DNA from: Methanofollis ethanolicus
GTDB lineage: Archaea > Halobacteriota > Methanomicrobia > Methanomicrobiales > Methanofollaceae
DNA: 64,000 nucleotides
Assembly: GCF_001571385.1 (NCBI RefSeq)
Contig: NZ_BCNW01000001.1
Coordinates: 1,550,001-1,614,000 of the forward strand
Direction of reading: 5' to 3'
The notes beneath the pieces were generated by a model. It did not search any database and was not told the origin of the DNA. It saw only the letters and a list, made by a program, of their open reading frames with translations. Below are positions 1 through 64,000 of the stretch, piece after piece; the first letter of the stretch is position 1; each line of letters begins with the position of its first letter. Made by a program: the position numbers and the translations under genes.

Positions 1-452
1 TTGCCTGGATCGGCGACGGGAACAATGTCTGCAACTCGATGCTCATCGCCGCGGCCTATACGGGTATGGAACTGCGGATTGCGTGCCCGCCGGGGTACAA
101 CCCCGACGCCGGGATCCTGGAAGAGGCCCGGGCGCGGGGCGCGAAGGTCGCCTTCTTCGCCACGCCTGAAGAGGCGGCAGAGGACGCACACGCCCTCTAC
201 ACTGATGTCTGGGTCTCGATGGGCAACGAGGCCGAGCGGGAAGAGCGCCTCAGGGCTTTCCAGGGCTATACGATCACTTCCGACGTCGTGGCGCGTGCCG
301 AACCCGACGCCGTGGTGCTGCACTGCCTGCCCGCCCACAGGGGCGAGGAGATCACCGAAGAGGTTCTGGAAGGGCCGCAGAGCATTGTCTGGGACCAGGC
401 CGAGAACCGCCTCCACGCCCAGAAAGCACTTCTCGTCAAACTAATCCGGTGA
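1..452 (+). CDS. argF: Ornithine carbamoyltransferase, C-terminal part (5' end outside window)
   Basis: Cytoplasmic enzyme that joins carbamoyl phosphate and ornithine to give citrulline in arginine synthesis. The reading frame is open from base 3 (WIGDGNNVCNS) and ends at a TGA at 450-452. About 149 residues are visible. The ornithine-loop motif HCLPAHRGEE, with its catalytic Cys, and the preceding VWVSMG segment are diagnostic of ornithine rather than aspartate carbamoyltransferase. The gene is truncated only by the window edge. The argG gene and the carbamoyl phosphate supply genes carAB lie elsewhere in this window, so arginine genes are scattered rather than in one operon. Confidence 0.95.
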   Translation, partial: AWIGDGNNVCNSMLIAAAYTGMELRIACPPGYNPDAGILEEARARGAKVAFFATPEEAAEDAHALYTDVWVSMGNEAEREERLRAFQGYTITSDVVARAEPDAVVLHCLPAHRGEEITEEVLEGPQSIVWDQAENRLHAQKALLVKLIR

Positions 453-977
453 ACGGGGCCGCGCCTCCGGGTGGCGACCTCGGTGTCTCTTTTTTAAATT
501 AAAGATATCTCGGTATCCGTCTGGCTCATGACAGGAGGGTGGGACGACAACCTCTCATCTCAGGATCTCTGCTCTGTCTTCCCGGGGCCAATCCTGAAGG
601 GGATCTGGGGACGATAACTCCTGGGTTATAATGGGGGGAAGGTAGTGTACCTGTCTCTCTTCCGGGGGGCTGCCGCCCCCCAGACCCCCTGCCATTAAGA
701 TAAGGACGGGGATGGCAGTCTACTCCTAAGATCTCCTTTCTCTCTTCCCCAGACCAATCCTGCGTCGGGGGTCCGGGGGAACGACCGGAGGGAGTCGAGA
801 AAACTGTGGGTTTTCGAGGTAGTCGCCCGGAGGGTGTGGTATGGGGGAAGGCAGTGGATCCGTGTTCACTCAGAGAGTTTCTCCAGAGCCTGATTTTCTC
901 GTTAAAGCAGATCTATGATGCACCGTGGGCTGCAGATATTCGAGCCCCGCACCCCTTACCTGCAAAAAAAAAAAGAA
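453..977. repeat. Gene-free stretch with GC-rich hairpin repeat (family B-like)
   Basis: No supported gene. From about 640 to 870 the sequence resembles other GC-rich intergenic blocks of this window (about 40200-40425 and 49600-49848). It has a G/C hairpin (GGGGGGC-TGCC-GCCCCCC near 665), a second hairpin TCGAGAAAAC/GTTTTCGA near 797-820, then a GGAAGGCAGTGGATC segment. At 880-903 there is a string like the terminal CTACAGAGCC...GATTTTC sequence of the broken insertion sequence at 38.9-39.9 kb. Just right of it, T-rich sequence on the minus strand (A-run at 967-976) probably terminates the operon ending at 978. Confidence 0.5.
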
Positions 978-1214
978 TTAGTCGGAGCCGATGAAAGCCT
1001 TGACCTGCTCGACCATGTCCTTTTCCGCTTTCTGGATGACGTCCAGTTTGCCACGGAAGGCAAGGAGGTTTCGCATGTCGCCGTCCATGTTTGCAAAGGA
1101 GAGCCTTTGCGGGCTGTCAACCAGTTCGACGTCGTACTTGCCGATGATGTCCCGGATCACACTCCTCGGGACACCTGGCGGGATGACCAGATCATAGAGT
1201 TCTTCTTCTGCCAT
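978..1214 (-). CDS. Small conserved-looking protein encoded with marker protein 14
   Basis: A 78-residue acidic soluble protein beginning MAEEELYDLV, with no membrane segment or recognisable catalytic motif. I do not recognise the family. The ATG at 1214 is preferred over a GTG at 1226 because GTGAGG lies at Shine-Dalgarno distance before it, and the GTG overlaps the stop of the upstream gene. It directly follows the marker-14 gene (stop at 1223-1225), so the two are surely co-transcribed and may act together. A poly-T stretch follows the stop codon on this strand. Confidence 0.75.
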   Translation of the reverse strand: MAEEELYDLVIPPGVPRSVIRDIIGKYDVELVDSPQRLSFANMDGDMRNLLAFRGKLDVIQKAEKDMVEQVKAFIGSD

Positions 1215-1222
1215 GGGATTCC

Positions 1223-2725
1223 TCACTTTCCTATTTTAATACGCCTGCCCATGATGCACGGACCGCCCCGCACGCCGCCCAGGGGGTTCTTCGGCTTGCC
1301 GAGGGAGTTCATGCACCGCCCCATCAGGGCGGCGCCGCGTGCAAGCCCGTCGTCCACAAAGACTACATGGTTCTTTGGGTCTTTGAAGAGGCCGCGCTCG
1401 GTGATCCCGTCAAGGATATACTGTGGTTTTCTCCCTGATATCGCCGCCCGTCCGGTGAAACCGATGGAGGCGTTTTCCGGGACCATGGTGTGTTCGACCG
1501 CAACATCGATGAGCCTGAGGGCCATTCTGGCGCAGACGTGGTCGATCACATCGACGAGCAGTCCTTTGCCGTACTTCTCATAGATCTCTGCACCGATCGT
1601 ATTGAGTGCTCCGGTTTCGCTCCCGTTCACCCCGACATCGCACCCGATCAGGGCGACTCCCGAGTCATGGGCGACCTTCGCGCTGACCGGCACCCGGCCG
1701 AAACGGTCGCGGTCGGGCGGGACGATCCTGATGTCGATGTGACGGTGTGCCTGTTCCACATAGTCCTCGACGGTTGCCGCGCTCCTCCCGATCCGCGACA
1801 GCCCCTCGATGACACTTTTGTCGCCGAACATGTCGAGGGCCGTGCCTGTCCTCCCCTCGACCTGGCCGGTCCCCCTGACGATGGAGTCGGGGATCGCCCC
1901 TGCAAGGCCGCAGAAGTTTCCGATGGTATGTGCAAAGGGGTTCTCGGCCGTCGGGTCGACGTCGGAGGTGATCCTCCCATCGAGAGTCGTCCCGAAGTCT
2001 ATCGAGAGACAGGGGTTGCGGAAATCCACTGATGTGCTCTTTGCACCTTCCTTGATCCCGGCCATTGCGAGTTCGCCCTCCATCTCGTTGGCGACCATCT
2101 CGACCCCCGAACTCCCGACCGGGGGGATCACGCCGGCGACCGCCCCGACAAAGACGACCTTGTCGGCAAAACTGTAGTGCTGCAGTTTTTTCGTGAGGTT
2201 TTCCTTCGACATCGGGGGCGTCATCTTCTTTGGCGGGACTCCCGCGGCAAGGCAGCCATTGGCGAGAGCGATCACGAAATCGCCCACCTGGTCGGGAGAG
2301 TCCATGGCGGCGACGACACCGGTGCTCCGCACCACAAAGTCGAGGTCGTCCTTGATCGAGAGGCCCGCCTCTCTGTGACACTCGATAAGGGTGTCCCGGA
2401 CCAGTTCGGTGACAGACTCGCGGGTGAGTTCTGTGCCGTCGAGGGTTGCGCCGAAGACATCTTCCCCGGCTTTTGGCGGCCTGACGTCGCGGCTCATCTT
2501 CACCGTCTTGTTGATGACATAGGTCATGCCGGTGTCGAGGTCGGTGCCGGTGAGGATACATTTCGTCGTTGTGTTCCCCATCTCGACCGATGCGACGATG
2601 AAGTACGGTTTGGTCTTGTATTCAGGGACCACCATCCCGGCGCCGTGGGAGATCGAGGGTGGCGGGATACTTTCCACGATATACGGCTTTGGTTTGAAAA
2701 AGCGGTCCAGAAAACGGGCGCACAT
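1223..2725 (-). CDS. Putative methanogenesis marker protein 14
   Basis: A 500-residue protein matching the methanogenesis marker 14 family, which is found essentially only in methanogens. Two phosphate-loop-like motifs of the actin/hexokinase/Hsp70 ATPase fold are visible: EMGNTTTKC at residues 49-56 and SIDFGTTLDG at about 241-250. This suggests an ATPase, perhaps of the type that reductively activates corrinoid or nickel-tetrapyrrole proteins; that role is inference from family knowledge. A GGAGGAG ribosome-binding site precedes the ATG at 2725. It forms an operon with the 78-residue gene downstream and is followed upstream, after 26 bases, by a same-strand regulator gene. Confidence 0.85.
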   Translation of the reverse strand: MCARFLDRFFKPKPYIVESIPPPSISHGAGMVVPEYKTKPYFIVASVEMGNTTTKCILTGTDLDTGMTYVINKTVKMSRDVRPPKAGEDVFGATLDGTELTRESVTELVRDTLIECHREAGLSIKDDLDFVVRSTGVVAAMDSPDQVGDFVIALANGCLAAGVPPKKMTPPMSKENLTKKLQHYSFADKVVFVGAVAGVIPPVGSSGVEMVANEMEGELAMAGIKEGAKSTSVDFRNPCLSIDFGTTLDGRITSDVDPTAENPFAHTIGNFCGLAGAIPDSIVRGTGQVEGRTGTALDMFGDKSVIEGLSRIGRSAATVEDYVEQAHRHIDIRIVPPDRDRFGRVPVSAKVAHDSGVALIGCDVGVNGSETGALNTIGAEIYEKYGKGLLVDVIDHVCARMALRLIDVAVEHTMVPENASIGFTGRAAISGRKPQYILDGITERGLFKDPKNHVVFVDDGLARGAALMGRCMNSLGKPKNPLGGVRGGPCIMGRRIKIGK

Positions 2726-2751
2726 GGATCTTATCTCTCCTCCTGAATTGT

Positions 2752-3558
2752 TTATATCTTTCTGTCCGTGTGTTCACCCTTCTGTCTGCAACCCGGCAGG
2801 GATTCGGAGATCCGGGCGATGCCTCTCAGGACACGGTATCCTGAAGCGGTGAGTTCGTACTCGCCCCGTTCGTACCTCTGGGAGATCAGGCCCGCGCCTT
2901 CCAGTTTTTCGAGGTGGAAGAGAAGGTTTCCTCCCCGCAGGCCGGTGATCGCGGAGAGGCCCGAGAAGGTGCGGGAGTCCGTGGCGAGTTCCATCAGGAT
3001 GCCGAGGCGCGGGATGCTTGCCGTAGGTTCGAGCACCTTCTTCACCGTCTCCTCGACCGATATCGACCTGATGGAGGGGTCGTCCTCCTCGTCCCTGAGG
3101 ATCCCCAGAGACCCGGCAATCTCTTCCTGCCTGTCGAGGATCCGGGTCGCCTCCTCGAAGCAGGGGGTGCAGGTTGGTTGTGCCTGTTTTTTGAGGTCCC
3201 GGATCCGGCGGTGATAACCTGCCAGTGCTTCTCGGGTGGCCCTGCCATCGGTGATCGTCCCGGCACTCTCCATGATCTCGCGGAAAAAGACTTCAAGGCA
3301 CTTCTCACGCTCCGGGCATGCCCGGTCCAGTTCATGTTCAAGTCCTGCCCGTGCGCTCTCCAGATGAGCGTTGATGGCGACCTTTCCGAATTCGCGCTGC
3401 ATGGCGGTGATGAGGCCGTTGAAACCGGTCTGACTGCGTCCTTCAGAGAGGGCACGCACCTCTTCTCTGAGTGCCCTCACTTCGTCCCTGATTTCACGCA
3501 CAGGATCGTCTGGTGCGGCTGTGGGGTCTTCACCGCTATAGAATTCTGTATCTGGCAT
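2752..3558 (-). CDS. Winged-helix regulator with CX5C and CX2C cysteine pairs
   Basis: A 268-residue soluble protein. A charged coiled-coil stretch (about 21-40) comes first, then a helical middle carrying CPEREKC (C81, C87) and CTPC (C130, C133). A C-terminal ArsR-like winged helix follows (about 180-250: ILMELATDSRTFSGLSAITG...LLFHLEKLEGAGLI). The four cysteines could bind a metal or iron-sulfur cluster and sense redox or metals; this is inference. An upstream in-frame start exists, but it would overlap the divergent gene and its promoter, so the ATG at 3558 is chosen. It is divergent from two FMN-binding-fold genes, which it probably regulates. Confidence 0.75.
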   Translation of the reverse strand: MPDTEFYSGEDPTAAPDDPVREIRDEVRALREEVRALSEGRSQTGFNGLITAMQREFGKVAINAHLESARAGLEHELDRACPEREKCLEVFFREIMESAGTITDGRATREALAGYHRRIRDLKKQAQPTCTPCFEEATRILDRQEEIAGSLGILRDEEDDPSIRSISVEETVKKVLEPTASIPRLGILMELATDSRTFSGLSAITGLRGGNLLFHLEKLEGAGLISQRYERGEYELTASGYRVLRGIARISESLPGCRQKGEHTDRKI

Positions 3559-3564
3559 TCCAGA

Positions 3565-3593
3565 GTACACTTTTGTAACACGCAGGTATATAT
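3565..3593 (+). promoter_or_regulatory. Divergent promoter: direct heptamer repeat and TATA box
   Basis: On the minus strand GTGTTAC and GTGTAC are repeated one helical turn apart (3565-3581). Next to them lies a plus-strand TATA-like GTATATAT (3586-3593) about 21-24 bases before the ATG at 3614. That spacing suits a nearly leaderless archaeal transcript. The repeat sits where a regulator could control both the HTH gene and the flavoprotein pair. Confidence 0.4.
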
Positions 3594-3613
3594 CTGCTGA
3601 GTGTGAGAGAGAT

Positions 3614-4039
3614 ATGATCATCATGGTCAAACTGGTAGACGAGATGAAAGAGGCTTTTTCGAAGGTCAGGGTCTTCCCGGTGGCGACCGCCTCGAAAGAC
3701 GGCATCCCGAATGTTGTTCCGATCGGTTTCTGCATGCTCATGGACGACGAGACGATCTGGATCGCGGACAATTTCATGAAAAAGACCCTTGCAAACCTGA
3801 AGGAGAACCCGCATATCGCTCTCTACGTCTGGGGGCCGGAGATCAAGGGGTGCTTCCAGTTGAAGGGCGACGTGACGATCTTTACCGAGGGCGACGACTT
3901 CCAGAAGATGCGGGAGATCGTCCTGGCCAAGATGTCCCAGGCGCCTGCAAAGAGCCTGATCGTCATGAAGATCACGGAGGCCTACTCCTGTGCTCCCGGA
4001 CCGGGCGCGGGGGAGCGGATCCACCTGTTCAACCCCTGA
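3614..4039 (+). CDS. Pyridoxamine 5'-phosphate oxidase-fold (FMN-binding) protein, copy 1
   Basis: A 141-residue split-barrel protein. The pattern FPVATASKDGIPNVVPI...DDETIWIADN...TLANLKENPHIALYVWG is typical of small FMN- or heme-binding proteins of the PNPOx-like superfamily. Their roles in methanogens range from redox detoxification to unknown. The cytoplasmic location is inferred from the absence of a signal. An alternative ATG at 3623 gives the same N-terminus as the downstream paralogue. The next gene, 82 bases on, is about 60 percent identical by eye, so this is a tandem duplication. A T-run after the stop may be a weak terminator. Confidence 0.85.
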   Translation: MIIMVKLVDEMKEAFSKVRVFPVATASKDGIPNVVPIGFCMLMDDETIWIADNFMKKTLANLKENPHIALYVWGPEIKGCFQLKGDVTIFTEGDDFQKMREIVLAKMSQAPAKSLIVMKITEAYSCAPGPGAGERIHLFNP

Positions 4040-4121
4040 TTTCGCGCCCGAGTTTCTTCTTTTTTTTGCCTATCATCCGTCAGGTTCATCTGCATGAGGA
4101 CCAGAAAGGGGTGTGGTTCCT

Positions 4122-4526
4122 ATGGTGAAGTTGACACCTGAGATGAAAGAGGCCTTTTCGAAGGCGCCCGTCTATCCGTTTGCAACTGCTTCGAAAGACG
4201 GCGAGCCGAATGTCGTTCCGATGAAGTCGGTCTGGCTTGTCGACGACGAGACGATCTGGATCGCCGACAACTACATGGAAAAAAGCCTGGCAAACCTGCA
4301 GGAGAACGCAAGGGCGGCGATATACCTCTGGGGCCCGGAGACGAAGGGCTGCCTCCAGGTCAAGGGGGACACAGCGGTCCTCACCTCGGGCCCGGACTAC
4401 GAGAAGATGCGGGCGATGGTGAAGGCGAAGTCGGAGAAGTACCCGGCGAAGTCCCTGATCGTCTTCAAGGTCACCGACGTCTTCACCTGCTCCCCCGGGG
4501 ACGGGGCAGGGAAGAAGATGCTGTGA
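4122..4526 (+). CDS. Pyridoxamine 5'-phosphate oxidase-fold (FMN-binding) protein, copy 2
   Basis: A 134-residue paralogue of the preceding gene (MVKLTPEMKEAFSKAPVYPF...). It keeps the same flavin-binding-fold core and differs mostly at the C-terminus, where it is shorter. The ATG at 4122 is chosen over an in-frame GTG at 4113 because AAGGGGTG lies eight bases before it. It is probably co-transcribed with copy 1 and controlled from the divergent promoter with the cysteine-containing regulator. A long T-run (about 4538-4547) follows the stop and looks like a terminator. The exact substrate cannot be read from sequence. Confidence 0.85.
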   Translation: MVKLTPEMKEAFSKAPVYPFATASKDGEPNVVPMKSVWLVDDETIWIADNYMEKSLANLQENARAAIYLWGPETKGCLQVKGDTAVLTSGPDYEKMRAMVKAKSEKYPAKSLIVFKVTDVFTCSPGDGAGKKML

Positions 4527-5005
4527 TCTGAGAGTCTCTCTTTTTTTGTGCTTGACGGTACTGTTTCGAGGGTTCAGCTAATCAGAACAGATTGCTTTCC
4601 AAATTGTTCCTGCTGATCCCAATTGCCATTGGAGGTCAAGTGTATTTCCAGGCGATGAAACAATCTGTTTTCACAAATAAATCGAAGATATTATGTATCA
4701 AGGGTTTGAGTATCATACTCTTGTCGAACCATGAAAATATGAGATCGTACGCTGGTTTCATCGGTATTTTGAGGGTTGTATTCGCGATATTGGTGGTTTC
4801 GAGTTCTGGTATATCCGGATCTTCAGGTTCTGCTGGGGAAACCCTTTCAAACCGCAAAACATGATATTTCAGACCATTTTGTTGACGTCACCAAAATGGT
4901 TCCTGTCAAAGGGGGGTTTGAACGGGAACGCCCTGACATCATGTTGGTCTGTGATTCCTGGACAGTTAGTGAATAACGCAAATGACGACACAAAGGAGGA
5001 TGAAA
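4527..5005. other. AT-rich leader region before the SIR2 gene
   Basis: About 480 bases, visibly richer in A+T than the flanking operons. After the T-run terminator there is an open frame of 90 codons on the plus strand (4592-4864), but it has no ribosome-binding site and no recognisable product, so no gene is called. The notable element is the long palindrome at 4873-4900, annotated separately. Confidence 0.5.
4873..4900. promoter_or_regulatory. 28-bp near-perfect palindrome upstream of SIR2 gene
   Basis: The arms ACCATTTTG (4873-4881) and CAAAATGGT (4892-4900) are exact inverted repeats. The centre contains the palindrome TGACGTCA. Over the whole 28 bases only one pair mismatches. It lies 106 bases before the SIR2 gene start. 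It could be an operator, a recombinase site or a transcript hairpin. Confidence 0.6.
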
Positions 5006-6886
5006 ATGAGCACTGATGGGGTTGTCCCGGTTGCGTATGCTATGCATGCCTCCCCCAAGAGGTACGCCCTGCTTCTTGGGGCAGGGATCTCGGTCGCTGC
5101 AGGCCTTCCGACGGCAAGTGATGTCTCTGGGAATATGATCCTTGCTATTGCCAGAGGAAGGGGCGAGGAAATTGAGAGAGGAGAAAATAATAAGGTGTGT
5201 CTTGCGTGGTTCAAGGATACCTTTGGAGAACCTGCGACATTTCAGCGCCTCATGAGAGAACTCGGCATTTCTGAAGAGAACCGCAAAGATGGGCTGAAGA
5301 AATTCATCTATAAGACTGATGATGACAGGAATCCTCTCTCTGGGATCCCCACTGAAGCCCATCGCGCCATTGCCAGACTGGTAAAGTCTGCGATGATCTC
5401 GCTCATCATTACCACCAACTTTGACACGCTCATGGAAGAGGCGCTGAAGGCAGAAAAAGTTCCTTATGAGGTCATTACCGAGGAATCGGACATAAAGCAG
5501 ATGTCAGTCTTCCCGGACAGATGTCGGGTTTTAAAGGTCAACGGAGATTTTGAGCGAGGCACGCTCCGGATCACGCCTGAGGATCTCAAGAACTATCCTC
5601 CAGCAATTGAGGATTATCTGAGAAGGATTTTTGGAGAGTATGGCCTTGTGATCTGTGGGTGGTCAGGGATTTATGACACGCACCTCTCCCGGATCCTCTG
5701 TGCCGCAGACATCCCTCGTCGGTATCCAGTGTTCTGGAGCTGGAAAAACGAGAGGAGAGTTCCTCCTGAGGTTTGCCAGGCTCTCTTACCCAATGGGATC
5801 AATATTGACAGTGCGGACGAATTCTTTAAAACCCTCGAAGTGATCATTGAGAGGTTTTCACGGTATGAACCCAGAAGTACCCTCTCTGCCACAGCGGCGA
5901 TGAAAAAGGTCAAAGATGCCCTCAGAGAAACAAAACCTGAACTCTTCCTTCCCGATCTCATCAACGAAGAGACCGATCGTGTGCTTGCGTTCCTTGCCGA
6001 CAGAAGTCGATATAAGACCGACACCATTGATGGTAAGGAGTTCTACACGACAATACTCAGGGAACATGAAGATGTTGCCGCACCTCTGGCAGCGATGGTC
6101 GCCACGGTGGCGCAGTATGATGACGATACGTTTACAGATCTCGTCAAAGATACGATCGAGCGGTTAATCAATGTGCCTCCTATTACTCTTGGGTTTGTGG
6201 ATACTAAGGGTCTACTTCGTTTACGGCATTACCCTGCTCTACTTGTAATCTACGCTTCAGGCGTCGTTGCTGTCCGCACCAGACATTTCAACACGCTGGA
6301 GGCGATCGTTCGTAGACCAATGAAATACCAATACGAGGGAGCTTTACGGGAGAAGGTGCGGTACTATCTGGATATAAACATCTGGAATGTCATTGGATGT
6401 TGTCAAGAGTGGATTACCAATATCACGCAGAAGAGATTCGGGACTGAAACGAGGTATCAGGATTATCCATATCTGGTGATGTATGAGATCATGCAAGTCC
6501 TGATCCCAAACAGAGCTGTCTTCTTCGAATCTCTAGATATATTCGAGTATATCTTTGGGCTTGCATACCTGACCGGATCAATAGAAGAAGCGATCGAAAA
6601 AGGTGAATTTTGTTCATCGACGCCGGGTCCATTGCAGTCCCGGCATCTATACCTTCGCCAAAATTTGCTTCGCTATCAGGGACATTATCCCATTTTTCCT
6701 CTCCCATCACATGTCTATATCTTTCTAGCAGATCTCAAGCAGAATGCTGAGGGTTCTACGTTCTTTGAAGGGGATCTATCATTATTCGAAGAGGCAAACC
6801 AAAACTATGCAAAGGGCTTTGGAATTAATCCTCCAAAAACAGGGCTAACATCGCGTAAATCTCTGATCAAGTCAAATTGCCTGTGA
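5006..6886 (+). CDS. SIR2-like domain protein, candidate NAD-consuming defence effector
   Basis: A 626-residue protein. The N-terminal 300 residues are a SIR2-like Rossmann domain: LLLGAGIS (23-29), ITTNFDTL (135-142), a VNGD motif (178-181) where most SIR2 proteins have a catalytic HG, and VICGWSG (215-221). The remaining ~330 residues are unrecognised, helical-looking and Tyr/Arg-rich. Large SIR2 fusions outside sirtuin loci are commonly NADases of phage-defence systems (family knowledge); the role here is inference. AGGAGG (4994-4999) six bases before ATG 5006 fixes the start over upstream in-frame ATGs. It has no partner gene next to it, and its base composition is lower in GC than argG or the marker-14 operon, suggesting transfer. 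The His-to-Asn change questions classical catalysis. Confidence 0.75.
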   Translation: MSTDGVVPVAYAMHASPKRYALLLGAGISVAAGLPTASDVSGNMILAIARGRGEEIERGENNKVCLAWFKDTFGEPATFQRLMRELGISEENRKDGLKKFIYKTDDDRNPLSGIPTEAHRAIARLVKSAMISLIITTNFDTLMEEALKAEKVPYEVITEESDIKQMSVFPDRCRVLKVNGDFERGTLRITPEDLKNYPPAIEDYLRRIFGEYGLVICGWSGIYDTHLSRILCAADIPRRYPVFWSWKNERRVPPEVCQALLPNGINIDSADEFFKTLEVIIERFSRYEPRSTLSATAAMKKVKDALRETKPELFLPDLINEETDRVLAFLADRSRYKTDTIDGKEFYTTILREHEDVAAPLAAMVATVAQYDDDTFTDLVKDTIERLINVPPITLGFVDTKGLLRLRHYPALLVIYASGVVAVRTRHFNTLEAIVRRPMKYQYEGALREKVRYYLDINIWNVIGCCQEWITNITQKRFGTETRYQDYPYLVMYEIMQVLIPNRAVFFESLDIFEYIFGLAYLTGSIEEAIEKGEFCSSTPGPLQSRHLYLRQNLLRYQGHYPIFPLPSHVYIFLADLKQNAEGSTFFEGDLSLFEEANQNYAKGFGINPPKTGLTSRKSLIKSNCL

Positions 6887-6991
6887 ACTAAGATCCAAAA
6901 CTCGCAATCTGATGAAGTAGGGATGATGACAGGAGACATTGGGAAAACCCAATCTTCTTCTCCCTTGACCCCCCTTCAAAAAAAAAGAAAA

Positions 6992-8179
6992 TTATTCCTT
7001 CCTGATCTGCTTCAGCAGGCGGGCCTGCATGCCGAAGTACTTCGAGACGCCAACTGCATCGCACTGGTCGATGGTGTGGGAGTCGAAGGAGACCAGGTCG
7101 CTCGAATAGAGGGCCATCGGCGAACTCCGCCCGGCTACATGGACGCTTCCCTTGAAGAGGACGCAGTCCACCTGGCCTGTGACGCGCTCCTGGGTCGTGT
7201 CGATGAAGGCGTTGAGGGCGGCATAGAGGGGCTCGTGGACCAGGCCCATGTAGGCGAGTTCAGACCACTTCTCGTCGACGCCGTGCTTGAAGGAGAGTTC
7301 CTGCCTGGTCAGCACCAGCCTTTCGAGGTCGTGGTGGGCTGCCAAGAGGACGGTCGCCGCCGGGTGCTCGTAGTTCTCGCGGGCCTTGAGACCGAGGATG
7401 CGGTCCTCCATCATGTCGTTCCTGCCGACGCCGTGGCGGCCTGCGATGGCGTTGAGCTCGCGGATCAGGTCGCCGCCCTTCATCGCCTTCCCGTTGAGGG
7501 AGACGGGCACGCCCTGCTCGAAGCCGATCGTGATCGTCTCGGGCTCGTCCGGTGCGTCCTTCGGGGAGACGGTCCAGGCATAGATCTCTTCAGGCGGGTG
7601 GAAGGCGGGGTCTTCCAGCTTGCCGCCCTCGATGCTCCGGGACCAGAAGTTCTCGTCGATGGACCAGGGCTTTTCCTTCTTCACCGGCACCGGGACGCCG
7701 TGCTCCTCGGCGTACTCGATCTCCCACTCGCGGGTGAGGTTCATCTCCCTGATCGGGGCGACGACCTCGAAACCGTTCGCGCGGAAGATGAAGTCGAAGC
7801 GGAGCTGGTCGTTGCCCTTGCCCGTGCAGCCATGGGCGATGGCGACGGCGTTCTCCTTCTTCGCGATCTTAACGATCTCCTCGGCGATCAGGGGGCGGGC
7901 GAGGGCGGTGCCCATCGGGTAGCCCTCGTAGTTCCCGTTCGCCTTGATCGCGCGGAAGATGTGCTCTTTGACGAAGGCGTCCTTCGCGTCGATGGTGTAG
8001 TGGTGGTCGGCGAGCCGCTCACCCTTCTTCGACCCCTCCTCGATCTCATGTGCAGGCTGGCCGACATCGACGACGACGGTGACGACCTCGTCGTAGCCGT
8101 AGTGCTCCTTGAGGAGCGGGATGCAGATAGACGTGTCAAGACCGCCAGAATAGGCGAGTACAACTTTTCCCTTTCCCAT
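6992..8179 (-). CDS. argG: Argininosuccinate synthase
   Basis: Cytoplasmic ligase that condenses citrulline and aspartate with ATP in arginine synthesis. It is 395 residues, normal for the family. The PP-loop ATP site SGGLDTS is at residues 11-17, and the motifs [16 protein letters not shown] and YSGGLDT are all present. The start is placed at the ATG at 8179 ([10 protein letters not shown]), with GGGAG about nine bases upstream, rather than five codons earlier. A poly-T stretch (A-run at about 6978-6986 on the plus strand) follows the stop and is a likely terminator. It appears monocistronic. Confidence 0.97.
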
Positions 8180-8356
8180 TGCTGATGCTCCCATGATGAA
8201 ATGGTATGCAGATACCTACTACCCGTTGGTCTTCCCAGACTTTTAAATCTCTGGACAGGTGAATGCCCGACGGTCTCCGGCCGTGTGTCTCCGCGGAATG
8301 GGCTGTCTCCCCGCCGGGAGAGCGCCTGTCCGGCCCTCATCTGGAGAATAACGACA

Positions 8357-8387
8357 AAAAAATTGGGGGGCCGGCTTTCCGGCCCCT
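8357..8387 (-). terminator. Hairpin plus T-run terminator of the PKD protein gene
   Basis: GGGGCCGG (8367-8374), a 4-base loop and CCGGCCCC (8379-8386) form a perfect 8-bp stem. On the minus strand it is followed by a run of seven T. It overlaps the stop codon of the gene ending at 8386. Confidence 0.7.
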
Positions 8388-10827
8388 ATGGTGCTGTGAC
8401 GTTGATGAGATCGACCCTGGTTTCCGTGTCCATCTCGTCGATGTCGGAGACCGTCAGGTTCACCGTGTACAGCCCCGGCGACTCGTAGGTGTGCGTCGGG
8501 TCGGGGTCTGTGGAGACATTCCCGTCCCCGAAGACCCAGGCCCAGGAGATGGGCGTGCCTGTCGAGGTGTCGGTGAAGTTCACCTCCAGCGGGGCCGTGC
8601 CGTTCAGGGGTTCGGCCGTGAAGTTTGCCCTGAGCGGTGCCGAGACATTGATGTAGTCGGTTCTCTCCAGGGAGGAGAATGCCGTTCCGTCAGAGACTGT
8701 CAGGTTCACCGTGTACAGCCCTGGTGTCTCGTAGGTGTGTGTCGGGTCGGGCTCTGTGGAGACATTCCCGTCCCCGAAGGCCCAGGCCCAGGAGATGGGC
8801 GTCCCCGTCGAGGTGTCGGTGAAGGCCACCTCCAGAGGGGCGGTGCCGTTCAGGGGTTCGGCCGTGAAGTTCGCGCCGAGTGCAGCCGGTGTGGCCGTCA
8901 CCGTGAGGCGCGCCTTCCCGGTGTCGAGGACATAGTCCTCAAGTCCGGGTCCCACGACCTGCGCACCGCCGAGGACGAGGTCGCTCTGCCCGCCGGCGTC
9001 CCCGCGCACCGTGACCCTGCAGAGGGTGATATTTTCTGTTCCCGGATCGGTGCCGCCCCGGATTCCGGAGACGACAATCGAGTCGGCAGGCACCGGCGAG
9101 ACCATGAACCTGGTACCCAGCCATTCGGGCATCTCGACCTTCACGATCTCGCCCACGCGGCGGTTGGTGAGGTCGATGGCCAGCGAGTAGAAGGCGACTC
9201 CCTTGTCCGCCCTGTCCATCACCACGTCGAAGGTCCTGTTCTCCCCTTCAGGGAATGCGGACTCCGCGGGAATGAAGGAGAGGTTCGCTTTCAGTTGCTC
9301 CTCGCTGACGGTGATATACCCGGTCTTTGTCTCGGTGTCGCTCCTCGTCCCGTCAGAGATGGTCAGGGATACGGTGTACGTCCCAGCCCTGGTGAAGGTG
9401 TGGACGGGGTAACGCTCATTCGACTTTGCCCCGTCCCCGAAGTTCCAGGACCAGGTCGTCGGCCCGCCGGCAGAGCGGTCGATGAACTGCACGGTCAGGG
9501 GTGCGGTGCCGCTCCGCGGGAAGGCCGCGAAGTCTGCATAGAAGGGTTGCGACGGCGGAGGTCCGGGCGGTTCCTTTCCGAGCTTGAGGATGAAAGCGTC
9601 GAGAGAGCATCCGGTGAAGAGGGTCGGTCCCTTGCAGATCCCGCTCTCCCCGCCGATCGCGTATCCCCCGTCTTCGGTCAGGATGATCGCGTGCGGGTCG
9701 TTCTCAAGCAGGCCGAGGGAATAGAAGTCCTGCCATGTGATCTCTCCTTCTGCATCTGTCCTGATGAGGTAGATGACGTTCTGGGGGTTTGCCACCGGGT
9801 CGAAGTGGCATGCAAGGACAAAGCCCCGGTCGGAGGTTTCGACAAAGTCCTCGGCCCAGAAAGCCTGTGTGCAGGTGGTGTTGTAGAACCGCGACCATGC
9901 GGCCTCGCCCTCGGCGTCGGTCTTGATCAGTGCTGCGCCCGCTGTCTCAGGCCGCTCGAAGACGGTCTTGCCCGCGAGGGCGTATCCGCCGTCGGCGGTC
10001 TGGAGCACCTTCACGGCCTGGAAGTCTCCCTTTGCTCCCTGTGCGGGCCATTGCAGATCGCGCGCTGCATAGTATTGCTCCCAGAGGAGAACGCCGGTCT
10101 CGTTCGTCTTTCTCAGGAATGCGTCCACGGTCCCGTTGACCGGGTCGGCAGATGTGCCCGCGACCAGGTACCCTCCGTCCTCGGTCTGGAGGACCGAGTA
10201 CCCGGCGTCGTCATACATCCTCAGGAAGCGTGCCGACCACTCCACCTCGCCGGTCTCGTTGGTCCTGACCAGGTATGCCGCGCCCGGTCCGCTCTCCGGG
10301 TTGTCCCGTCCTGTCAGGATGAACCCGCCGTCGTCGCAGACCCGGACGTCCTTCGCCTCCTCCCAGGTCGGGCTGATGTTTCCTGTCGGCCCTGTCCAGA
10401 GGGGCGTCCCCGCACTGTTTGTCCTGACCATCATCATGCCGTCGGTCTTTGCGCCCCCGATCTCTGTCTGTCCATAGCCTGCCAGGATGTATCCGCCGTC
10501 AGGTGTGACTCTCACGGCGTTCGCCGTATCGTAGATGCCATAGTCATAGGTCCTGTTCCAGAGGACGGTACCGTTTCTGTCCGTCCTCAGCAGGAGCATG
10601 TCGCTCGTCGTGCAGTTCTGCTCTTTCCCGGTAAGGACAAAACCGCCATCGCCGGTTTCCTGGAGGCCGTTGCCAAAGTCGTTCAGCCCTGTGTCGAATG
10701 TCCTCTCCCAGAGGACGCCTGGCATGCCCGTCGCCGCGGCCGTCCCGGCCAGCATGAGCAGAAGTGGGATGACGATAGAGATCGCCAGAAAGCGATGTGC
10801 TCCTTTATCTTTAGATTCATCTTTCAT
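8386..10827 (-). CDS. Secreted propeller / cohesin-like / PKD surface protein
   Basis: An 813-residue protein with an N-terminal hydrophobic signal (about 13-32). Seven repeats with the signature DGGF/YxLxG occur at about 35-420 and probably form a beta-propeller. A PKD domain (about 429-505, WSWNFGDG), a cohesin-like beta domain (about 508-640) and two near-identical PKD domains (about 650-729 and 729-813) follow. The protein ends right after the last PKD with no visible membrane anchor, so attachment to the S-layer or release is open. PKD and cohesin-like modules mediate cell-surface adhesion in methanogens (family knowledge). The last two PKD units are so similar at DNA level that recent duplication is likely. 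Confidence 0.85.
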   Translation of the reverse strand: MKDESKDKGAHRFLAISIVIPLLLMLAGTAAATGMPGVLWERTFDTGLNDFGNGLQETGDGGFVLTGKEQNCTTSDMLLLRTDRNGTVLWNRTYDYGIYDTANAVRVTPDGGYILAGYGQTEIGGAKTDGMMMVRTNSAGTPLWTGPTGNISPTWEEAKDVRVCDDGGFILTGRDNPESGPGAAYLVRTNETGEVEWSARFLRMYDDAGYSVLQTEDGGYLVAGTSADPVNGTVDAFLRKTNETGVLLWEQYYAARDLQWPAQGAKGDFQAVKVLQTADGGYALAGKTVFERPETAGAALIKTDAEGEAAWSRFYNTTCTQAFWAEDFVETSDRGFVLACHFDPVANPQNVIYLIRTDAEGEITWQDFYSLGLLENDPHAIILTEDGGYAIGGESGICKGPTLFTGCSLDAFILKLGKEPPGPPPSQPFYADFAAFPRSGTAPLTVQFIDRSAGGPTTWSWNFGDGAKSNERYPVHTFTRAGTYTVSLTISDGTRSDTETKTGYITVSEEQLKANLSFIPAESAFPEGENRTFDVVMDRADKGVAFYSLAIDLTNRRVGEIVKVEMPEWLGTRFMVSPVPADSIVVSGIRGGTDPGTENITLCRVTVRGDAGGQSDLVLGGAQVVGPGLEDYVLDTGKARLTVTATPAALGANFTAEPLNGTAPLEVAFTDTSTGTPISWAWAFGDGNVSTEPDPTHTYETPGLYTVNLTVSDGTAFSSLERTDYINVSAPLRANFTAEPLNGTAPLEVNFTDTSTGTPISWAWVFGDGNVSTDPDPTHTYESPGLYTVNLTVSDIDEMDTETRVDLINVTAP

Positions 10828-11084
10828 TCTGTCCCTCCTTCATATCTGGGGGGTTATGGTGAATGGAGCGTGAAATATGCCGCCCCTACGGCCGGGCATA
10901 GGGGATGACAACTGATAAATTTTGTGTCGGACACATGAACAGAACTCTGAGTGATGCACCTCAAAGCGTACTCGTGAGTACGCTATTTGTATTATTGTGA
11001 ATCAAGACATTTTTGAACATTCTATCTTGAGGTGAAGAAAAAAATGATGGGAGGATGAATACTTCCGGAGGTTTTCCTCCCCGG
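10828..11084. promoter_or_regulatory. Upstream region with two perfect palindromes (10923-10935, 10965-10984)
   Basis: TGTGTC-G-GACACA (10923-10935) and AGCGTACTC-GT-GAGTACGCT (10965-10984) are exact inverted repeats, about 96 and 138 bases before the PKD protein start at 10827. They may be operators for that gene, or transcript hairpins. The rest of the interval holds AT-rich promoter-like sequence and no open frame worth calling. Confidence 0.5.
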
Positions 11085-11392
11085 TTCTCCACCATTACGA
11101 TAGGGAGCGGATGGCAGTCTCCTTCGATATGCAGGGTTCATCCTTCTCCTATTCTATCCTATTTTCGGGGATCAGGGGGAGACAAGAAGGTCAAAGACCT
11201 TTGAGGTGTGAACGAAGTGAGCATGAGAAGACGAAGTCTTCGAGGCAGTCCCCCGGTTCAGATTGTGAAGAAAGCGGGGGTCCGCACAATTTATCATGGA
11301 ATCTGGATAGTCATCGACCCGAACAGGAGATTTTTCTCCTGAATCCAGCATGTCGGGAAAGGGGGAATGAACGAGAGTTTTGGGATGGGCTC
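11085..11392 (+). mobile_element. MITE-like element, copy 1 (left end missing)
   Basis: Non-coding repeat related to the full copy at 11986-12374. The right half and right terminal repeat are recognisable: ACGAGAGTTTTGGGATGGGCTC ends at 11392. The left terminal repeat and roughly the first 130 bases are absent. The interior carries an extra hairpin-like subrepeat (about 11190-11250). The terminus supplies two bases of the stop codon of the methyltransferase gene ending at 11391. The left limit is approximate. Confidence 0.7.
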
Positions 11393-11945
11393 ATGATCCG
11401 TCGGCAGGACGGCATCGCAGAAAGTCTCTGTTCTCCTCTTCAACCGACCAGATTCCTGACTGCCGTATGTCTTCCAGCGTTTCTTCTCTTGACTGTCGAC
11501 CGTCGTTAATAATCAGTATCCCGCCGGGTTTGGCAATTCGTTTGAGTTCCCTGAAAAAAGTATCCGCATCCCTGATCATGTGAATCATATCAAGTGCATA
11601 GACGAGATCGGCGATATGATCATCAAGGTTAGAGTCATATCTTTCAGAAAGGATTGCACTTACGTTTGTAAGGCCGCCCTCTTTAATAAGCGCGGATACG
11701 GATTCAATCGCAAGAGGATGAATATCAACTGCGTAAACATGGCCCTTTTTACCCACGAGTTGAGAGGCCGCTTTTGCGTAACTTCCCGGTCCGCATCCGT
11801 AGTCCACGACCGTCATGCCCGGTTCGATCTCGAACTTTTCAAGCAGGCGAACGGGAGGACAAAGAGGATCCCTGATATTGAAAAATGAGAATTTCATTAT
11901 TCTGAACGCACAATCGGACATATCTTCACGTCTTTTCTCTTTCAT
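11391..11945 (-). CDS. Class I SAM-dependent methyltransferase (UbiE-like)
   Basis: A 184-residue cytoplasmic methyltransferase. The SAM-binding motif I is VVDYGCGPGSYA (about 47-58), motif II is VYAVDIH, and the later ALDMIHMI and PGGILIIND segments complete the Rossmann core. The substrate is unknown. The start is the ATG at 11945, with weak GTGATGG upstream; an ATG eight codons later is possible. Its TGA stop is formed across the junction with repeat copy 1 (two bases from the element), so the natural C-terminus may once have been different. Not obviously in an operon with the stress protein beyond it, since repeat copy 2 lies between. Confidence 0.8.
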   Translation of the reverse strand: MKEKRREDMSDCAFRIMKFSFFNIRDPLCPPVRLLEKFEIEPGMTVVDYGCGPGSYAKAASQLVGKKGHVYAVDIHPLAIESVSALIKEGGLTNVSAILSERYDSNLDDHIADLVYALDMIHMIRDADTFFRELKRIAKPGGILIINDGRQSREETLEDIRQSGIWSVEEENRDFLRCRPADGS

Positions 11946-11985
11946 CTATCCATCACTCTGGAAATTTTCTTTTTCAGTTAACATG

Positions 11986-12374
11986 GAGGTCATCCCAAAA
12001 CTGATCCTACCCTATGTCCCGTCTATGGAATGATCGATATTTGGTTCTGAAAAATCCTGTTCTGGCGTCTTGTCCGGGGTGTTTCACCCCCCGCCCTCGA
12101 AGACTTCGTCTTCTCATGCTCGCTAACGCTCGCACCCCCCATCATTGCGATAGGGGGTGGAGGGCAATCTCCTTCATCAGGATCTCTCTCTTCCCCGACC
12201 CTATCCTGTTTCGGGGGCCTGGGGGCGTCAGTCCCCCGGCAGAGAGGTAGGGGAAGGCGGTGGTTTCGCACTGCATTTTATGGAATTCGAGAAGACATTG
12301 ACCCAATCATGAAATTTTCTCCCGGGCCCCTATGCAGAGATTGGGAGAATGAATAAGAGTTTTGGGATATGCTC
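11986..12374 (+). mobile_element. MITE-like element, copy 2 (complete, TSD ATG)
   Basis: A 389-bp element without coding capacity. The left end GAGGTCATCCCAAAACT and the right end (on the minus strand) GAGCATATCCCAAAACT are imperfect terminal inverted repeats. ATG is duplicated on both sides (11983-11985 and 12375-12377). The interior is GC-rich with a hairpin-like stretch (about 12087-12138). Its right terminus forms the stop codon of the stress-protein gene. Confidence 0.85.
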
Positions 12375-12816
12375 ATGGAGTCTCGTCCTTCTTTACCAGA
12401 AGAATCATGCATTCCGCCATCTGTATGACGCCTTCGGCAACACTTCCCGGGATCAGTTTCTCAAGTTCGCTTCGTCCACGGGAACCTACAACGATCAGGT
12501 CAATATCGTTATCTGCGGCGAAATCCGCGATCTCACGGGCAGGCATGCCAGGCAATATATGAGTCTCCACATCTTTTCCATTTGCAACTTCTTTTACGTA
12601 TTCAAGGGCTTTTTCACCCTCTTCCTTCAGATTTATATACAGATCCCCTGAAGATGCTCCGGCCTCCACCGATCGAAAGGTAGTCTCGTCAACCACATAT
12701 ATGGCATAGACAACTGATCCGAGTTCACAGGCCAGTTCCAGGCCTTTCTTCACTGCAGGCTGGTTTTTCACCGAGCCGTCCGTTGCTATCAAAATTTTTT
12801 CAAATACCTTCGTCAT
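12373..12816 (-). CDS. Universal stress protein, UspA family, ATP-binding type
   Basis: A 147-residue cytoplasmic protein with the UspA alpha/beta fold. It starts MTKVFEKILIATDGS and carries the ATP-binding signature G2xG9xGS (GSRGRSELEKLIPGS) near residue 117. Proteins of this family bind ATP and modulate stress responses. AGGAGG seven bases before ATG 12816 sets the start. The TGA stop combines one genomic T with the first two bases of repeat copy 2. Removing the insertion reads ...E-T-P-C-stop, so the insertion cost only one residue. It lies just downstream of the MFS exporter on the same strand and is perhaps co-transcribed. Confidence 0.9.
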   Translation of the reverse strand: MTKVFEKILIATDGSVKNQPAVKKGLELACELGSVVYAIYVVDETTFRSVEAGASSGDLYINLKEEGEKALEYVKEVANGKDVETHILPGMPAREIADFAADNDIDLIVVGSRGRSELEKLIPGSVAEGVIQMAECMILLVKKDETP

Positions 12817-12861
12817 TGATTCTTTCCTCCTGATACACGATTGCAAACTCCTTCATTACAA

Positions 12862-14361
12862 CTACAGGAGATCATGGCCCTGAAATTCCGGGCATACATC
12901 TTTTCCTGCTTTGATCTTTCCATCCTGTATCTCCCCGCCGATATCTCTCTTCAGTACCTGCAAAATCACCCCTGCAAAACAGAGTAGTGCGGCGACTGTC
13001 ATTGCAACCGTGGTTGCGTCCACAATAAGAGATGGGGCTGCATTGGTCACGATACTGGTATAACCTGCCTGCCGCAACTGAAACGCAAAGATAATCGAAG
13101 CCGCTGATGATCCAAGCGCCATTGCAAACTGTCTTCCTGTACTGTTCATGGCCGAGGCGATCGCTGATTTGTCTATCGGCAGACCGTGCATGATCTCGGC
13201 ATTGATTGGACCCTGGAAGAGAGTAAAACCAATTGCAAAGATAAGCAGGGCGACGATCAACAAACTCAGGTCCACGGCATGTGCAAAATAAGCAAACGCG
13301 AAGAGACCAATTGCCCCGACGAAGAGCCCGATCCCGGTAAAATATTTCCAGGGGTGCCGATCATAGATCTTCCCGACAATGGGGGCACCGGCTGTCAGGA
13401 TCGTTGCAATTAGCACGAATACCAGTCCAACCTGAAGAGGGGAGAAGGCCATGACGCCTTCCAGATAGAAAGGCATCGAGATACTTAACACCATATAGGC
13501 GGTGAATACAAGGGCCATGCAGAGCAGCGGCACGACGAACAGACGTTCCGAAAAGATCGAAAGATCGAGCAGGGGACGGGGATGTCGACGTTCGGTTCTG
13601 ATGAAGAGAGCGAGGGAGATGATACATGCGCACAACGTTGCAGCGATCTCTGCACCAGTCCTCGTTCCTTCTGCAACGAAACCGAGGAAGAGCATCGACG
13701 ATGCAATGGCAGCCGCAAAACTTCCCGCCCCGATCCAGTCCATCCTGTCCTTCCCGGATTTTTCCGGTTTTTCCAGGTCCATCGAGGAGAGACCGAATAA
13801 GACGAGCACGATGCCGATCGGTACATTGATCATGAAGATCGCATGCCAGCTGAAGAAATCGAGCAATAACCCGCCAAGGATCGGGCCGCTCAGGCTTGCA
13901 AGTGCGATGGTCGACCCGAGGAGACCCATCGCCTTTCCATGTTCGGAGAATGGATAGAGTTCAAAGATGATCGCCATCACGATCGAGACCGACATGGCGG
14001 CGCCGATGCCCTGGACGACCCGCAACCCGATGAGTACGGGAAGAGTCGGCGCAAGGGCGCAGCCGAGCGAACTGATGGTAAAAACCGCCATCCCTGCAAG
14101 AAACATTCTGTTCTTCCCGATGGAATCCGACAGCCTGGCAAAGATCAGCATTGCCGCGGTTATGGCGACAAGGTAGCCGGTCATCGTCCATTGCGAGCAG
14201 GCGATATCCGCATTGAAGTACGAGGTGATCGTGGGAAGAGCGATCGAGATGATCACGCCGTCCAGCACAGACATGTACATCCCGAGGAGGGCGACGATCA
14301 TCACCGTCCTCCGGGTATTCCGATCACGTCCTTCCGGAGTTTCTGTATCCGATTTTTTCAT
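12862..14361 (-). CDS. MFS drug-efflux transporter, DHA2 (14-TM) type
   Basis: A 499-residue inner-membrane proton antiporter. Motif C-like and motif A-like segments are visible: MSVLDGVIISIALPTI near the start, RLSDSIGKNRMF in the first cytoplasmic loop and LGLRVVQGIGAAMS in TM4. Hydropathy by eye fits 14 helices, as in QacA/EmrB-type exporters. The second of two adjacent ATGs is taken because GGAGG lies six bases before it. It is divergent from a TrmB-like regulator about 100 bases away that probably controls it. The substrate is unknown. Confidence 0.88.
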   Translation of the reverse strand: MKKSDTETPEGRDRNTRRTVMIVALLGMYMSVLDGVIISIALPTITSYFNADIACSQWTMTGYLVAITAAMLIFARLSDSIGKNRMFLAGMAVFTISSLGCALAPTLPVLIGLRVVQGIGAAMSVSIVMAIIFELYPFSEHGKAMGLLGSTIALASLSGPILGGLLLDFFSWHAIFMINVPIGIVLVLFGLSSMDLEKPEKSGKDRMDWIGAGSFAAAIASSMLFLGFVAEGTRTGAEIAATLCACIISLALFIRTERRHPRPLLDLSIFSERLFVVPLLCMALVFTAYMVLSISMPFYLEGVMAFSPLQVGLVFVLIATILTAGAPIVGKIYDRHPWKYFTGIGLFVGAIGLFAFAYFAHAVDLSLLIVALLIFAIGFTLFQGPINAEIMHGLPIDKSAIASAMNSTGRQFAMALGSSAASIIFAFQLRQAGYTSIVTNAAPSLIVDATTVAMTVAALLCFAGVILQVLKRDIGGEIQDGKIKAGKDVCPEFQGHDLL

Positions 14362-14445
14362 CATATTCCTCCAGAGCCATCCTGAATATGGTCGTCAGGG
14401 TGACAGAGCAGAGAAATGATTGCCAGCACAAAGTATTCAATTCAA

Positions 14446-14465
14446 TACAACTCATGTGGGTTGTA
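14446..14465. promoter_or_regulatory. Palindromic operator candidate abutting the regulator start
   Basis: TACAAC (14446-14451) and GTTGTA (14460-14465) are exact inverted arms with an 8-base spacer. They end immediately before ATG 14466, in the interval shared with the divergent MFS gene. It is a good candidate site for autoregulation. Confidence 0.45.
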
Positions 14466-15230
14466 ATGTCGCAGGCGCTCATCGACAACCTGAAAAAACA
14501 TGGATTCACCGAATACGAAGCAAAGACCTACGTAGCGATTGTCGGTCTGGGCATGGGTACCGCAAGGGAGATCTGCGAGATCTCGGGAGTCCCCCAGGGA
14601 CGTATCTATACGGTTCTGAATGCCCTGAGCGATCGAGGTTTTGTCGGCGTGGAAGAAGGATCCCCGACATTTTATCTGGCCGAAAATCCGGCTGATGTAT
14701 TTGCTGCAATAAAAGAGGGGTACTGCACCTCACTCGACGAGACGATCGAAGAACTCAAACATCTCAATTATGAGGCAAAACCACCGTCGCCTTTCTGGTC
14801 GATCCACAGTGAGCGGGGCATCCTGAGCAGGGAGAAAATGCTGATCAGGTACGCCGGGCACGACATCATCGTCATAATAAAGGACACCCGACCTCTCCGT
14901 CCCCTTCTCAGGGAGTTGAAGGCTGCAAAAAAACAGGTGAAACTCACCATCCTCTCCCATGAAAGGGAAAAATTCACATATGAGGGCCTGCGGGTGGAAG
15001 CGATGAGCAGCGATCTGGCCGGCCTGTTTGAGGAGATGGCAGAGGAATCCGGGCAGGTAATGAAGGATGCGAACTGGGATACCGAACTGTTTATGCTCAT
15101 CGACGGCATGACCGCATTTACCGCGGGGTACAGATCAGGGAGGAAGAGTGCCACGGTGATAAAATGGCCGCCTATCTGCTTTATGATGAAAAGACTCATT
15201 GAGATACTCGAACCTGCGGTGAGAGGATGA
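14466..15230 (+). CDS. TrmB-family transcriptional regulator
   Basis: A 254-residue DNA-binding protein. The N-terminal winged helix (about 5-70: LIDNLKKHGFTEYEAKTYVAIV...AREICEISGVPQGRIYTVLNALSDRGFV) is typical of TrmB proteins. It is followed by a sensor region of the phospholipase-D-like fold (about 105-250). TrmB regulators respond to sugars or other small molecules. It lies divergently from the MFS exporter, so an efflux regulator is likely (inference). The ATG at 14466 lacks a clear Shine-Dalgarno and sits right after a palindrome; an ATG at 14454 is an alternative. Leaderless translation is possible. Confidence 0.85.
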   Translation: MSQALIDNLKKHGFTEYEAKTYVAIVGLGMGTAREICEISGVPQGRIYTVLNALSDRGFVGVEEGSPTFYLAENPADVFAAIKEGYCTSLDETIEELKHLNYEAKPPSPFWSIHSERGILSREKMLIRYAGHDIIVIIKDTRPLRPLLRELKAAKKQVKLTILSHEREKFTYEGLRVEAMSSDLAGLFEEMAEESGQVMKDANWDTELFMLIDGMTAFTAGYRSGRKSATVIKWPPICFMMKRLIEILEPAVRG

Positions 15231-15416
15231 TCTCAAACATGGTGGTCATGCCATTCCAAGTACTTTTCCTCGCGGTACGTCGCTGCTGGAATTAAAGTGA
15301 GTGTTCGGGTTATTATGGCTGCCCAGGAAACAGCATAAAATACAGGTTTTTGGCATCCGGCAAACAGACTTTCTTAATACATGATACCCGGGCCATATCC
15401 GGTGATGTGTCAGTAA

Positions 15417-16031
15417 TTAATAAACCGCCTCTAAACACATCCATCCTTTTTCATGCCTGTGTAAATCCACACTTTGAAAACCAATTTGTAAAAGACGTTT
15501 TTTTAAATCCTCACCGCGATAGATTGTCATACCATCTATACGATCCGTCCATGTGGTATTATCGGGATTATCCAGCTCACAGCAAACAAAAAAAGTGCCG
15601 CCCGGCTGAAGAACCCGCTTTATCTCTTTGAAGGCGGCATCCAGATCCGGCCAAAAATAAATGGTCTCAAAGGCAGTAACAAGATTTAAGGACCGATCGG
15701 GATATGGCAGGCACGATACATCACCCTGCCGGATATTACATCGCTTCCCGAGCTCGAACGCATTTATTTTTTGGCTGAAGGCAACGCTTTCCTCTGAATA
15801 ATCTATACCGTCCACGATGCTGCCGGGCGAATCCTTTAGCATTTTTGCAATATTGGCCCCACCACCACAGCCAATATCTAAAATATGTGAATTGGCATTT
15901 ACGTGGAGGTGTGAAAATCCCCATGAGGCCAGTTTTGCGTGCCCTGAGTTCATACAGATCAACATTAATTTCCCGGGCCTGCCTCGCGGTTTCCGGGTAT
16001 TCTGAAAGAATTTGTTAAGCATATCTACCAT
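15417..16031 (-). CDS. Class I SAM-dependent methyltransferase (Methyltransf_11-like)
   Basis: A 204-residue cytoplasmic protein. HILDIGCGGGANIAKML (about 49-65) is SAM motif I; IVDGIDYSEESV, LPYPDRSLNLVTAFETIYFW and LQPGGTFFVCCE follow in normal order. The substrate is unknown; small molecules are usual. GGGAG lies before ATG 16031. It follows the O-methyltransferase gene on the same strand after 33 bases, so the two are probably an operon. The gap of about 190 bases on its far side holds no gene. Confidence 0.85.
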   Translation of the reverse strand: MVDMLNKFFQNTRKPRGRPGKLMLICMNSGHAKLASWGFSHLHVNANSHILDIGCGGGANIAKMLKDSPGSIVDGIDYSEESVAFSQKINAFELGKRCNIRQGDVSCLPYPDRSLNLVTAFETIYFWPDLDAAFKEIKRVLQPGGTFFVCCELDNPDNTTWTDRIDGMTIYRGEDLKKRLLQIGFQSVDLHRHEKGWMCLEAVY

Positions 16032-16064
16032 CCGTTAATACTCCCGATTATATTAATACTGGTT

Positions 16065-17087
16065 TCAAGGACGCTTTCTTGCGATATCCACCATAACCTC
16101 CCCTATAGGCGTCATCACGGTTCTGCTCTGTACCGATGCAAAACCCGCTTCGATCATGGCACCGGCGATGACTCCTTCATTCAGCCCCATGTCGTCTCCA
16201 GAAAGTGCGAACATCAGGGTTCCGATCACCATCTCTTTCGGTTTTGTTCCCTCATTTGTTTTCCCGTCAGAAAAACTGACGAAAACTCCTCCAGGGTTAA
16301 GGGAATCATGGATCTTTTTTATCACCTCTTTCAGTCGATCTCCGGCAAAATTGAGCGTCATCGAGGCCCAGACCGGGTCATATTCTCCGCCGATAGGGCC
16401 GTCGATGTAATCTCCCCCGAGGACTGCAACACTGTCGCCCATTCCGTATTCTTCCACCACTTCTTCGGCGACCCCGGCAACAGTCGGTCGGTCGAAGAGA
16501 ACCGCCTTCATGGAAGGATGACTCATGGCAATCGACGTACCACAAAGTCCAGGGCCGCACCCGAGATCGAGCATCCTCCTGAACGACGGATACTCAGGCA
16601 GCGAGGACACGAGACGTACTGCCAGTTGCGCCATTCCAGCACGCTGGTAATTCACCGACAACCTCGCCTGTTCCCTCCAGGTCTCCTCGGATTCCAGATC
16701 AGAGACGCATCTCTCTCCAGGGCCGTCCCGTACAAGATCGCAGATATCATCGGGGGACATGCTGTACCATCTGTAGCATGACAAAAAGAAATCCCCCAGA
16801 TAGACGTCGTTATTTTCTGCAAGAAATTCGGCTGCAGCCGGTGAATTCCTGAACAGGCCGCCTTTTTTCTCGATCACGTCCAGCGACGCCAGTGAATTCA
16901 GAAAAACCGCGGTGTTTTTTTGATTGAGATGCAACCGTTCGGCCAGATCTTCTGGACTTTTCCAGTCAGAAAGTTCCTGAAAGATCCCCAGTTTTATTGC
17001 CGCAATAAAAAGATCTGTCTCCTGATTCGTAAGCAGTTTCCCGTACAGTTCTCCGAAATCATCTTTCACTTCAGGTATTTTTTTCAT
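16065..17087 (-). CDS. O-methyltransferase with N-terminal dimerisation domain
   Basis: A 340-residue protein of the Methyltransf_2 type (hydroxyneurosporene / acetylserotonin methyltransferase-like). The first ~100 residues are a winged-helix dimerisation domain (ETDLFIAAIKLGIFQELSD...LAERLHLNQKNTAVFLNSLASLDVI). The SAM domain follows with MLDLGCGPGLCG (about 169-180), LFDRP and a PGGVFVSFSD strand. Archaeal members often sit near corrinoid or natural-product genes, but no such neighbour is seen here. GAGAGGCG lies before ATG 17087. Co-transcription with the methyltransferase downstream is likely. Confidence 0.85.
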   Translation of the reverse strand: MKKIPEVKDDFGELYGKLLTNQETDLFIAAIKLGIFQELSDWKSPEDLAERLHLNQKNTAVFLNSLASLDVIEKKGGLFRNSPAAAEFLAENNDVYLGDFFLSCYRWYSMSPDDICDLVRDGPGERCVSDLESEETWREQARLSVNYQRAGMAQLAVRLVSSLPEYPSFRRMLDLGCGPGLCGTSIAMSHPSMKAVLFDRPTVAGVAEEVVEEYGMGDSVAVLGGDYIDGPIGGEYDPVWASMTLNFAGDRLKEVIKKIHDSLNPGGVFVSFSDGKTNEGTKPKEMVIGTLMFALSGDDMGLNEGVIAGAMIEAGFASVQSRTVMTPIGEVMVDIARKRP

Positions 17088-18144
17088 AGTTTCGCCTCTC
17101 TCTGTTCAGGGATTACATGGGTTGCGGGTCTTTCTGTTCCTTTCATCGACTCACCTTTTTCTGGATATCGTTTCGTAAGGAAAAGCCGCCTCGCACAGTA
17201 AAATAAGAGGACACGGGAGTGAAGAATCTCACTCGAAAGATATTCGGTTCAGATCTTATTTCCAAAAATATGGCGATGGAAAATATCTTTGTACCTCTTC
17301 TGATTCCTTCCAGAATAATTTTGAAAAGGAAAAATTTTAGAATATTTTTCGGGCATCTTTCATCAATACCGATACTTATATTGAATGCACAGGTCAGAAT
17401 GGCGATTTCGATCCCAGCAGGTATGAAAATCGCTTTCCCTGCCCTGAATTATGAGAAGATGAAACAAAGCATAGTACTGGTGATTTCGTGAATGAGAATG
17501 TAGACCTACGAAAAATTGTACTGGAACCCGGGAGGTGCGATGCCGCCATCTGCCCGGGCACACCTGTTCCGGGAATGGAGACCGGTTTTCCGATATTCAG
17601 TGTGAAAAAGCAGGGCAAGACGTCTGGAAAGGATGTCGAAATACTCTGTTATGCAGAGACTACGGACACCATACCTGGATCTTTCGATGACGCACAAAGA
17701 TGTAATAACCCATGAAGAAACCAGCATTGCATCCTTTCTGGTGCCGCTGCTGATCTTCCAGGGCATGGGTGCGCACGCGTCCGGGAGATCGTCGGGAGGA
17801 ACCACCAATGGCACCTCCGAAAGAGATCTGCACCACATCTCTTTGGTATCCAGGCAACGACACAACAGTAGAGACAAATGAAACCGGCGAGAGACAATGG
17901 ATCGGCGCCGTGGGGAAAATCGACGCCTCTCCCGTCAAGGGGATCAACGCTATGAAGGGAACTTGATGCCGCGGGATTCACTGATGTTAAGTTCAAACCG
18001 GTTTTTCCCACCACTAGCCTTTCAGGATATAGTGCTGCAGGCACTTCTCAGGCTCAAAGAGGGGATCTGATCCCGTTCGCGCTGTCATCTCATAGTCTGA
18101 AACAATGATGTCAAAATCTTCCGTTCTGATCATTCCGGAAGTTC
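17088..18144. other. Long stretch without a supported gene; probably decayed sequence
   Basis: More than 1 kb with only short open frames. Plus-strand fragments at about 17488-17715 and 17808-17966 read like pieces of one protein (for example APPKEICTTSLWYPGND and ETGFPIFSVKKQGK), but they are in different frames and separated by stops. I could not assign them to a family. An AT-rich segment (17160-17480) includes the promoter of the O-methyltransferase. I call no gene here. Confidence 0.4.
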
Positions 18145-18375
18145 CTATGAAAATTGTTCCGGGGCGTTTTTGATCGATACGCCTTCCCGCACGCTCGCAG
18201 TGGGGGCTCCTCGAAAGCCTGACGGCTTTCTCATGCTCACCTCGTTCGCATCTCGAAGATCAAACATCTTCTCAAACTCGCTGGCGCTCGTCCAGCGAAA
18301 CCTTCTGGTTTCTTGACTCTCTTCGGTCACTCCCTGAAAATGCGAGGGAGTCGGGAGGGCAGAGAGCGGACCGTT
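18145..18375 (+). repeat. Family B intergenic repeat, copy at 18.1 kb
   Basis: It begins with ATGAAAATTGTTCCGGGG, then TTGATCGATACGCCTTCC and CACGCTCGC. This matches the head of the repeat at 38561 and, on the other strand, the one ending at 49848. After the head it has a hairpin-like CTCGAAAGCC...GGCTTTCTCATGCTC subrepeat also seen inside the MITE copies at 11-12 kb. No coding potential. Confidence 0.55.
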
Positions 18376-18460
18376 CAGATGGTGATCTTGTCCTCCATAT
18401 CTCTGTTATGCGGGGGCCAGGTATGGTCAACATCCTCGACTCAAGGCTCTTCAGTTCCGG

Positions 18461-19489
18461 TCACGATGCCGAGACGGATATGTTCACCGTCCTGATGGTT
18501 ACCGCCACGGGGGGGGATGAGCCGTCGATGTCAAGCGTTATGATGTCTCTGCCGTTGATTCCCCGGGTGGTTTTGGGCATGAGAACGTTATCGTAGTCCG
18601 TATGAAACTTATTCAGGTTTGATTCTGTCTCTTTTGCCAGATGCTTTGAAAATTCCGTCATCACGGTGTCGGTGCTGTTGATGAAGGTGAAATTCAGGTG
18701 ATGTGTATGTATGGGATCGGCTTCACGGACGTCGGCGAGTATCTGGAGAGTTGTGGGGCTGTTTCCGCTGACAAACGACGGGTTGCCGGGTACGATGGTC
18801 ACCAGATCGACCGTAAGGGAAGAGAGTTCTTCTTTTCCCGAACTGGCGTTGAACTCCCCTTTCTTGTTGAACGTGACGAACGAATCGGCGAACGTGGAAA
18901 ACTTCCCACTCGCACATACATCATCCATGGTGAACTCCGTGAGCGGCACTGTCTTCCCTTTCTTCGTGACGTTGATATAGCCGTACTGCCAGGTATACCC
19001 CTGGTCTTCCCAGAACGTGTAGGACGGTTCGAATGCGATGCTCACCATGCGGCAGGTTGCAATCGGCGCCCCGGTAGGTGTGGTGCGGATCTCTGCGAAC
19101 GCACCGAGATCGGTGACAGTGAGCGTTCCGCTGGATTTTTCGGGGCTCATCAGGATATCTCCTGCCCCCAGGGGTATCAGGTGGCCGTACGATGCGGGTA
19201 TTTTTTCAGAGGCGATATGCCTGATGTCGTTTGAGGACTCCATGAATGTTTCTTTTACGGAGTTAATCTGGTTGATCTCCGACTGTTCCTTGAGCCCTGG
19301 GACGTAACTCGTGGCGTACAGCGAAATGAATGTTGCAATCACCGCTAAAAGCAGCATCAGTGCGACGACGGATGAGACAGCGTCCTCCCGTCTGTGTCTA
19401 CGTTCCGCTGAGGCAGCGTAGATCCCGCCGCACGGCGGCATATCGAGATGCAGTGTACCGTTCAATCTGGTTTTCTCTGTTCTGATCAT
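18461..19489 (-). CDS. Pilin-like secreted protein at the end of the secretion operon
   Basis: A 342-residue protein with an N-terminal basic region, then RREDAVSSVVALMLLLAVIA (about 33-52) and a further hydrophobic stretch. This is the class III (type IV pilin) signal layout, with Glu-Asp near the cut site. The rest is an extracellular beta-rich, Asn/Thr-rich domain. It is the last gene of the operon with the ATPase and platform protein, so it is probably a major or minor subunit of the structure they build, or an export substrate. The start at ATG 19489 is preferred because AGGAGGTG overlaps the alternative GTG. It is much longer than the plus-strand pilins. Confidence 0.75.
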   Translation of the reverse strand: MIRTEKTRLNGTLHLDMPPCGGIYAASAERRHRREDAVSSVVALMLLLAVIATFISLYATSYVPGLKEQSEINQINSVKETFMESSNDIRHIASEKIPASYGHLIPLGAGDILMSPEKSSGTLTVTDLGAFAEIRTTPTGAPIATCRMVSIAFEPSYTFWEDQGYTWQYGYINVTKKGKTVPLTEFTMDDVCASGKFSTFADSFVTFNKKGEFNASSGKEELSSLTVDLVTIVPGNPSFVSGNSPTTLQILADVREADPIHTHHLNFTFINSTDTVMTEFSKHLAKETESNLNKFHTDYDNVLMPKTTRGINGRDIITLDIDGSSPPVAVTIRTVNISVSAS

Positions 19490-19511
19490 TGTTTTACACA
19501 CCTCCTGGTCG

Positions 19512-21314
19512 TCACAGAATGTACACGAAGAGCACGATCGAGGCGAGAAGGAAGACGACGGTATGCTTCAGTCCGGCGAGGATGTTGTTCGCGCTCAGCT
19601 GGCCCGCCATGATCCCCGAGAACCCCCCGATGATGATCCCCACCCTGAACATGTCCTGCAGGTTTCCGGTTATGTCGAAGGTGACATCCATCTCCCGGAA
19701 ACTTGCCACGAATGCATCGTTCAACTGATACGAGCAATAGAGATAAATCCCGAACGAGAGGTATATGACCGCGAGATACACGAACGATACGTTGAAACGC
19801 TTCAGTTTCATCTTCAGATAGTGCTCCAGGTCCCCGATGGCGATTGTCAGGATGTCCCTGAGGTGATCCGTGATCTCGCTTGCCTTTACAATGAGCGAGA
19901 CGGCACGTTTGACGGAGACAAGACCGATCCTCTCCTCCATGCGTATAAGTGCGCTTGAAGTACTGTATCCCCACTTCATCTCATCGGAAGCGATCTTCAG
20001 TTCGGATGAGAGAACTCCGATCTTTGAGGTGGACACCATATCGATCGCGCTCTGGAGCGTCATTCCGACATCTTTCATATCAGCAATATCGCGGAGAAAC
20101 TCGGGCATCTGCGCTTCTACTCTGTTCATGTAGATCTTGCGGGATTCGTAGGCAAGGATAACCGGGATCGTAAGGGCGATGACGAAGAGGCAGATGAACA
20201 TCTCGAGCGGAAACGCGGGGAAGAGGTCCGCAAGGCCTCCGCTCAGGTACTGCCACGCGACGATCAGGGAGAGGAGCATGCCGATGAAGAGTCCTATCTG
20301 GTAGTCGGAGATGTAAAACCGGAATGGATGTCTCAGGATCTCCCTGGCTTTCAGCCACTTTTTCCGTGTCTCGAGGTTTTTTACAAAATCCGGGTTATAT
20401 TCATCCTCTGTTCTTTTTTCGATGATCTCGTCGGTAAACTCCGACTCTCGGACTTCGCGGTGCGAGATCGTCAGGGTGTCGCTCGGCAGCAGGTAGTAGA
20501 GTATCACGATCAGGGCGATTGCCCCGAGGGGAAGGCCGATGTACATCAGCGGCATGATGCCTCCCATCTGCCCTCTTCCTGAGAGGTTCTGTGCGACCAG
20601 CATGATAATGATCGCAATTGGTCCTGCAACGAAGGCCGTTACGTAGACTTCGGCAATCATCTCCATGATCTGGAGGGTCGTTTCGAGCTCCTGCCGGGCG
20701 ATTTCACGGTACCTGTCCGAACGTGAGTCGAAGAAATCTTTCAGGTTTCCTCCGGTTTTGAAGACCAGGGCGAGGTCGTTGAGAAGGTCGGCGAAATTTT
20801 CGGAGGGTGTGATCTTTTGCAGGTTTTTCATTGCCGTCAGGAGGTCTTCGCCGAAAACTTCGACGTCGCGGACGATCATCCCGCATTCGTGCGAGACCTC
20901 GCCGTAGAGGTCTTCCGCCTCGAAGACACTCTTGAAGAGGGAGTAGAGAGTGACGTTCGTTGAGAGCGCTTCCATGTACGTGACTGCGTAGGGCAGGTCC
21001 ATATCGATGCGTGTCCTCCTGCCTGCTGCTACCAGCGCGGGGTAATAGAGGAGCGCAAGGAAGACGACGACGACGAGCACGACAAAGATCAGAACCTGCG
21101 ATACGATGCCGGGAAGGAACGGCAGGAAATCGACCGGGATATCGAAGACCAGGAAGAAGAGTTGCAGCAGCAGGTACCCGAATGCACACAGCAGCGTGAT
21201 GACGATACAGAATTGAAGGTATATCTCGGAATTTATGGGAATCTGCGCTCCCGATAACGATTTCTTGAGTCTCTCACTGTCCAGCAGGGGATCTATGAAC
21301 GAGTTAATCTGCAT
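19512..21314 (-). CDS. TadC/FlaJ-like membrane platform protein (type II secretion F domains)
   Basis: A 600-residue integral membrane protein with two copies of the T2SSF module. Hydrophobic segments lie near residues 30-55, 60-90, 215-240, 250-275, 340-385 and at the C-terminus. The cytoplasmic part of each half has the LxxAVTYMEALSTN / LRDIADMKDVGMTLQSAIDM pattern of platform proteins for archaeal pili or archaella. It anchors the assembly ATPase encoded just upstream; the genes overlap by 11 bases. No archaellum genes (flaF/G/H) are nearby, so a pilus or adhesive structure is favoured over a swimming organelle. Confidence 0.88.
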   Translation of the reverse strand: MQINSFIDPLLDSERLKKSLSGAQIPINSEIYLQFCIVITLLCAFGYLLLQLFFLVFDIPVDFLPFLPGIVSQVLIFVVLVVVVFLALLYYPALVAAGRRTRIDMDLPYAVTYMEALSTNVTLYSLFKSVFEAEDLYGEVSHECGMIVRDVEVFGEDLLTAMKNLQKITPSENFADLLNDLALVFKTGGNLKDFFDSRSDRYREIARQELETTLQIMEMIAEVYVTAFVAGPIAIIIMLVAQNLSGRGQMGGIMPLMYIGLPLGAIALIVILYYLLPSDTLTISHREVRESEFTDEIIEKRTEDEYNPDFVKNLETRKKWLKAREILRHPFRFYISDYQIGLFIGMLLSLIVAWQYLSGGLADLFPAFPLEMFICLFVIALTIPVILAYESRKIYMNRVEAQMPEFLRDIADMKDVGMTLQSAIDMVSTSKIGVLSSELKIASDEMKWGYSTSSALIRMEERIGLVSVKRAVSLIVKASEITDHLRDILTIAIGDLEHYLKMKLKRFNVSFVYLAVIYLSFGIYLYCSYQLNDAFVASFREMDVTFDITGNLQDMFRVGIIIGGFSGIMAGQLSANNILAGLKHTVVFLLASIVLFVYIL

Positions 21315-23055
21315 GGTACGTCGACTTCCTTAATTTGTTAATGAAATGCGAGATCGTATCGATGTCGTAGATCTTCCCGTTGACCATCCGCTGGAGAAGC
21401 TGTTTTCTGGTCTCTATCTGGGCCTGCAGTTCCTCCGCGCTCCACCCATTGGTGTAGGCGATATGCTCGAGGGTTCTTGACCGATCATAGGCCCTGTGGA
21501 ACCCATCCGTCTGCAGGTTCCACTCATACAGCGGGTTCCAGTGAATGTCGCCTCCTTCCAGGTACATCTCGTTGAGTGAGAGGCATCGCCTGAATCCGAT
21601 GCCCGCCCTGTATTGTAGTCCCTGGATCAGCATCAGATCGAGGGCGCCGAACATCACTGTCGGGACATTGATGGGGTCGTGGGTGAGCCTGTTGATCGCC
21701 TCTCGTACCCCTCCTGCGTGCAGGGTGGAGAAGGTGGTATGGCCCGTGTTCATGGCCTGGAAGAGGGTTTGCGCTTCTTCGCCTCTCACTTCTCCCACGA
21801 TGATGAACTCGGGCCGCTGCCGGAGGGAAGCCTTCAGGAGGGTGAACATATCCACGTCGCCGGCATCGAAGTTTTTACCACCTTCACGGGTCTTTAGGGG
21901 GAGCCAGTTCTTGTGGGGGAGCTGGATCTCGCGCGTATCTTCGATGGAGACGATCTTGGCTATCGACGGGATGAAGAACGAGACCGCGTTCATCGTGGAC
22001 GTCTTTCCGCTGGCCGTTCCCCCGACGATGATCATGCTCTTGCTGTTCTCCACACAGAGCCAGATGACGGCCATCAACTCCGCGCTGTAGGTGTTCAGCG
22101 TGATGAGGTCGACGGGCGTCATCGGGTCGGCCTTGAACTTCCGTATCGTAAACGAGCTTCCTTTCGACGATACGACGTCGCTGTAGGTAATCTGTGCTCT
22201 TGAACCCCCAGGAAGCGCTGCATCTATTAGGGGAGTCGTAAGTGACATCTGTTTGTTGGCCTTCTGGGCGATCTTCAGGGCATACTTATTCAACTCATCG
22301 TCCTCGAACTGGATGTTCGTGGCGAGGTTTGCATAGTTGCGGTGATAGACGAAGATCGGTACGCCCTTGCCGTTACAGGTGATATCTTCGATATTCTGAT
22401 CGTGCATGAGGGGGTCGAGCTTCCCGAACCCGGCGAAGTTGCGCCGGAGGAAATAAATGAGGATACCTATCCGTTCATCGTCGATTTCGGGGTCGAACGA
22501 CTTGATGATCTCCTTGATCCTGCCTTCATCGAACGTGGCGGTATTTTTGCTGGTCGATGAGGTGTAGATCAGCACATTCCTCAACTCCTCGTACGTCTCT
22601 TCCAGCAGGATGAACTCTTTATCGGATACCCTGGGCTCGACGACGACATATTCGAGATCCATATCCCGGTTTTTCACGATCTTTGCATATGCAAATGGGG
22701 GAACGAGCCAGTATCTCTCGATCACCCATTTTTCTTCTTCGGGATCGAGGGGCGGGAGTGGGTGCTCGTCCCATCGCTGGTCGTCGCCGGGAATGATCGT
22801 ATCCGCAGGGTCGGCCCTGTACTTCTTTTTCGATCCCTGCCTGAAGGAATCCCAGGTGTATTTCCCGGACGATTTACGGAGGTGTTGCTTCAGTTTTTCG
22901 AAGATTCCTCCCTTCTCTGCTGCCGTTCCGGTATCGGGTGATGGTGCCGGGCGCTCCTCTCCACCTGCCGTCTCTCCTCCGGTGTGCTTTCCCACGGAGG
23001 TCTCCGAAATATTCCCGGTAATGTCCGCCTCATGGTCGTATGCATCGGATGCCAT
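21304..23055 (-). CDS. Type II/IV secretion ATPase (TadA/GspE/FlaI family)
   Basis: A 583-residue hexameric cytoplasmic ATPase that powers pilus assembly. A low-complexity N-terminal tail (first ~70 residues) is followed by an N-domain. The motor domain has Walker A GGTASGKTS near residue 345, the Asp box IVSIEDTREIQLPH, Walker B FIIVGEVRG near 415, and the His box MNTGHTTFSTLHA. All catalytic motifs are intact. It precedes and overlaps the TadC-like gene. With the DUF3821 and transglutaminase-like genes upstream, it forms one operon read from a promoter near 27.6 kb, though 108 bases before this gene could hold another start. Confidence 0.92.
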   Translation of the reverse strand: MASDAYDHEADITGNISETSVGKHTGGETAGGEERPAPSPDTGTAAEKGGIFEKLKQHLRKSSGKYTWDSFRQGSKKKYRADPADTIIPGDDQRWDEHPLPPLDPEEEKWVIERYWLVPPFAYAKIVKNRDMDLEYVVVEPRVSDKEFILLEETYEELRNVLIYTSSTSKNTATFDEGRIKEIIKSFDPEIDDERIGILIYFLRRNFAGFGKLDPLMHDQNIEDITCNGKGVPIFVYHRNYANLATNIQFEDDELNKYALKIAQKANKQMSLTTPLIDAALPGGSRAQITYSDVVSSKGSSFTIRKFKADPMTPVDLITLNTYSAELMAVIWLCVENSKSMIIVGGTASGKTSTMNAVSFFIPSIAKIVSIEDTREIQLPHKNWLPLKTREGGKNFDAGDVDMFTLLKASLRQRPEFIIVGEVRGEEAQTLFQAMNTGHTTFSTLHAGGVREAINRLTHDPINVPTVMFGALDLMLIQGLQYRAGIGFRRCLSLNEMYLEGGDIHWNPLYEWNLQTDGFHRAYDRSRTLEHIAYTNGWSAEELQAQIETRKQLLQRMVNGKIYDIDTISHFINKLRKSTYHAD

Positions 23056-23164
23056 CAGTCCTCCTCTCCTCCTGCGGGGCCTTTCGGTCGAGGTGAACGA
23101 TAATGCCGGGTTTCTGTTCTCCCGGCCCGGTGGTGTCTCTCCCCTCTCCGCGGCCTAACGGAGA

Positions 23165-24892
23165 TCATAGCAGCAGCCCTCCCTTTCCGTGCATCTGGAT
23201 AGATACTACGGCCTCGCAGTTTCTCACGAAGGTTACGATGTAGAAGGTGCCGGTTTCGTAGAACGTGTGATAGTTGACGGTATCCTGCCCCGACGTATGG
23301 CCGTATGCGAACTCGTCGACGAGCATCGCGGAGCCGGTCTCTTCATCCACCTTATAGACGGCAAATCGCATATCCGAGAACGAGGAGAGCCCTTCGATGT
23401 CGTTATCCGGCGGGTTTTTGGGGACGGCTTCGTACCGTATCCGCCACGCTTCGGTCGGCGAGATGTAGATCTCGTTTGACTTCGTGTAGAGCGGCTGGTT
23501 TTCGATGACCTCGTAGTTCATGACGTCGAGATACCACGTTCTATCATAGAAGTTCACTTTCGTGTCGTACCAGACGTCCTGCCAGTACGCGTCCTCGCTG
23601 ATGCGGTTTACTCTCCCGACCTCGTCGACCATGCCCGTGGGGACCCGGATGCCCAGTCGCCCGGAGAGGCTTTCGCGCAGTTCCGGCCCGGCATCAGTCT
23701 TCAGCGGGGAGGGTGTTCGCAGCGAGGCTGTCAGCGATGCATCGATGAGGTCGTCGCGGCTGATTGCTATGTTGTTTCCGGCATCGATGAGAGTCGTTAC
23801 GATCACGGGTTCCACTTTCGCGAGTTCACCTGGGACCTCCCCTGGCAGGGCGGTCGCATTCAGGGCATCTATGTAGATGAACGATTCTGTGGTGACCCAG
23901 GATGCGTTCTCCATCCTGTAGAAGATGGGTGTCATCCCTGCGGGAGGCACGAATCCTTCAGGGTAGGCGATCGTCCGGGCGGGTATGTCCCAGGCGGCTT
24001 CCCCGGCGGCGACCGTCCGGCCGTCTGCATAACCTACGGTCGTGTTTCCCGTGAAGTACCCCGACTCCGGTTCAGGGAACGAAACGTCCGGGAGGCTGCA
24101 GGTTCTGCTCTGCGGGTAGCAGGTCACGGTGCCGATCTCAGTGTGGTGCAAGGCCGTGTAGGTCCTCCCATCTATCGTGTCGTCACACCTGATGCCGACG
24201 GCAGGGTATTCCCAGATCAGGTGGCCCCTGTCGTACTGTTCCGGGAAGACCAGGAACGCTACCGGATACCCCATGGCTTTCAGGACGGAGGCTGCAAGAA
24301 TGTTGATGTCGTCCCTATCCCCTGTTCCTTCCCAGAGCGTCTCGACCGGGTGGCGGTAGTGGCCGTCGGGAGGGGTGTTGACAAACTCGCCGGGCCCGTA
24401 CTGCTGCACGCATGCAACCGTGTTTCTGATGGTGTCGTAGTCCCCCCACCCGTTCTCCACCGACTGTTCCAGGATATAGCCTGCTATTCCGTCGACCAGT
24501 CCGCCGTCGCCGTCCGTCGCTACAGACTGCGCGACGAGGTCGCCGGTCGTCATGTTGGAGGTGATGCTTGCGTTTTTTGACCTGAACATGTTGTATGTGG
24601 CGTTTTTGACGGTGCAGGCATAGACGAACTGCCGGTCGCGATATGTCCAGTTGAGCGTGAGCGTTCTTTCATCGGAATTTTTGGCGCCTGTCCGCGACGG
24701 GGATGGTGTTGGCGACGTACTTCTGATGTCTGTGGAGTCCCCGTCGCTGTCGGCTCCGGGCACGGTGGGGGTGCTTCCCTCTTCGAGAACCCCCATTACC
24801 CTGAGCCCGATGAGGGCACTGACGATGACGATCCCGATGATGATTGCAATGGTGAGCCGGGTCAGGAGGGTCTGGTCGATTGTGTGAACCAT
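23165..24892 (-). CDS. Membrane-anchored transglutaminase-like protein lacking the catalytic Cys
   Basis: A 575-residue protein with an N-terminal anchor (about 10-37), a Ser/Thr/Pro linker, and an extracellular region containing a transglutaminase-like core. The family motif GDCxD is GDRDD here (191-195), so the nucleophilic Cys is Arg193. A His (224, GHLIWEYPAVGI) aligns with the catalytic His. The fold without the nucleophile suggests binding or scaffold use rather than crosslinking or proteolysis. GGAGGTG, which overlaps the upstream gene's stop, sets ATG 24892. It sits between the DUF3821 and ATPase genes in the appendage operon, arguing for a structural role in surface assembly. Confidence 0.75.
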   Translation of the reverse strand: MVHTIDQTLLTRLTIAIIIGIVIVSALIGLRVMGVLEEGSTPTVPGADSDGDSTDIRSTSPTPSPSRTGAKNSDERTLTLNWTYRDRQFVYACTVKNATYNMFRSKNASITSNMTTGDLVAQSVATDGDGGLVDGIAGYILEQSVENGWGDYDTIRNTVACVQQYGPGEFVNTPPDGHYRHPVETLWEGTGDRDDINILAASVLKAMGYPVAFLVFPEQYDRGHLIWEYPAVGIRCDDTIDGRTYTALHHTEIGTVTCYPQSRTCSLPDVSFPEPESGYFTGNTTVGYADGRTVAAGEAAWDIPARTIAYPEGFVPPAGMTPIFYRMENASWVTTESFIYIDALNATALPGEVPGELAKVEPVIVTTLIDAGNNIAISRDDLIDASLTASLRTPSPLKTDAGPELRESLSGRLGIRVPTGMVDEVGRVNRISEDAYWQDVWYDTKVNFYDRTWYLDVMNYEVIENQPLYTKSNEIYISPTEAWRIRYEAVPKNPPDNDIEGLSSFSDMRFAVYKVDEETGSAMLVDEFAYGHTSGQDTVNYHTFYETGTFYIVTFVRNCEAVVSIQMHGKGGLLL

Positions 24893-24896
24893 CTCT

Positions 24897-27533
24897 TCAC
24901 CTCCGTGCTGCGTACAGTAGCGTACAGAAGATCGCGAGTGCCGAGAAGACGGAGAATATGGTCTCATATCCCATGGCCTGGCCTGACGACGGTGTCGTTG
25001 CTGTCGCGGAGGGGGTCGGTACGTACATTGTTGCCGTTGGCGTGACCCACACAGGATTTGCGGGAGTTACAGGGTTTGAGTTGAATTCTTCTCCCGTGAC
25101 CGGGCTCGCCAGACCGTGCTCCTTTCTGTAGCCCTCTTCGTGGAGGGTGAAGAGGATCTCCTTCTTGTACTTGATGTCCTCGCATTTGATGACGGCGACG
25201 TAATCACCGGCTGTCATCTGTGCGGATCTCTCGGCAGGGATCGTGAAAGAGACCTTTCGCGATGCTGCGCCCGTCGCCGTTTTTGCAGGGACCGCCGATG
25301 CGCTGTAGATCCTGTTGGTGCTCTGGGTCTTCCCGGCGTAATACATGTCGGCGGTGTAGAGGGCAAGGGAGACGCTGTCTCCCGGCAGGTCGATCTGGTT
25401 GTACGGGTAATATACGGTGCATTCAAGGTTCGTTGTTCCCGTTATCGGTATCGCCTCACCGACCTCATAGTCCTGGATGGGACCGACGTCCACCACCGAT
25501 TTTTCGACGGTAAAGGTCTGGGTAACAAGGCTATCGTCGACGAGGGAGGACGCAATCGCGTTCTTCAGCGCGCTGACGGCATCCGCCGATTGCAGCGCGG
25601 AGATGTCGACGCTCTCTCCGCTGGATATAATCAGGGTCGTTAAGTCGCCGCTGTAGGTATCCCCCTGTATTGGCCGGACATTGAATGTCTGGTCGTTCAT
25701 GGGGTGCTGGTATACCACGGTGTACTCTCCCCTGCTCAGGTTCGCCGAGAAACTGCGTGGAAGGTTCAGGCCCGAATACCCCGGGTAGTCTCCCTTATCT
25801 GCAAGTGCGTTCAGCTGTTCTGGTGTTGCATCCTTGTCCACCTTGGGCAGAGGGAACTCCTGGATCCCTGTGTACCGGAGGTTGCTGCCGAAGATGTAAT
25901 ACCGGATTTTACCGGTGTATGAGCTCTTTGCCGGGCTGCCGCGCGCCGTCCAGAGCGAGACGATGTGATCGCCCTGTGCAAAGAACCCGGGCGCTTCCTG
26001 CGGGAACATGACGTTTATCGAGGGCTGGTTGAGATCGACCTCCCGGTAATCCTTCACGTCCGTCTCGATCAGTGCCCTGCTGGCGTAGCCGGTCGGATTT
26101 ACGGTGGCGAAGATGGTGTAGGTTCCGTCGGTAAGCCCGGTATTTCCGGTATTCCACCTGTACTCAAATTCTGTCTGGCCTTTAGAGATGTGAACGGATT
26201 CAAATGTGCTGTTGTCGCCGTCTATCGCCCCTATCTGCGGGTTCGATGGCTTTACACCGTTTGAATCCAGGTTGGGCCCGGTGATGTAAAAGTAGACGTC
26301 CATCTCGTCCGCTGCGGCTGCCCCGAGCCTGCCGGTAACGGGTATCGTGTCCCCCAGACAGTAGTATTCGTCGTTGCTCAACTTGGAGGCGTCGAGCACG
26401 ATCTCTTTTGTTGAACCGCCTGGCTCCACCATGACCTGCACCGTTGTGAAGGTGGACGGGTTGCGGGTTTCGTAGATCTTTGGGTAGTATGAGCGCGTGG
26501 TGTGGCTGGAGTCGCCGCCGGTGGCAGGGATATACAGGGGCACGCGGACCGTTCCGCTCCAGTCCGGGTGGACGGTCGCGTTGTACTTGCTGACGTAGAT
26601 GTCATAGTTGCCGGTGGCCGGAAGTTCGGGTTTTCCGTCCATGGTATCTTCGATCACGATGGTGTAGTATGTGTACGGCTTTCCCGTGATGGTCAGCGTC
26701 GTGGTCTGGTCCGCATTGACGACCGAGGGTGATGCCGAGGCCGCGAGGGTGTAGCGGACGACGTCGAACCGGTAATCTTTCGTATAAAAGGCATCGTTTC
26801 CGTTGTATGCCGTGAACGTCATCACGTAGGTTCCTTCCTCCGGGTTTGGGTTCTGGTCTGCGATGCTGAATGCAAGGATGTTGTTGTCGTCCGACGGGTC
26901 GCCGGTGAGTCCGGCGAGCGATACGGTGTTGCCTGCCATGTTGGTGACGGTGCTGATCGGGACGCCGCCCGGGGTTCTGAGTTCGTACTCGTACCACGGG
27001 TTGACGAAGTTGCCGTTGTTGAGGTTTGTCGTGTCCAGTTTGAACTGGACGTTCATGGTGGCGGGGATGACTGCAGGCGTCCGCGTATCGGTTTTCTTCG
27101 GGTCGACGTCCGTCCCGAGCGCGGTCCCGGCGCGCACCTCTATGGTACCTGTGGGCTGGGATACGGTGCAGATGGCGGACCCCCACGTGCCGTTGTAGAG
27201 TTTGAACGGCCGGTCGAGGTATGCGGATGCGACGTTCACCCGACCTGTTAAAATTGCGCCGTCATTCAGTGTCTGCATCGCAAGGGCGGACCCCCCGTCG
27301 TCGCAGGCCAGATAGAGGGGCGGCAAGAGGGGGGACGAGGGCTGAAGCGTCGAAAAGTTGAGTCCCCGCTCCCCGTTAAATACGGTATCTCCTGGGTGTA
27401 TCCCCGCGTTAGACCCCTCGGGCGAGTCGTACCGGGCAGCCACGGGAGCTGCGACCGCACTGATGATGAGGTACGCCAGAACGAGAATACCGAGGGTTTT
27501 CAGTGTTTGTGGGTTGCTGATCCTGATCTGCAT
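24897..27533 (-). CDS. DUF3821-like S-layer/surface protein with C-terminal anchor
   Basis: An 878-residue extracellular protein. It has a signal peptide (about 10-33), an N-terminal segment with GIHPGDTVFNGERGLNF as in DUF3821 proteins of methanogens, and several Ig-like beta domains with Asn-Thr/Ser glycosylation-type sites. A Thr/Pro-rich stalk and a C-terminal membrane helix (about 852-873) ending in RR follow. The architecture is that of a cell-surface or S-layer-associated protein. It heads the appendage operon. The promoter interval carries the 14-bp palindrome site at 27587-27600. The function is unknown; structural or adhesive is most likely. Confidence 0.78.
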   Translation of the reverse strand: MQIRISNPQTLKTLGILVLAYLIISAVAAPVAARYDSPEGSNAGIHPGDTVFNGERGLNFSTLQPSSPLLPPLYLACDDGGSALAMQTLNDGAILTGRVNVASAYLDRPFKLYNGTWGSAICTVSQPTGTIEVRAGTALGTDVDPKKTDTRTPAVIPATMNVQFKLDTTNLNNGNFVNPWYEYELRTPGGVPISTVTNMAGNTVSLAGLTGDPSDDNNILAFSIADQNPNPEEGTYVMTFTAYNGNDAFYTKDYRFDVVRYTLAASASPSVVNADQTTTLTITGKPYTYYTIVIEDTMDGKPELPATGNYDIYVSKYNATVHPDWSGTVRVPLYIPATGGDSSHTTRSYYPKIYETRNPSTFTTVQVMVEPGGSTKEIVLDASKLSNDEYYCLGDTIPVTGRLGAAAADEMDVYFYITGPNLDSNGVKPSNPQIGAIDGDNSTFESVHISKGQTEFEYRWNTGNTGLTDGTYTIFATVNPTGYASRALIETDVKDYREVDLNQPSINVMFPQEAPGFFAQGDHIVSLWTARGSPAKSSYTGKIRYYIFGSNLRYTGIQEFPLPKVDKDATPEQLNALADKGDYPGYSGLNLPRSFSANLSRGEYTVVYQHPMNDQTFNVRPIQGDTYSGDLTTLIISSGESVDISALQSADAVSALKNAIASSLVDDSLVTQTFTVEKSVVDVGPIQDYEVGEAIPITGTTNLECTVYYPYNQIDLPGDSVSLALYTADMYYAGKTQSTNRIYSASAVPAKTATGAASRKVSFTIPAERSAQMTAGDYVAVIKCEDIKYKKEILFTLHEEGYRKEHGLASPVTGEEFNSNPVTPANPVWVTPTATMYVPTPSATATTPSSGQAMGYETIFSVFSALAIFCTLLYAARR

Positions 27534-27586
27534 AACTGCTCCACGACCTACTTATAATCAGCATTGGGGAATGTACTAAATAATAT

Positions 27587-27600
27587 TTGTTTTTTAGCAA
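27587..27600. promoter_or_regulatory. 14-bp palindrome site S1 (TTGTTTTTTAGCAA)
   Basis: It lies 54 bases before the start of the DUF3821-headed operon. It matches the TTG...CAA frame of sites S2-S5 but is the weakest copy in the centre. Confidence 0.4.
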
Positions 27601-27946
27601 TTCGATTTACTGTTCGGTCGTGATGCGCTCGTTTGGGCCGCGTGGGCCCGGGGATGGCCGGAAGGATCCGGGCAGCGGGCTTTGGGGGTACGGGGGCCTT
27701 TTACTGCGCCGAAACGCCGGGCGACGCATGCGCGGGAGGCTGGGTGGTGCGCCCGTATATAGACGACCTCCCGGCAACGCGTGTGGGGGAGGTCGTCGGT
27801 CGTGCCGGATTTTGCGGGGGCTGTACCCGTGTACGGCAATGCCGGTCGGGCAGACCCGGTATTTTCAAAAAAATGGCAGTGTGGTGTTTCGAAATATTTA
27901 TCTGGTGCGGCAAGTATACATATGTTCCATCTTAAATCAAATTAAT
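27601..27946. other. Divergent intergenic region between appendage operons
   Basis: GC-rich up to about 27840, then AT-rich. No open frame here has a ribosome-binding site or a recognisable product, so none is called. The AT-rich end (27890-28000) carries the pilin promoter. Confidence 0.5.
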
Positions 27947-27960
27947 TTGTTAATTTTCAA
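27947..27960. promoter_or_regulatory. 14-bp palindrome site S2 (TTGTTAATTTTCAA)
   Basis: It lies 44 bases before the first pilin gene of the six-gene array, within an AT-rich promoter. A further TTTGTTAAAC half-site follows at about 27966-27975. Confidence 0.5.
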
Positions 27961-28003
27961 ACTTATTTGTTAAACGACGATGCACCTGAAGGTGGGATCT
28001 GGT

Positions 28004-28624
28004 ATGAAAGAAAAGCAGAGCAGTTTGAATTCGGAGGCGGTCTCCCCCGTTATCGGCGTGATGCTGATGCTTGTGGTGACGATCATCGTCGCCGCCGCGG
28101 TGTCGGCGTTCGCGGGAGGGTTTGCCGACGATCAAAAAGAGACGCCGGTTGCACAGATCGACGTGCAGCTGAAGACCGAAGGGTCATACCCGAAGCTGGT
28201 GTTCACGCATCTCGGCGGCGACGCGCTGGATACAGGCGATCTGAAGATCATCACGTACTTTCATGGATACGGAAAGTGCGGCGCCCACGAACTGAGTAAA
28301 GAGGTACTTCCTGTCCGCAAGCACACGACCGACGGTTCGCTCGACCCGATGGTCCCGGCGAACAACTACGATGCGGCCGATTACAATGCGGGCACGGGAT
28401 CGTTCATTTCAAACAACGGCTATCCCTGCACGGTATCGAACGGGAAACCGGTCAAGTACTGGGGCAACTCGACGATGATGCCGGGCGACGTCTACACGAC
28501 GATCGATAAGGCGTCGCTCGAGAGCGTCATTACCGTACGGAGCGTCGGCGACGACCTGATCGAGGTGGAGATCATCCACATCCCGAGCGGGAAGACGATC
28601 TTCAGCGGGGAGGTGATCTATTGA
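28004..28624 (+). CDS. Type IV pilin 1 of plus-strand array
   Basis: A 206-residue prepilin. A short polar leader (MKEKQSSLNSE) precedes the class III core AVSPVIGVMLMLVVTIIVAA, which forms the assembly helix. A C-terminal beta-rich extracellular head with two widely spaced Cys and Asn-Ser/Thr sites follows. The archaeal prepilin peptidase should cut just before AVSP; no peptidase gene is seen in the window. The start at 28004 follows GGTGGG; an in-frame ATG at 27980 lacks one. It is the first gene of six in one direction and overlaps the next as TGATG. Confidence 0.88.
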   Translation: MKEKQSSLNSEAVSPVIGVMLMLVVTIIVAAAVSAFAGGFADDQKETPVAQIDVQLKTEGSYPKLVFTHLGGDALDTGDLKIITYFHGYGKCGAHELSKEVLPVRKHTTDGSLDPMVPANNYDAADYNAGTGSFISNNGYPCTVSNGKPVKYWGNSTMMPGDVYTTIDKASLESVITVRSVGDDLIEVEIIHIPSGKTIFSGEVIY

Positions 28625-29160
28625 TGAACTGTTCATTTCGGGAGAACGAGAGCGGCGTATCGCCGGTCATCGGAGTCATGCTGATGCTTGTAGTGACGAT
28701 AATCATTGCGGCCGTCGTATCGGCATTTGCGGGAGGTCTCACCGACTCATCGACGGATGTCCCGGTGGCCGCGTTTGAGTTCAAGGTATACAAACAGTTT
28801 ATTTCTGCAAGCTACAATCCGGGTGCAAGTGATAGGGTCGTGGCGATCATGAAGAGCGGAGAGGCGATCGACACGCAACATTTGAAGATCGTCTCCTACT
28901 ACAAGGACGACGACGGAAACATTATCTCCCATGAATTCACTGAGTCACAGATCGGTGCGCAATTCTTCGCCAAGGGATCTGTCGGGACGGACACATATTT
29001 CGGCAAACCCGGCACGTACTGGCATACGGGAGACAAATTTTTTGGCCTCCCGAGCACTCTTTTCGGGGTAACGCCCGACAGGGGTGACACTATCGAGATC
29101 AACGTGGTGCATAAACCGACGAACACGGTGATATGGTCGGCCGAGGTGACGGTCATATGA
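28624..29160 (+). CDS. Type IV pilin 2
   Basis: A 178-residue prepilin. The leader MNCSFRENESG is followed by VSPVIGVMLMLVVTIIIAAV and a distinct head domain with LKIVSYYKDDDGNI and a C-terminal VVHKPTNTVIWSAEV strand shared in outline with the other pilins. A GGGAGGTG ribosome site inside the preceding gene drives translation, and the start ATG overlaps the previous TGA. It is translationally coupled to pilins 1 and 3, implying fixed ratios of subunits. Confidence 0.87.
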   Translation: MNCSFRENESGVSPVIGVMLMLVVTIIIAAVVSAFAGGLTDSSTDVPVAAFEFKVYKQFISASYNPGASDRVVAIMKSGEAIDTQHLKIVSYYKDDDGNIISHEFTESQIGAQFFAKGSVGTDTYFGKPGTYWHTGDKFFGLPSTLFGVTPDRGDTIEINVVHKPTNTVIWSAEVTVI

Positions 29161-29663
29161 AAATAAAAGAAGAGGAGGCGGTATCGCCGGTCATCGGGGT
29201 GATGCTGATGATTGTGGTGACCGTCATCATCGCAGCTGTTGTCTCCGCGTTTGCCGGCGGTTATTCAGATGACGACCGAAAGGCGCCGACCGCAGTCATC
29301 TCCTGTAAGGCAATAGGGGATGGCCTCCTGTTCACCCACGAATCGGGGGACTTCATCGATCTGGTCGACGTCATCGTTGTCCTGACAAACGGGGAAGATA
29401 CAAGGAGATTTTATTATGCCCCCTATACTGATGCTCGCGCTATGGTGAAGGTCAGTCCCGTGCGATCACTGACGACTGACCTGCAGATCACTACGGGCAA
29501 CCAGTTCTACCTTCCTGCGGACAATGACGGCACCGGCGTTGCCGGCGGCTATCTCGGGTGGGATGATCCCGCGTTCTACCTGACAACCGACGAGATCGGG
29601 ACGTATACGATCATCGACCGGGAGAGCAATCAGATCATATCGACAGGCATGATCAGTATCTAA
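29157..29663 (+). CDS. Type IV pilin 3
   Basis: A 168-residue prepilin starting MKIKEEEAVSPVIGVMLM, overlapping the previous stop as ATGA with GAGGTG upstream. It has the assembly helix, then a head domain ending ..TYTIIDRESNQIISTG. The leader is only seven residues, the shortest of the array. Shared features with its neighbours are the near-identical first ~35 codons and a divergent head. Confidence 0.87.
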   Translation: MKIKEEEAVSPVIGVMLMIVVTVIIAAVVSAFAGGYSDDDRKAPTAVISCKAIGDGLLFTHESGDFIDLVDVIVVLTNGEDTRRFYYAPYTDARAMVKVSPVRSLTTDLQITTGNQFYLPADNDGTGVAGGYLGWDDPAFYLTTDEIGTYTIIDRESNQIISTGMISI

Positions 29664-29685
29664 ATCAACGATTCAAGGTGAAAAA

Positions 29686-30264
29686 ATGAGGGAAATGGAG
29701 AGAAATGAAGATGCGGTCTCGCCGGTCATCGGCGTCATGCTGATGATCGTCGTGACCGTGATCATCGCTGCCATCGTTTCGGGCTTTGCCAGCGGCATGG
29801 GAGACACCCAGAAAGCGGCACCGGCGGCGGCGATACAGTGCAGTATCGTGAAAGCGGATGTGGACAATGTGGTGATGACCTTAAAGCACGTCTCGGGAGA
29901 TTCGCTCAAGACGGCCGACCTGAGGTTCTACGTCAGCTATGTGGACTCAGCTGGCACTCCGGTCCAGAAGAGGACGCAGGGTGTTTCGGCGGCAGGGTTT
30001 ACCAACTCGCGGGGAGAGACGGTAAGCGCAAAGATCCCGTACCTGACCGACGTGAAGGTAGGGGACGTGGGAGACGACGCCACGAACTACGGCAACTTCA
30101 TCTGGAACCCCGGGCAGATTCTCACAACCGGCAACGCGGCGGGTTTCAAGGCGATAACCGGGCTTGATGCGTCTGGTGTCAAGATCGGGGACATTCTCAG
30201 TATAAAGATCGTGGACACAACCTCCCAGAAGGCGGTATTTGACCAGGATGTGAGGGTACAATGA
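29686..30264 (+). CDS. Type IV pilin 4
   Basis: A 192-residue prepilin (MREMERNEDAVSPVIGVM...), with AAGGTGAAAAA before the ATG. The head is Ala/Gly/Thr-rich, with LRFYVSYVDSAGTPV and IWNPGQILTTGN, the latter a motif echoed in the pilin at 36183. It is separated from pilin 3 by 22 bases and overlaps pilin 5 by four. Confidence 0.87.
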   Translation: MREMERNEDAVSPVIGVMLMIVVTVIIAAIVSGFASGMGDTQKAAPAAAIQCSIVKADVDNVVMTLKHVSGDSLKTADLRFYVSYVDSAGTPVQKRTQGVSAAGFTNSRGETVSAKIPYLTDVKVGDVGDDATNYGNFIWNPGQILTTGNAAGFKAITGLDASGVKIGDILSIKIVDTTSQKAVFDQDVRVQ

Positions 30265-30794
30265 AGAGAATTGCCATGATGAACGAAGATGCGGTATCGC
30301 CCGTTATCGGGGTGATGCTGATGATCGTCGTGACCGTCATCATCGCAGCGGTCGTATCCGGGTATGCAGGGGGAATGACCTCTTCGGAGAGCAAGGTGCC
30401 GAATGCGGCGTTCACCATCCACCCGAATCTCAACGGCAACGGCACGATCGCGTTCCATCAGACCGGCGGCGACGAACTGATGCTCAACGAGATCCTCGTC
30501 CAGCTCGAATACAACGACAGGAGCATCATCCTCTCGAACCTCGACAATATGACTGGTTATTCCGATCTTGAATACCTCTCCGAGATGGGCGGCGACGCGG
30601 ACGGTTTCATCACCGGCGGCGACCGGCTCGTCCTGACCTGCGACAGAAACGATGCTACAAACAAGGCATTTGTATTCAAGCCCGCCGATGCGGCGGCGAA
30701 CTTCACAATCCCGTACTACGGCCACATCAGGTACATGATCCTTGATAAGGAGAGTGCGAAGGCGATCCAGACGGGGGAGTTCGTGCTGAAGTAG
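30261..30794 (+). CDS. Type IV pilin 5
   Basis: A 177-residue prepilin (MKRIAMMNEDAVSPVIGVM...). The start overlaps the previous stop as ATGA. The head has FHQTGGDELMLNEILVQLEY and RYMILDKESAKAIQTGEF. The 'TGGD + LxL' step after the helix is common to most pilins of this island and looks like a conserved head element. Confidence 0.87.
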   Translation: MKRIAMMNEDAVSPVIGVMLMIVVTVIIAAVVSGYAGGMTSSESKVPNAAFTIHPNLNGNGTIAFHQTGGDELMLNEILVQLEYNDRSIILSNLDNMTGYSDLEYLSEMGGDADGFITGGDRLVLTCDRNDATNKAFVFKPADAAANFTIPYYGHIRYMILDKESAKAIQTGEFVLK

Positions 30795-30852
30795 ACGGGC
30801 CTTTTCCGGTTATTCTTTAATCGGGATTTCGATCTTTCAGGAGGATGATCAG

Positions 30853-31710
30853 ATGAAAAAGACAAAGGGCAATCACGAAACAGAGGCGGTCTCGCCGGTC
30901 GTCGGGGTGATGCTGATGATCGTGGTGACCGTCATCATCGCGGCGGTGGTCTCCGGGTTTGCCGGGGACATGGGGCTCGACAAGAAGACCGGGCCGGATG
31001 TTGTGCTATCGGGACCGGTGCTTGATTTCGATTCGAGCGCAACACCGGGAGAATTGATTGATATTAAAACGTATGCAAAGTATGATAATTATCCAAATCG
31101 GCCAGAGGTGTGGTTGCGGGATGCTAGCTACGTAGTACGCCTGCCATCAACGGTGACCGACCAGCACGGACTGACCTTCACTCATCGGGGAGGGGATCCG
31201 ATCGACCTCAAAGATCTCCAGATGGAATTCAGCACGGGAGACCTGGGTATTATGGTCGACTATGACTCAACGAGGGTACAGGTGCAGCAGACGGAGCCGT
31301 TTGAACCAAAGTATAAAGTAGGGGATACATTCGACTCACCGCGGGGCCCCCGGACCGTCACACGTATGACGATCACCTATCGCGATCGCCCCGATGATGC
31401 GGCACCCACGCTGGATGAGCTGATGGAGCAACTGAAGAACTGCCCGCACTCTGGCTACTTCGTCAAGATAAGTCCCGAGACGCCGGATGACACGATCATA
31501 CGCACGGGAGACCAGTTCAAGATATACACAGACGACACAACGGGAGACAACTGGGCGATTGCATGCACGAACCACGGCCATTCCGAGAGTATGGGTATTG
31601 AATCCGGTACGGGCGTCAAGTGGACTCTTTCCCACAAGCCGTCCGGACAGATTCTTGCACAGGGAGACCTTAACTTCCCGGATGCAGAGGGAGGGGGATA
31701 TCCTATCTAG
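30853..31710 (+). CDS. Type IV pilin 6 (large head)
   Basis: A 285-residue prepilin, the largest of the array (MKKTKGNHETEAVSPVVGVM...). It has a strong GGAGG six to ten bases before ATG 30853. The head contains an insert (about 85-190), visibly more AT-rich at its beginning, with TFTHRGGDPIDLKDLQMEF as in the other pilins and a C-terminal WTLSHKPSGQILAQGDL. The extra mass could make it a tip or adhesive subunit (inference). It is followed by a strong hairpin. Confidence 0.87.
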   Translation: MKKTKGNHETEAVSPVVGVMLMIVVTVIIAAVVSGFAGDMGLDKKTGPDVVLSGPVLDFDSSATPGELIDIKTYAKYDNYPNRPEVWLRDASYVVRLPSTVTDQHGLTFTHRGGDPIDLKDLQMEFSTGDLGIMVDYDSTRVQVQQTEPFEPKYKVGDTFDSPRGPRTVTRMTITYRDRPDDAAPTLDELMEQLKNCPHSGYFVKISPETPDDTIIRTGDQFKIYTDDTTGDNWAIACTNHGHSESMGIESGTGVKWTLSHKPSGQILAQGDLNFPDAEGGGYPI

Positions 31711-31720
31711 CGATGCCTCA

Positions 31721-31745
31721 TGCACCCGCCGTTCCGGCGGGTGCA
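31721..31745 (+). terminator. Perfect 11-bp hairpin closing the pilin array
   Basis: TGCACCCGCCG, loop TTC, then CGGCGGGTGCA, 11 bases after the stop of pilin 6. A short T-rich tract (GGTCTTTTC) follows about 12 bases later. It is a terminator or a 3' stabilising hairpin. Confidence 0.65.
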
Positions 31746-32129
31746 CCTCCCCGGTCTTTTCAAACTCCTGCCGTACCGGCAGTCGTTCCCCGCGCGGCGA
31801 TATGCGATGTCCCGTAGGAGCGGAACTTGAGCACCGGAGGTGCGGGTGCAGGGTAAAAGCCATTTCCTCCTTCTAACCTCTGCTGCAGCCCATCGAAGTG
31901 CGCCAAAGGTTCGCAAACTATTTTGAGACCGACCTCTCTACGTGGTCGTCCCACGATTATAAGGACTCTTGGATAATACTAAGAGATGTGGCTCTCTGGA
32001 AAATTGACGATTGTCTCCGGGCAATTGTCCAGAACTACATCCCGCTCACAAAGTCGCACATCGGCCGACCGCGGTGTGACCTCCGCGGCCCACGGAAAAT
32101 CTCCGATTTTCCTGGCAGGAGAACGTCTC
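31746..32129. other. Gene-free sequence after the pilin array
   Basis: No supported gene. The sequence is of mixed composition. It probably contains the left part of a decayed insertion sequence, whose transposase fragment becomes readable from about 32130. Confidence 0.4.
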
Positions 32130-32387
32130 TGCGTTCTCCAGGTGTTCGACGGCATCCTGTACGTCCTGGCCACCGAACGCATCCGGCACGACGTTCCGGC
32201 GAAATACGGTACGAAATCGGCGGTTCACCGGTATCACCTTGAACCCCGCGAGAAGGGAGTGTCCCAGGCGATCATCCTCGACCTGCTCCGATCAGCATTG
32301 CACCGAGACTCTGTTCGGTTAAAGCGGAGAATCAGCTACCTCAAAGCAATTGTAGCCCTCGCCCATAAAATGCTCCGGTTGCTCTGA
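32130..32387 (+). pseudogene. Remnant of an IS5-like transposase
   Basis: An open stretch reading LQVFDGILYVLATERIRHDVPAKYGTKSAVHRYHLEPREKGVSQAII...LLRSA resembles the N-terminal part of IS5-group transposases (DGILYVL...GT-WRxxPxxYG...STVHRYHL..R.GV). It then jumps to a C-terminal-like LKAIVALAHKMLRLL. The catalytic centre is missing, so this is an internally deleted relic. The family call is by memory of motifs only. Confidence 0.5.
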
Positions 32388-32625
32388 TATCTCCGGGTCA
32401 ACCTTAGATTCTATGGGGGTCTCATCGCCCGGAGAAGGTGGCTGGTGATCTTTTTAAGACAAAAACCCGCGACGGTGCGAATGGAACTCGATCTTACGTG
32501 ATCACGAGACCCGGACGACAGTGAATTCAAAGGAATGGCGGGGTGGGTAACCCCCCTGCCCACATTTACATGGGGAGGGGGATGACTCCTGACTCCGCCA
32601 TCCCCCTTCCGTGAAGCCTGCATGT

Positions 32626-34113
32626 TCAGCTGAATATGCAGAGATCACCTTCATGATCGACGGTGTAAACTTCATCCCATGCAATGGCCGCGGTCGCTCC
32701 TCCTGCCGGATAACTCCAGCTTGTACCACCATTATAGGCATCATAGAGCGCATACGTGGTGTTATAGCAGTACGAGGGATAATTGTTATTGCCCGTTTCC
32801 CTTCCGGCAAAGACGACCGGTTCTCCATCCGCATCTTCGTCTGCGATGGCTACCGAGCATGTCCATCCGCCCATATTAGCATTGAGACGACTCCAGAGCA
32901 GGTTCAGGTTTGAAGAACTGTAACACCTGACACCGGGAGTCGCGCTTCCATAGATTCCGCCGTTCCACCCGCCGGATACATAGACGCGGTCGCGTGCTTT
33001 ATCGATGGACGGTGTGGCATCGGTACGCTCGATGGACTGGCTGGTGACGGACGACCCGTCTTTGCTGATCTTATACAATTTCCCGTTGCTCCCGAAACTG
33101 TACGATGCAACAAAGATACAGTCGTCATCGACCGACACGGAACCGCAGAACGATTCGGAATCCCCTACGCCATAACTCCAGTCTTCCGTGCCTGCGGCAA
33201 CATCCACCTTGTACAGGTAACCTGTGTGCTGGGTGACATTATCATAGCCCCATCCCGTGACGTAGATCTTTCCTTCGTCACCCTCGGTCGGGTCGAATGC
33301 CGGCGTTGCCTGGGAATTTGTCATATCATAGTCCCACGTATCCGCGTTGTTGAAGACCCACTTCATGGTGCCGTTGTTCTTGTAAAGGCAGTAGTAATTG
33401 CCGCCCCAGTCACTGCAGAAGACGTAATCGTCGGTGACCGTCGGTCCGCCGTTGCAGTTGTCATGATACATCGTAAAGGTCCACATCAACTGACCATCCG
33501 AAACCCGTACGCAGATCGTCTTGTTGTCGGACGATGCATACGCATATGTTCCGTCGGTTGCCGCCGAGGACCAGGAGTTGGAATAATAACCGGAAGATAT
33601 ATTCGTACGTGGCAGATCCTGAACCCAGTCGACGGACAGCTGACCATTGTACCAGTCGATGCAGGTCAGGTTGACCTTCGTAAGTCCTTCCGGTTCCTCG
33701 AACCCGGCGTATCCGGTCATCACAAGTATCTTCTTATGCCCTGAGGCATCTTTAAAGACCACGGGGTTTATTGTACCTATGACATCGATACCCAGGCTGC
33801 TGGTGGAGTTCACCACAGAACAATCGGCCGGGATGTTATCACACGGAGAATACCCTGTGTTTGCCGCATCATGCATAAACTGCGGCCAGTCTTCGGAACT
33901 GAGAGATCTCACAGCAGTCCTGGTGACCACGGGAGCAGCTTCCGCGTTGCAGACAGTGGTTCCACCATCGGGTGATGTCTCCAGAGACAATTTTTCTGGA
34001 CTGTTGAACGACATGAACTGCGGATTGTCCGAATAGTCTCCTGCCGCTACCGCCGGCGCGAAGAGCGCCAGCACCATGAACGCTGCCAGTACCGGCAGCA
34101 ATGTGTTTTTCAT
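32626..34113 (-). CDS. Secreted PQQ-repeat beta-propeller protein
   Basis: A 495-residue exported protein. The signal peptide is at about 3-22 (LLPVLAAFMVLALFAPAVAA). The typical entry motif DWPQFMHDAANTGYS (about 75-89) is followed by repeated propeller strands (YAYASSDNKTICVRVSDGQLMWTF, YLYKVDVAAGTEDWSYG) to the end. Such proteins are extracellular propellers that bind ligands or sugars and are abundant in Methanomicrobiales; the ligand is unknown. GGAGGAAA before ATG 34113 sets the start. It lies between pilin clusters and is likely part of the cell-surface programme. Confidence 0.83.
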   Translation of the reverse strand: MKNTLLPVLAAFMVLALFAPAVAAGDYSDNPQFMSFNSPEKLSLETSPDGGTTVCNAEAAPVVTRTAVRSLSSEDWPQFMHDAANTGYSPCDNIPADCSVVNSTSSLGIDVIGTINPVVFKDASGHKKILVMTGYAGFEEPEGLTKVNLTCIDWYNGQLSVDWVQDLPRTNISSGYYSNSWSSAATDGTYAYASSDNKTICVRVSDGQLMWTFTMYHDNCNGGPTVTDDYVFCSDWGGNYYCLYKNNGTMKWVFNNADTWDYDMTNSQATPAFDPTEGDEGKIYVTGWGYDNVTQHTGYLYKVDVAAGTEDWSYGVGDSESFCGSVSVDDDCIFVASYSFGSNGKLYKISKDGSSVTSQSIERTDATPSIDKARDRVYVSGGWNGGIYGSATPGVRCYSSSNLNLLWSRLNANMGGWTCSVAIADEDADGEPVVFAGRETGNNNYPSYCYNTTYALYDAYNGGTSWSYPAGGATAAIAWDEVYTVDHEGDLCIFS

Positions 34114-34850
34114 AGTGTTTTTCCTCCATACTACGTGTTCCGGCATGCTGGTCCGGGTGGGAGCGGGTGCAGTTCCCGGCGTATCCGGAGATGCGCCGCG
34201 GACTTGAGGGGCGTGCGATGCGGCCAACCACCCCGCCGGGCCGTCCATACCGGCATCTTGGTTCGGGAGGACCGCTTGGACGTTAGTGGGTGTCTCGGGA
34301 GAGCGATGCCGTGCCGGCGCATGGACAAATTTTATTGTTATATATCAAATTATTTTAAGTTTATGATCTCTGCCGGCCGCTGCTCCGAGACCGGTAACGG
34401 AAAGAAAATGCTCCCCGGTGCGGCTGTCGGTCGCCCGGAACGGACCACCAATTTCCCCTCGCCGTATTCAGCACTGCCCGGAACACCACGCCGCAATGGC
34501 AGTTACCACACCCGGAACGGGTCGTCCCCACCGTTTCGGTCCATGTCATCTGCCCGGTGACGCACCCGGAGGGATCGGTGCCCCCCTACGATCTCCTGCG
34601 CCCTTGGCGATACCGGGCGGAAGAGTTCCGGAGGGCGTTCAACCCGGCGCCGGCGTGGCCGCCGCGCTCTGAGGGATGATCTGAGGGTTCCATCGGCCTG
34701 CGGATCCGATCCTGATTTATCTTGCGGGGGTGAAGGGGCGGAGTGGGAAGACCATGGCCAACAGGTGCGGGGATGAACGCTCTGCTACCCTTCTGATATT
34801 CTACTGGCGATATCTTTTTCTTGTTTATGGGTAAGTCTTTGTTGTCATGT
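34114..34850. other. Gene-free region upstream of the PQQ protein
   Basis: No supported gene. An AT-rich island at 34328-34365 includes palindrome site S3 and is the likely promoter of the PQQ-repeat gene. The right part is GC-rich. Short frames there (for example a plus-strand frame at about 34558-34675 reading YDLLRPWRYRAEEFRRAF) are too weak to call. Confidence 0.45.
34335..34348. promoter_or_regulatory. 14-bp palindrome site S3 (TTGTTATATATCAA)
   Basis: It lies 222 bases before the PQQ-repeat gene on the minus strand, in the only AT-rich island of this interval. It is one mismatched pair from a perfect palindrome. Confidence 0.45.
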
Positions 34851-35005
34851 TGCAAGAACGGAGCAATCGAACCCTCGCTCGCTGTAGGGCAGGAACTGCT
34901 CAAACCGGATAATCTACGCCTATGGATACCTTTAAGGCCTCTTCCGGGGCAAAGTCCTTGAAGCAGGAAGCCACGCCCTTAGGACGGGGTAGTTCACATG
35001 ATCGT
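34851..35005 (+). pseudogene. Relic of a TnpB transposon: C-terminal tail plus guide-RNA-like end
   Basis: A frame ending at TGA 34959-34961 (NGAIEPSLAVGQELLKPDNL...) resembles the variable tail of archaeal TnpB proteins. It is followed by AAGCAGGAAGCCACGCCC...CGGGGTAGTTCACATG (about 34961-35000). This matches in layout the 3' end of the intact TnpB element at 62.4 kb (GCCACGCCC...GCGGGGTAGTTGACAT). The TnpB body is gone. Confidence 0.55.
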
Positions 35006-35028
35006 GAAATGTTAAACAGGGAAGCGCC

Positions 35029-35352
35029 ATGACAGATGCCGGAACCGACCGTCTGTACCTCTATCTCTTCGTGCTTTTTGCCGTGCTGCTGCTCCTTGAT
35101 GTTGTCACCACGACCCGGATCCTGCTTATGGGGGGGATGGAGCTGAATCCACTGATGGGGAGTGTTGTATATTCCGTTCCCCTGCACATCGGGGTGAAGG
35201 CTCTCTTTTTTGGTGCGATGGTCCTGTGGGCGAGGTGGTGGGATGTACGGATCCTTCATGCCAGGATCATGGTTCTCATGCTTCTCTGTGCATGGTTCAC
35301 GTTCGTGGTCGTCCATAATCTTGGTTCCCTTGTCCCTCACCTACCGGGGTGA
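35029..35352 (+). CDS. Small three-helix membrane protein (DUF5658-like)
   Basis: A 107-residue membrane protein. Three or four hydrophobic segments are visible (about 9-31, 38-60 and 76-100). The family-like motif LLLLDVVTTTRILLMGGMELNPLMG, with Asp and Asn in or near the membrane, resembles the DUF5658 pattern (D..TT...L..G..E.NP). The function is unknown. GGGAAGCGCC precedes the ATG. It stands alone between the PQQ-repeat gene and the second pilin cluster, with the TnpB relic directly upstream. Confidence 0.75.
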   Translation: MTDAGTDRLYLYLFVLFAVLLLLDVVTTTRILLMGGMELNPLMGSVVYSVPLHIGVKALFFGAMVLWARWWDVRILHARIMVLMLLCAWFTFVVVHNLGSLVPHLPG

Positions 35353-35607
35353 CGGCGTTAAGGACGGATGACCTGTGATATAATGGGTGCCCGCACGTCC
35401 GGCGAGGTAATTTTCCAGGAAAAACTCCCCAAAAAAAGGCAGCAGTTAGATCCTCCCCGGAAGATCCGATATTGCAGTCTGTGGTCGGGTAATGTCCTGC
35501 ACTTTCAGGTGGGCCGTGGAAAGCAGCGCACCGGGGTGGAGCGGCGTCGAACGTGGGGCGCCTCTGGGCATCTCCTCCCGGCGTGATTGTTACCTCCGTG
35601 CCTTTCA

Positions 35608-36177
35608 TCACCCGGTACTGGAAACCGGTATTTTACCCGAACTTATCGGCCTGTTCGACCTGGTATCGACGATCCGGTACGTGATGTAGTCGTTCATGCG
35701 GACGGAAAATCTTTCGTCGGCATCTTCGTTCTGCCAATATATGCCCTCATCATCGCAGTCGTCGGCATAAAGAACAAACCTGTCTCCAGCGGTTATTGTG
35801 CTCTTGTCTTCTCCGTAATTCTTGAGGTAATGCGTCAGTCTGCTCCCGGTCTCATCAAATCCCGTCGGTTGATCCGCGTTTGTGATGCGGGTCGTCATTT
35901 TTGCTGAATCACGCCGTCCGAGTGTTATCACGACGGCATTCAGATCGACCGGATCGCCGCTTATGTGGTCAAACAATATATATGCGCAGGAATTGTCCCT
36001 GTCCATGTACAGATCGGAAGCGACGATATTTGCAGATATTGCATCCGTTTTTGTATCCGGCGAAAATCCGCCTGCAAATACAGTCACAACGCAGGCAACA
36101 ATGAGCGTGATCGTAAGTATGAGCATGACCCCGAAGACTTCGGATATGCCACCGTCGCGTGAGTTTAATCCCTTCAT
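35608..36177 (-). CDS. Divergent type IV pilin
   Basis: A 189-residue prepilin whose core is GISEVFGVMLILTITLIVAC instead of the common AVSPVIG, so it is the most divergent pilin helix here. The head has CAYILFDHISGDPVDLNAVVITL and ITYRIVDTRSNRPISSGKI, following the usual head plan. GGAGGCG lies before ATG 36177. It is five bases after the pilin gene upstream, so this is a two-gene pilin operon on the minus strand. The unusual helix suggests a minor subunit. Confidence 0.82.
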   Translation of the reverse strand: MKGLNSRDGGISEVFGVMLILTITLIVACVVTVFAGGFSPDTKTDAISANIVASDLYMDRDNSCAYILFDHISGDPVDLNAVVITLGRRDSAKMTTRITNADQPTGFDETGSRLTHYLKNYGEDKSTITAGDRFVLYADDCDDEGIYWQNEDADERFSVRMNDYITYRIVDTRSNRPISSGKIPVSSTG

Positions 36178-36182
36178 CCTGC

Positions 36183-36752
36183 CTACGCCTCCTCGAGCAC
36201 AAAGTCTTTCTGAAGGATGATATTCCCGCTTGGGGTATGGACGATTGTTATCTCGACCGGTGTGTCGGATGCTATGAATTTCTCCAGATCCTCTTCTGAC
36301 ACACCCAGAAACTCTGCAGTTGCTGCTTTATTGCCGGTGCCTGCAATCATCCCCGGTCTCCAGACGGCCTCCCCGAACTCCATATCTTGAACAATCCCCT
36401 TCTGTGCATCGTAGACGAATGGAACCCGCACCCCGGGCGTGATGCCGGACGAACGAGGGGACTTGTCCGATTGCACGTGTTTCGTGACGGTACCGTCCTC
36501 ATCCCTGATCCAGGTGGTGACCTTCAGATCTTCGGAACGGATGGGATCCCCGCTGAGATGTTCGAAAATGATGTTGAAATCGCCTCCGGATCCGTCGCAG
36601 TACACAAGCAGGCTTGCTTGGGGTGTTTTCTCAAACTGCGTGGACGCTCCGCTTACGAATGACGACACGACTGCTGCAATAATGATTGTTATCGCGAGCA
36701 TCAGCATGACGCCGATAACCGGGGATACGGCATCTTCCCATCTGCTGTTCAT
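36183..36752 (-). CDS. Type IV pilin, first gene of minus-strand pair
   Basis: A 189-residue prepilin (MNSRWEDAVSPVIGVMLMLAIT...). The head has NIIFEHLSGDPIRSEDLKVTTW and a long insert with VWRPGMIAGTGNKAA, echoing pilin 4. The ATG at 36752 is chosen because GAGG lies six bases before it; an upstream ATG at 36767 overlaps that site. It is read from the promoter shared with the DNA glycosylase, containing palindrome S4. Confidence 0.85.
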   Translation of the reverse strand: MNSRWEDAVSPVIGVMLMLAITIIIAAVVSSFVSGASTQFEKTPQASLLVYCDGSGGDFNIIFEHLSGDPIRSEDLKVTTWIRDEDGTVTKHVQSDKSPRSSGITPGVRVPFVYDAQKGIVQDMEFGEAVWRPGMIAGTGNKAATAEFLGVSEEDLEKFIASDTPVEITIVHTPSGNIILQKDFVLEEA

Positions 36753-36814
36753 ACTGGTCCTCAACATGCATGCATATCCTGGTGCTCCGTGATCAAAACC
36801 CAGATAAATTCTAT

Positions 36815-36828
36815 TTGTTAATAATCAA
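36815..36828. promoter_or_regulatory. 14-bp palindrome site S4 (TTGTTAATAATCAA)
   Basis: It lies in the divergent interval, 63 bases before the minus-strand pilin pair and 59 before the OGG gene. Confidence 0.5.
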
Positions 36829-36886
36829 TTTAAGTTTTGCCCTGGGATCAATGTATTTATCAAAGGGAAGGTGACGCTGAAATGAG

Positions 36887-37744
36887 ATGGATGGGTATCG
36901 TTCGCTACAACTCCGGGCGGATTGCCCGTTTGATGTAACTCACACCGTTGCCTGCGGACAGGCTCCGCGCTGGGAGCAGATCGGCGACTGGTGGTATGGA
37001 GTTGTCGGCGACTCCGTGATCAAGACGCGGCAGACCGGAGATCAGGTCTGTTTTTCAGGCTGTTCCGAAAAATTCTTCGAGAATTACTTTTCCTGGGACT
37101 ACAATCTCCTGGGCTTCTATGACGCCTTTGCCGGGGACCAGTACCTCAGTCAGGCAATCCGGGAAAATCATGGCTTGAGAATTATCCATCAGGACCCCTG
37201 GGAATGCGTCTGTTTTCAACTGTCGATAAATAAAGCGCGTGTTGTCCCCGGGGTGGATAGTTTCACCCGGATCTCCCGGAAATTGGGCGATAAAATCGAA
37301 CTTGACGGCCGTACTTTTTATACGTTTCCGGATGCCGGGACGATTGTTGAAAGGGGCCTTCCCGCGCTGAAATCATGTAATCTCGGCTACAAAGCGGAGA
37401 ATATCTTCCTTGCCGCAAAAAAAGTCGTTGACAACCCGTTGTGGGCGCAGGAGGTCGCGCATATGGATGTGGAAGATGCAAGATCTCTCTTAACGGAATT
37501 TAAGGGGGTCAAACCGCTTGTTGCCGAATGGATCCTGCTTTTCGCATTCGGACGATATGAATTGTTTCCTGTCGATTCGCATATCCGGGATATTATTCGG
37601 AGACTGTATCTCTCACATGTCCACTTCGGCAGGGCACCGTATGCGAAGATGGATAAATTCATCCAGGAATACGCGAGTAACCATTTCGGTGAATATTCCG
37701 GGTACGTACTGGAATATCTCTTTGCGTCACGTCACTCTCTGTGA
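36887..37744 (+). CDS. ogg: 8-oxoguanine DNA glycosylase/lyase (OGG family)
   Basis: A 285-residue base-excision repair enzyme that removes oxidised guanine and nicks the strand. The HhH-GPD core is visible. FKGVKPLVAEWILLFAFGRYELFPVDSHI (205-233) gives the catalytic Lys209 after the hairpin and Asp230 of the GPD motif. The N-terminal domain (FDVTHTVACGQAPRW) matches OGG1 architecture, and the DPWECVCFQLSINKA segment is typical. It lies between pilin genes with no repair neighbour; insertion into, or expansion of, the pilin island around it is likely. Confidence 0.88.
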   Translation: MDGYRSLQLRADCPFDVTHTVACGQAPRWEQIGDWWYGVVGDSVIKTRQTGDQVCFSGCSEKFFENYFSWDYNLLGFYDAFAGDQYLSQAIRENHGLRIIHQDPWECVCFQLSINKARVVPGVDSFTRISRKLGDKIELDGRTFYTFPDAGTIVERGLPALKSCNLGYKAENIFLAAKKVVDNPLWAQEVAHMDVEDARSLLTEFKGVKPLVAEWILLFAFGRYELFPVDSHIRDIIRRLYLSHVHFGRAPYAKMDKFIQEYASNHFGEYSGYVLEYLFASRHSL

Positions 37745-37905
37745 GCGTTTGCACGGCCTTATGATGTCTAGCCCCCGGGTTGGCCGTGCCGCACACGGGC
37801 GAGGTACAATCCCCCGTCGCATGAAAAGGGCCCCGTACCTGCCCGGGCGATGCGCGCCGCGGCTCATCCTGCCTGAATACGCCGCCGCCGCATTGTAAAA
37901 TTTAA

Positions 37906-37919
37906 TTGATAATTATCAA
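37906..37919. promoter_or_regulatory. 14-bp perfect palindrome site S5 (TTGATAATTATCAA)
   Basis: An exact palindrome 30 bases before the pilin at 37949. A TATA-like AAATATA directly follows (37918-37924), about 27 bases from the ATG, so the site overlaps the core promoter. Confidence 0.55.
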
Positions 37920-37948
37920 ATATACCAAATGCAAACAACAATCTATTC

Positions 37949-38413
37949 ATGAATGCAAAGGATCATCATCTTGATGAATCTGCAGTGTCCCCGGTCATCG
38001 GCGAGATGCTGATGATCGTGCTTGCCCTGCTGCTGGTCTCCCTTTTTTCTCTGACGCTGCTCGATTTCCTTCCCTCTGAGAGAAGTCCCTGGGTGGATAT
38101 CACGATGAACAATTCCTGTGAGAACGTTACGTTGTGGCACAAAGGAGGGGACTGGATTAAGAGATCCGATCTCCAGGTCGTTATCATAAAGGATAAACGG
38201 ACCTACTCCATACCATCATCTGACGATTCGTTTAAACTGGTTGACCTGAATGGCAACCCATCGGATAGCAATTCGTTCGATATCGGGGATAGAATTAATG
38301 TTCAACCTGGCGACATCACGTTTAAGGGCGGTGAGATTGTCCGCCTGGTGAGCAAAAGGGGCGTCGTATTTTCGGGAGTGACTGCCCCTCCCCCGGAGGC
38401 GGGAGGCGGTTAA
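37949..38413 (+). CDS. Short type IV pilin-like protein
   Basis: A 154-residue prepilin (MNAKDHHLDESAVSPVIGEMLMIVLALLLV...). The helix has Glu in place of the usual Val after Gly (VIGEML), which other pilins here lack, and the flanking hydrophobic stretch is longer. The head has VTLWHKGGDWIKRSDLQVVII and ends in a Pro/Gly-rich tail. There is no Shine-Dalgarno; the TATA-to-ATG distance fits a leaderless mRNA. The Glu inside the helix is reminiscent of Glu5-type pilins and suggests a special position in the fibre. Confidence 0.82.
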   Translation: MNAKDHHLDESAVSPVIGEMLMIVLALLLVSLFSLTLLDFLPSERSPWVDITMNNSCENVTLWHKGGDWIKRSDLQVVIIKDKRTYSIPSSDDSFKLVDLNGNPSDSNSFDIGDRINVQPGDITFKGGEIVRLVSKRGVVFSGVTAPPPEAGGG

Positions 38414-38802
38414 GGTTTTTCAGCCTCGTGCCGTGTTGCATAACCCCATCTTGTGCTCTCTCCTCTCCCTTTTTCTCCACCACTTTGCCTATTATGCCCA
38501 GGATTTCAGAAAATCCGGCTCTGTAGAGTTGAGCATGAACGCCGGGTTCACGCATACCCCATGAAAATTGTTCTGGGGAATGAGCTGATCGACGTGCCTT
38601 CCTCTACGCTCGCGCCGGGGACTACCTCGAAGACCTTCGGTCTTCTCGTTGCCCCCGGATCCCCGCAGTGCGATAGGGTCAGGAAGGCAGAGGGCCCATT
38701 GGTCTAAAGGTGGGTCTGCCTTCTGCATCCCCGGCATGAGGGATCGGTAAGATCACATCCTCATGCAAACCAGGAGAGACGTTCTCCGGGATCATTTTCA
38801 TG
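38414..38802. repeat. Intergenic repeat region with family B copy (38561-38706) and IS-end string
   Basis: TTTCAGAAAATCCGGCTCTGTAGA at 38507-38530 is like the terminal repeat of the nearby broken insertion sequence. From 38561, ATGAAAATTGTTCTGGGG...CTGATCGACGTGCCTTCC begins a family B repeat containing the CTCGAAGACCTTCGGTCTTCTC hairpin and ending near 38706. No gene is seen. Confidence 0.55.
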
Positions 38803-38905
38803 GAGGTCGTCTCCAAACTGATCCGAACCTTCATTCACGCCGATGAAAGGACTCACATTCGGTTCTGAAAAATCCAGTTCTGGCGTCTTGTCCGGGGGGT
38901 TTCAC

Positions 38906-39907
38906 TCGAAAATCGGCTCTGTAGAAACCCTTCCGTCGAGTGCTCGCTCCTGAAGGGAAAGATCAATAAAATCGTTGCTCCTTGTGTAAGTGACAAAACA
39001 AACTGCAAGGAGCAGTACTCAGTGTCAACGAATGGCTATATCAATCTTCTTGAAGTGGCTCTCAACGTCATCAAAAACGCCCATATTCCTCTCGATTCCT
39101 GTAAATACTCCCGGAGAACCTATACTCAACCTCAACTGATGTCTCTCATCATCTTTCGGGAGATCATCAGAGAGGACTACCGCGATACGGTCCAACTCGT
39201 CGATCTAATGGACAGAATCAAAGAAATTCTCCGCTGGATCAGGTTCCGCACTACACGACCCTCCACAAATTTAGCCAGAGGGTACCATCAATAATCTTCA
39301 CCAGAATCCTCAAGAAAACTCTGGAGATATTTTATTCACGAGGAGATATTATCCCCATAACAGCGATTGATTCATCGGGGTTCACCAGTTCGTACGCAAG
39401 TCAGTATTATTCCTGGAGGACGGGAAAAACGCGGAAAAACTTCCTGAATACCTCGATTGCAGTTGATACGGCAAAGCAGATCATCATTTCATTCATCAAT
39501 GTACCAGAACAAGAAAAACAGAATGTTACTGCATGGATCGAGGATACGACTCCGAAACACTCCACCAAAAGATCAGAGAAGAGATAGGAGCGGATTCTCT
39601 TATCCCTGTCAGAAAATGGAAGGAAAAGATTTACTCCAGACACTATCGACAGGAGATGTTCGACGAGTTCGATCGAGAGAAATATCATCAGAGAAATAAG
39701 GTCGAAACGGCCTTCTCAGTTCTCAAAAGAAGATTCGGAGAGAGTCTGAAGGCGAGAAAGTATTACTCACAGGTCAAGGAGATCAAGATCAAAATCATAC
39801 TCCACAACATCACCAAGGCGATCCAAAAAAGGATCATTGGTCTGGTGATCGAGGAATTCTACAGAGCCCGAAAATCAGAGATTTTCTCAAGGTCGCTATC
39901 GCTCCCT
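38906..39907 (+). mobile_element. Degenerate insertion sequence nested in MITE copy 3
   Basis: About 1 kb. Near-terminal inverted sequences are CGAAAATCGGCTCTGTAGAA at the left and TTCTACAGAGCCCGAAAATC at the right (39858-39877). The right side has a further GATTTTC. The outer ~20 bases at the right are not clearly assignable, so limits are approximate. It carries a frameshifted DDE transposase gene. Confidence 0.75.
39022..39880 (+). pseudogene. Frameshifted DDE transposase (IS4/IS5-like)
   Basis: Three frames must be joined. 39022 to about 39230 gives MSTNGYINLLEVALNVIKNAHIPL... Then [20 protein letters not shown]...[20 protein letters not shown] (first catalytic Asp) runs to about 39490. 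Finally [20 protein letters not shown]...NKVETAFSVLKRRFGESL (second Asp and Glu region) runs to about 39880. A stretch of some 20 codons is missing at the second joint. All DDE landmarks are recognisable, but no full protein can be made, so the element is immobile by itself. Confidence 0.8.
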
Positions 39908-40164
39908 CCCCCCGATCCCCCCCTCATTGCGATAGGGGGTGGATGGCAATCTCCTTCATCAGGATCTCTGGTCTCTCTTCCCCGACCCTATCCTGTTTCG
40001 GGGGTCAGGGGGCGTCAGTCCCCCGGCAGAGAGGTAGGGGAAGGCGGGGGTTTCGCATGATTCTTCAGGGAATTTGGGAAGATATCGACCCGATCATGAT
40101 ATTCTCTCCCGATCCCTGCATGCAGAGATGGGGGGGTGAACGAGAGTTTTGGGATGACCTCATG

Positions 40165-40440
40165 GTAAACCTTTGCGGGAAAGTACTTCCTGAAGCGATA
40201 GGGAGAAAAGTTCTATTCAGACGTGCCTGGTCGGGGGGTTGCCGCCCCCCTGTCCCCCTGCCGTGAGGATAGGGAGGTGGAGGGAAGACCCCTCTTCAAA
40301 ATGCACGTTTGCCCCTTTGAGGCCCAATCCTCGCGCGGGGGCCGGGGGGCAAAAGTCCCCCGGCCAGACCGTGAGAAAGGCAATGGATCCGCGTACCTCT
40401 TCATGGGATCAGGGGATCCATTGATCCAGGTACAAGGGTT
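40165..40440. repeat. GC-rich hairpin repeat (family B-like)
   Basis: GGGGGGTTGCCGCCCCCC near 40235 and GGGGGCAAAAGTCCCCCGG near 40345-40365, then AAAGGCAATGGATCCGCG. The same succession occurs, with variation, at about 640-870 and 49600-49848. It is followed at 40441 by TCTACAGAGCCC, like the insertion-sequence end. No gene. Confidence 0.5.
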
Positions 40441-40664
40441 TCTACAGAGCCCTTTTTCCATTAAACTCGAAATCATGTCGCTTGTGGGAGGCGTGGCCGA
40501 AGACGTGTGAGCACTCCCGTAGATAGGACGCTCTCGGAGGGGATTTTCGAAAATTATACCCGAATAGAAAATTTTTAGGGCGAGATTTTTCACTCCCTTA
40601 TCATGTACCACTACAGTGTAGGGAGTCATCTCCTTGCATAATTCAGATCGAAAGAGGTGGATAC
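40441..40664 (+). promoter_or_regulatory. Leader and promoter region of the 56-residue protein
   Basis: AT-rich from 40545. The inverted arms ACTCCCT (40592-40598) and AGGGAGT (40620-40626) can fold over a 21-base loop just upstream of the ribosome site, possibly an operator or 5' hairpin. Confidence 0.4.
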
Positions 40665-40835
40665 ATGACAGAAACAGAAGAACTCGTGACTCATATGAAA
40701 GCAGAACTGGAACATGTGCATGACGACATAGAGCATGTCGGAAGAGATCTCGAAGAACTCACCGCACATATCAAGAATCTCGACGAACACCTTCACCACC
40801 TCCGCGATGAGACAGAGGAGGGGATTATCGAATAA
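40665..40835 (+). CDS. 56-residue coiled-coil protein
   Basis: A short gene starting MTETEELVTHMKAELEHV. AGAGGTGG lies four to five bases before the ATG. The protein is acidic with regularly spaced hydrophobics and seven His, mostly on one side, in heptads from about residue 5 to 50, so it should form a helical coiled coil, perhaps binding metal through His. Codon use looks like that of a real gene and the stop is TAA. No family is recognised; structure-level analogy is to small archaeal stress or scaffold proteins (inference). Confidence 0.65.
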   Translation: MTETEELVTHMKAELEHVHDDIEHVGRDLEELTAHIKNLDEHLHHLRDETEEGIIE

Positions 40836-41187
40836 ACGCGCATCATAACGTGTTTCGATCAGACCTGATCGGAGGGGGGATCTGTCCTCCATGCGATTGA
40901 GGCCAGAAGTATCGAGAACACAGATCCTCTTTGGGGGAACGTCCTTGAACGATTTGTTCCGTGTTTGAAACAGGAATTATTTGAAACATACCCTCTTCAG
41001 AGACTCCAGAATTTTTCCTTTTTCAATACACGTATCTTTTCCTGCGACAGATTCAAGCGTCTTGAAGTGTCTTTTTCCGGCCCTGCGAAAACTTTCCCGT
41101 GCCCATGAACCGAAGAGCCGAGCGACCTTCTGAAATGCGTGCGGTATTTTTCGCGATTGTTCTGTTTTGAAAAAAAGAAGGGAGGCC
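40836..41187. other. Gene-free interval before carB end
   Basis: About 350 bases with no supported gene on either strand. The right end has an A-run (about 41167-41174) which on the minus strand gives a T-run after the carB stop, a likely terminator. Confidence 0.45.
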
Positions 41188-44100
41188 TCAGGCCTTCCCC
41201 AGGTAGTGGTTCAAGGGCTCGATGGTGATCTCCTCGTGCTTCATCACCTCGATCGCCCGTGCCGCGGCCTCGGCCGCGGAGAGCGTGGTGATATAGGGCA
41301 CAGAGTAGTCCACCGCGACCCGCATGATCGCGTAGTGGTCCTGCCGGGACTGCTTGTCCGCCGGGGTGTTGATGATCAGGCTGATCTCGCCTTTGCGCAT
41401 CATGTCGATGACATTGGGCGACCCTTCCTGGACCTTCCTCATCATCTTCACGTCGATGCCGGACTGGATGAGATACTCGGCCGTGCCGCCGGTGCCGTAG
41501 AGGACGAGCCCGAGGTCGGAGAGTTTCTTTGCGATCGGGACGATCGCCACCTTCTGGTCGTCGGGCACCGAGATGAAGACATTGCCCCTGAGGGGCAGGT
41601 CGTTGTCCGCCGCCAGGCAGGCCTTGTAGTAGGCCCGGCCGAAGTCATAGTCGATGCCCATGACCTCGCCCGTGCTCTTCATTTCTGGGCCGAGGACGGT
41701 GTCGACGCCCGGGAGTTTGTTGAAGGGGAGGAGCACTTCCTTGACGGCAACATGGGAGATGGTCTTCTCCCGGTAGCCGAGGTCGCAGAGTTTCCTGCCC
41801 ATCATCACCTTTGCGGCGATCTTCGCGAGTGGGGTGCCTGTCGCCTTCGAGACGAAGGGCACAGTCCTGCTTGCCCGCGGGTTCGCCTCCAGCACATAGA
41901 CGGTGTCGTCCTTCACCGCAAGTTGAATATTGATCAGGCCGACGACCCCCATCTCCAGGGCGATCCGCCGGGTGTAGTCTTTCACCCGGTCGATCACCGA
42001 CTGCGAGAGGGACTGGGTCGGGATGACGCAGGCCGAGTCGCCCGAGTGGACGCCGGCCTCCTCGATATGCTCCATCACCCCGCCGATGAGCACCTCGTCG
42101 CCGTCACAGACCGCGTCGACGTCGAGTTCGTAGGCGTCCTGGAGGAAGCGGTCGATGAGCACCGGGTGCTGCCTGGAGACCCTGACAGCCTCCTTCATGT
42201 AACTATCGAGTTCGACCTCGTCGTGGACGATCTCCATCGCCCTGCCGCCGAGGACGTAACTCGGGCGGACGAGCACCGGGTAGCCGATATCCTGTGCGAT
42301 CTTCCGTGCCTCGGTCTCCGAATGTGCGGAAGCGTTCGGAGCCGAGGGGATGCCGAGACGGTCGAGGAGGACGCTGAACCGGTCGCGGTCCTCGGCCATG
42401 TCCATCGCGTCGGGCGAGGTGCCGAGGATCTTCGTCTTGAGGCCCCTCTTTTTGATCTCCTCTTCGAGGGGAATGGCCAGGTTCACCGAGTTCTGGCCGC
42501 CGAACTGGACCATCACGCCGTCGTAGTCGTCGTTGACCAGGACATTGACAACGTCTTCGAGCTGCATCGGCTCGAAGAAGAGCCTGTCCGAGGTGTCGAA
42601 GTCGGTGGAGACGGTCTCCGGGTTGTTGTTGACGATGTGGACCGCAACACCCTCCTCCCTGACTGCCTGGACCGCGTGGACGGTGCAGTAGTCGAACTCG
42701 ATCCCCTGTCCGATCCTGATCGGGCCCGAACCGAGGATGAGCACCTTCTTGCGGTCGTCATGGACGTCCTCGTTCTCGTCCTCCCAGGTGGAGTAGAGGT
42801 ACGGCGTCTTTGCCGGGAACTCGGCGGCGCAGGTGTCGACCATCTTGTAGGTGGGCCTGCCTGCCTCTTTCTCGACCTCATCCACGGGGAGGCCGGTGAG
42901 TTCGGCGATCTCCGTGTTCGAGAAGCCGAGCCTCTTTGCGGTCCTGATGTCCCCTTCCTCGAAGTTCTCCTTCAATTTCTTCTCGGTCCTGACGAGGTGC
43001 TCGACCTTCTCCAGGAAGAAGGGGGTGATCTTCGTCATCGCCGCGATCTCGTCGACGGTCATGCCTTGCCTGAAGGCATCGAAGAGGCAGCCAAAACGCT
43101 CGTCTGTCGGGCTGGTCAGGATCATCTTGATCTCGTTTGCGTTGGTGTGCTCCCGCATGTCCGAGTCCAGGGAGCGGAGGGCCTTCTTGAAGGCCTCCTC
43201 GATGGTCCTGCCGATGGCCATGACCTCGCCGGTGGACTTCATCGCCGTGGTGAGCGTCCTGTCGGCCGTCTTGAACTTGTCGAAGGGCCAGCGCGGCACT
43301 TTCACGACGACATAGTCGATCGAGGGCTCGAAGGATGCCGGGGTCATGCCGGTGACTGAGTTCAGGATCTCGTCGAGGCGCAGACCGATGGCGATCTTTG
43401 CGGCGACCCGTGCGATCGGGTAGCCCGTCGCCTTGGAGGCGAGGGCCGAGGAGCGGGATACCCGCGGGTTGACCTCGATGACCCGGTAGTCCCCCTCCTT
43501 GAAGGCGAACTGGATGTTGCACCCGCCCTGCACATTGAGGGCCCTGATGATCTTGATCGCCGCGGAGCGCATCATCTGGAACTCGTCATCGCGCAGGGTG
43601 AGGATCGGGGCCACGACCACGGACTCGCCGGTGTGGACGCCCATGGGGTCGACGTTTTCCATGCCGCAGATGATGATGCAGGTGTCGGCGGCGTCGCGCA
43701 TCACCTCGAACTCGATCTCTTTCCAGCCCATCACCGACTCTTCGATGAGCACCTGGTGGATGCGGGAGCGGTTGAGGCCGACTTCCACGATGCGCCGCAG
43801 TTCTTCGGGGGTGTGGGCGATGCCGCCGCCCGCACCGCCAAGGGTGTAGGCAGGCCTGATGATCGCGGGGAGACCGACCTCGGCCAGGGCCGCGTCCAGG
43901 TCCTCGATGTGCTCCAGGATCATGCTCTTCGGGACGGGTTCCCCGATCTCGTTCATCAGTTCCTTGAACTTCTCCCTGTCCTCGCCCTGGTAGATCGCTT
44001 CGAGGGGGGTGCCCAGGATCTCGACGCCGTCGAGTGCGCCGATCTCGGCGAGTTCGGCGGTGAGGTTGAGGCCAGTCTGGCCGCCCATGCCCGAGAGGAT

Positions 44101-44355
44101 CCCGTCGGGCTTCTCCTTCTTGATGATCTTTGCAATGATCTCTGCTTTGAGGGGCTCGATATAGACCCGCTCCGCCATTTCGGGGTCGGTCTGGATCGTC
44201 GCCGGGTTGGAGTTGACAAGGACCACCTCGACGCCCTCCTCGCGCAGGGCGCGGCAGGCCTGCGAGCCCGAGAAGTCGAACTCGGCGGCCTGTCCGATCT
44301 GGATGGGCCCTGACCCGATGATCAGGGCCTTTTTAATCTGCGGATTCTTCGGCAT
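41188..44355 (-). CDS. carB: Carbamoyl-phosphate synthase large chain
   Basis: A 1055-residue large subunit that makes carbamoyl phosphate from bicarbonate, two ATP and glutamine-derived ammonia, feeding arginine and pyrimidine synthesis. Two homologous ATP-grasp halves are complete: first half IIGSGPIQIGQAAEFDFSGSQA, second half ILGSGPIRIGQGIEFDYCTVHA. The C-terminal MGS-like regulatory domain has GTGGTAEYL. It is of undivided type, unlike the split carB of some archaea. The start overlaps the carA stop as TGATG with AGGAGG upstream, so it is translationally coupled to carA. Confidence 0.97.
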   Translation of the reverse strand: MPKNPQIKKALIIGSGPIQIGQAAEFDFSGSQACRALREEGVEVVLVNSNPATIQTDPEMAERVYIEPLKAEIIAKIIKKEKPDGILSGMGGQTGLNLTAELAEIGALDGVEILGTPLEAIYQGEDREKFKELMNEIGEPVPKSMILEHIEDLDAALAEVGLPAIIRPAYTLGGAGGGIAHTPEELRRIVEVGLNRSRIHQVLIEESVMGWKEIEFEVMRDAADTCIIICGMENVDPMGVHTGESVVVAPILTLRDDEFQMMRSAAIKIIRALNVQGGCNIQFAFKEGDYRVIEVNPRVSRSSALASKATGYPIARVAAKIAIGLRLDEILNSVTGMTPASFEPSIDYVVVKVPRWPFDKFKTADRTLTTAMKSTGEVMAIGRTIEEAFKKALRSLDSDMREHTNANEIKMILTSPTDERFGCLFDAFRQGMTVDEIAAMTKITPFFLEKVEHLVRTEKKLKENFEEGDIRTAKRLGFSNTEIAELTGLPVDEVEKEAGRPTYKMVDTCAAEFPAKTPYLYSTWEDENEDVHDDRKKVLILGSGPIRIGQGIEFDYCTVHAVQAVREEGVAVHIVNNNPETVSTDFDTSDRLFFEPMQLEDVVNVLVNDDYDGVMVQFGGQNSVNLAIPLEEEIKKRGLKTKILGTSPDAMDMAEDRDRFSVLLDRLGIPSAPNASAHSETEARKIAQDIGYPVLVRPSYVLGGRAMEIVHDEVELDSYMKEAVRVSRQHPVLIDRFLQDAYELDVDAVCDGDEVLIGGVMEHIEEAGVHSGDSACVIPTQSLSQSVIDRVKDYTRRIALEMGVVGLINIQLAVKDDTVYVLEANPRASRTVPFVSKATGTPLAKIAAKVMMGRKLCDLGYREKTISHVAVKEVLLPFNKLPGVDTVLGPEMKSTGEVMGIDYDFGRAYYKACLAADNDLPLRGNVFISVPDDQKVAIVPIAKKLSDLGLVLYGTGGTAEYLIQSGIDVKMMRKVQEGSPNVIDMMRKGEISLIINTPADKQSRQDHYAIMRVAVDYSVPYITTLSAAEAAARAIEVMKHEEITIEPLNHYLGKA

Positions 44356-45410
44356 CAGACAATCCTCCTGTACATCAGGTCAAAGATGGGACGTTCGGTA
44401 TCGTGCGGCCCGCCATGGGCCTCGGGGTGGAACTGGACGCAGAGCACGTCGAGGTCGTCGTTGCAGAAGCCTTCGAGGCTACCGTCGTTCACGTTCTCGT
44501 ATGCGACCCTGCAGCCTTCAGGCAGGGTGTCGCCGTCCACGGCAAAGCCGTGGTTCTGTGTGGTGATGTAGATCGAGCCACCTGTATACCTGACCGGCTG
44601 GTTGGAGCCGCGGTGGCCGAACTTCATCTTGTAGGTCTCAGCACCGAGGGCAAGGGCCGTGACCTGGTTGCCCATGCAGATCCCGAAGACCGGCAGCTCG
44701 CCGAGGTAGTGTTTCACCGCGGCGATGGCGTCTTTAGCCTGTTTCGGGTCGCCGGGGCCGTTGGTGATGAAGATCGCCTCGGGGTCGCACCTGTCGATCT
44801 CGGCTGGCGTGGCATTGTACGGGTAGACATAGAGGTCGGCGCCGCGTTTCTGCAGGCTGACCGCGATGTTTTTCTTGATACCGAGGTCGATGACCGCGAT
44901 CCGCTTCCCCGGACCCGGGATGTGGAAGGGTTCCTTGCAGGATACCTGAGGGAAGAGGTCCTGCGCCGCGATGTCGGGGGCCGTGCGGGCCATCTTCACC
45001 GCTTCCTCTCCGTCGTCGCTCCCGACAATGACGGCCGCGCGCATGGTGCCGTGCTCCCTCGTCTTGATGGTGAGCCGCCGGGTGTCGACACCGCTGATAC
45101 CAAACAAGCCGTTTTGTTCAAAAAAGTCGATAATAGATGGTTTTACCGTTGGATGCGTGCAGACTTCCCGGGCGACGCACCCAAGAGAATGCACGGTCGG
45201 ACTCTGGAAATTATGGTGATCAACACCATAATTCCCGATGAGCGGGAAGGTGAACATGAGGATCTGTCCCTGATAGCTCGGGTCGGTCAGTGCTTCCATA
45301 TACCCGGTCATCTGGGTGGTAAAGACCAATTCCCCGGAACAGGACCCCTCTACACCAAATCCCTCTCCTACAACAAATTCGCCGTCTTCTAGACCCAGAA
45401 CCGCCTTCAT
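44355..45410 (-). CDS. carA: Carbamoyl-phosphate synthase small chain (glutaminase)
   Basis: A 351-residue class I glutamine amidotransferase subunit that supplies ammonia to CarB. The nucleophile Cys is in PVFGICMGNQ, and FHPEAHGGP carries the catalytic His-Glu. The N-terminal half has the CarA-specific TGYMEALTDPSYQGQIL motif. There is no strong Shine-Dalgarno before ATG 45410. It is divergent from the flavoprotein gene at 45525. Confidence 0.96.
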   Translation of the reverse strand: MKAVLGLEDGEFVVGEGFGVEGSCSGELVFTTQMTGYMEALTDPSYQGQILMFTFPLIGNYGVDHHNFQSPTVHSLGCVAREVCTHPTVKPSIIDFFEQNGLFGISGVDTRRLTIKTREHGTMRAAVIVGSDDGEEAVKMARTAPDIAAQDLFPQVSCKEPFHIPGPGKRIAVIDLGIKKNIAVSLQKRGADLYVYPYNATPAEIDRCDPEAIFITNGPGDPKQAKDAIAAVKHYLGELPVFGICMGNQVTALALGAETYKMKFGHRGSNQPVRYTGGSIYITTQNHGFAVDGDTLPEGCRVAYENVNDGSLEGFCNDDLDVLCVQFHPEAHGGPHDTERPIFDLMYRRIV

Positions 45411-45470
45411 GAATTACCATATTCAATGCGCCGCGTACCTTATTAACGCTAGTGACCGTGACGGCATCTC

Positions 45471-45491
45471 CCTTCCGGGAAGGCATATATA
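45471..45491 (+). promoter_or_regulatory. Palindrome plus TATA box before flavoprotein gene
   Basis: CCTTCC-G-GGAAGG (45471-45483) directly abuts CATATATA (45484-45491). The gene starts at 45525, leaving a short 5' leader with GGGAG. The palindrome overlaps the transcription-factor-B side and may be an operator. Confidence 0.5.
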
Positions 45492-45524
45492 TGGCCATGT
45501 CCCTTTCTCCACCGGGAGTAGCAG

Positions 45525-46412
45525 ATGCACGACGCATGGATCCTCCGTTCGGCCGAGATCGTCGTGGATGGGATGCCGGGTGTGCTTGTCCTGAAGGGAG
45601 AGGACCTCTCGGCGGCATATCCGGGGATGGTCAGGTACACCCTGGAGTTCAGGAAGGAGGACACCGTCCTCTATACCTACCGCACCAATACCTACGAATA
45701 CCCGCCGGCCAACCCGCAGACCGCGGAGAGTGTGGCGCTCACGGCCTTCCACCGCCTCAGGCGGGAACTGCCCGAGCGCCCGGAGACCTTCGTCCTCCAT
45801 CAGCCCGAACCTGCGGTCAGGCCGCTTCCGCCCCGCAGACCTGAGGCGGCGGTGATCATCCAGGGAAGCCCGCGGCTGTACGGGAACTCGGCCATCCTCG
45901 CCGGGTGGGCGGCCGACGCCTGCCGGGACGCGGGGTTGCGGTGCGAAACTCTCTCTCCTGCGGAGATGCGCATCGAAGCATGCACGGGCTGTTTCCGGTG
46001 TTATAATGCTGGCAGGTGCGTGATCCAGGACGATATGCCCGTGATAGACCGCGCCCTCGCAGAGGCAGGACTGGTCATCGTCTGCACGCCGGTGTACACC
46101 GAGACGGTCCCGGCCGCGCTGAAGGCGGTGATCGACCGGTGCCAGGCGTACCGCGCCGCGCGCGTGCTGGCTGGCGGGGAGGCCGGCCGGCAGGCGGGCA
46201 TTCTGTGCGCCGTCTCCGGCCGGAAGGGTGCGGAGAACTTCGTCTGCGTCAGCAGGGTGGCAGGATCTTTTTTCCGGTTCATCGGTGCGGAGATGCTCGG
46301 GGAGGTGTGTGTCGATGGGGTCGACGCGGTGAGCGATATCAGGGCGACGGTCGGGAGAGAGGCGGGCGGGCGCGCCGAATTGCAGGCCCTGATAAACCGG
46401 GCGGCGGACTGA
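45525..46412 (+). CDS. Iron-sulfur flavoprotein (NADPH-dependent FMN reductase-like)
   Basis: A 295-residue soluble redox protein. The first ~105 residues are an extra domain I do not recognise. From about 108 comes a flavodoxin-like FMN domain: IIQGSPRLYGNSA is the phosphate loop and a CX2CX2CX5C cluster follows (C153, C156, C159, C165: CTGCFRCYNAGRC), as in archaeal iron-sulfur flavoproteins that move electrons to O2, H2O2 or ferredoxin partners. It is likely an oxidative-stress electron carrier. GGGAG lies before ATG 45525. Confidence 0.83.
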   Translation: MHDAWILRSAEIVVDGMPGVLVLKGEDLSAAYPGMVRYTLEFRKEDTVLYTYRTNTYEYPPANPQTAESVALTAFHRLRRELPERPETFVLHQPEPAVRPLPPRRPEAAVIIQGSPRLYGNSAILAGWAADACRDAGLRCETLSPAEMRIEACTGCFRCYNAGRCVIQDDMPVIDRALAEAGLVIVCTPVYTETVPAALKAVIDRCQAYRAARVLAGGEAGRQAGILCAVSGRKGAENFVCVSRVAGSFFRFIGAEMLGEVCVDGVDAVSDIRATVGREAGGRAELQALINRAAD

Positions 46413-46476
46413 TCCCGGCCGCCAGTCCATGGCACGGAACAAATGCTCATATTAACTAGGATCAAACACTGAAGGC

Positions 46477-46827
46477 ATGGCAGACCATGCCCACATCGAG
46501 ATCATCGGGTTTTCGTATGGGGAGTGCAGCCCCTTCCCCTGCAATGAGGAGCGCTCTTGCGGCCTCAAAAAATGCTACCTCTCGGGGAAACTTGTGGACG
46601 CAACCGAGGCCCTGAAAGAGGCTCTGTCAGAGGAGTATGGCGGGGCTGTGGACGTGACGCTCACTCTCCTCGACAAGGGCGTCCCCGACTATGTGCAGCA
46701 GATCGTCGAAGAGCACCAGCCCCCCATTCCGATCGTCCTGGTGAACGGGAAGCTCACTCCTGTCGGCCGCGTCTCTCTGCCGCAGATAAAAAAAGAGATT
46801 GATTCCGCCCTTGGTCAGGCGATCTGA
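46477..46827 (+). CDS. Thioredoxin-like four-cysteine small protein
   Basis: A 116-residue protein with C17, C22, C28 and C33 (CSPFPCNEERSCGLKKC) near the N-terminus and a C-terminal PIVLVNGKLTPVGRVSLPQI. The latter is typical of the cis-Pro and last strands of thioredoxin-like folds of methanogens. It could be a redox or metal-binding protein; the exact family is not recognised. An AT-rich promoter (ATATTAAC) lies about 25-35 bases before the ATG. Its 3' end overlaps the convergent carbonic anhydrase by 13 bases. Confidence 0.7.
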   Translation: MADHAHIEIIGFSYGECSPFPCNEERSCGLKKCYLSGKLVDATEALKEALSEEYGGAVDVTLTLLDKGVPDYVQQIVEEHQPPIPIVLVNGKLTPVGRVSLPQIKKEIDSALGQAI

Positions 46828-47402
46828 TCCAGCTTTCCGGTCTCAAGGTCGAAGTAGAGACCATGGACCGCAACCCTTCCCTCTTTCTCCGCGTCCCTCA
46901 CGATGGGGTAGGTCCTGAGGTTTTCAAGCTGGAGTTTCACGTTCTCTACCTCAACCATCCGCCCCCATTTCTTCAGGCCCGCAGGGTCGGAGGGCTTCGG
47001 AGTATTCTTCTCGACTTCTTTGCGTGCCACGGCGGCGTTCGAGAGCCACAGGGGAATGTAGGCCTCGTTCGATTCTTTGTCAGAGATCAGCGCCTTCATT
47101 GCACCGCAGTCGGAGTGACCGCAGACGACAATGTCGGAGACCTTCAGGTGTTTGACGGCGTACTCCAGGATCGTGGCGAAGTTCCAGTCACCGACCCTGA
47201 CGATATTGCCGATATTGCGGTGGACGAAGATCTCGCCGGCCATTGCGCCGGTGATCCTCTCCGGGGCGACTCTCGAGTCAGAACAGCCTATCCACAGGAC
47301 GGTGGGGCTCTGTCCCGTGGCGAGGTCGCGGTAGTAGTCGCGGTGTTCGGTGAACTCGCCTTCAATGAATGTCTTGTTGCCTTCAAGGAACCTGTCAATC
47401 AT
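46815..47402 (-). CDS. Beta-class carbonic anhydrase
   Basis: A 195-residue cytoplasmic zinc enzyme interconverting CO2 and bicarbonate. The zinc ligands C40 (IGCSDSRV), H96 and C99 (CGHSDCGA), with the Asp42-Arg44 dyad, are all present. This matters for a CO2-using methanogen: it supplies bicarbonate to, for example, carB nearby and carboxylases. It is convergent with the thioredoxin-like gene, ending inside it. Confidence 0.92.
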   Translation of the reverse strand: MIDRFLEGNKTFIEGEFTEHRDYYRDLATGQSPTVLWIGCSDSRVAPERITGAMAGEIFVHRNIGNIVRVGDWNFATILEYAVKHLKVSDIVVCGHSDCGAMKALISDKESNEAYIPLWLSNAAVARKEVEKNTPKPSDPAGLKKWGRMVEVENVKLQLENLRTYPIVRDAEKEGRVAVHGLYFDLETGKLDQIA

Positions 47403-47867
47403 ACCTAACTCCCGGCAGGCGGGCTGCCGATGCTAAAAAATGTCCGTGAGAGTTATTGAACCCTCCGAAATCAGTTTTTGGGACGACCTGATCGGGAGGG
47501 GGACGGCGCATGGGGAAGGTAGGAGCGGGATGGCAATTCAGCATTCCGGGTCTCCGTTCTCTCTTCTCCGCTGAGAAGAGGCGAGTATATTGAAATCCAC
47601 TGCCTCAGGATCTCTGCTCTGTCTTCCCGGGTCTTATCCTATGGATCGGGGGTCCGGGAGTGTAGTCACCCGGCGCAGGCACACTAGAAAAGGTTTCCAA
47701 CAGAGCCCGAAAATCAAAGATTTTTCTGTGCGTGTATATCTTCGATGTGTTCTGGACTGACAGGTCTTCGCTGGACAGGCGACAGCGAGGAGTCTCCCTG
47801 TCCAGATTGAGGGGAAGTTTTCAGACCCTCATTCTCCCCACGCCCTCCTGCCTCAAAGCCCGGGCCG
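47403..47867. repeat. Gene-free, repeat-derived interval
   Basis: No gene. CAGTTTTTGGGACGACCTG near 47473-47491 is like a decayed MITE terminus. At 47702-47729 ACAGAGCCCGAAAATCAAAGATTTTTCTG matches the right end of the insertion sequence at 39.86 kb. Between them is GC-rich repeat-like sequence. This is a footprint of lost elements. Confidence 0.5.
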
Positions 47868-49511
47868 TCACCTCTGCACTGCCCCGATGTCGGCGCCGCC
47901 GACTGTTGCGGCGTACCGCGAAAGAATGCCTGACAGGGATTTTTTCACGGGCTTCCACTCCTCTCTGCGGGACTTCAGGGTCTCCTCGTCGACGAGGAGG
48001 TCGAGACGGCGGGCATAGAGGTCGATCGCGATCCGGTCCCCTTCCCTGACGAGGGCGATCGGCCCGCCTGCCGCGGCCTCCGGGGCGACATGCCCGATAC
48101 ACGGCCCCCGCGTCCCGCCGGAAAACCGCCCGTCGGTGACGAGGGCGACCTGCCTGTACCCGAAGCCGACAAGGGCGGCGGTCGGCGAGAGCATCTCCGG
48201 CATGCCCGGGCCGCCGCGGGGCCCTTCGTACCTGATGACGACGACGTCGCCCTCCCTGATCTCCTGGCCGAGGATCGCCTTCATGGCGGCGTCCTCGCCG
48301 TCGAAGACCCGGGCCGGGCCGGTGTGCCGCCACATCGCGTCGTCCACGGCGGCCGCCTTGACGACGGCGCCGGCCGGGGCGAGGCTGCCGTGCAGCACCT
48401 TCAGGCCGCCTGCCGCGTGGACCGGGTGTTCAGGGGTCCTGATCACGGAGGTGTCGAGGACCGAGGCCGAGGCCGCGACCGACCGAACTGTCCTGCCGGA
48501 GACAGTCGGTGCGTCGTCGAGGTGCTCCATGATTGCATGGAGGACGGCCGGTATCCCCCCCGCCCGGTGGAGGGCGACCATGGAGTGGGGCCCGCCCGGC
48601 TGCATGTGGCTGATGTGCGGCACGGCGTCGGAGATCCCATTGAAGTCGTCCAGGGTGAGGGGCACCCCGGCCTCGGCGGCGATCGCCATCAGGTGGAGGA
48701 CGGTGTTCGTCGACCCACCGAGGGCCATATCCACCCTGACGGCGTTCCGCAGGCTTTCGAGGGTGATGATCTTCCTCGCCGTGACCCCCTCCTGCACAAG
48801 GCGCACGGCCGCCTCACCGCTTTCCCGTGCGACCCGCAGTTTTGCGGCGTCCACTGCCGGTATGGCGGCGCAACCGGGGAGGGACATGCCCATCGCCTCT
48901 GTCATGCATGCCATGGTGTTCGCCGTGTACAGGCCCTGGCAACTCCCGCACCCGGGCATGGCGGCGCACTCCAGGCCGTGGAGTTCGTCCTCGCCCATCG
49001 TGCCCGCGGCGACCTTCCCGACAGCCTCGAAGACATCGGTGAGAGTGAGGTCACGCCCGCCCAGGTTGCCCGGTAGCATCGGCCCGCCGGTGACCATGAT
49101 GGCCGGGATGTCCAGGCGTGCCGCGGCCATCAGCATGCCGGGCACGATCTTGTCGCAGGTGCCGACGCAGACCAGGCCGTCGAAACGGTGGGCCTGGACC
49201 ATCAACTCGATGGAGTCGGCGATGTTCTCCCGCGACGGGAGGGAGTAGCGCATCCCCTCATGGCCCATTGCGATCCCGTCGCAGACCCCGATGACCCCGA
49301 ACTCGAAGGGGACACCGCCCGCCGCGGCGATACCCTCCCGCACCTTCTCGGCGACTGACCTGAGGTGGGTGTGTCCCGGGATGATTGTGTTCCAGGCATT
49401 GGCGATGCCGATGAAGGGGAGGTCCATCTCCCTGTCGGTGACCCCGAGCGCCCGCAGGAGAGCGCGGTTCGGTGCCCTCGGGTACCCTTTCTTGACGAGA
49501 TCGCTCCTCAT
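47868..49511 (-). CDS. ilvD: Dihydroxy-acid dehydratase
   Basis: A 547-residue iron-sulfur lyase of the valine, isoleucine and pantothenate pathway that dehydrates 2,3-dihydroxy-3-methyl acids. The cluster cysteines are in [10 protein letters not shown] and [16 protein letters not shown], and the C-terminal [22 protein letters not shown] motif is complete. The ATG at 49511 ([14 protein letters not shown]) is chosen over a GTG three codons earlier because homologues start at MRSD. It appears as a single transcription unit. Confidence 0.96.
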
Positions 49512-49599
49512 GGTTCTCACAGAGAGATTATCCGAGAGTATATCAACTCTCTGTTTTGCGGAGGCCGCACCTTCGGGTCGATGAAGAACGGATATCCCG

Positions 49600-49848
49600 G
49601 GGAGAGATTGCCCTTTCCCATCAATCCTTGCGCGGGGACGACCGAAGCGAGGTCAGGAAACCGAAGGTTTCGCTGTCGTCCCGCAGCACCCGCATGAGGG
49701 TGGGCGGAGATATGGCAATCTCCATCCTCAGACCTCCTGCTCACTCTTCCCGGGGCCAATCCTCATTTCGGGTGTCCGGGGGCAAAAGTCCCCCGGCGCG
49801 TGCGTACGGGAAGGCACGTCGATCAGCAAATTCCCTGGACAATTTTCA
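49600..49848 (-). repeat. Family B intergenic repeat (minus orientation)
   Basis: Read on the minus strand from about 49848: ATGAAAATTGTCCAGGG, then TGCTGATCGACGTGCC and TTCCCGTACGCACGC. This is the same head as at 38561 and 18145. It is followed by GGGGGACTTTTGCCCCC hairpins and a long imperfect hairpin around 49640-49685 (AAACCGAAGGTTT). No coding potential. Confidence 0.55.
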
Positions 49849-49852
49849 TGGG

Positions 49853-50205
49853 GAGCATATCTCATAACTCTCGTTCATTCCCCCCATCTCTGCATGCAGG
49901 GATCAGGAGAAAATATCATGATCTGGTCGATATCTTCCTGAATTCCCTGAAGAATCGTGCGAAACCACCGCCTTCCCCCACCTCTCTGCCGGGGAACTGA
50001 TGCCCCCTGACCCCCGAAACAGGATAGGGTCGGGGAAGAGAGAGATCCTGATGAAGGAGGTTGCCATCCACCCCCTATCGCAATGGGTGGGGGGATCGGG
50101 GGGTGAAACCCCCCGGACAAGACGCCAGAACAGGGTTTTTCAGAACCGAATGTGAGCCCTTTCATCGGCGTGCATGAAGGTTCGGATCCGTTTTGGGATG
50201 ACCTC
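49853..50205 (-). mobile_element. MITE-like element, copy 4 (complete, TSD GGG)
   Basis: A 353-bp element. The left end is GAGCATATCTCATAACTC and the right end, on the minus strand, GAGGTCATCCCAAAACG. GGG flanks both sides (49850-49852 and 50206-50208). Orientation is opposite to copies 1-3. It lies 87 bases beyond the end of cobA and directly beside a family B repeat. Confidence 0.85.
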
Positions 50206-50291
50206 GGGGTATGCCCGGAGGCGTGCTCCTGACATATCCCGGATTCAACGGAGCCAAAAAAGAGGAAAGGCGTCGTCCCGTGCCCCTGAGA

Positions 50292-51038
50292 TCAGGGCTT
50301 GTAGACCGGCGTGCCGTCGTACAGGCCGACGACCTCGCCGATGACGATGACCGCGGGCGGCCTGACGCCCTGTGCACGGGCGATAGCCGCGATCTCCGCA
50401 AGGGGCCCGACCGTCACCCTCTGGTCGGGACGCATGCCGCGCTCGATGACCGCAACAGGCGTCGCAGGGTCGCGGCCGTTTCCGACCAGGGCCTCGGCGA
50501 TCTTCCCCAGGTTCTTGACGCCCATGAGCACGACGATCGTCCCTCGCGTCCGGCCCAGGAACTGCCAGTCCAGGGCAGACTCGCCCTTTGTCGGGTCCTC
50601 GTGGCCGGTGATGATCGTCACCTGGGAGGCGAACTTCCGGTGCGTCACAGGGATTCCGACAGATTCGGGGACGGCGATGGCCGAAGTGATGCCCGGAACT
50701 ACCTCGACCGCGATGCCGTGGGCGCGGAGTGTCTCCATCTCCTCCCCTCCCCGCCCAAAGAGGAAGGAGTCGCCACCCTTCAGCCTGACGACGTTCTTCC
50801 CTTCCAGGGCCTTCTCGACCATCAGGGCCTCGATCTCGTCCTGTTCGAGGGTGTGGTCGCCGCCGTGTTTGCCGCAGTCGATCTTTTCCGCACTCTCGGG
50901 CAGGGTGGCCAGGATCTCGTCACCGGGGAGCTGGTCATAGAGGATGACCTCGGCCTCCGCGATCGCCTCCTGTGCCCGCACCGCCATGAGACCGAGGCCT
51001 CCCGGTCCCGATCCCACAAGGACTACCTTTCCTGTCAT
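50292..51038 (-). CDS. cobA: Uroporphyrinogen-III C-methyltransferase (SUMT)
   Basis: A 248-residue SAM enzyme that methylates uroporphyrinogen III at C2 and C7 to give precorrin-2, the branch point to siroheme, cobamides and F430. The motifs VGSGPGGLGLMAVRAQEAI (N-terminus), LKGGDSFLFGRGGEE and EVVPGITSAIAVPES are family-typical. It is the last gene of the hem operon, and its ATG overlaps the hemC stop as ATGA. The gene for uroporphyrinogen-III synthase (hemD), often next, is not found here. Confidence 0.95.
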   Translation of the reverse strand: MTGKVVLVGSGPGGLGLMAVRAQEAIAEAEVILYDQLPGDEILATLPESAEKIDCGKHGGDHTLEQDEIEALMVEKALEGKNVVRLKGGDSFLFGRGGEEMETLRAHGIAVEVVPGITSAIAVPESVGIPVTHRKFASQVTIITGHEDPTKGESALDWQFLGRTRGTIVVLMGVKNLGKIAEALVGNGRDPATPVAVIERGMRPDQRVTVGPLAEIAAIARAQGVRPPAVIVIGEVVGLYDGTPVYKP

Positions 51039-51919
51039 GGCATGATCCCCAGCTGTTTATAGGCCTCCTTGATGAGGTCGCCAGCGTCGACGCGGAGTTT
51101 TCTGCCGCATTCTCGCGCCTCGTCCGCGGTCGTGATCTCGTCCTCGACCCTGACATCCCTGCTACCGTCCAGGGCGAGCACCTCGGCGATGAGGTGGCCG
51201 TCCCGGCAGTAAATGCCCTGCGGCGTAAAGCAGCCGCCACCGACCTCTTCCATGATGATCCGCTCGATCCCGACGTCCATCCGCGTCTGGGGGTCGTCAA
51301 GCGGCTGGACCATTTCGATGATCTCCGGGCTGTTCCTGCAGACAACGGCGATCGTACCCTGGTTCGGGGAGGGGACGAACTGGGAGGTCGGCAGACGCTG
51401 CCCCTTCACCGTGTACCCCAGACGTTCAAGGCCTGCCTCCGCGAGGACGATGGCGTCGTACTCCTTCTCCCGCATCTTCTTGAGGCGCGTGTCCACGTTG
51501 CCGCGCAGTTGCCTGACATCGATATCCGGATCGTGCCGCAGTAACTGCGCCCGCCGCCGGGTCGAGGAGGTGCCGACGACTCTGACATCGTCGATTTTCC
51601 CTTCATAGGCAAGATAGTCGGCTGGCGAGTCCCTGGTGAGGACGGCGCCGGTGACGACACCTCTCGGCCGCTTTGCCGGGATGTCCTTCATGGAGTGGAC
51701 GGCGGCATCGATGGTGCCGTCGATGATCGCCTCGTCGAGGGCCCGGACGAAGACGCCCTGCCCACCGATCTCATGGAGGGGGACGCCGGTGTTGGTGTCT
51801 CCCTTTGTCCTTATGACTGCCGTTTCAACGTCGATGCCCATCTGCGCCAGCGCCTTGCAGACCCGTTCGGTCTGCGCAAGGGCGAGCTGACTCCCGCGTG
51901 TTCCTATTCTCAGAGACAT
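51035..51919 (-). CDS. hemC: Hydroxymethylbilane synthase (porphobilinogen deaminase)
   Basis: A 294-residue cytoplasmic enzyme polymerising four porphobilinogens. It has the N-terminal [15 protein letters not shown], the catalytic Asp region VHSMKDIP, and the dipyrromethane-binding Cys in GGGCFTPQG. Length and motifs are normal. It overlaps hemL (10 bases) and cobA (4 bases), so translation is coupled through the operon. Confidence 0.95.
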
Positions 51920-53151
51920 GTCCTGTATGTGTCCGCGATGCGTTCGATGATCTCTTCTGTGTGCGCTGCCGAGAGGAAGTTCGTCTCGAACTGAGACGGT
52001 GGGACGAAGATGCCCTTCGCCAGCATCTTTTCCCAGAACCTTCTGAAGGCTGTGGTGTCGCTCTCCTTCGCCTCCGCGTAGTTCCTCGGAGGCTCGGCCC
52101 TGAAGAAGTACTTGAACATGGAGCCGAGCCTGACAAAGGAGCCGCCGGCATTTGCATCCTCGCAGGCGTCGCTGATGGCCCGCGTCCCCTCGTCGAGGTG
52201 GCGGTAGGTCTCGGGGTGGTCGTGGAGCCAGCCGAGGGCGGCGGCACCTGCGGCCATGGTCAGGGGGTTCCCGCTGAAGGTGCCGGCCTGATAGACCGGG
52301 CCCTGCGGGGCGACCATCTCCATGAGGTCGCGCCTGCCGCCGAAGGCGCCGACCGGCAGGCCGCCACCGATGATCTTGCCGAGTGTGGTGAGGTCGGGGG
52401 TGATGCCGAAACGTTTCTGTGCCCCGCCGATGCCGATGCGATAGCCGGTGATCACCTCGTCGAAGATGAGGAGGACGTCGTGGTCTTCTGTGATCCGCCG
52501 CACTTCCTGCAGGTAGTTTTCCCCCGGGAGGATGGGGCCGACATTGCCCATAACCGGTTCGATGATGAGGGCGGCGATCTCCTCCGACGAGGAGAGGACA
52601 GCGTCGAGGGCCGCGGGGTCGTTGTACGGTACCTGCCTGGTGTGGCGCACCAGGTCGGCGACGACGCCGGCCGAGTCGGGGACGCCCATCGTCGTCGCCC
52701 CGGAACCCGCCTGCACGAGCACGGCGTCGTGGGCGCCATGGAATCCGCCCTCGATCTTGACGACGTCGGGCTTTCTCGTGGCGGCGCGGGCGAGCCTGAT
52801 CGCCGCCATCGTCGCCTCGGACCCGGTGGAGACGAAGCGGACCATCTCGATGGAGGGATGGTCGGCGGCGATCCTCTCCGCAAGGGCGATCTCGTGCGGG
52901 CAGGGGGTGCCGTAGAGCCAGCCCTCGGCAAGCTGCACCTCGATTGCCTGCCGTACCGCTTCGTGGGCGTGGCCGAGGATGAGGGGGCCGTAGCCGAGAC
53001 AGCAGTCGATGAGGTTCTTCCCCTCGACCGTCTGCAGGAAGGGCCCGTGCGCCCCGGCCGTGTAGAAGGGGTACGGCTTGATCGCCCGCACCGGGCTTGA
53101 GACCCCGCCGGGCATCAGGCCCTCTGCCCGTGTGAAGAGGTCACTGCTCTT
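51910..53151 (-). CDS. hemL: Glutamate-1-semialdehyde 2,1-aminomutase
   Basis: A 413-residue PLP enzyme making 5-aminolevulinate from glutamate semialdehyde. Family motifs are [17 protein letters not shown], the PLP-binding region [12 protein letters not shown] and the Schiff-base Lys in [18 protein letters not shown]. The start at 53151 ([10 protein letters not shown]) is set by GAGGTGG upstream, inside the end of hemB. Confidence 0.96.
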
Positions 53152-54127
53152 CATGGAGCCACCTCGCTGCGTCTTCTGCATAGTAGGTGATGATCAGGTC
53201 GGCCCCGGCCCTCTTGATGCAGGTGAGGCTTTCGAGGGCGCACCGTCTCTCGTCGAGCCAGCCACGTTCTGCCGCTGCCTTGATCTGGGAGTATTCACCT
53301 GAGACCTGGTAGGCGGCGACCGGGAGGCCGATCTCCCGGATCTTCGCCAGCACGTCGAGGTAGAGGGCGGCGGGTTTCACCATCAGGATGTCGGCACCCT
53401 CGTCCGCGTCCATCTCGGATTCGAGGAGTGCCTCGCGGCCGTTCGCCGGGTCCATCTGGTAGGTGGTCCTGTCGCCAAAGGAATAGCCCGAATGCGCCGC
53501 CTCCCTGAAGGGGCCGTAGAAGGCGCTCGCAAACTTCGTGGAGTAGGACATGATCGGGACGTCCGCGTAGCCTGCGGCGTCGAGGGCCGCCCTGATCGCG
53601 CCGACCTGCCCGTCGAGCATGCAGGAGGGGGCGACCATGTCGGCGCCGGCGCGGGCGTGCGAGACTGCGATCTTCTGCATCAGGGCAAGGGATGGATCGT
53701 TCAGGAGGTCGATCTCCCCGGACGAGGTCTCGCCGATGATCCCGCAGTGGCCGTGGTCGGTGTACTCGCAGGCGCAGACGTCGGTGATCACCACCATCTC
53801 CGGGCAGGCGCGCTTGACCGCGGCGACTGCCCGCTGAAGTCCGCCGTTCTCGGCATAGGCCGAATGGGCGGCGGCGTCCTTCTCCGCGGGAACGCCGAAG
53901 AGGAGGACTGAGGATATCCCCGCGCTTTTCAGTCTCTCTGCCACGCTCTTTGCATCCCCGACCGGGTACCTGAACTGGCCGGGCATCGAGGTGATGGCCA
54001 CGGGTTGTTCGATCGTCTCGTCGAAGAAGAGCGGCATCACAAGGTCGCTTGCATCAATCCTCGTCTCCCTGAAGAGGGGCTGGAGGTTTCTCTTTCTCAG
54101 TCGTCTCAGTCGTCTTTCCGGAAACAT
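53141..54127 (-). CDS. hemB: Porphobilinogen synthase
   Basis: A 328-residue enzyme condensing two 5-aminolevulinates. The metal-binding [12 protein letters not shown] shows the zinc-type cysteines. The Schiff-base lysines are in [17 protein letters not shown] and [18 protein letters not shown] precedes ATG 54127, overlapping the hemA end by 22 bases. Confidence 0.96.
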
Positions 54128-55380
54128 AATCCGTCACCTCTGGTGATTGCCTTCACCAGCCATTCTGCCTCCCTGGTCTGCCCCTGCTCCGCGCATGCCC
54201 GTATGGAGTAGGTGGCGTCGAGGAGGAGTTTTTTTGCGAGCACTCTGGTCAGGTCGTCGATGATTGCCGCGGTCTGGGCGTCGCCTCCCTGGAGGCGGGC
54301 GCAGGCCCGGTCGCGCTCCCTGACGCGGATCGCCTCGGCCCAGGTGTACAGGCCCCGCAGGGCGTCGTCGGCCGAGGCGGCGTTGAGCATCGTGAGGAAA
54401 TGGTCGAGTTCGGATTCGATATAGTCATGGGCGCGTGTCGCTTCGGCCTTCCGCGAGGCCAGGGTGTGCTCGTTGACGTCGCGGAGGTTGTCAATGGTGT
54501 ACAGGTTCACGCCGTCGACCTCGCCGGCGTCCTCCTCGACGTCCCGCGGCTGGGCAATGTCGATGACGACGAGGGGACGCGGGTGGCCGTCAAGGGGCCA
54601 GCACCGCCCTTTCATTGCATCGGCGAGGAAACGCCGGGTAATGACAGGATGGGGTGCGGAGGTGCAGGTGATGACGACGTCGGAGAGGGTGATGTAGCGC
54701 TTCAGTTCCCCGAAGTTGACTGCCTTCCCGCCGATCTTCTCGGCGAGGACGACCGCCCTCTCGTACGTCCTATTCGCCACGTAGATCGCGGTCAGGTCTT
54801 TGGCGGCGAGGGCCTGGGCGACGAGCATCCCCATCTCCCCGCTGCCGATGACGAGGATGTGCCGACCTTTGAGGCTCGTGAAGAGTTCTTCAGCGAGGGC
54901 GACGGCCGCGGAACCGATGGAGACGGCGCCCCTGTTGATCTTTGTCCTCTTCCGCACCTCGACGCCGACGTGCACGGCCTTCTTGATGCAGAGGTCGATG
55001 ACATGGTCGCTGGTGCCGGCCGCCTGCGAGGCCGCCCAGGCGCGTTTCATCTGACCGAGGATCTGGTCCTCGCCGATGATCATTGAGTCGATACCGGTGG
55101 CGACCTGGAGGAGGTGGCGGAGGACGTCCCCCCCTTCGCGGACCTCGAATTTCTCTCTTCCGAGGTCGTGGAGGAAGTCGGCGAGGTCCCCCGCAGTCCC
55201 GTGGACGAGCACCTCGATCCGGTTGCAGGTCTGGAGGAGAAAGACGCCCTTGAACCGTTCCCTGGCTGCGGTGAGAAAGGCCTCTTCGTCCGCGAACCTG
55301 AAGGCTTCGAGGTCGGCGAGGCCGGCCGCGTGGTGGTTGAGGCCGGCCATGGCCAGGTCAGCATAGAGATATGTTTCCAC
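54106..55380 (-). CDS. hemA: Glutamyl-tRNA reductase
   Basis: A 424-residue first enzyme of the C5 pathway, reducing glutamyl-tRNA to glutamate semialdehyde with NADPH. The catalytic Cys52 is in LLQTCNRIEVLV, and the NADPH site VIGSGEMGMLVAQAL and the IDLCIKKAVHVGVEVRKRT spine follow. It appears to start with GTG at 55380, with GGGAG about ten bases upstream. It overlaps the Met8-like gene by 23 bases. Confidence 0.95.
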   Translation of the reverse strand: METYLYADLAMAGLNHHAAGLADLEAFRFADEEAFLTAARERFKGVFLLQTCNRIEVLVHGTAGDLADFLHDLGREKFEVREGGDVLRHLLQVATGIDSMIIGEDQILGQMKRAWAASQAAGTSDHVIDLCIKKAVHVGVEVRKRTKINRGAVSIGSAAVALAEELFTSLKGRHILVIGSGEMGMLVAQALAAKDLTAIYVANRTYERAVVLAEKIGGKAVNFGELKRYITLSDVVITCTSAPHPVITRRFLADAMKGRCWPLDGHPRPLVVIDIAQPRDVEEDAGEVDGVNLYTIDNLRDVNEHTLASRKAEATRAHDYIESELDHFLTMLNAASADDALRGLYTWAEAIRVRERDRACARLQGGDAQTAAIIDDLTRVLAKKLLLDATYSIRACAEQGQTREAEWLVKAITRGDGLCFRKDD

Positions 55381-55999
55381 TGATATATCGCTCCCTTATT
55401 TTGCGGTACGCCTCGTCTTCGCCGTCGGCAAGCCATGTCCAGGCGTCGGGGTCGCGGAGGACGGCCCTGAGGGTCCGGCTCCGTTCGTCCTGGGTGGGCA
55501 CGGACTTTTTGAGGTCTTCCCGCAGTCTCCCCTCGACCCCGATCATCGCGTCGAGGTTGGGGAAGGCCTCCTCAAGGTGCTCCCTGAGGAACCGCGGGAC
55601 GGCCGGGCTCGTCCCCCCGGTGCTGACGGCGATGAGGTAGCGCTCCCCCCGGAGGACCGAGGGGATAAGGACGTCGCCGGTTTCCCCGTGCGCGTTGTTG
55701 AAGTGAACGCCCGTCTCCCGCGCCAGGCGCCCGATCCTGTCGTTCAGGGCGGCGTCGGGCGTGGCTGCGACGACAAGAAAGGCCCCCTCCAGCAGGGCGA
55801 GGACCGCATGGTCGTCCAGTGCCTCGATATCGGCCTCGACGCACGCGGCGCCGGAACCGGCAAGGGAGGGCAGGAAACTCCGGCTGACAACGGTGACCCT
55901 CGCTTCGCGACAGAAATATGCCGCTTTTCGCGCTCCCACGGCACCGCCGCCGAAGATGACGACGTGCCTCCCGGTGAGGTCGAGGATCAGCGGGATCAT
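55358..55999 (-). CDS. Precorrin-2 dehydrogenase / siroheme synthase N-domain (Met8/CysG-N-like)
   Basis: A 213-residue NAD-dependent enzyme oxidising precorrin-2 to sirohydrochlorin and possibly chelating iron. It has the Rossmann start VVIFGGGAVGARKAAYFC, then SRSFLPSL and AATPDAALNDRIG, and the central STGGTSPAVPRFLREHLE motif. It is the first gene of the hem operon. There is no Shine-Dalgarno. A TATA-like ATAATCTTAATTT about 25 bases upstream of ATG 55999 suggests a leaderless transcript (a GTG one codon earlier is possible). Confidence 0.9.
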   Translation of the reverse strand: MIPLILDLTGRHVVIFGGGAVGARKAAYFCREARVTVVSRSFLPSLAGSGAACVEADIEALDDHAVLALLEGAFLVVAATPDAALNDRIGRLARETGVHFNNAHGETGDVLIPSVLRGERYLIAVSTGGTSPAVPRFLREHLEEAFPNLDAMIGVEGRLREDLKKSVPTQDERSRTLRAVLRDPDAWTWLADGEDEAYRKIRERYISGNISLC

Positions 56000-56111
56000 C
56001 ACTGTTCTGTGGGTGGCGGCCGCAAATTAAGATTATGTATTATCCGCGGTTCACGTCCGTAATACCTGGCCGACCACCTTCTTTATCTTCTCCCTTTTCC
56101 GATATTTGCGC

Positions 56112-57086
56112 ATGACTGCGGATTATCATGCCTTCGGCGCGTTTGACGGGGCGTTTTCCCGGACAAAGTCGCTGCTCTGGCCGTTCAATCTCGGTATCTG
56201 GCTCAGGCTCGCCGTGATAGCGTTCTTCATCGGGGGCTTCGGCGGTGGCGGCGGCAGCAACTACTCCTTCCCGGACCGGGGTGGCCGGGATATGAGTTCC
56301 ATGCCGGTACCCGACTTCTTCGGTCTCGCCCCGACAACTTTCTTCCTGATCCTTGCGGCTGTGATCGTCCTTGCACTGCTCTTTGCCTATGTCGGGTCGG
56401 TCTTCCAGTTCGTGCTCGTGGACTGTCTCACCTCGGGCCCGGTCTCTCTCTCCCGCACTTTCAGGGAGCGGATGGGTCATGGTCTCTCGTTCTTCCTCTT
56501 CGAGATCCTGCTCGCCTTTGTCTTCATCGCCGTGATGGTCGGGTTTGTGGTCTTCGGGTTCGTCACCGGCATCTTCTCGGGCGTCTCGAATGTCATCGCT
56601 CTTCTCGTCCTCATACCGGTGATCCTCCTCCTGGCCCTGGTCGTCGGGGTCGTGCTGATGCTCACCGTCGACTTTGTCGTGCCGGTGATGATAGCGGACA
56701 GATGCGGGATCGTCGAGGGGTGGCGGCGGGTCTATGGCATCCTCCGTGCCGACCTGAAGAATGCGGCGGTCTATGTCGTCGTGAAGGTCATTCTCGCCAT
56801 CGTCGCCGCGCTGATCATGGGGATTCTCGGCCTGATCGTCCTCGCCATCATCGGGGTCCCGCTCTTTATCGTCGCACTTCTTGCCGGGTTCTTTGCCAAC
56901 GGTCCGTCCATGATATGGGCGCTGGTCCTCCTGATCGTCATCGGCATTCTCATCGCCCTTCCCTTCCTCCTCCTCCTGCAGGTGCCCTTCGTCACCTTCT
57001 TCAGGTTCTACTCCCTCGATGTCCTGCGGCGGTTCAGCCCGGCGCATGACCTCCTGGCAGAGCCCGAAGGCGACGCGGCGGCATGA
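56112..57086 (+). CDS. Polytopic membrane protein (DUF7544-like)
   Basis: A 324-residue integral membrane protein with about six to seven hydrophobic segments. A Gly-rich loop (GGFGGGGGSNY) follows the first helix, and repeated AVI/VLLV stretches continue to residue ~310. The conserved-looking polar parts are FDGAFSRTKSLLWPFNLGIWLRLAV at the start and DFVVPVMIADRCGIVEGWRRVYGIL in the middle, the pattern of glycerophosphoryl-diester-like or DUF7544 archaeal membrane proteins. The function is unknown. There is no Shine-Dalgarno before ATG 56112. It is divergent from the hem operon and alone. Confidence 0.75.
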   Translation: MTADYHAFGAFDGAFSRTKSLLWPFNLGIWLRLAVIAFFIGGFGGGGGSNYSFPDRGGRDMSSMPVPDFFGLAPTTFFLILAAVIVLALLFAYVGSVFQFVLVDCLTSGPVSLSRTFRERMGHGLSFFLFEILLAFVFIAVMVGFVVFGFVTGIFSGVSNVIALLVLIPVILLLALVVGVVLMLTVDFVVPVMIADRCGIVEGWRRVYGILRADLKNAAVYVVVKVILAIVAALIMGILGLIVLAIIGVPLFIVALLAGFFANGPSMIWALVLLIVIGILIALPFLLLLQVPFVTFFRFYSLDVLRRFSPAHDLLAEPEGDAAA

Positions 57087-57420
57087 GGGACACTCTCCCT
57101 TTTTTTCTGCGGCACCCCGCGACACCTCGGGCAAGGGATGCGCTGCCCCACCCCTGCGGCGTTGCCGGGCCGGTGCGGGTCGATCTGTCTCCGGTACCAG
57201 GATGTCCAGGAAACATGTCCGGAATAGGCTGATGTCGCGCATGTCCTGCCCGATCGCCGTCCCGCTCCCTCGCATCCTCGGCGTGGCCCTGCGGGGTCGT
57301 TCTCTGCGCGGCGGGGTTCCTGACCCCCACAGAGCCCGGTCCGGGCAGGGCCTGTGGAAAATCCTTATATGTGAGTATAGCAAATATTGTAGAGCACTGC
57401 GGTGATACGACACCTGCAGG
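57087..57420. other. Intergenic region upstream of tRNA-Gly
   Basis: About 330 bases of GC-rich sequence without a supported gene. The TATA-like CTTATATGTGAG (57363-57374) lies about 50 bases before the tRNA and is its probable promoter. A long antisense open frame through here is explained by GC-rich codon bias of the neighbouring gene. Confidence 0.5.
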
Positions 57421-57492
57421 GCGCCGATAGTGTAGTGGTTATCACTAGGCGTTGCCAACGCCTAAACCCGGGTTCGAGTCCCGGTCGGCGCA
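57421..57492 (+). tRNA. tRNA-Gly (anticodon GCC)
   Basis: A complete cloverleaf: acceptor GCGCCGA pairs with TCGGCGC (57485-57491), discriminator A. The D-arm is GTG...CAC, the anticodon stem AGGCG/CGCCT holds loop TTGCCAA with anticodon GCC, and the T-arm is CCGGG-TTCGAGT-CCCGG. CCA is not encoded. It is followed by pyrimidine-rich CTTCTTCTTTCCC as terminator. No intron. Confidence 0.95.
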
Positions 57493-57715
57493 CTTCTTCT
57501 TTCCCTTGATTGATCGGTGACATTTTTTTGTGTCTTTTCGAGAGATTTTTGCGGTAGTGAGGTGTTTTTTCGGGGCGCAGGAGAGATCTGTCTCCAGAAA
57601 TTTTCTATCGGTATGATCGAGCGGGGGGCGATCTCTGGGTTGTCGATGAAGAGTCTGCGGGTCATCATGGATTGACGTGTCCCTGGGTTCGTCTCCCGGC
57701 ACCGGCAGAGTTGTG

Positions 57716-58198
57716 TCACCTCCGTGCTCGCCGTGATGATGGGGATACGTGAGGTTGGAGCGTCCTCGCAGAATTGTGAATCCCGACGCGGGATGGTTTT
57801 GTATATGGTATTCTCGGGTAGCATCCGGATGCCCGGTTGATGTGGCGCTGAACATCGGGACTGTTTTTTGAGGGCAGCAGACCTTCATAGAGAGATCTCA
57901 GCAGATTTTTTCCAAGCGGGGTTGAAACATAATATGCCGCCTCCCTATTGCCCAGATCTTCTATCGCATGGATCTTTTTTGCGATAAGGCCTGCATTTGC
58001 TAATTTTTTTAAGGCCCTCGACACTTCCGATGACTCGGCGTTGAAGAGTTCCTTTATCTGGTTAAATCTCAGTCCCTCATCTGTATGTAGCAGTGCGATG
58101 TAAATGCCCCAGCACTTTCTGTCGCTTAAGGGGTTGACTGCGTTGATGATCACCGATGGGACTTCGGAGAGGTGTTTTTCCAGTATCGTCTCATCCAT
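57716..58198 (-). CDS. Winged-helix (MarR/ArsR-like) transcription regulator
   Basis: A 160-residue DNA-binding protein. LSDRKCWGIYIALLHTDEGLRFNQIKELFNAESSEVSRALKKLANAGLI (about 24-72) is a winged helix-turn-helix, followed by the wing EDLGNREAAYYVSTPLGKNLLRSLYEGL. The last ~50 residues are basic and irregular (PSSRRARR) and could reflect a shifted or extended C-terminus. GGTGCAGAC lies before ATG 58198. It is divergent from the gene at 58317, which it probably regulates through the palindrome at 58260-58277. Confidence 0.75.
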   Translation of the reverse strand: MDETILEKHLSEVPSVIINAVNPLSDRKCWGIYIALLHTDEGLRFNQIKELFNAESSEVSRALKKLANAGLIAKKIHAIEDLGNREAAYYVSTPLGKNLLRSLYEGLLPSKNSPDVQRHINRASGCYPRIPYTKPSRVGIHNSARTLQPHVSPSSRRARR

Positions 58199-58259
58199 GT
58201 CTGCACCTGCGGCTTGTGGGTATACTATCTGTTACCAGTATATATATCGCACAGGTTTG

Positions 58260-58277
58260 AGTAACAAAAATGTTACT
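58260..58277. promoter_or_regulatory. Palindrome between regulator and divergent effector-like gene
   Basis: AGTAAC (58260-58265) and GTTACT (58272-58277) are exact inverted arms around AAAAAT. A further GTTACC half-site lies near 58230 beside TATATATA on the minus-strand promoter side. It is probably the regulator's binding site. Confidence 0.5.
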
Positions 58278-58316
58278 CTACACTATTATTACCCGGAACA
58301 GAAATGATTTTTTAAG

Positions 58317-58859
58317 ATGGACTTTCTCTCTGAGTTAAATTGGCACTATCTCTGCTCAGGAGAGGATAAAAAATCTTTAAAGATCGGGTTGCTGGGGTCA
58401 TTCAAGCGGCCACATCTGTATCGTGCGAAAGAGCACCTGCGCGAGTCCGAGAACTTCAACGCAAAAATATCGACCGATCTCTCTCAGGAATATCCCAGAG
58501 ATCCTGTGGAAGACGAAAAAGCATATAATTTCCGCCTTGGACGTACCCTGATCAGGGATAGCCATGTCCTGATCGTACATCTCTTTCATGAAAATCCGGA
58601 TGAAACGGCGATTAATTATTCCGTAATCCTGGAAATTGGACTGGTATTCAGTGCATGCGAGTACGATCTCTCTTTGAAAAAATATGTTCTGGTGATGTAC
58701 GAGAAGGGTTTTGATGAAAAAAATATTGGCGGGATGTTATCTGGTTTGAAAAACACTGCTGTAAAGAACTGGCAATGGCATGAGTTCGACACCTGCGAGG
58801 AGGTACTGTTGCATTCTACACAGTTCTGTTATAATTGCCTGATGGATTTTCATTCGTAG
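58317..58859 (+). CDS. Nucleoside 2-deoxyribosyltransferase-like protein
   Basis: A 180-residue soluble protein. KIGLLGSFKRPHLYRAKEHLRE (about 22-43), the strand RDSHVLIVHLFHENPDETAINYSVILEIGLVFSA with the Glu of a nucleophile-like LEIG motif, and KYVLVMYEKG resemble the Rossmann-like fold of nucleoside deoxyribosyltransferases, TIR-like and related nucleotide-processing effectors. The enzyme activity is not certain. The ATG at 58317 has no Shine-Dalgarno. The TAG stop is made of two genomic bases and the first base of MITE copy 5; the pre-insertion sequence would read the same TAG. Confidence 0.6.
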   Translation: MDFLSELNWHYLCSGEDKKSLKIGLLGSFKRPHLYRAKEHLRESENFNAKISTDLSQEYPRDPVEDEKAYNFRLGRTLIRDSHVLIVHLFHENPDETAINYSVILEIGLVFSACEYDLSLKKYVLVMYEKGFDEKNIGGMLSGLKNTAVKNWQWHEFDTCEEVLLHSTQFCYNCLMDFHS

Positions 58860-59211
58860 AGCATATCCCAAAACTCTCGTTCACTCTCCCCATCTCTGCA
58901 TGGGGGCTCGAGAGAAAACTTCATGATCGGGTCGATGTCTTCCCGAATTCCCTGAAGAATCATGCGAAACCACCGCCTTCCCCCAGGTCTCTGCCGGGGG
59001 ACCGACGCCCCCGGACCCCCGAAACAGGATAGGGTCGGGGAAGAGAGACCAGAGATCCTGATGAAGGAGATTGCCCTCCGCCCCCTATCGCAATGAGGGG
59101 GGGACCGGGGGGTGAAACCCCCCGAACAGACACGAGAACAGGATTTTTCAGAACCACATACCGATCATTCCATCGACAGGACAGACAGTAGATCAGTTTT
59201 GGGATGACCTC
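58859..59211 (-). mobile_element. MITE-like element, copy 5 (complete, TSD GTA)
   Basis: A 353-bp element. The left end is GAGCATATCCCAAAACTC and the right end, on the minus strand, GAGGTCATCCCAAAACT. GTA is duplicated (58856-58858 and 59212-59214). Its first base completes the stop codon of the preceding gene. Same orientation as copies 4 and 6. Confidence 0.88.
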
Positions 59212-59260
59212 GTAGTCAAGATGTGATTTTCCTCCCGGCAATGTCGGGTCATTATATATC

Positions 59261-59608
59261 GAGCATATCCCAAAACTCTCGTTCATTCCCCTTTCCCCGC
59301 ATGCTGAACTCGGGAGAAAATCTCATGATCGGGTCGATGTCTTCCCGAATACCATGAAAAATCGTGCGAAACCACCGCCTTCCACCAGATCTCTGCCAGG
59401 GGTCTGACGCCCCCGGACCCCCGAAACAGGATAGGGTCGGGGAAGAGAGATCCGGATGAAGGAAATTGCCATCTACCCCCTATCACAATGATGGGGGAAC
59501 CGGGGGGTGAAAACCCCCGGACAAGACGCCAGAACAGGATTTTTCAGAACCACATACCGATCATTCCATCGACAGGACAGAGGGTAGGATCAGTTTTGGG
59601 ATGACCTC
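59261..59608 (-). mobile_element. MITE-like element, copy 6 (complete, TSD ATC)
   Basis: A 348-bp element highly similar to copy 5, which lies 49 bases to the left in the same orientation. ATC is duplicated (59258-59260 and 59609-59611). The terminal repeats GAGCATATCCCAAAACT and, on the minus strand, GAGGTCATCCCAAAACT are intact. Confidence 0.88.
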
Positions 59609-59637
59609 ATCAACTGATTTTTCGGGAGGGATCTTTC

Positions 59638-61032
59638 TCAATACCCCACCACCTCCCTCCCCTCCCATTTCACAAACCCCCTCTGCACGATCCCCCACCC
59701 AACTCCCACCAGCACCACCGACGCCACCGCATACCAGGGGTTCATGAAGGAGAGGACGAGGAGGGCGACAAGGGGGATGCCCAGCGCAAGGAGGTGGAGG
59801 ACGAGCACCCGCGGGTCGTAGAGGAGGACATTCGGGGAGAGGCCGGTCAGGTGGACTGTCACCGCGAGGCCGTAGAAGGAGACCGAGAGGCAGAGCACCA
59901 GGGCGGGGAGGAGGTGCGCCGCCTCTCCCGTAAGGACGGTGACGAGGGCGATGAAGGCGGCCGGGATGAGTTGCAGCACCGCGAAACTGCAGACCTTGCT
60001 CTTCATGACGTCGGCGACGCCGAGGGGCAGGCAGGCGTACGGCCCGAAGCTGTCGAACATTGTGAGCCAGATGTACATCGTCGAGGCGACCACGCCGGTG
60101 AGGGCCGAGAAGAGGAGGAGGATGCCGGACGCCGGGAGGAAGGGGCCGAGGAGGGAGAGGAAGAACCAGATGACCCCAAGAGGGATGAGGAAGGAGAAGA
60201 GGGTCTGGCCGACGGCGCTGCCGCTCCGGAGCAGGTCGATGCAGTCCTTCGCGGCGAGGGCGGGGTACGGGAAGAGGGAGAAGTGCCGGGTAAGGGGTGC
60301 GAGCATCTCCCTGTGGTGCTTCGCCCGCGCCGCGGCCTCCGAGCGCAGTAGGGCGATGGAGAGGGCGGCAGGGAGGAGGACGACGGCGCACGCCGCAAGG
60401 AGCGTCACCGGGGAGAAGGCGCGGAAGAGGGCCAGAGGGAGGAAGAGAGAGACGCCGCCGAGGTGGGCCACCACACCGGCACCGGCGAGGAGCACAGAGA
60501 CCGCGACGAGCACCCACTTCGAGCGGGTATAGACCATCGAGAGGAAGAACGCCGCGGAGAGGCCGGTGAGGAAGGAGAGGGAGAGAGTGAGGAGGAGAAG
60601 CGCCGGCGTCGCCAGCGGGATGCCGGCAAAAGGTGCGGCGAGGGCGAACCCTGCGACAAAGGGGAGCACCCAGAGCACGAAGTAGTAGACCGTGTCCTTC
60701 ACCACAAAGTTCAGGAAGATGACCCTCTCGGATACGGGCAGGGTGCGGGCCGCATAGGCAAGAGTGCTCGCCTGCCCGAACCGCCTCTCCATCACCTCGT
60801 TCATGAGGAGGCCGAATGCCCCGACCATCAGGCCGAGCAGAAGAAAGAGGGCGTGCGTCACCAGGGCGAGGTCGCCGAAGGGGAGGAGTGGCCTGATGAG
60901 AGGGAGGAGGAAGGAACCCATGAAGGCGATGGCGAAGATCAGCACCGGATAGAGGGCGAAGCTGAGGCTCCCGAACATCGTGGAGTGGACCCGCCACTCC
61001 TCCTTCATCATGGCGGAGAAGAGTTCAAACAT
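59638..61032 (-). CDS. ABC-2-type exporter permease
   Basis: A 464-residue membrane protein with ten or more hydrophobic helices distributed over the length (for example LVIFAIAFMGSFLLPLIRPLL, FFLSMVYTRSKWVL, GVIWFFLSLLGPFLPAS). The N-terminal MFELFSAMMKEEWRVHSTMFG is the usual cytoplasmic start of ABC-2 permeases. ATG 61032 overlaps the end of the ATPase gene by eight bases; AGGAC precedes it weakly. It forms an exporter with that ATPase. The substrate is unknown. Confidence 0.85.
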   Translation of the reverse strand: MFELFSAMMKEEWRVHSTMFGSLSFALYPVLIFAIAFMGSFLLPLIRPLLPFGDLALVTHALFLLLGLMVGAFGLLMNEVMERRFGQASTLAYAARTLPVSERVIFLNFVVKDTVYYFVLWVLPFVAGFALAAPFAGIPLATPALLLLTLSLSFLTGLSAAFFLSMVYTRSKWVLVAVSVLLAGAGVVAHLGGVSLFLPLALFRAFSPVTLLAACAVVLLPAALSIALLRSEAAARAKHHREMLAPLTRHFSLFPYPALAAKDCIDLLRSGSAVGQTLFSFLIPLGVIWFFLSLLGPFLPASGILLLFSALTGVVASTMYIWLTMFDSFGPYACLPLGVADVMKSKVCSFAVLQLIPAAFIALVTVLTGEAAHLLPALVLCLSVSFYGLAVTVHLTGLSPNVLLYDPRVLVLHLLALGIPLVALLVLSFMNPWYAVASVVLVGVGWGIVQRGFVKWEGREVVGY

Positions 61033-61750
61033 GGCTGTCCTGCCTGACAAGGGAGAGGAAGTACTCGTTGAGGTGCCGGCCCTGCTCCGTGACCCCGGCC
61101 ACGCTGCCGGTCGAAAGAAGTTTGCCCCTGTGGAGTACGGCAAAGTCCGAGCAGATCTCCTCCGCGATCTCCAGGATGTGCGTGGAGATGAAGACGGTGT
61201 TGCCCTTCTTCACGTACCCGGTCAGGTAGTCCTTCACTCTCTCCTGCATGATGGGGTCAAAGTTGATGAGAGGTTCGTCGATCAGGGCGAGCACCGGGTG
61301 GTGGAGGAATGCCTGGGCAAACATCAGTTTCTGCCGCGTGCCGCGGGAGAGGTCCTTGCAGAGCACGTCGCGCTTGTCCTCGAACTCCAGGTAATCGAAC
61401 CACCACGCCATCTCTTCCTCGATGTCGGGGATCTTTCTGATGGCGCCGACGAGGCGGAGGTACTCTTCGGAGGTGAGAAAACTCGGCGGCGTCTCCTGCT
61501 CGGGTATGATCCCGACCCGTGAGCGCACCCCCACAGGGTCTGCCACGACGTCCATGCCGAGCACCGTCGCCGCACCGCCCGACGGCCGCACCTGCCCGGT
61601 CAGCAGTTTGATCATCGTGGTCTTCCCGGACCCATTGGGGCCAAGAAGCCCGAAGAGCGCTCCCTGCTCGACCGAGAGGGTGACATTGTCCAGTGCGGTG
61701 GTCTCCCCGTAGACCTTCGTGAGGTTTCGTACATTCAGTATGGCGGTCAC
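61025..61750 (-). CDS. ABC transporter ATP-binding protein
   Basis: A 241-residue ATPase. Walker A is LLGPNGSGKTT (about 34-44), the signature is LSRGTRQKL (the usual LSGGQ varied, as in some ABC-2 exporters), Walker B is LALIDEP, and the switch His is in FISTHILEIAEE. The start is taken as GTG 61750 (VTAILNVRNLTKVYG) because GGAG lies about eight bases before it; a TTG 14 codons earlier is less likely. It is translationally coupled to the permease. Confidence 0.9.
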   Translation of the reverse strand: MTAILNVRNLTKVYGETTALDNVTLSVEQGALFGLLGPNGSGKTTMIKLLTGQVRPSGGAATVLGMDVVADPVGVRSRVGIIPEQETPPSFLTSEEYLRLVGAIRKIPDIEEEMAWWFDYLEFEDKRDVLCKDLSRGTRQKLMFAQAFLHHPVLALIDEPLINFDPIMQERVKDYLTGYVKKGNTVFISTHILEIAEEICSDFAVLHRGKLLSTGSVAGVTEQGRHLNEYFLSLVRQDSHV

Positions 61751-61930
61751 GCGTGCGTCTCCAGAATCAGGTGGATGCTCGCGATGTATCAATATTTTTA
61801 AATTATCCTGGGACAGAAAGGGGAGAGAATATCGAATGGTTTTTCTATCGTACCCTGCACTTGCGGTACGCTACATCGTCCGGCCCCCCGTCTCTCTCGG
61901 TGCCTGCTCCGGGGCCATGGTCATCTTCAT

Positions 61931-62389
61931 TCAGACCACGATTTTTTTCTTGCTGTACCCTGCCACCGCCATCCCGCTGTACTGGATTGTGTGCCCCCTG
62001 AGCGCCTCTCTCAACTCCGCTCCGGTCGCGCCGCCAGGGAGATCGAGAGGGGTGTCGGTCCCATAGAGGTTGAAGTAATACTCGTGGGCCGCCCCCTCGG
62101 GCAGGCAGGGCCCGCTGTACCCGATAGTCCCGAGGTCGTTCATTCCCTGCCGTGCCGAAATAGGGGATGAAACCTCAATTTTCCGGGGAATCCCTTCAGG
62201 TATGACATCAGTCGCCCTGATATTCCAGATGAGCCAGTGATCGACCTTCGCACCGGGGTCCGTGAGAATGACCGCAAAATAGGGTGACTCCAACCGGGAA
62301 ATACGAATTTTCGGTGATATGTCCTCGCCGTCGCAGGTGTGCCTCGTCGGGAAGGCATTGAATCCGATCTCTACGATGGGGTTTTCCAT
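61931..62389 (-). CDS. YbhB/YbcL-type phosphatidylethanolamine-binding protein (PEBP)
   Basis: A 152-residue soluble protein. Family motifs are FPTRHTCDGEDISPKIRIS (the D-G-x-D-x-S-P ligand site), FAVILTDPGAKVDHWLIWNI and GYSGPCLPEGAAHEYYFNLYGTD. PEBPs bind phospholipid or nucleotide-like ligands; the role in archaea is unknown. GGAGGTATCGAGG lies before ATG 62389. The right end of the TnpB transposon sits about 30 bases upstream, so its promoter may lie in or be altered by the transposon. Confidence 0.88.
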   Translation of the reverse strand: MENPIVEIGFNAFPTRHTCDGEDISPKIRISRLESPYFAVILTDPGAKVDHWLIWNIRATDVIPEGIPRKIEVSSPISARQGMNDLGTIGYSGPCLPEGAAHEYYFNLYGTDTPLDLPGGATGAELREALRGHTIQYSGMAVAGYSKKKIVV

Positions 62390-62421
62390 CCTCGATACCT
62401 CCGCAAGAGTATCGCACATAG

Positions 62422-62470
62422 TATGTCAACTACCCCGCACCTGTTGGGCGTGGCTTGTACCTGCACTCTT
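62422..62470 (-). ncRNA. 3' guide-RNA (omega/reRNA) end of TnpB element
   Basis: Directly after the tnpB stop on the minus strand: AGCCACGCCCAACAGGTG, then CGGGGTAGTTGACAT. A GC-rich hairpin and the terminal TAGTTGACAT are typical of the right end from which TnpB's guide RNA is made (family knowledge). The RNA would extend upstream into tnpB and its guide downstream into the flank toward the PEBP gene. Exact ends are not determined. Confidence 0.55.
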
Positions 62471-63572
62471 ACGAATGCGCTCCATTTGGCTGGTTGACAG
62501 ACAGCCTGCTCAGGCACGATATACCCGCCTGAGCAATGTTTCGAGCAGCATTGAGGTCAGCATGGAGTTGAAAGCCACATTTCCGGCACCTGAACGACGA
62601 GCCTTCCCGGTTTCCTTTGTAGGTATGCCCACACACCGAACACTTTTGCGAGGTGTATCGGGCATCAACGAGAACAACCTGCTTTCCCAGAGCCTCGGCC
62701 TTGTACCGGAGGAACTGTTCGAGTTCGTAGAACGACCAGGTGTTCAGCTTTCGTTTAAACTCCCTACCTCTCCGCTTCTGAACCCGGATCTTCGAGAGGT
62801 CTTCCAGTGCAAAGACCGTGTACTCAGAGTTCACAATCTGCTTCGAGATACAGTGATTCACATCAGTCACAAACCGTCTTTCCCGTCCGGCCATCCTGCG
62901 GAGTTTCCGCTGTGCCGACCGGGTGCCTCCGGACTGCAACTCCTGACGGAGATGAGCGTACTTCGACCGAACGCACTTCACCTGCCGAGAGTTGAAAAAA
63001 GTGTTGTCGGAACAAACAGCAACATTCACGATCCCCCGGTCAATCCCGAGCACCTTAACCTCCTGCACCGGCTCCACGTCCGGATGTTCCATCGAGATGT
63101 GGAGGTAAAACACCTTCTTCCTCCGATCATAGGAGAGCGTCGAAGAGGTGACAGTCCAGGAGAGGTAATTACGATGATACCCGGAGATTGGGACCGTCGC
63201 CTTGATCCGTCCTCGCACCGATGCAATGGTCGCAAGACCATGCACCGGGTTCACTGTGATGACCCGCTGGTTGTATCGCATTGCAGCAAGCGGTTTTCGT
63301 TCTGGTATGGTCTTACACTTCACGGCTTTCAGGGCTTCACACGCGCAGTCTCGCGCACCCTGTACCAGAGAGGACGGGAGATCAGGTACAGCCTCACGAA
63401 CAACCTTGTATGTTGCCTTGTGGTTCTCCACCTTGTTCCACGTATGGTTCTCGAACCCCCACTGTGCAGAGGCAGAGAACGCAGCGGAATAGGCCCTCAT
63501 CGTATCAAGGAGAGCAGAAGAACCGCCATCGGGCAACAGAAGTTTGAACGTGATTGTCCTGATCACATGCAT
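62469..63572 (-). CDS. tnpB: RNA-guided nuclease TnpB
   Basis: A 367-residue protein with a complete RuvC triad: Asp178 (VLGIDRGIVNVAV), Glu257 (FALEDLSKIR) and Asp339 (LHADLNAARN). The zinc finger is C311-C314 / C329-C332. The N-terminal OrfB helix-turn-helix region (MHVIRTITFK...) is typical. It should cut DNA guided by the RNA from the element's right end, favouring element retention. ATG 63572 (MHVIRTITFK) matches the family start; longer in-frame starts run through the transposon's left end. No frameshift. Confidence 0.92.
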   Translation of the reverse strand: MHVIRTITFKLLLPDGGSSALLDTMRAYSAAFSASAQWGFENHTWNKVENHKATYKVVREAVPDLPSSLVQGARDCACEALKAVKCKTIPERKPLAAMRYNQRVITVNPVHGLATIASVRGRIKATVPISGYHRNYLSWTVTSSTLSYDRRKKVFYLHISMEHPDVEPVQEVKVLGIDRGIVNVAVCSDNTFFNSRQVKCVRSKYAHLRQELQSGGTRSAQRKLRRMAGRERRFVTDVNHCISKQIVNSEYTVFALEDLSKIRVQKRRGREFKRKLNTWSFYELEQFLRYKAEALGKQVVLVDARYTSQKCSVCGHTYKGNREGSSFRCRKCGFQLHADLNAARNIAQAGISCLSRLSVNQPNGAHS

Positions 63573-63690
63573 ATGCTGATCATGGTAACACAAAACGATA
63601 TCGGAGGTGAAAAGGGCAATACCTCGCCGCACCTGTTGGCCGGGGTCTCCCTGCCCATTTAGATGAAAGGGGGTGCGGGTCGCACCACGA

Positions 63691-64000
63691 TCAGATCCTG
63701 ATATCCTCCACATTGCTGTTCTGGATATAGCGGTACACCCCGGCCATGTCATAGGAGTGGTCGGCAATATAGGTCCTGACCTCGATGTACCTGTTGAACT
63801 TCTGCACATAGTCGTTGTGCTGCCTGATCAAGTCGGTATATCTCTGGTGGTCGCGGTCCCACTCATCCCGCGTCTCGTAAGTGCCGTGCGTGAGACTCTC
63901 TTTGAGGTCCTCGATCTCGTCCCGCCACTCCTCCATCCTGGCACTCATATAGGGAAGACGGTCGTCGATCTTCTGGTAGACCCCTGTGATGCGGGTGACA
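63691..64000 (-). CDS. Coiled-coil protein, C-terminal part (5' end outside window)
   Basis: An open minus-strand frame from the window edge to a stop at 63691: VTRITGVYQKIDDRLPYMSA...RYIEVRTYIADHSYDMAGVYRYIQ. It is charged and helical with heptad-like hydrophobics (about 15-70). There is no identifiable domain. The frame continues open to base 64000, so an internal ATG at 63948 need not be the start. Confidence 0.6.
   Translation of the reverse strand, partial: VTRITGVYQKIDDRLPYMSARMEEWRDEIEDLKESLTHGTYETRDEWDRDHQRYTDLIRQHNDYVQKFNRYIEVRTYIADHSYDMAGVYRYIQNSNVEDIRI

Follow-up and report, generated by a model that had tools for sequence, protein, structure and literature searches.

The locus raises the question why a protein that resembles a transglutaminase, encoded among genes for an archaeal surface structure, should carry arginine where the catalytic cysteine is expected, and what such a protein may still do. 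The window analysed here is a 64,000-nucleotide stretch of Methanofollis ethanolicus, in which the sequence and the list of open reading frames (ORFs) give a 575-residue ORF at 23165-24892 on the minus strand. The ORF, its coordinates and strand, and the motif GDRDD with Arg193 at the nucleophile position were all confirmed, the motif spanning residues 191-195 and Arg193 being encoded by AGG (window positions 24316-24314). The position that the gene holds in its operon is here called the slot, and the protein is divided as follows.

23165..24892, minus strand: pseudo-transglutaminase pilus-operon protein, 575 aa; an ORF belonging to a family of 34 slot genes
24782..24880, minus strand: single N-terminal hydrophobic (transmembrane, TM) segment, residues 5-37, from hydropathy
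24143..24670, minus strand: transglutaminase/LapG-like domain, about residues 75-250, from a profile-profile match and PDB 4fgo
24308..24322, minus strand: GDRDD, residues 191-195, with Arg193 at the nucleophile position, from the sequence and alignment with GDC[ED]D relatives
24206..24208, minus strand: Tyr229, at the position that the catalytic His of Cys-type relatives takes in the family alignment
23867..23869, minus strand: Asp342 (YIDALN), a possible counterpart of the third triad residue; weak, from the family pattern W..D[TA], which reads YID here
23177..23590, minus strand: C-terminal beta-type domain, about residues 435-572, from modest HMM homology to short slot proteins of other pilus operons

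The pattern around Asp342 recurs in many family members in a region of uncertain alignment. A hydrophobic segment similar to that at the N-terminus is found in all 34 members except two that are cut N-terminally. AlphaFold2 models were too poor for use, with pLDDT of 33 for the full length and 29 for residues 72-362.

Assignment to the transglutaminase-like (TG) fold was reached through profiles. In Pfam and NCBIfam the window protein matched no TG family, the curated Pfam cut-off not being reached, and PF01841 was touched weakly by only four of 22 family members (best E 0.0038). The family alignment (22 rows) was compared, profile to profile, with eight Cys-bearing TG proteins, each of them matched by both PF04473 and PF01841 (E up to 0.1). 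Window residues 70-245 were covered at a probability of 99.9 (E 2.1e-33). Against the PDB the only matches of the family profile were 4fgo (E 1.6e-5) and 4u65 (E 0.0033), and we take the latter to be the LapG complex from the paper that describes 4fgo. On this profile evidence the window protein is homologous to the TG-like core. The 4fgo paper describes Legionella LapG with a transglutaminase fold, a C-H-D triad, and calcium close to the active site (PMC4359373), and LapG appears as an adhesin peptidase with this triad and calcium in two reports (PMC4359373, PMC13090378). Among 392 genomes sampled across the phylum, members of the order included, the matches listed outside the order cover the TG part only, none of them reaching the C-terminal domain.

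The distribution of the substitution was established by searching 232 Methanomicrobiales genomes, collecting the listed matches that clearly belong to the long family and fetching their surroundings. After L002 and L005 had been dropped as duplicates, and L106 (the other part of the L050 gene, which is broken across two contigs) and L107 (a C-terminal fragment only) set aside, 34 unique slot genes from 29 genomes remained. They were compared with 16 Cys-type TG relatives, a set picked from the best partial matches and not exhaustive. At the Cys position the alignment has Ser in 27 slot genes, Arg in five, Lys in one and Thr in one, and at the His position Ala in the 27 Ser-type members and Tyr in the other seven; neither Cys nor His occurs at these positions in any slot gene, while both are present in 16/16 Cys-type relatives. 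The active relatives thus read GDC[ED]D where the window protein reads GDRDD; GD itself is replaced by GS in two slot-family members. The helix after the motif is kept, as had been claimed, and ILAASVLKAMGY matches the Cys-bearing relatives. The claim that the His region is kept did not hold: the His of the Cys relatives (in HMAVGV or HAAVAV) aligns with Tyr229, and the visible His224 (GHLIWEYP) is replaced by Tyr, Gln or Ser in close orthologues. Loss of His in addition to Cys makes inactivity more certain. The slot family is a TG domain that lacks nucleophile and catalytic His throughout its clade.

Consistent loss of Cys among homologues in the same operon context had been proposed as a check, and it is found in every slot gene, within one clade. 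Homologues with Cys are confined to relatives of different architecture outside the slot, some of them pilus-linked. There is no replacement Cys at the active site, the best-conserved Cys column of the family (Cys559, 19/34) lying in the C-terminal domain.

A sequencing error or single-genome mutation at Arg193, in what would normally be a Cys-bearing gene, was considered and rejected. Nothing was found in its favour, and it has virtually no probability given 34/34 slot genes without Cys and Arg in five genomes, encoded by codons of two families (AGG or CGG). The Lys residue is less certain, coming from a genome (G103) with several stops in other genes of the operon.

The family might still be enzymatic, its nucleophile being the Ser itself for the Ser branch, or else some other residue. 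Ser is invariant in 27/27 members of that branch, 19 of which have a His three residues past it, and unusual arrangements are on record in papain-like enzymes, with His right after Cys (GP42) or with Glu-based dyads (PMC10318531). We nevertheless regard this as very improbable, since in all 27 the catalytic His is Ala, every His column of the Ser branch stays below 75%, and Arg, Lys and Thr occupy the site in the branch of the window protein.

Maximum-likelihood analysis of 49 TG domains places the Cys-less genes on one side of one branch (100/99). Within this side the tree separates an Arg/Lys/Thr clade (100/98) from a Ser clade (91/95). The split recurs (Ser clade 99/94) in a second tree, to which two Cys-type genes were added and from which own_L033 was omitted because of its long branch; L050 was too short for either tree. 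A single loss of Cys is the simplest reading, the order of the Cys, Ser and Arg states being unproven as the trees are unrooted. The Ser codons divide into 14 AGY and 14 TCN among 28 rows, one gene being counted twice, and as both codon boxes are in use Ser itself appears to be selectively kept. The site may thus still be doing something in the Ser branch. Ten pairs of pseudo-TG genes gave dN/dS of 0.10-0.32 (Nei-Gojobori), several pairs relying on automatic ORF starts and the L037/L038 pair involving a frameshifted genome. For the same pairs the ATPase and platform genes usually gave lower values and the S-layer-like gene similar ones. The pseudo-TG gene is under purifying selection and is not decaying. 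The original prediction of a pseudoenzyme within a surface-assembly operon hence stands in so far as the Cys-less family of this pilus/S-layer operon is conserved and selected, and falls in the support that it drew from a kept His.

These data also bear on the possibility that the TG domain is inert, a passive spacer within an ordinary [TM]-[beta] pilus subunit with a cleft that has no function. The variation of the site in the window branch (R, K, T, even GS for GD) and the existence of operons with a beta protein alone would agree with this. Invariance of Ser in the other branch (27/27, drawn from both codon boxes) and conservation of G191, D195, L199, G208 and Y209 in 34/34 members point the other way, and a spacer is in our judgement unlikely.

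The genomic context of the pseudo-TG gene is an archaeal type IV pilus operon, with the following neighbours in the window.

24897..27533, minus strand: S-layer-like protein, 878 aa, directly upstream; NCBIfam S_layer_MEMAR E 6.3e-58, below its cut-off
21304..23055, minus strand: pilus assembly ATPase, 583 aa; PF00437 E 1e-31
19512..21314, minus strand: pilus membrane platform protein, 600 aa; PF00482 E 2.6e-22
18461..19501, minus strand: pilin-like protein, 346 aa; PF07790 E 0.0018, below its cut-off
27980..31710, plus strand: six clustered pilin-like ORFs in divergent orientation, their N-termini of the pilin type; the one tested matched PF07790 at E 4.1e-20

This place among ATPase, platform and pilin genes is conserved in the window and the 33 other loci. 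Only 4 bp separate the stop of the S-layer-like gene from the start of the pseudo-TG gene. The S-layer-like gene is directly upstream in 33/34 loci, the window included, and in 31 of the 33 non-window loci it ends within 30 bp of the pseudo-TG start or overlaps it. The exceptions are L050, which lies at a contig edge and whose other half (L106) has the S-layer gene overlapping, and L061, a fragment in which the S-layer-like gene was not found. An ATPase gene follows within 200 bp downstream in 28 of the 33 non-window loci, and at 455 bp in L061. L062-L065 have the platform gene directly after the pseudo-TG gene, the ATPase gene being missing between the two.

In the window branch the two acidic residues that flank the dead site (D192 and D194 in the window protein) are both kept in 5/7 members, and in the Ser branch the second one is variable. 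For DvhG, one report describes D316/E318 around C317 as a predicted calcium site (PMC13090378), and one may speculate that ion or peptide binding has survived at the dead site in the window branch. The retained pair would also suit a decoy or regulator, in which the dead domain still binds the target peptide of active LapG/TG-like peptidases, thereby protecting a pilin, adhesin or S-layer protein from the Cys-bearing paralogues of the cell. At least two TG relatives with Cys and His are indeed encoded elsewhere in the same genome (own_L033, own_L034), and among solved structures the closest relatives are adhesin peptidases of the LapG type. However, no common substrate is known, no pilus link is established for the genomic paralogues, and tight operon linkage to the machine genes is more readily explained by a fixed part than by a titrating decoy, so that a shielding role seems rather improbable.

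What occupies the slot in related operons was examined by way of the platform protein, relatives of which are present in 87/232 genomes at E 1e-80, many without pseudo-TG. Twenty pilus loci without pseudo-TG, chosen by us, were fetched. The S-layer-like query found no match in these 20 loci, nor in nine loci with a Cys-type TG. A beta-domain protein is encoded in 14 of the 20, nine of these 14 having been used to build the beta HMM; the proteins are mostly 224-325 aa long, begin with an N-terminal TM or lipoprotein-like segment, and are in most of the 14 loci encoded directly before the ATPase. Residues 430-575 of the pseudo-TG family, used as an HMM, match these beta slot proteins (best E 4.5e-6), and 10 of the 12 top other matches among 3169 ORFs are slot ORFs, a nominal hypergeometric P of 7e-24 that is overstated because the loci are related. 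With the reverse HMM, built from the beta proteins, the pseudo-TGs rank right behind the beta proteins themselves (best E 1.5e-5). Alignment of the C-terminal domain with the beta proteins by hhalign gave a probability of 51, and no significance was reached when whole profiles of the pseudo-TG family and the beta proteins were compared. Taken at their modest strength, these matches suggest a C-terminal domain common to the pseudo-TGs and the slot proteins of other operons. One single-TM family in the slot upstream of the pilus ATPase (L111-L115, L118) combines an invariant GPL motif with a beta-type C-terminal domain and has no Pfam family where scanned. The beta-domain slot protein points to a pilus subunit that is conserved and has no Pfam family.

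Intact TG domains occur beside the beta protein as separate genes. In L108 and L109 a TG gene that retains both Cys and His comes just before the beta gene and the ATPase. Eight of the nine best lipoprotein-beta places in another family of the order lie just downstream of a TG-domain match on the same strand, as judged by comparing coordinates by eye, and Cys and His could be read in five of these eight TG neighbours (L066, L067, L068, L069, L075). Pilus-linked Cys-type relatives are L066, L067, L069, L108 and L109. PEGA domains are present in six of the eight Cys-type proteins of alignment A2. The arrangement as neighbouring genes where TG is intact and as one protein where it is dead is a usual sign of functional linkage, and does not prove fusion of these particular genes. 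With this modest support, the window protein looks like a fused form, [TM]-[dead TG]-[beta], of the short [TM or lipobox]-[beta] slot protein.

A binding function suggests itself most naturally for the fused protein and agrees with the operon context. We propose, with about an even chance of being right, that the protein is a membrane-anchored subunit of the pilus machine in which the dead TG domain serves as a binding module, making it an adaptor between the ATPase/platform side and the S-layer-like protein. The N-terminal TM helix would anchor this type IV pilus subunit in the membrane, and the single N-terminal hydrophobic segment suggests that the remainder faces outward. Fusion of a TG domain with the stand-alone [TM or lipobox]-[beta] protein would be the simplest view of its origin, the TG domain having presumably lost catalysis and been retained for binding. 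Contact with the ATPase/platform side would then be made by the TM and beta parts, and contact with the S-layer-like protein encoded directly upstream by the dead TG domain. We infer both the adaptor function and this partner, as co-location alone cannot separate a partner from a neighbour.

One may go further and suppose that, in one branch of Methanomicrobiales, fusion turned a two-gene pilus module of an active LapG-like peptidase and a beta protein into one membrane protein, and that its peptidase half, now without catalysis, permanently clamps a dedicated S-layer-like protein. This extension is possible but doubtful. If true, such pili would stay fixed in the envelope, whereas the two-gene systems would cut and release theirs.

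The adaptor proposal has parallels. FlaF, the archaellum anchor that binds the S-layer protein, does the kind of job proposed here, joining a type IV pilus-like machine to the S-layer, and is named as an analogy only. LapG/BTLCP (PF06035; PDB 4fgo, 4u65) gives the best match among solved structures and shares the G-D-x-[ED]-D motif context and extracytoplasmic control of a surface structure. Unlike LapG, the slot family is without catalytic Cys or His, is membrane-anchored, has a large C-terminal domain and belongs to an archaeal pilus operon. In EPB42 and FBXO21 the TG fold was likewise kept for scaffolding or binding after catalysis was lost (PMC10318531); these proteins differ from the slot family in being eukaryotic, in an unrelated context and with no pilus or S-layer link.

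A 2016 census of archaeal type IV pili lists pilus-linked transglutaminase-family 'surface peptidases' in this order, with a suggested role in pilin processing or degradation (PMC4858521). The census family has the same order and the same kind of operon link as the slot family. However, its proteins were taken as peptidases, which the slot family cannot be, and arCOG03450 may correspond to the slot family or to the Cys-type neighbours. As both catalytic residues are gone in all 34 members, the reading as a pilin-processing peptidase fails for the slot family. No description of an inactive TG family linked to type IV pili was found in the accessible parts of the open-access literature on archaeal inactive TG-like proteins, arCOG03450 and pilus/transglutaminase/S-layer/pseudoenzyme. 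The slot family, a pseudoenzyme clade whose relatives beside similar machines are catalytically intact, offers a natural contrast for studying the change from surface peptidase to structural part.

Three further observations concern the surroundings of the gene. The same genome has a second complete operon of the same type (L036, G000:C1:1473000-1491000), the Ser-type pseudo-TG of which is about 29% identical to that of the window. A weak transglutaminase-like match (L035, G000:C1:1614198-1614410) lies about 200 bases past the window end in this genome. Beyond the pilin cluster, a PQQ/BamB-like beta-propeller gene is found at window positions 32626-34248 on the minus strand and also in L038-L041 of the Arg/Lys/Thr branch, the contigs of the other two loci of that branch ending too early to tell.
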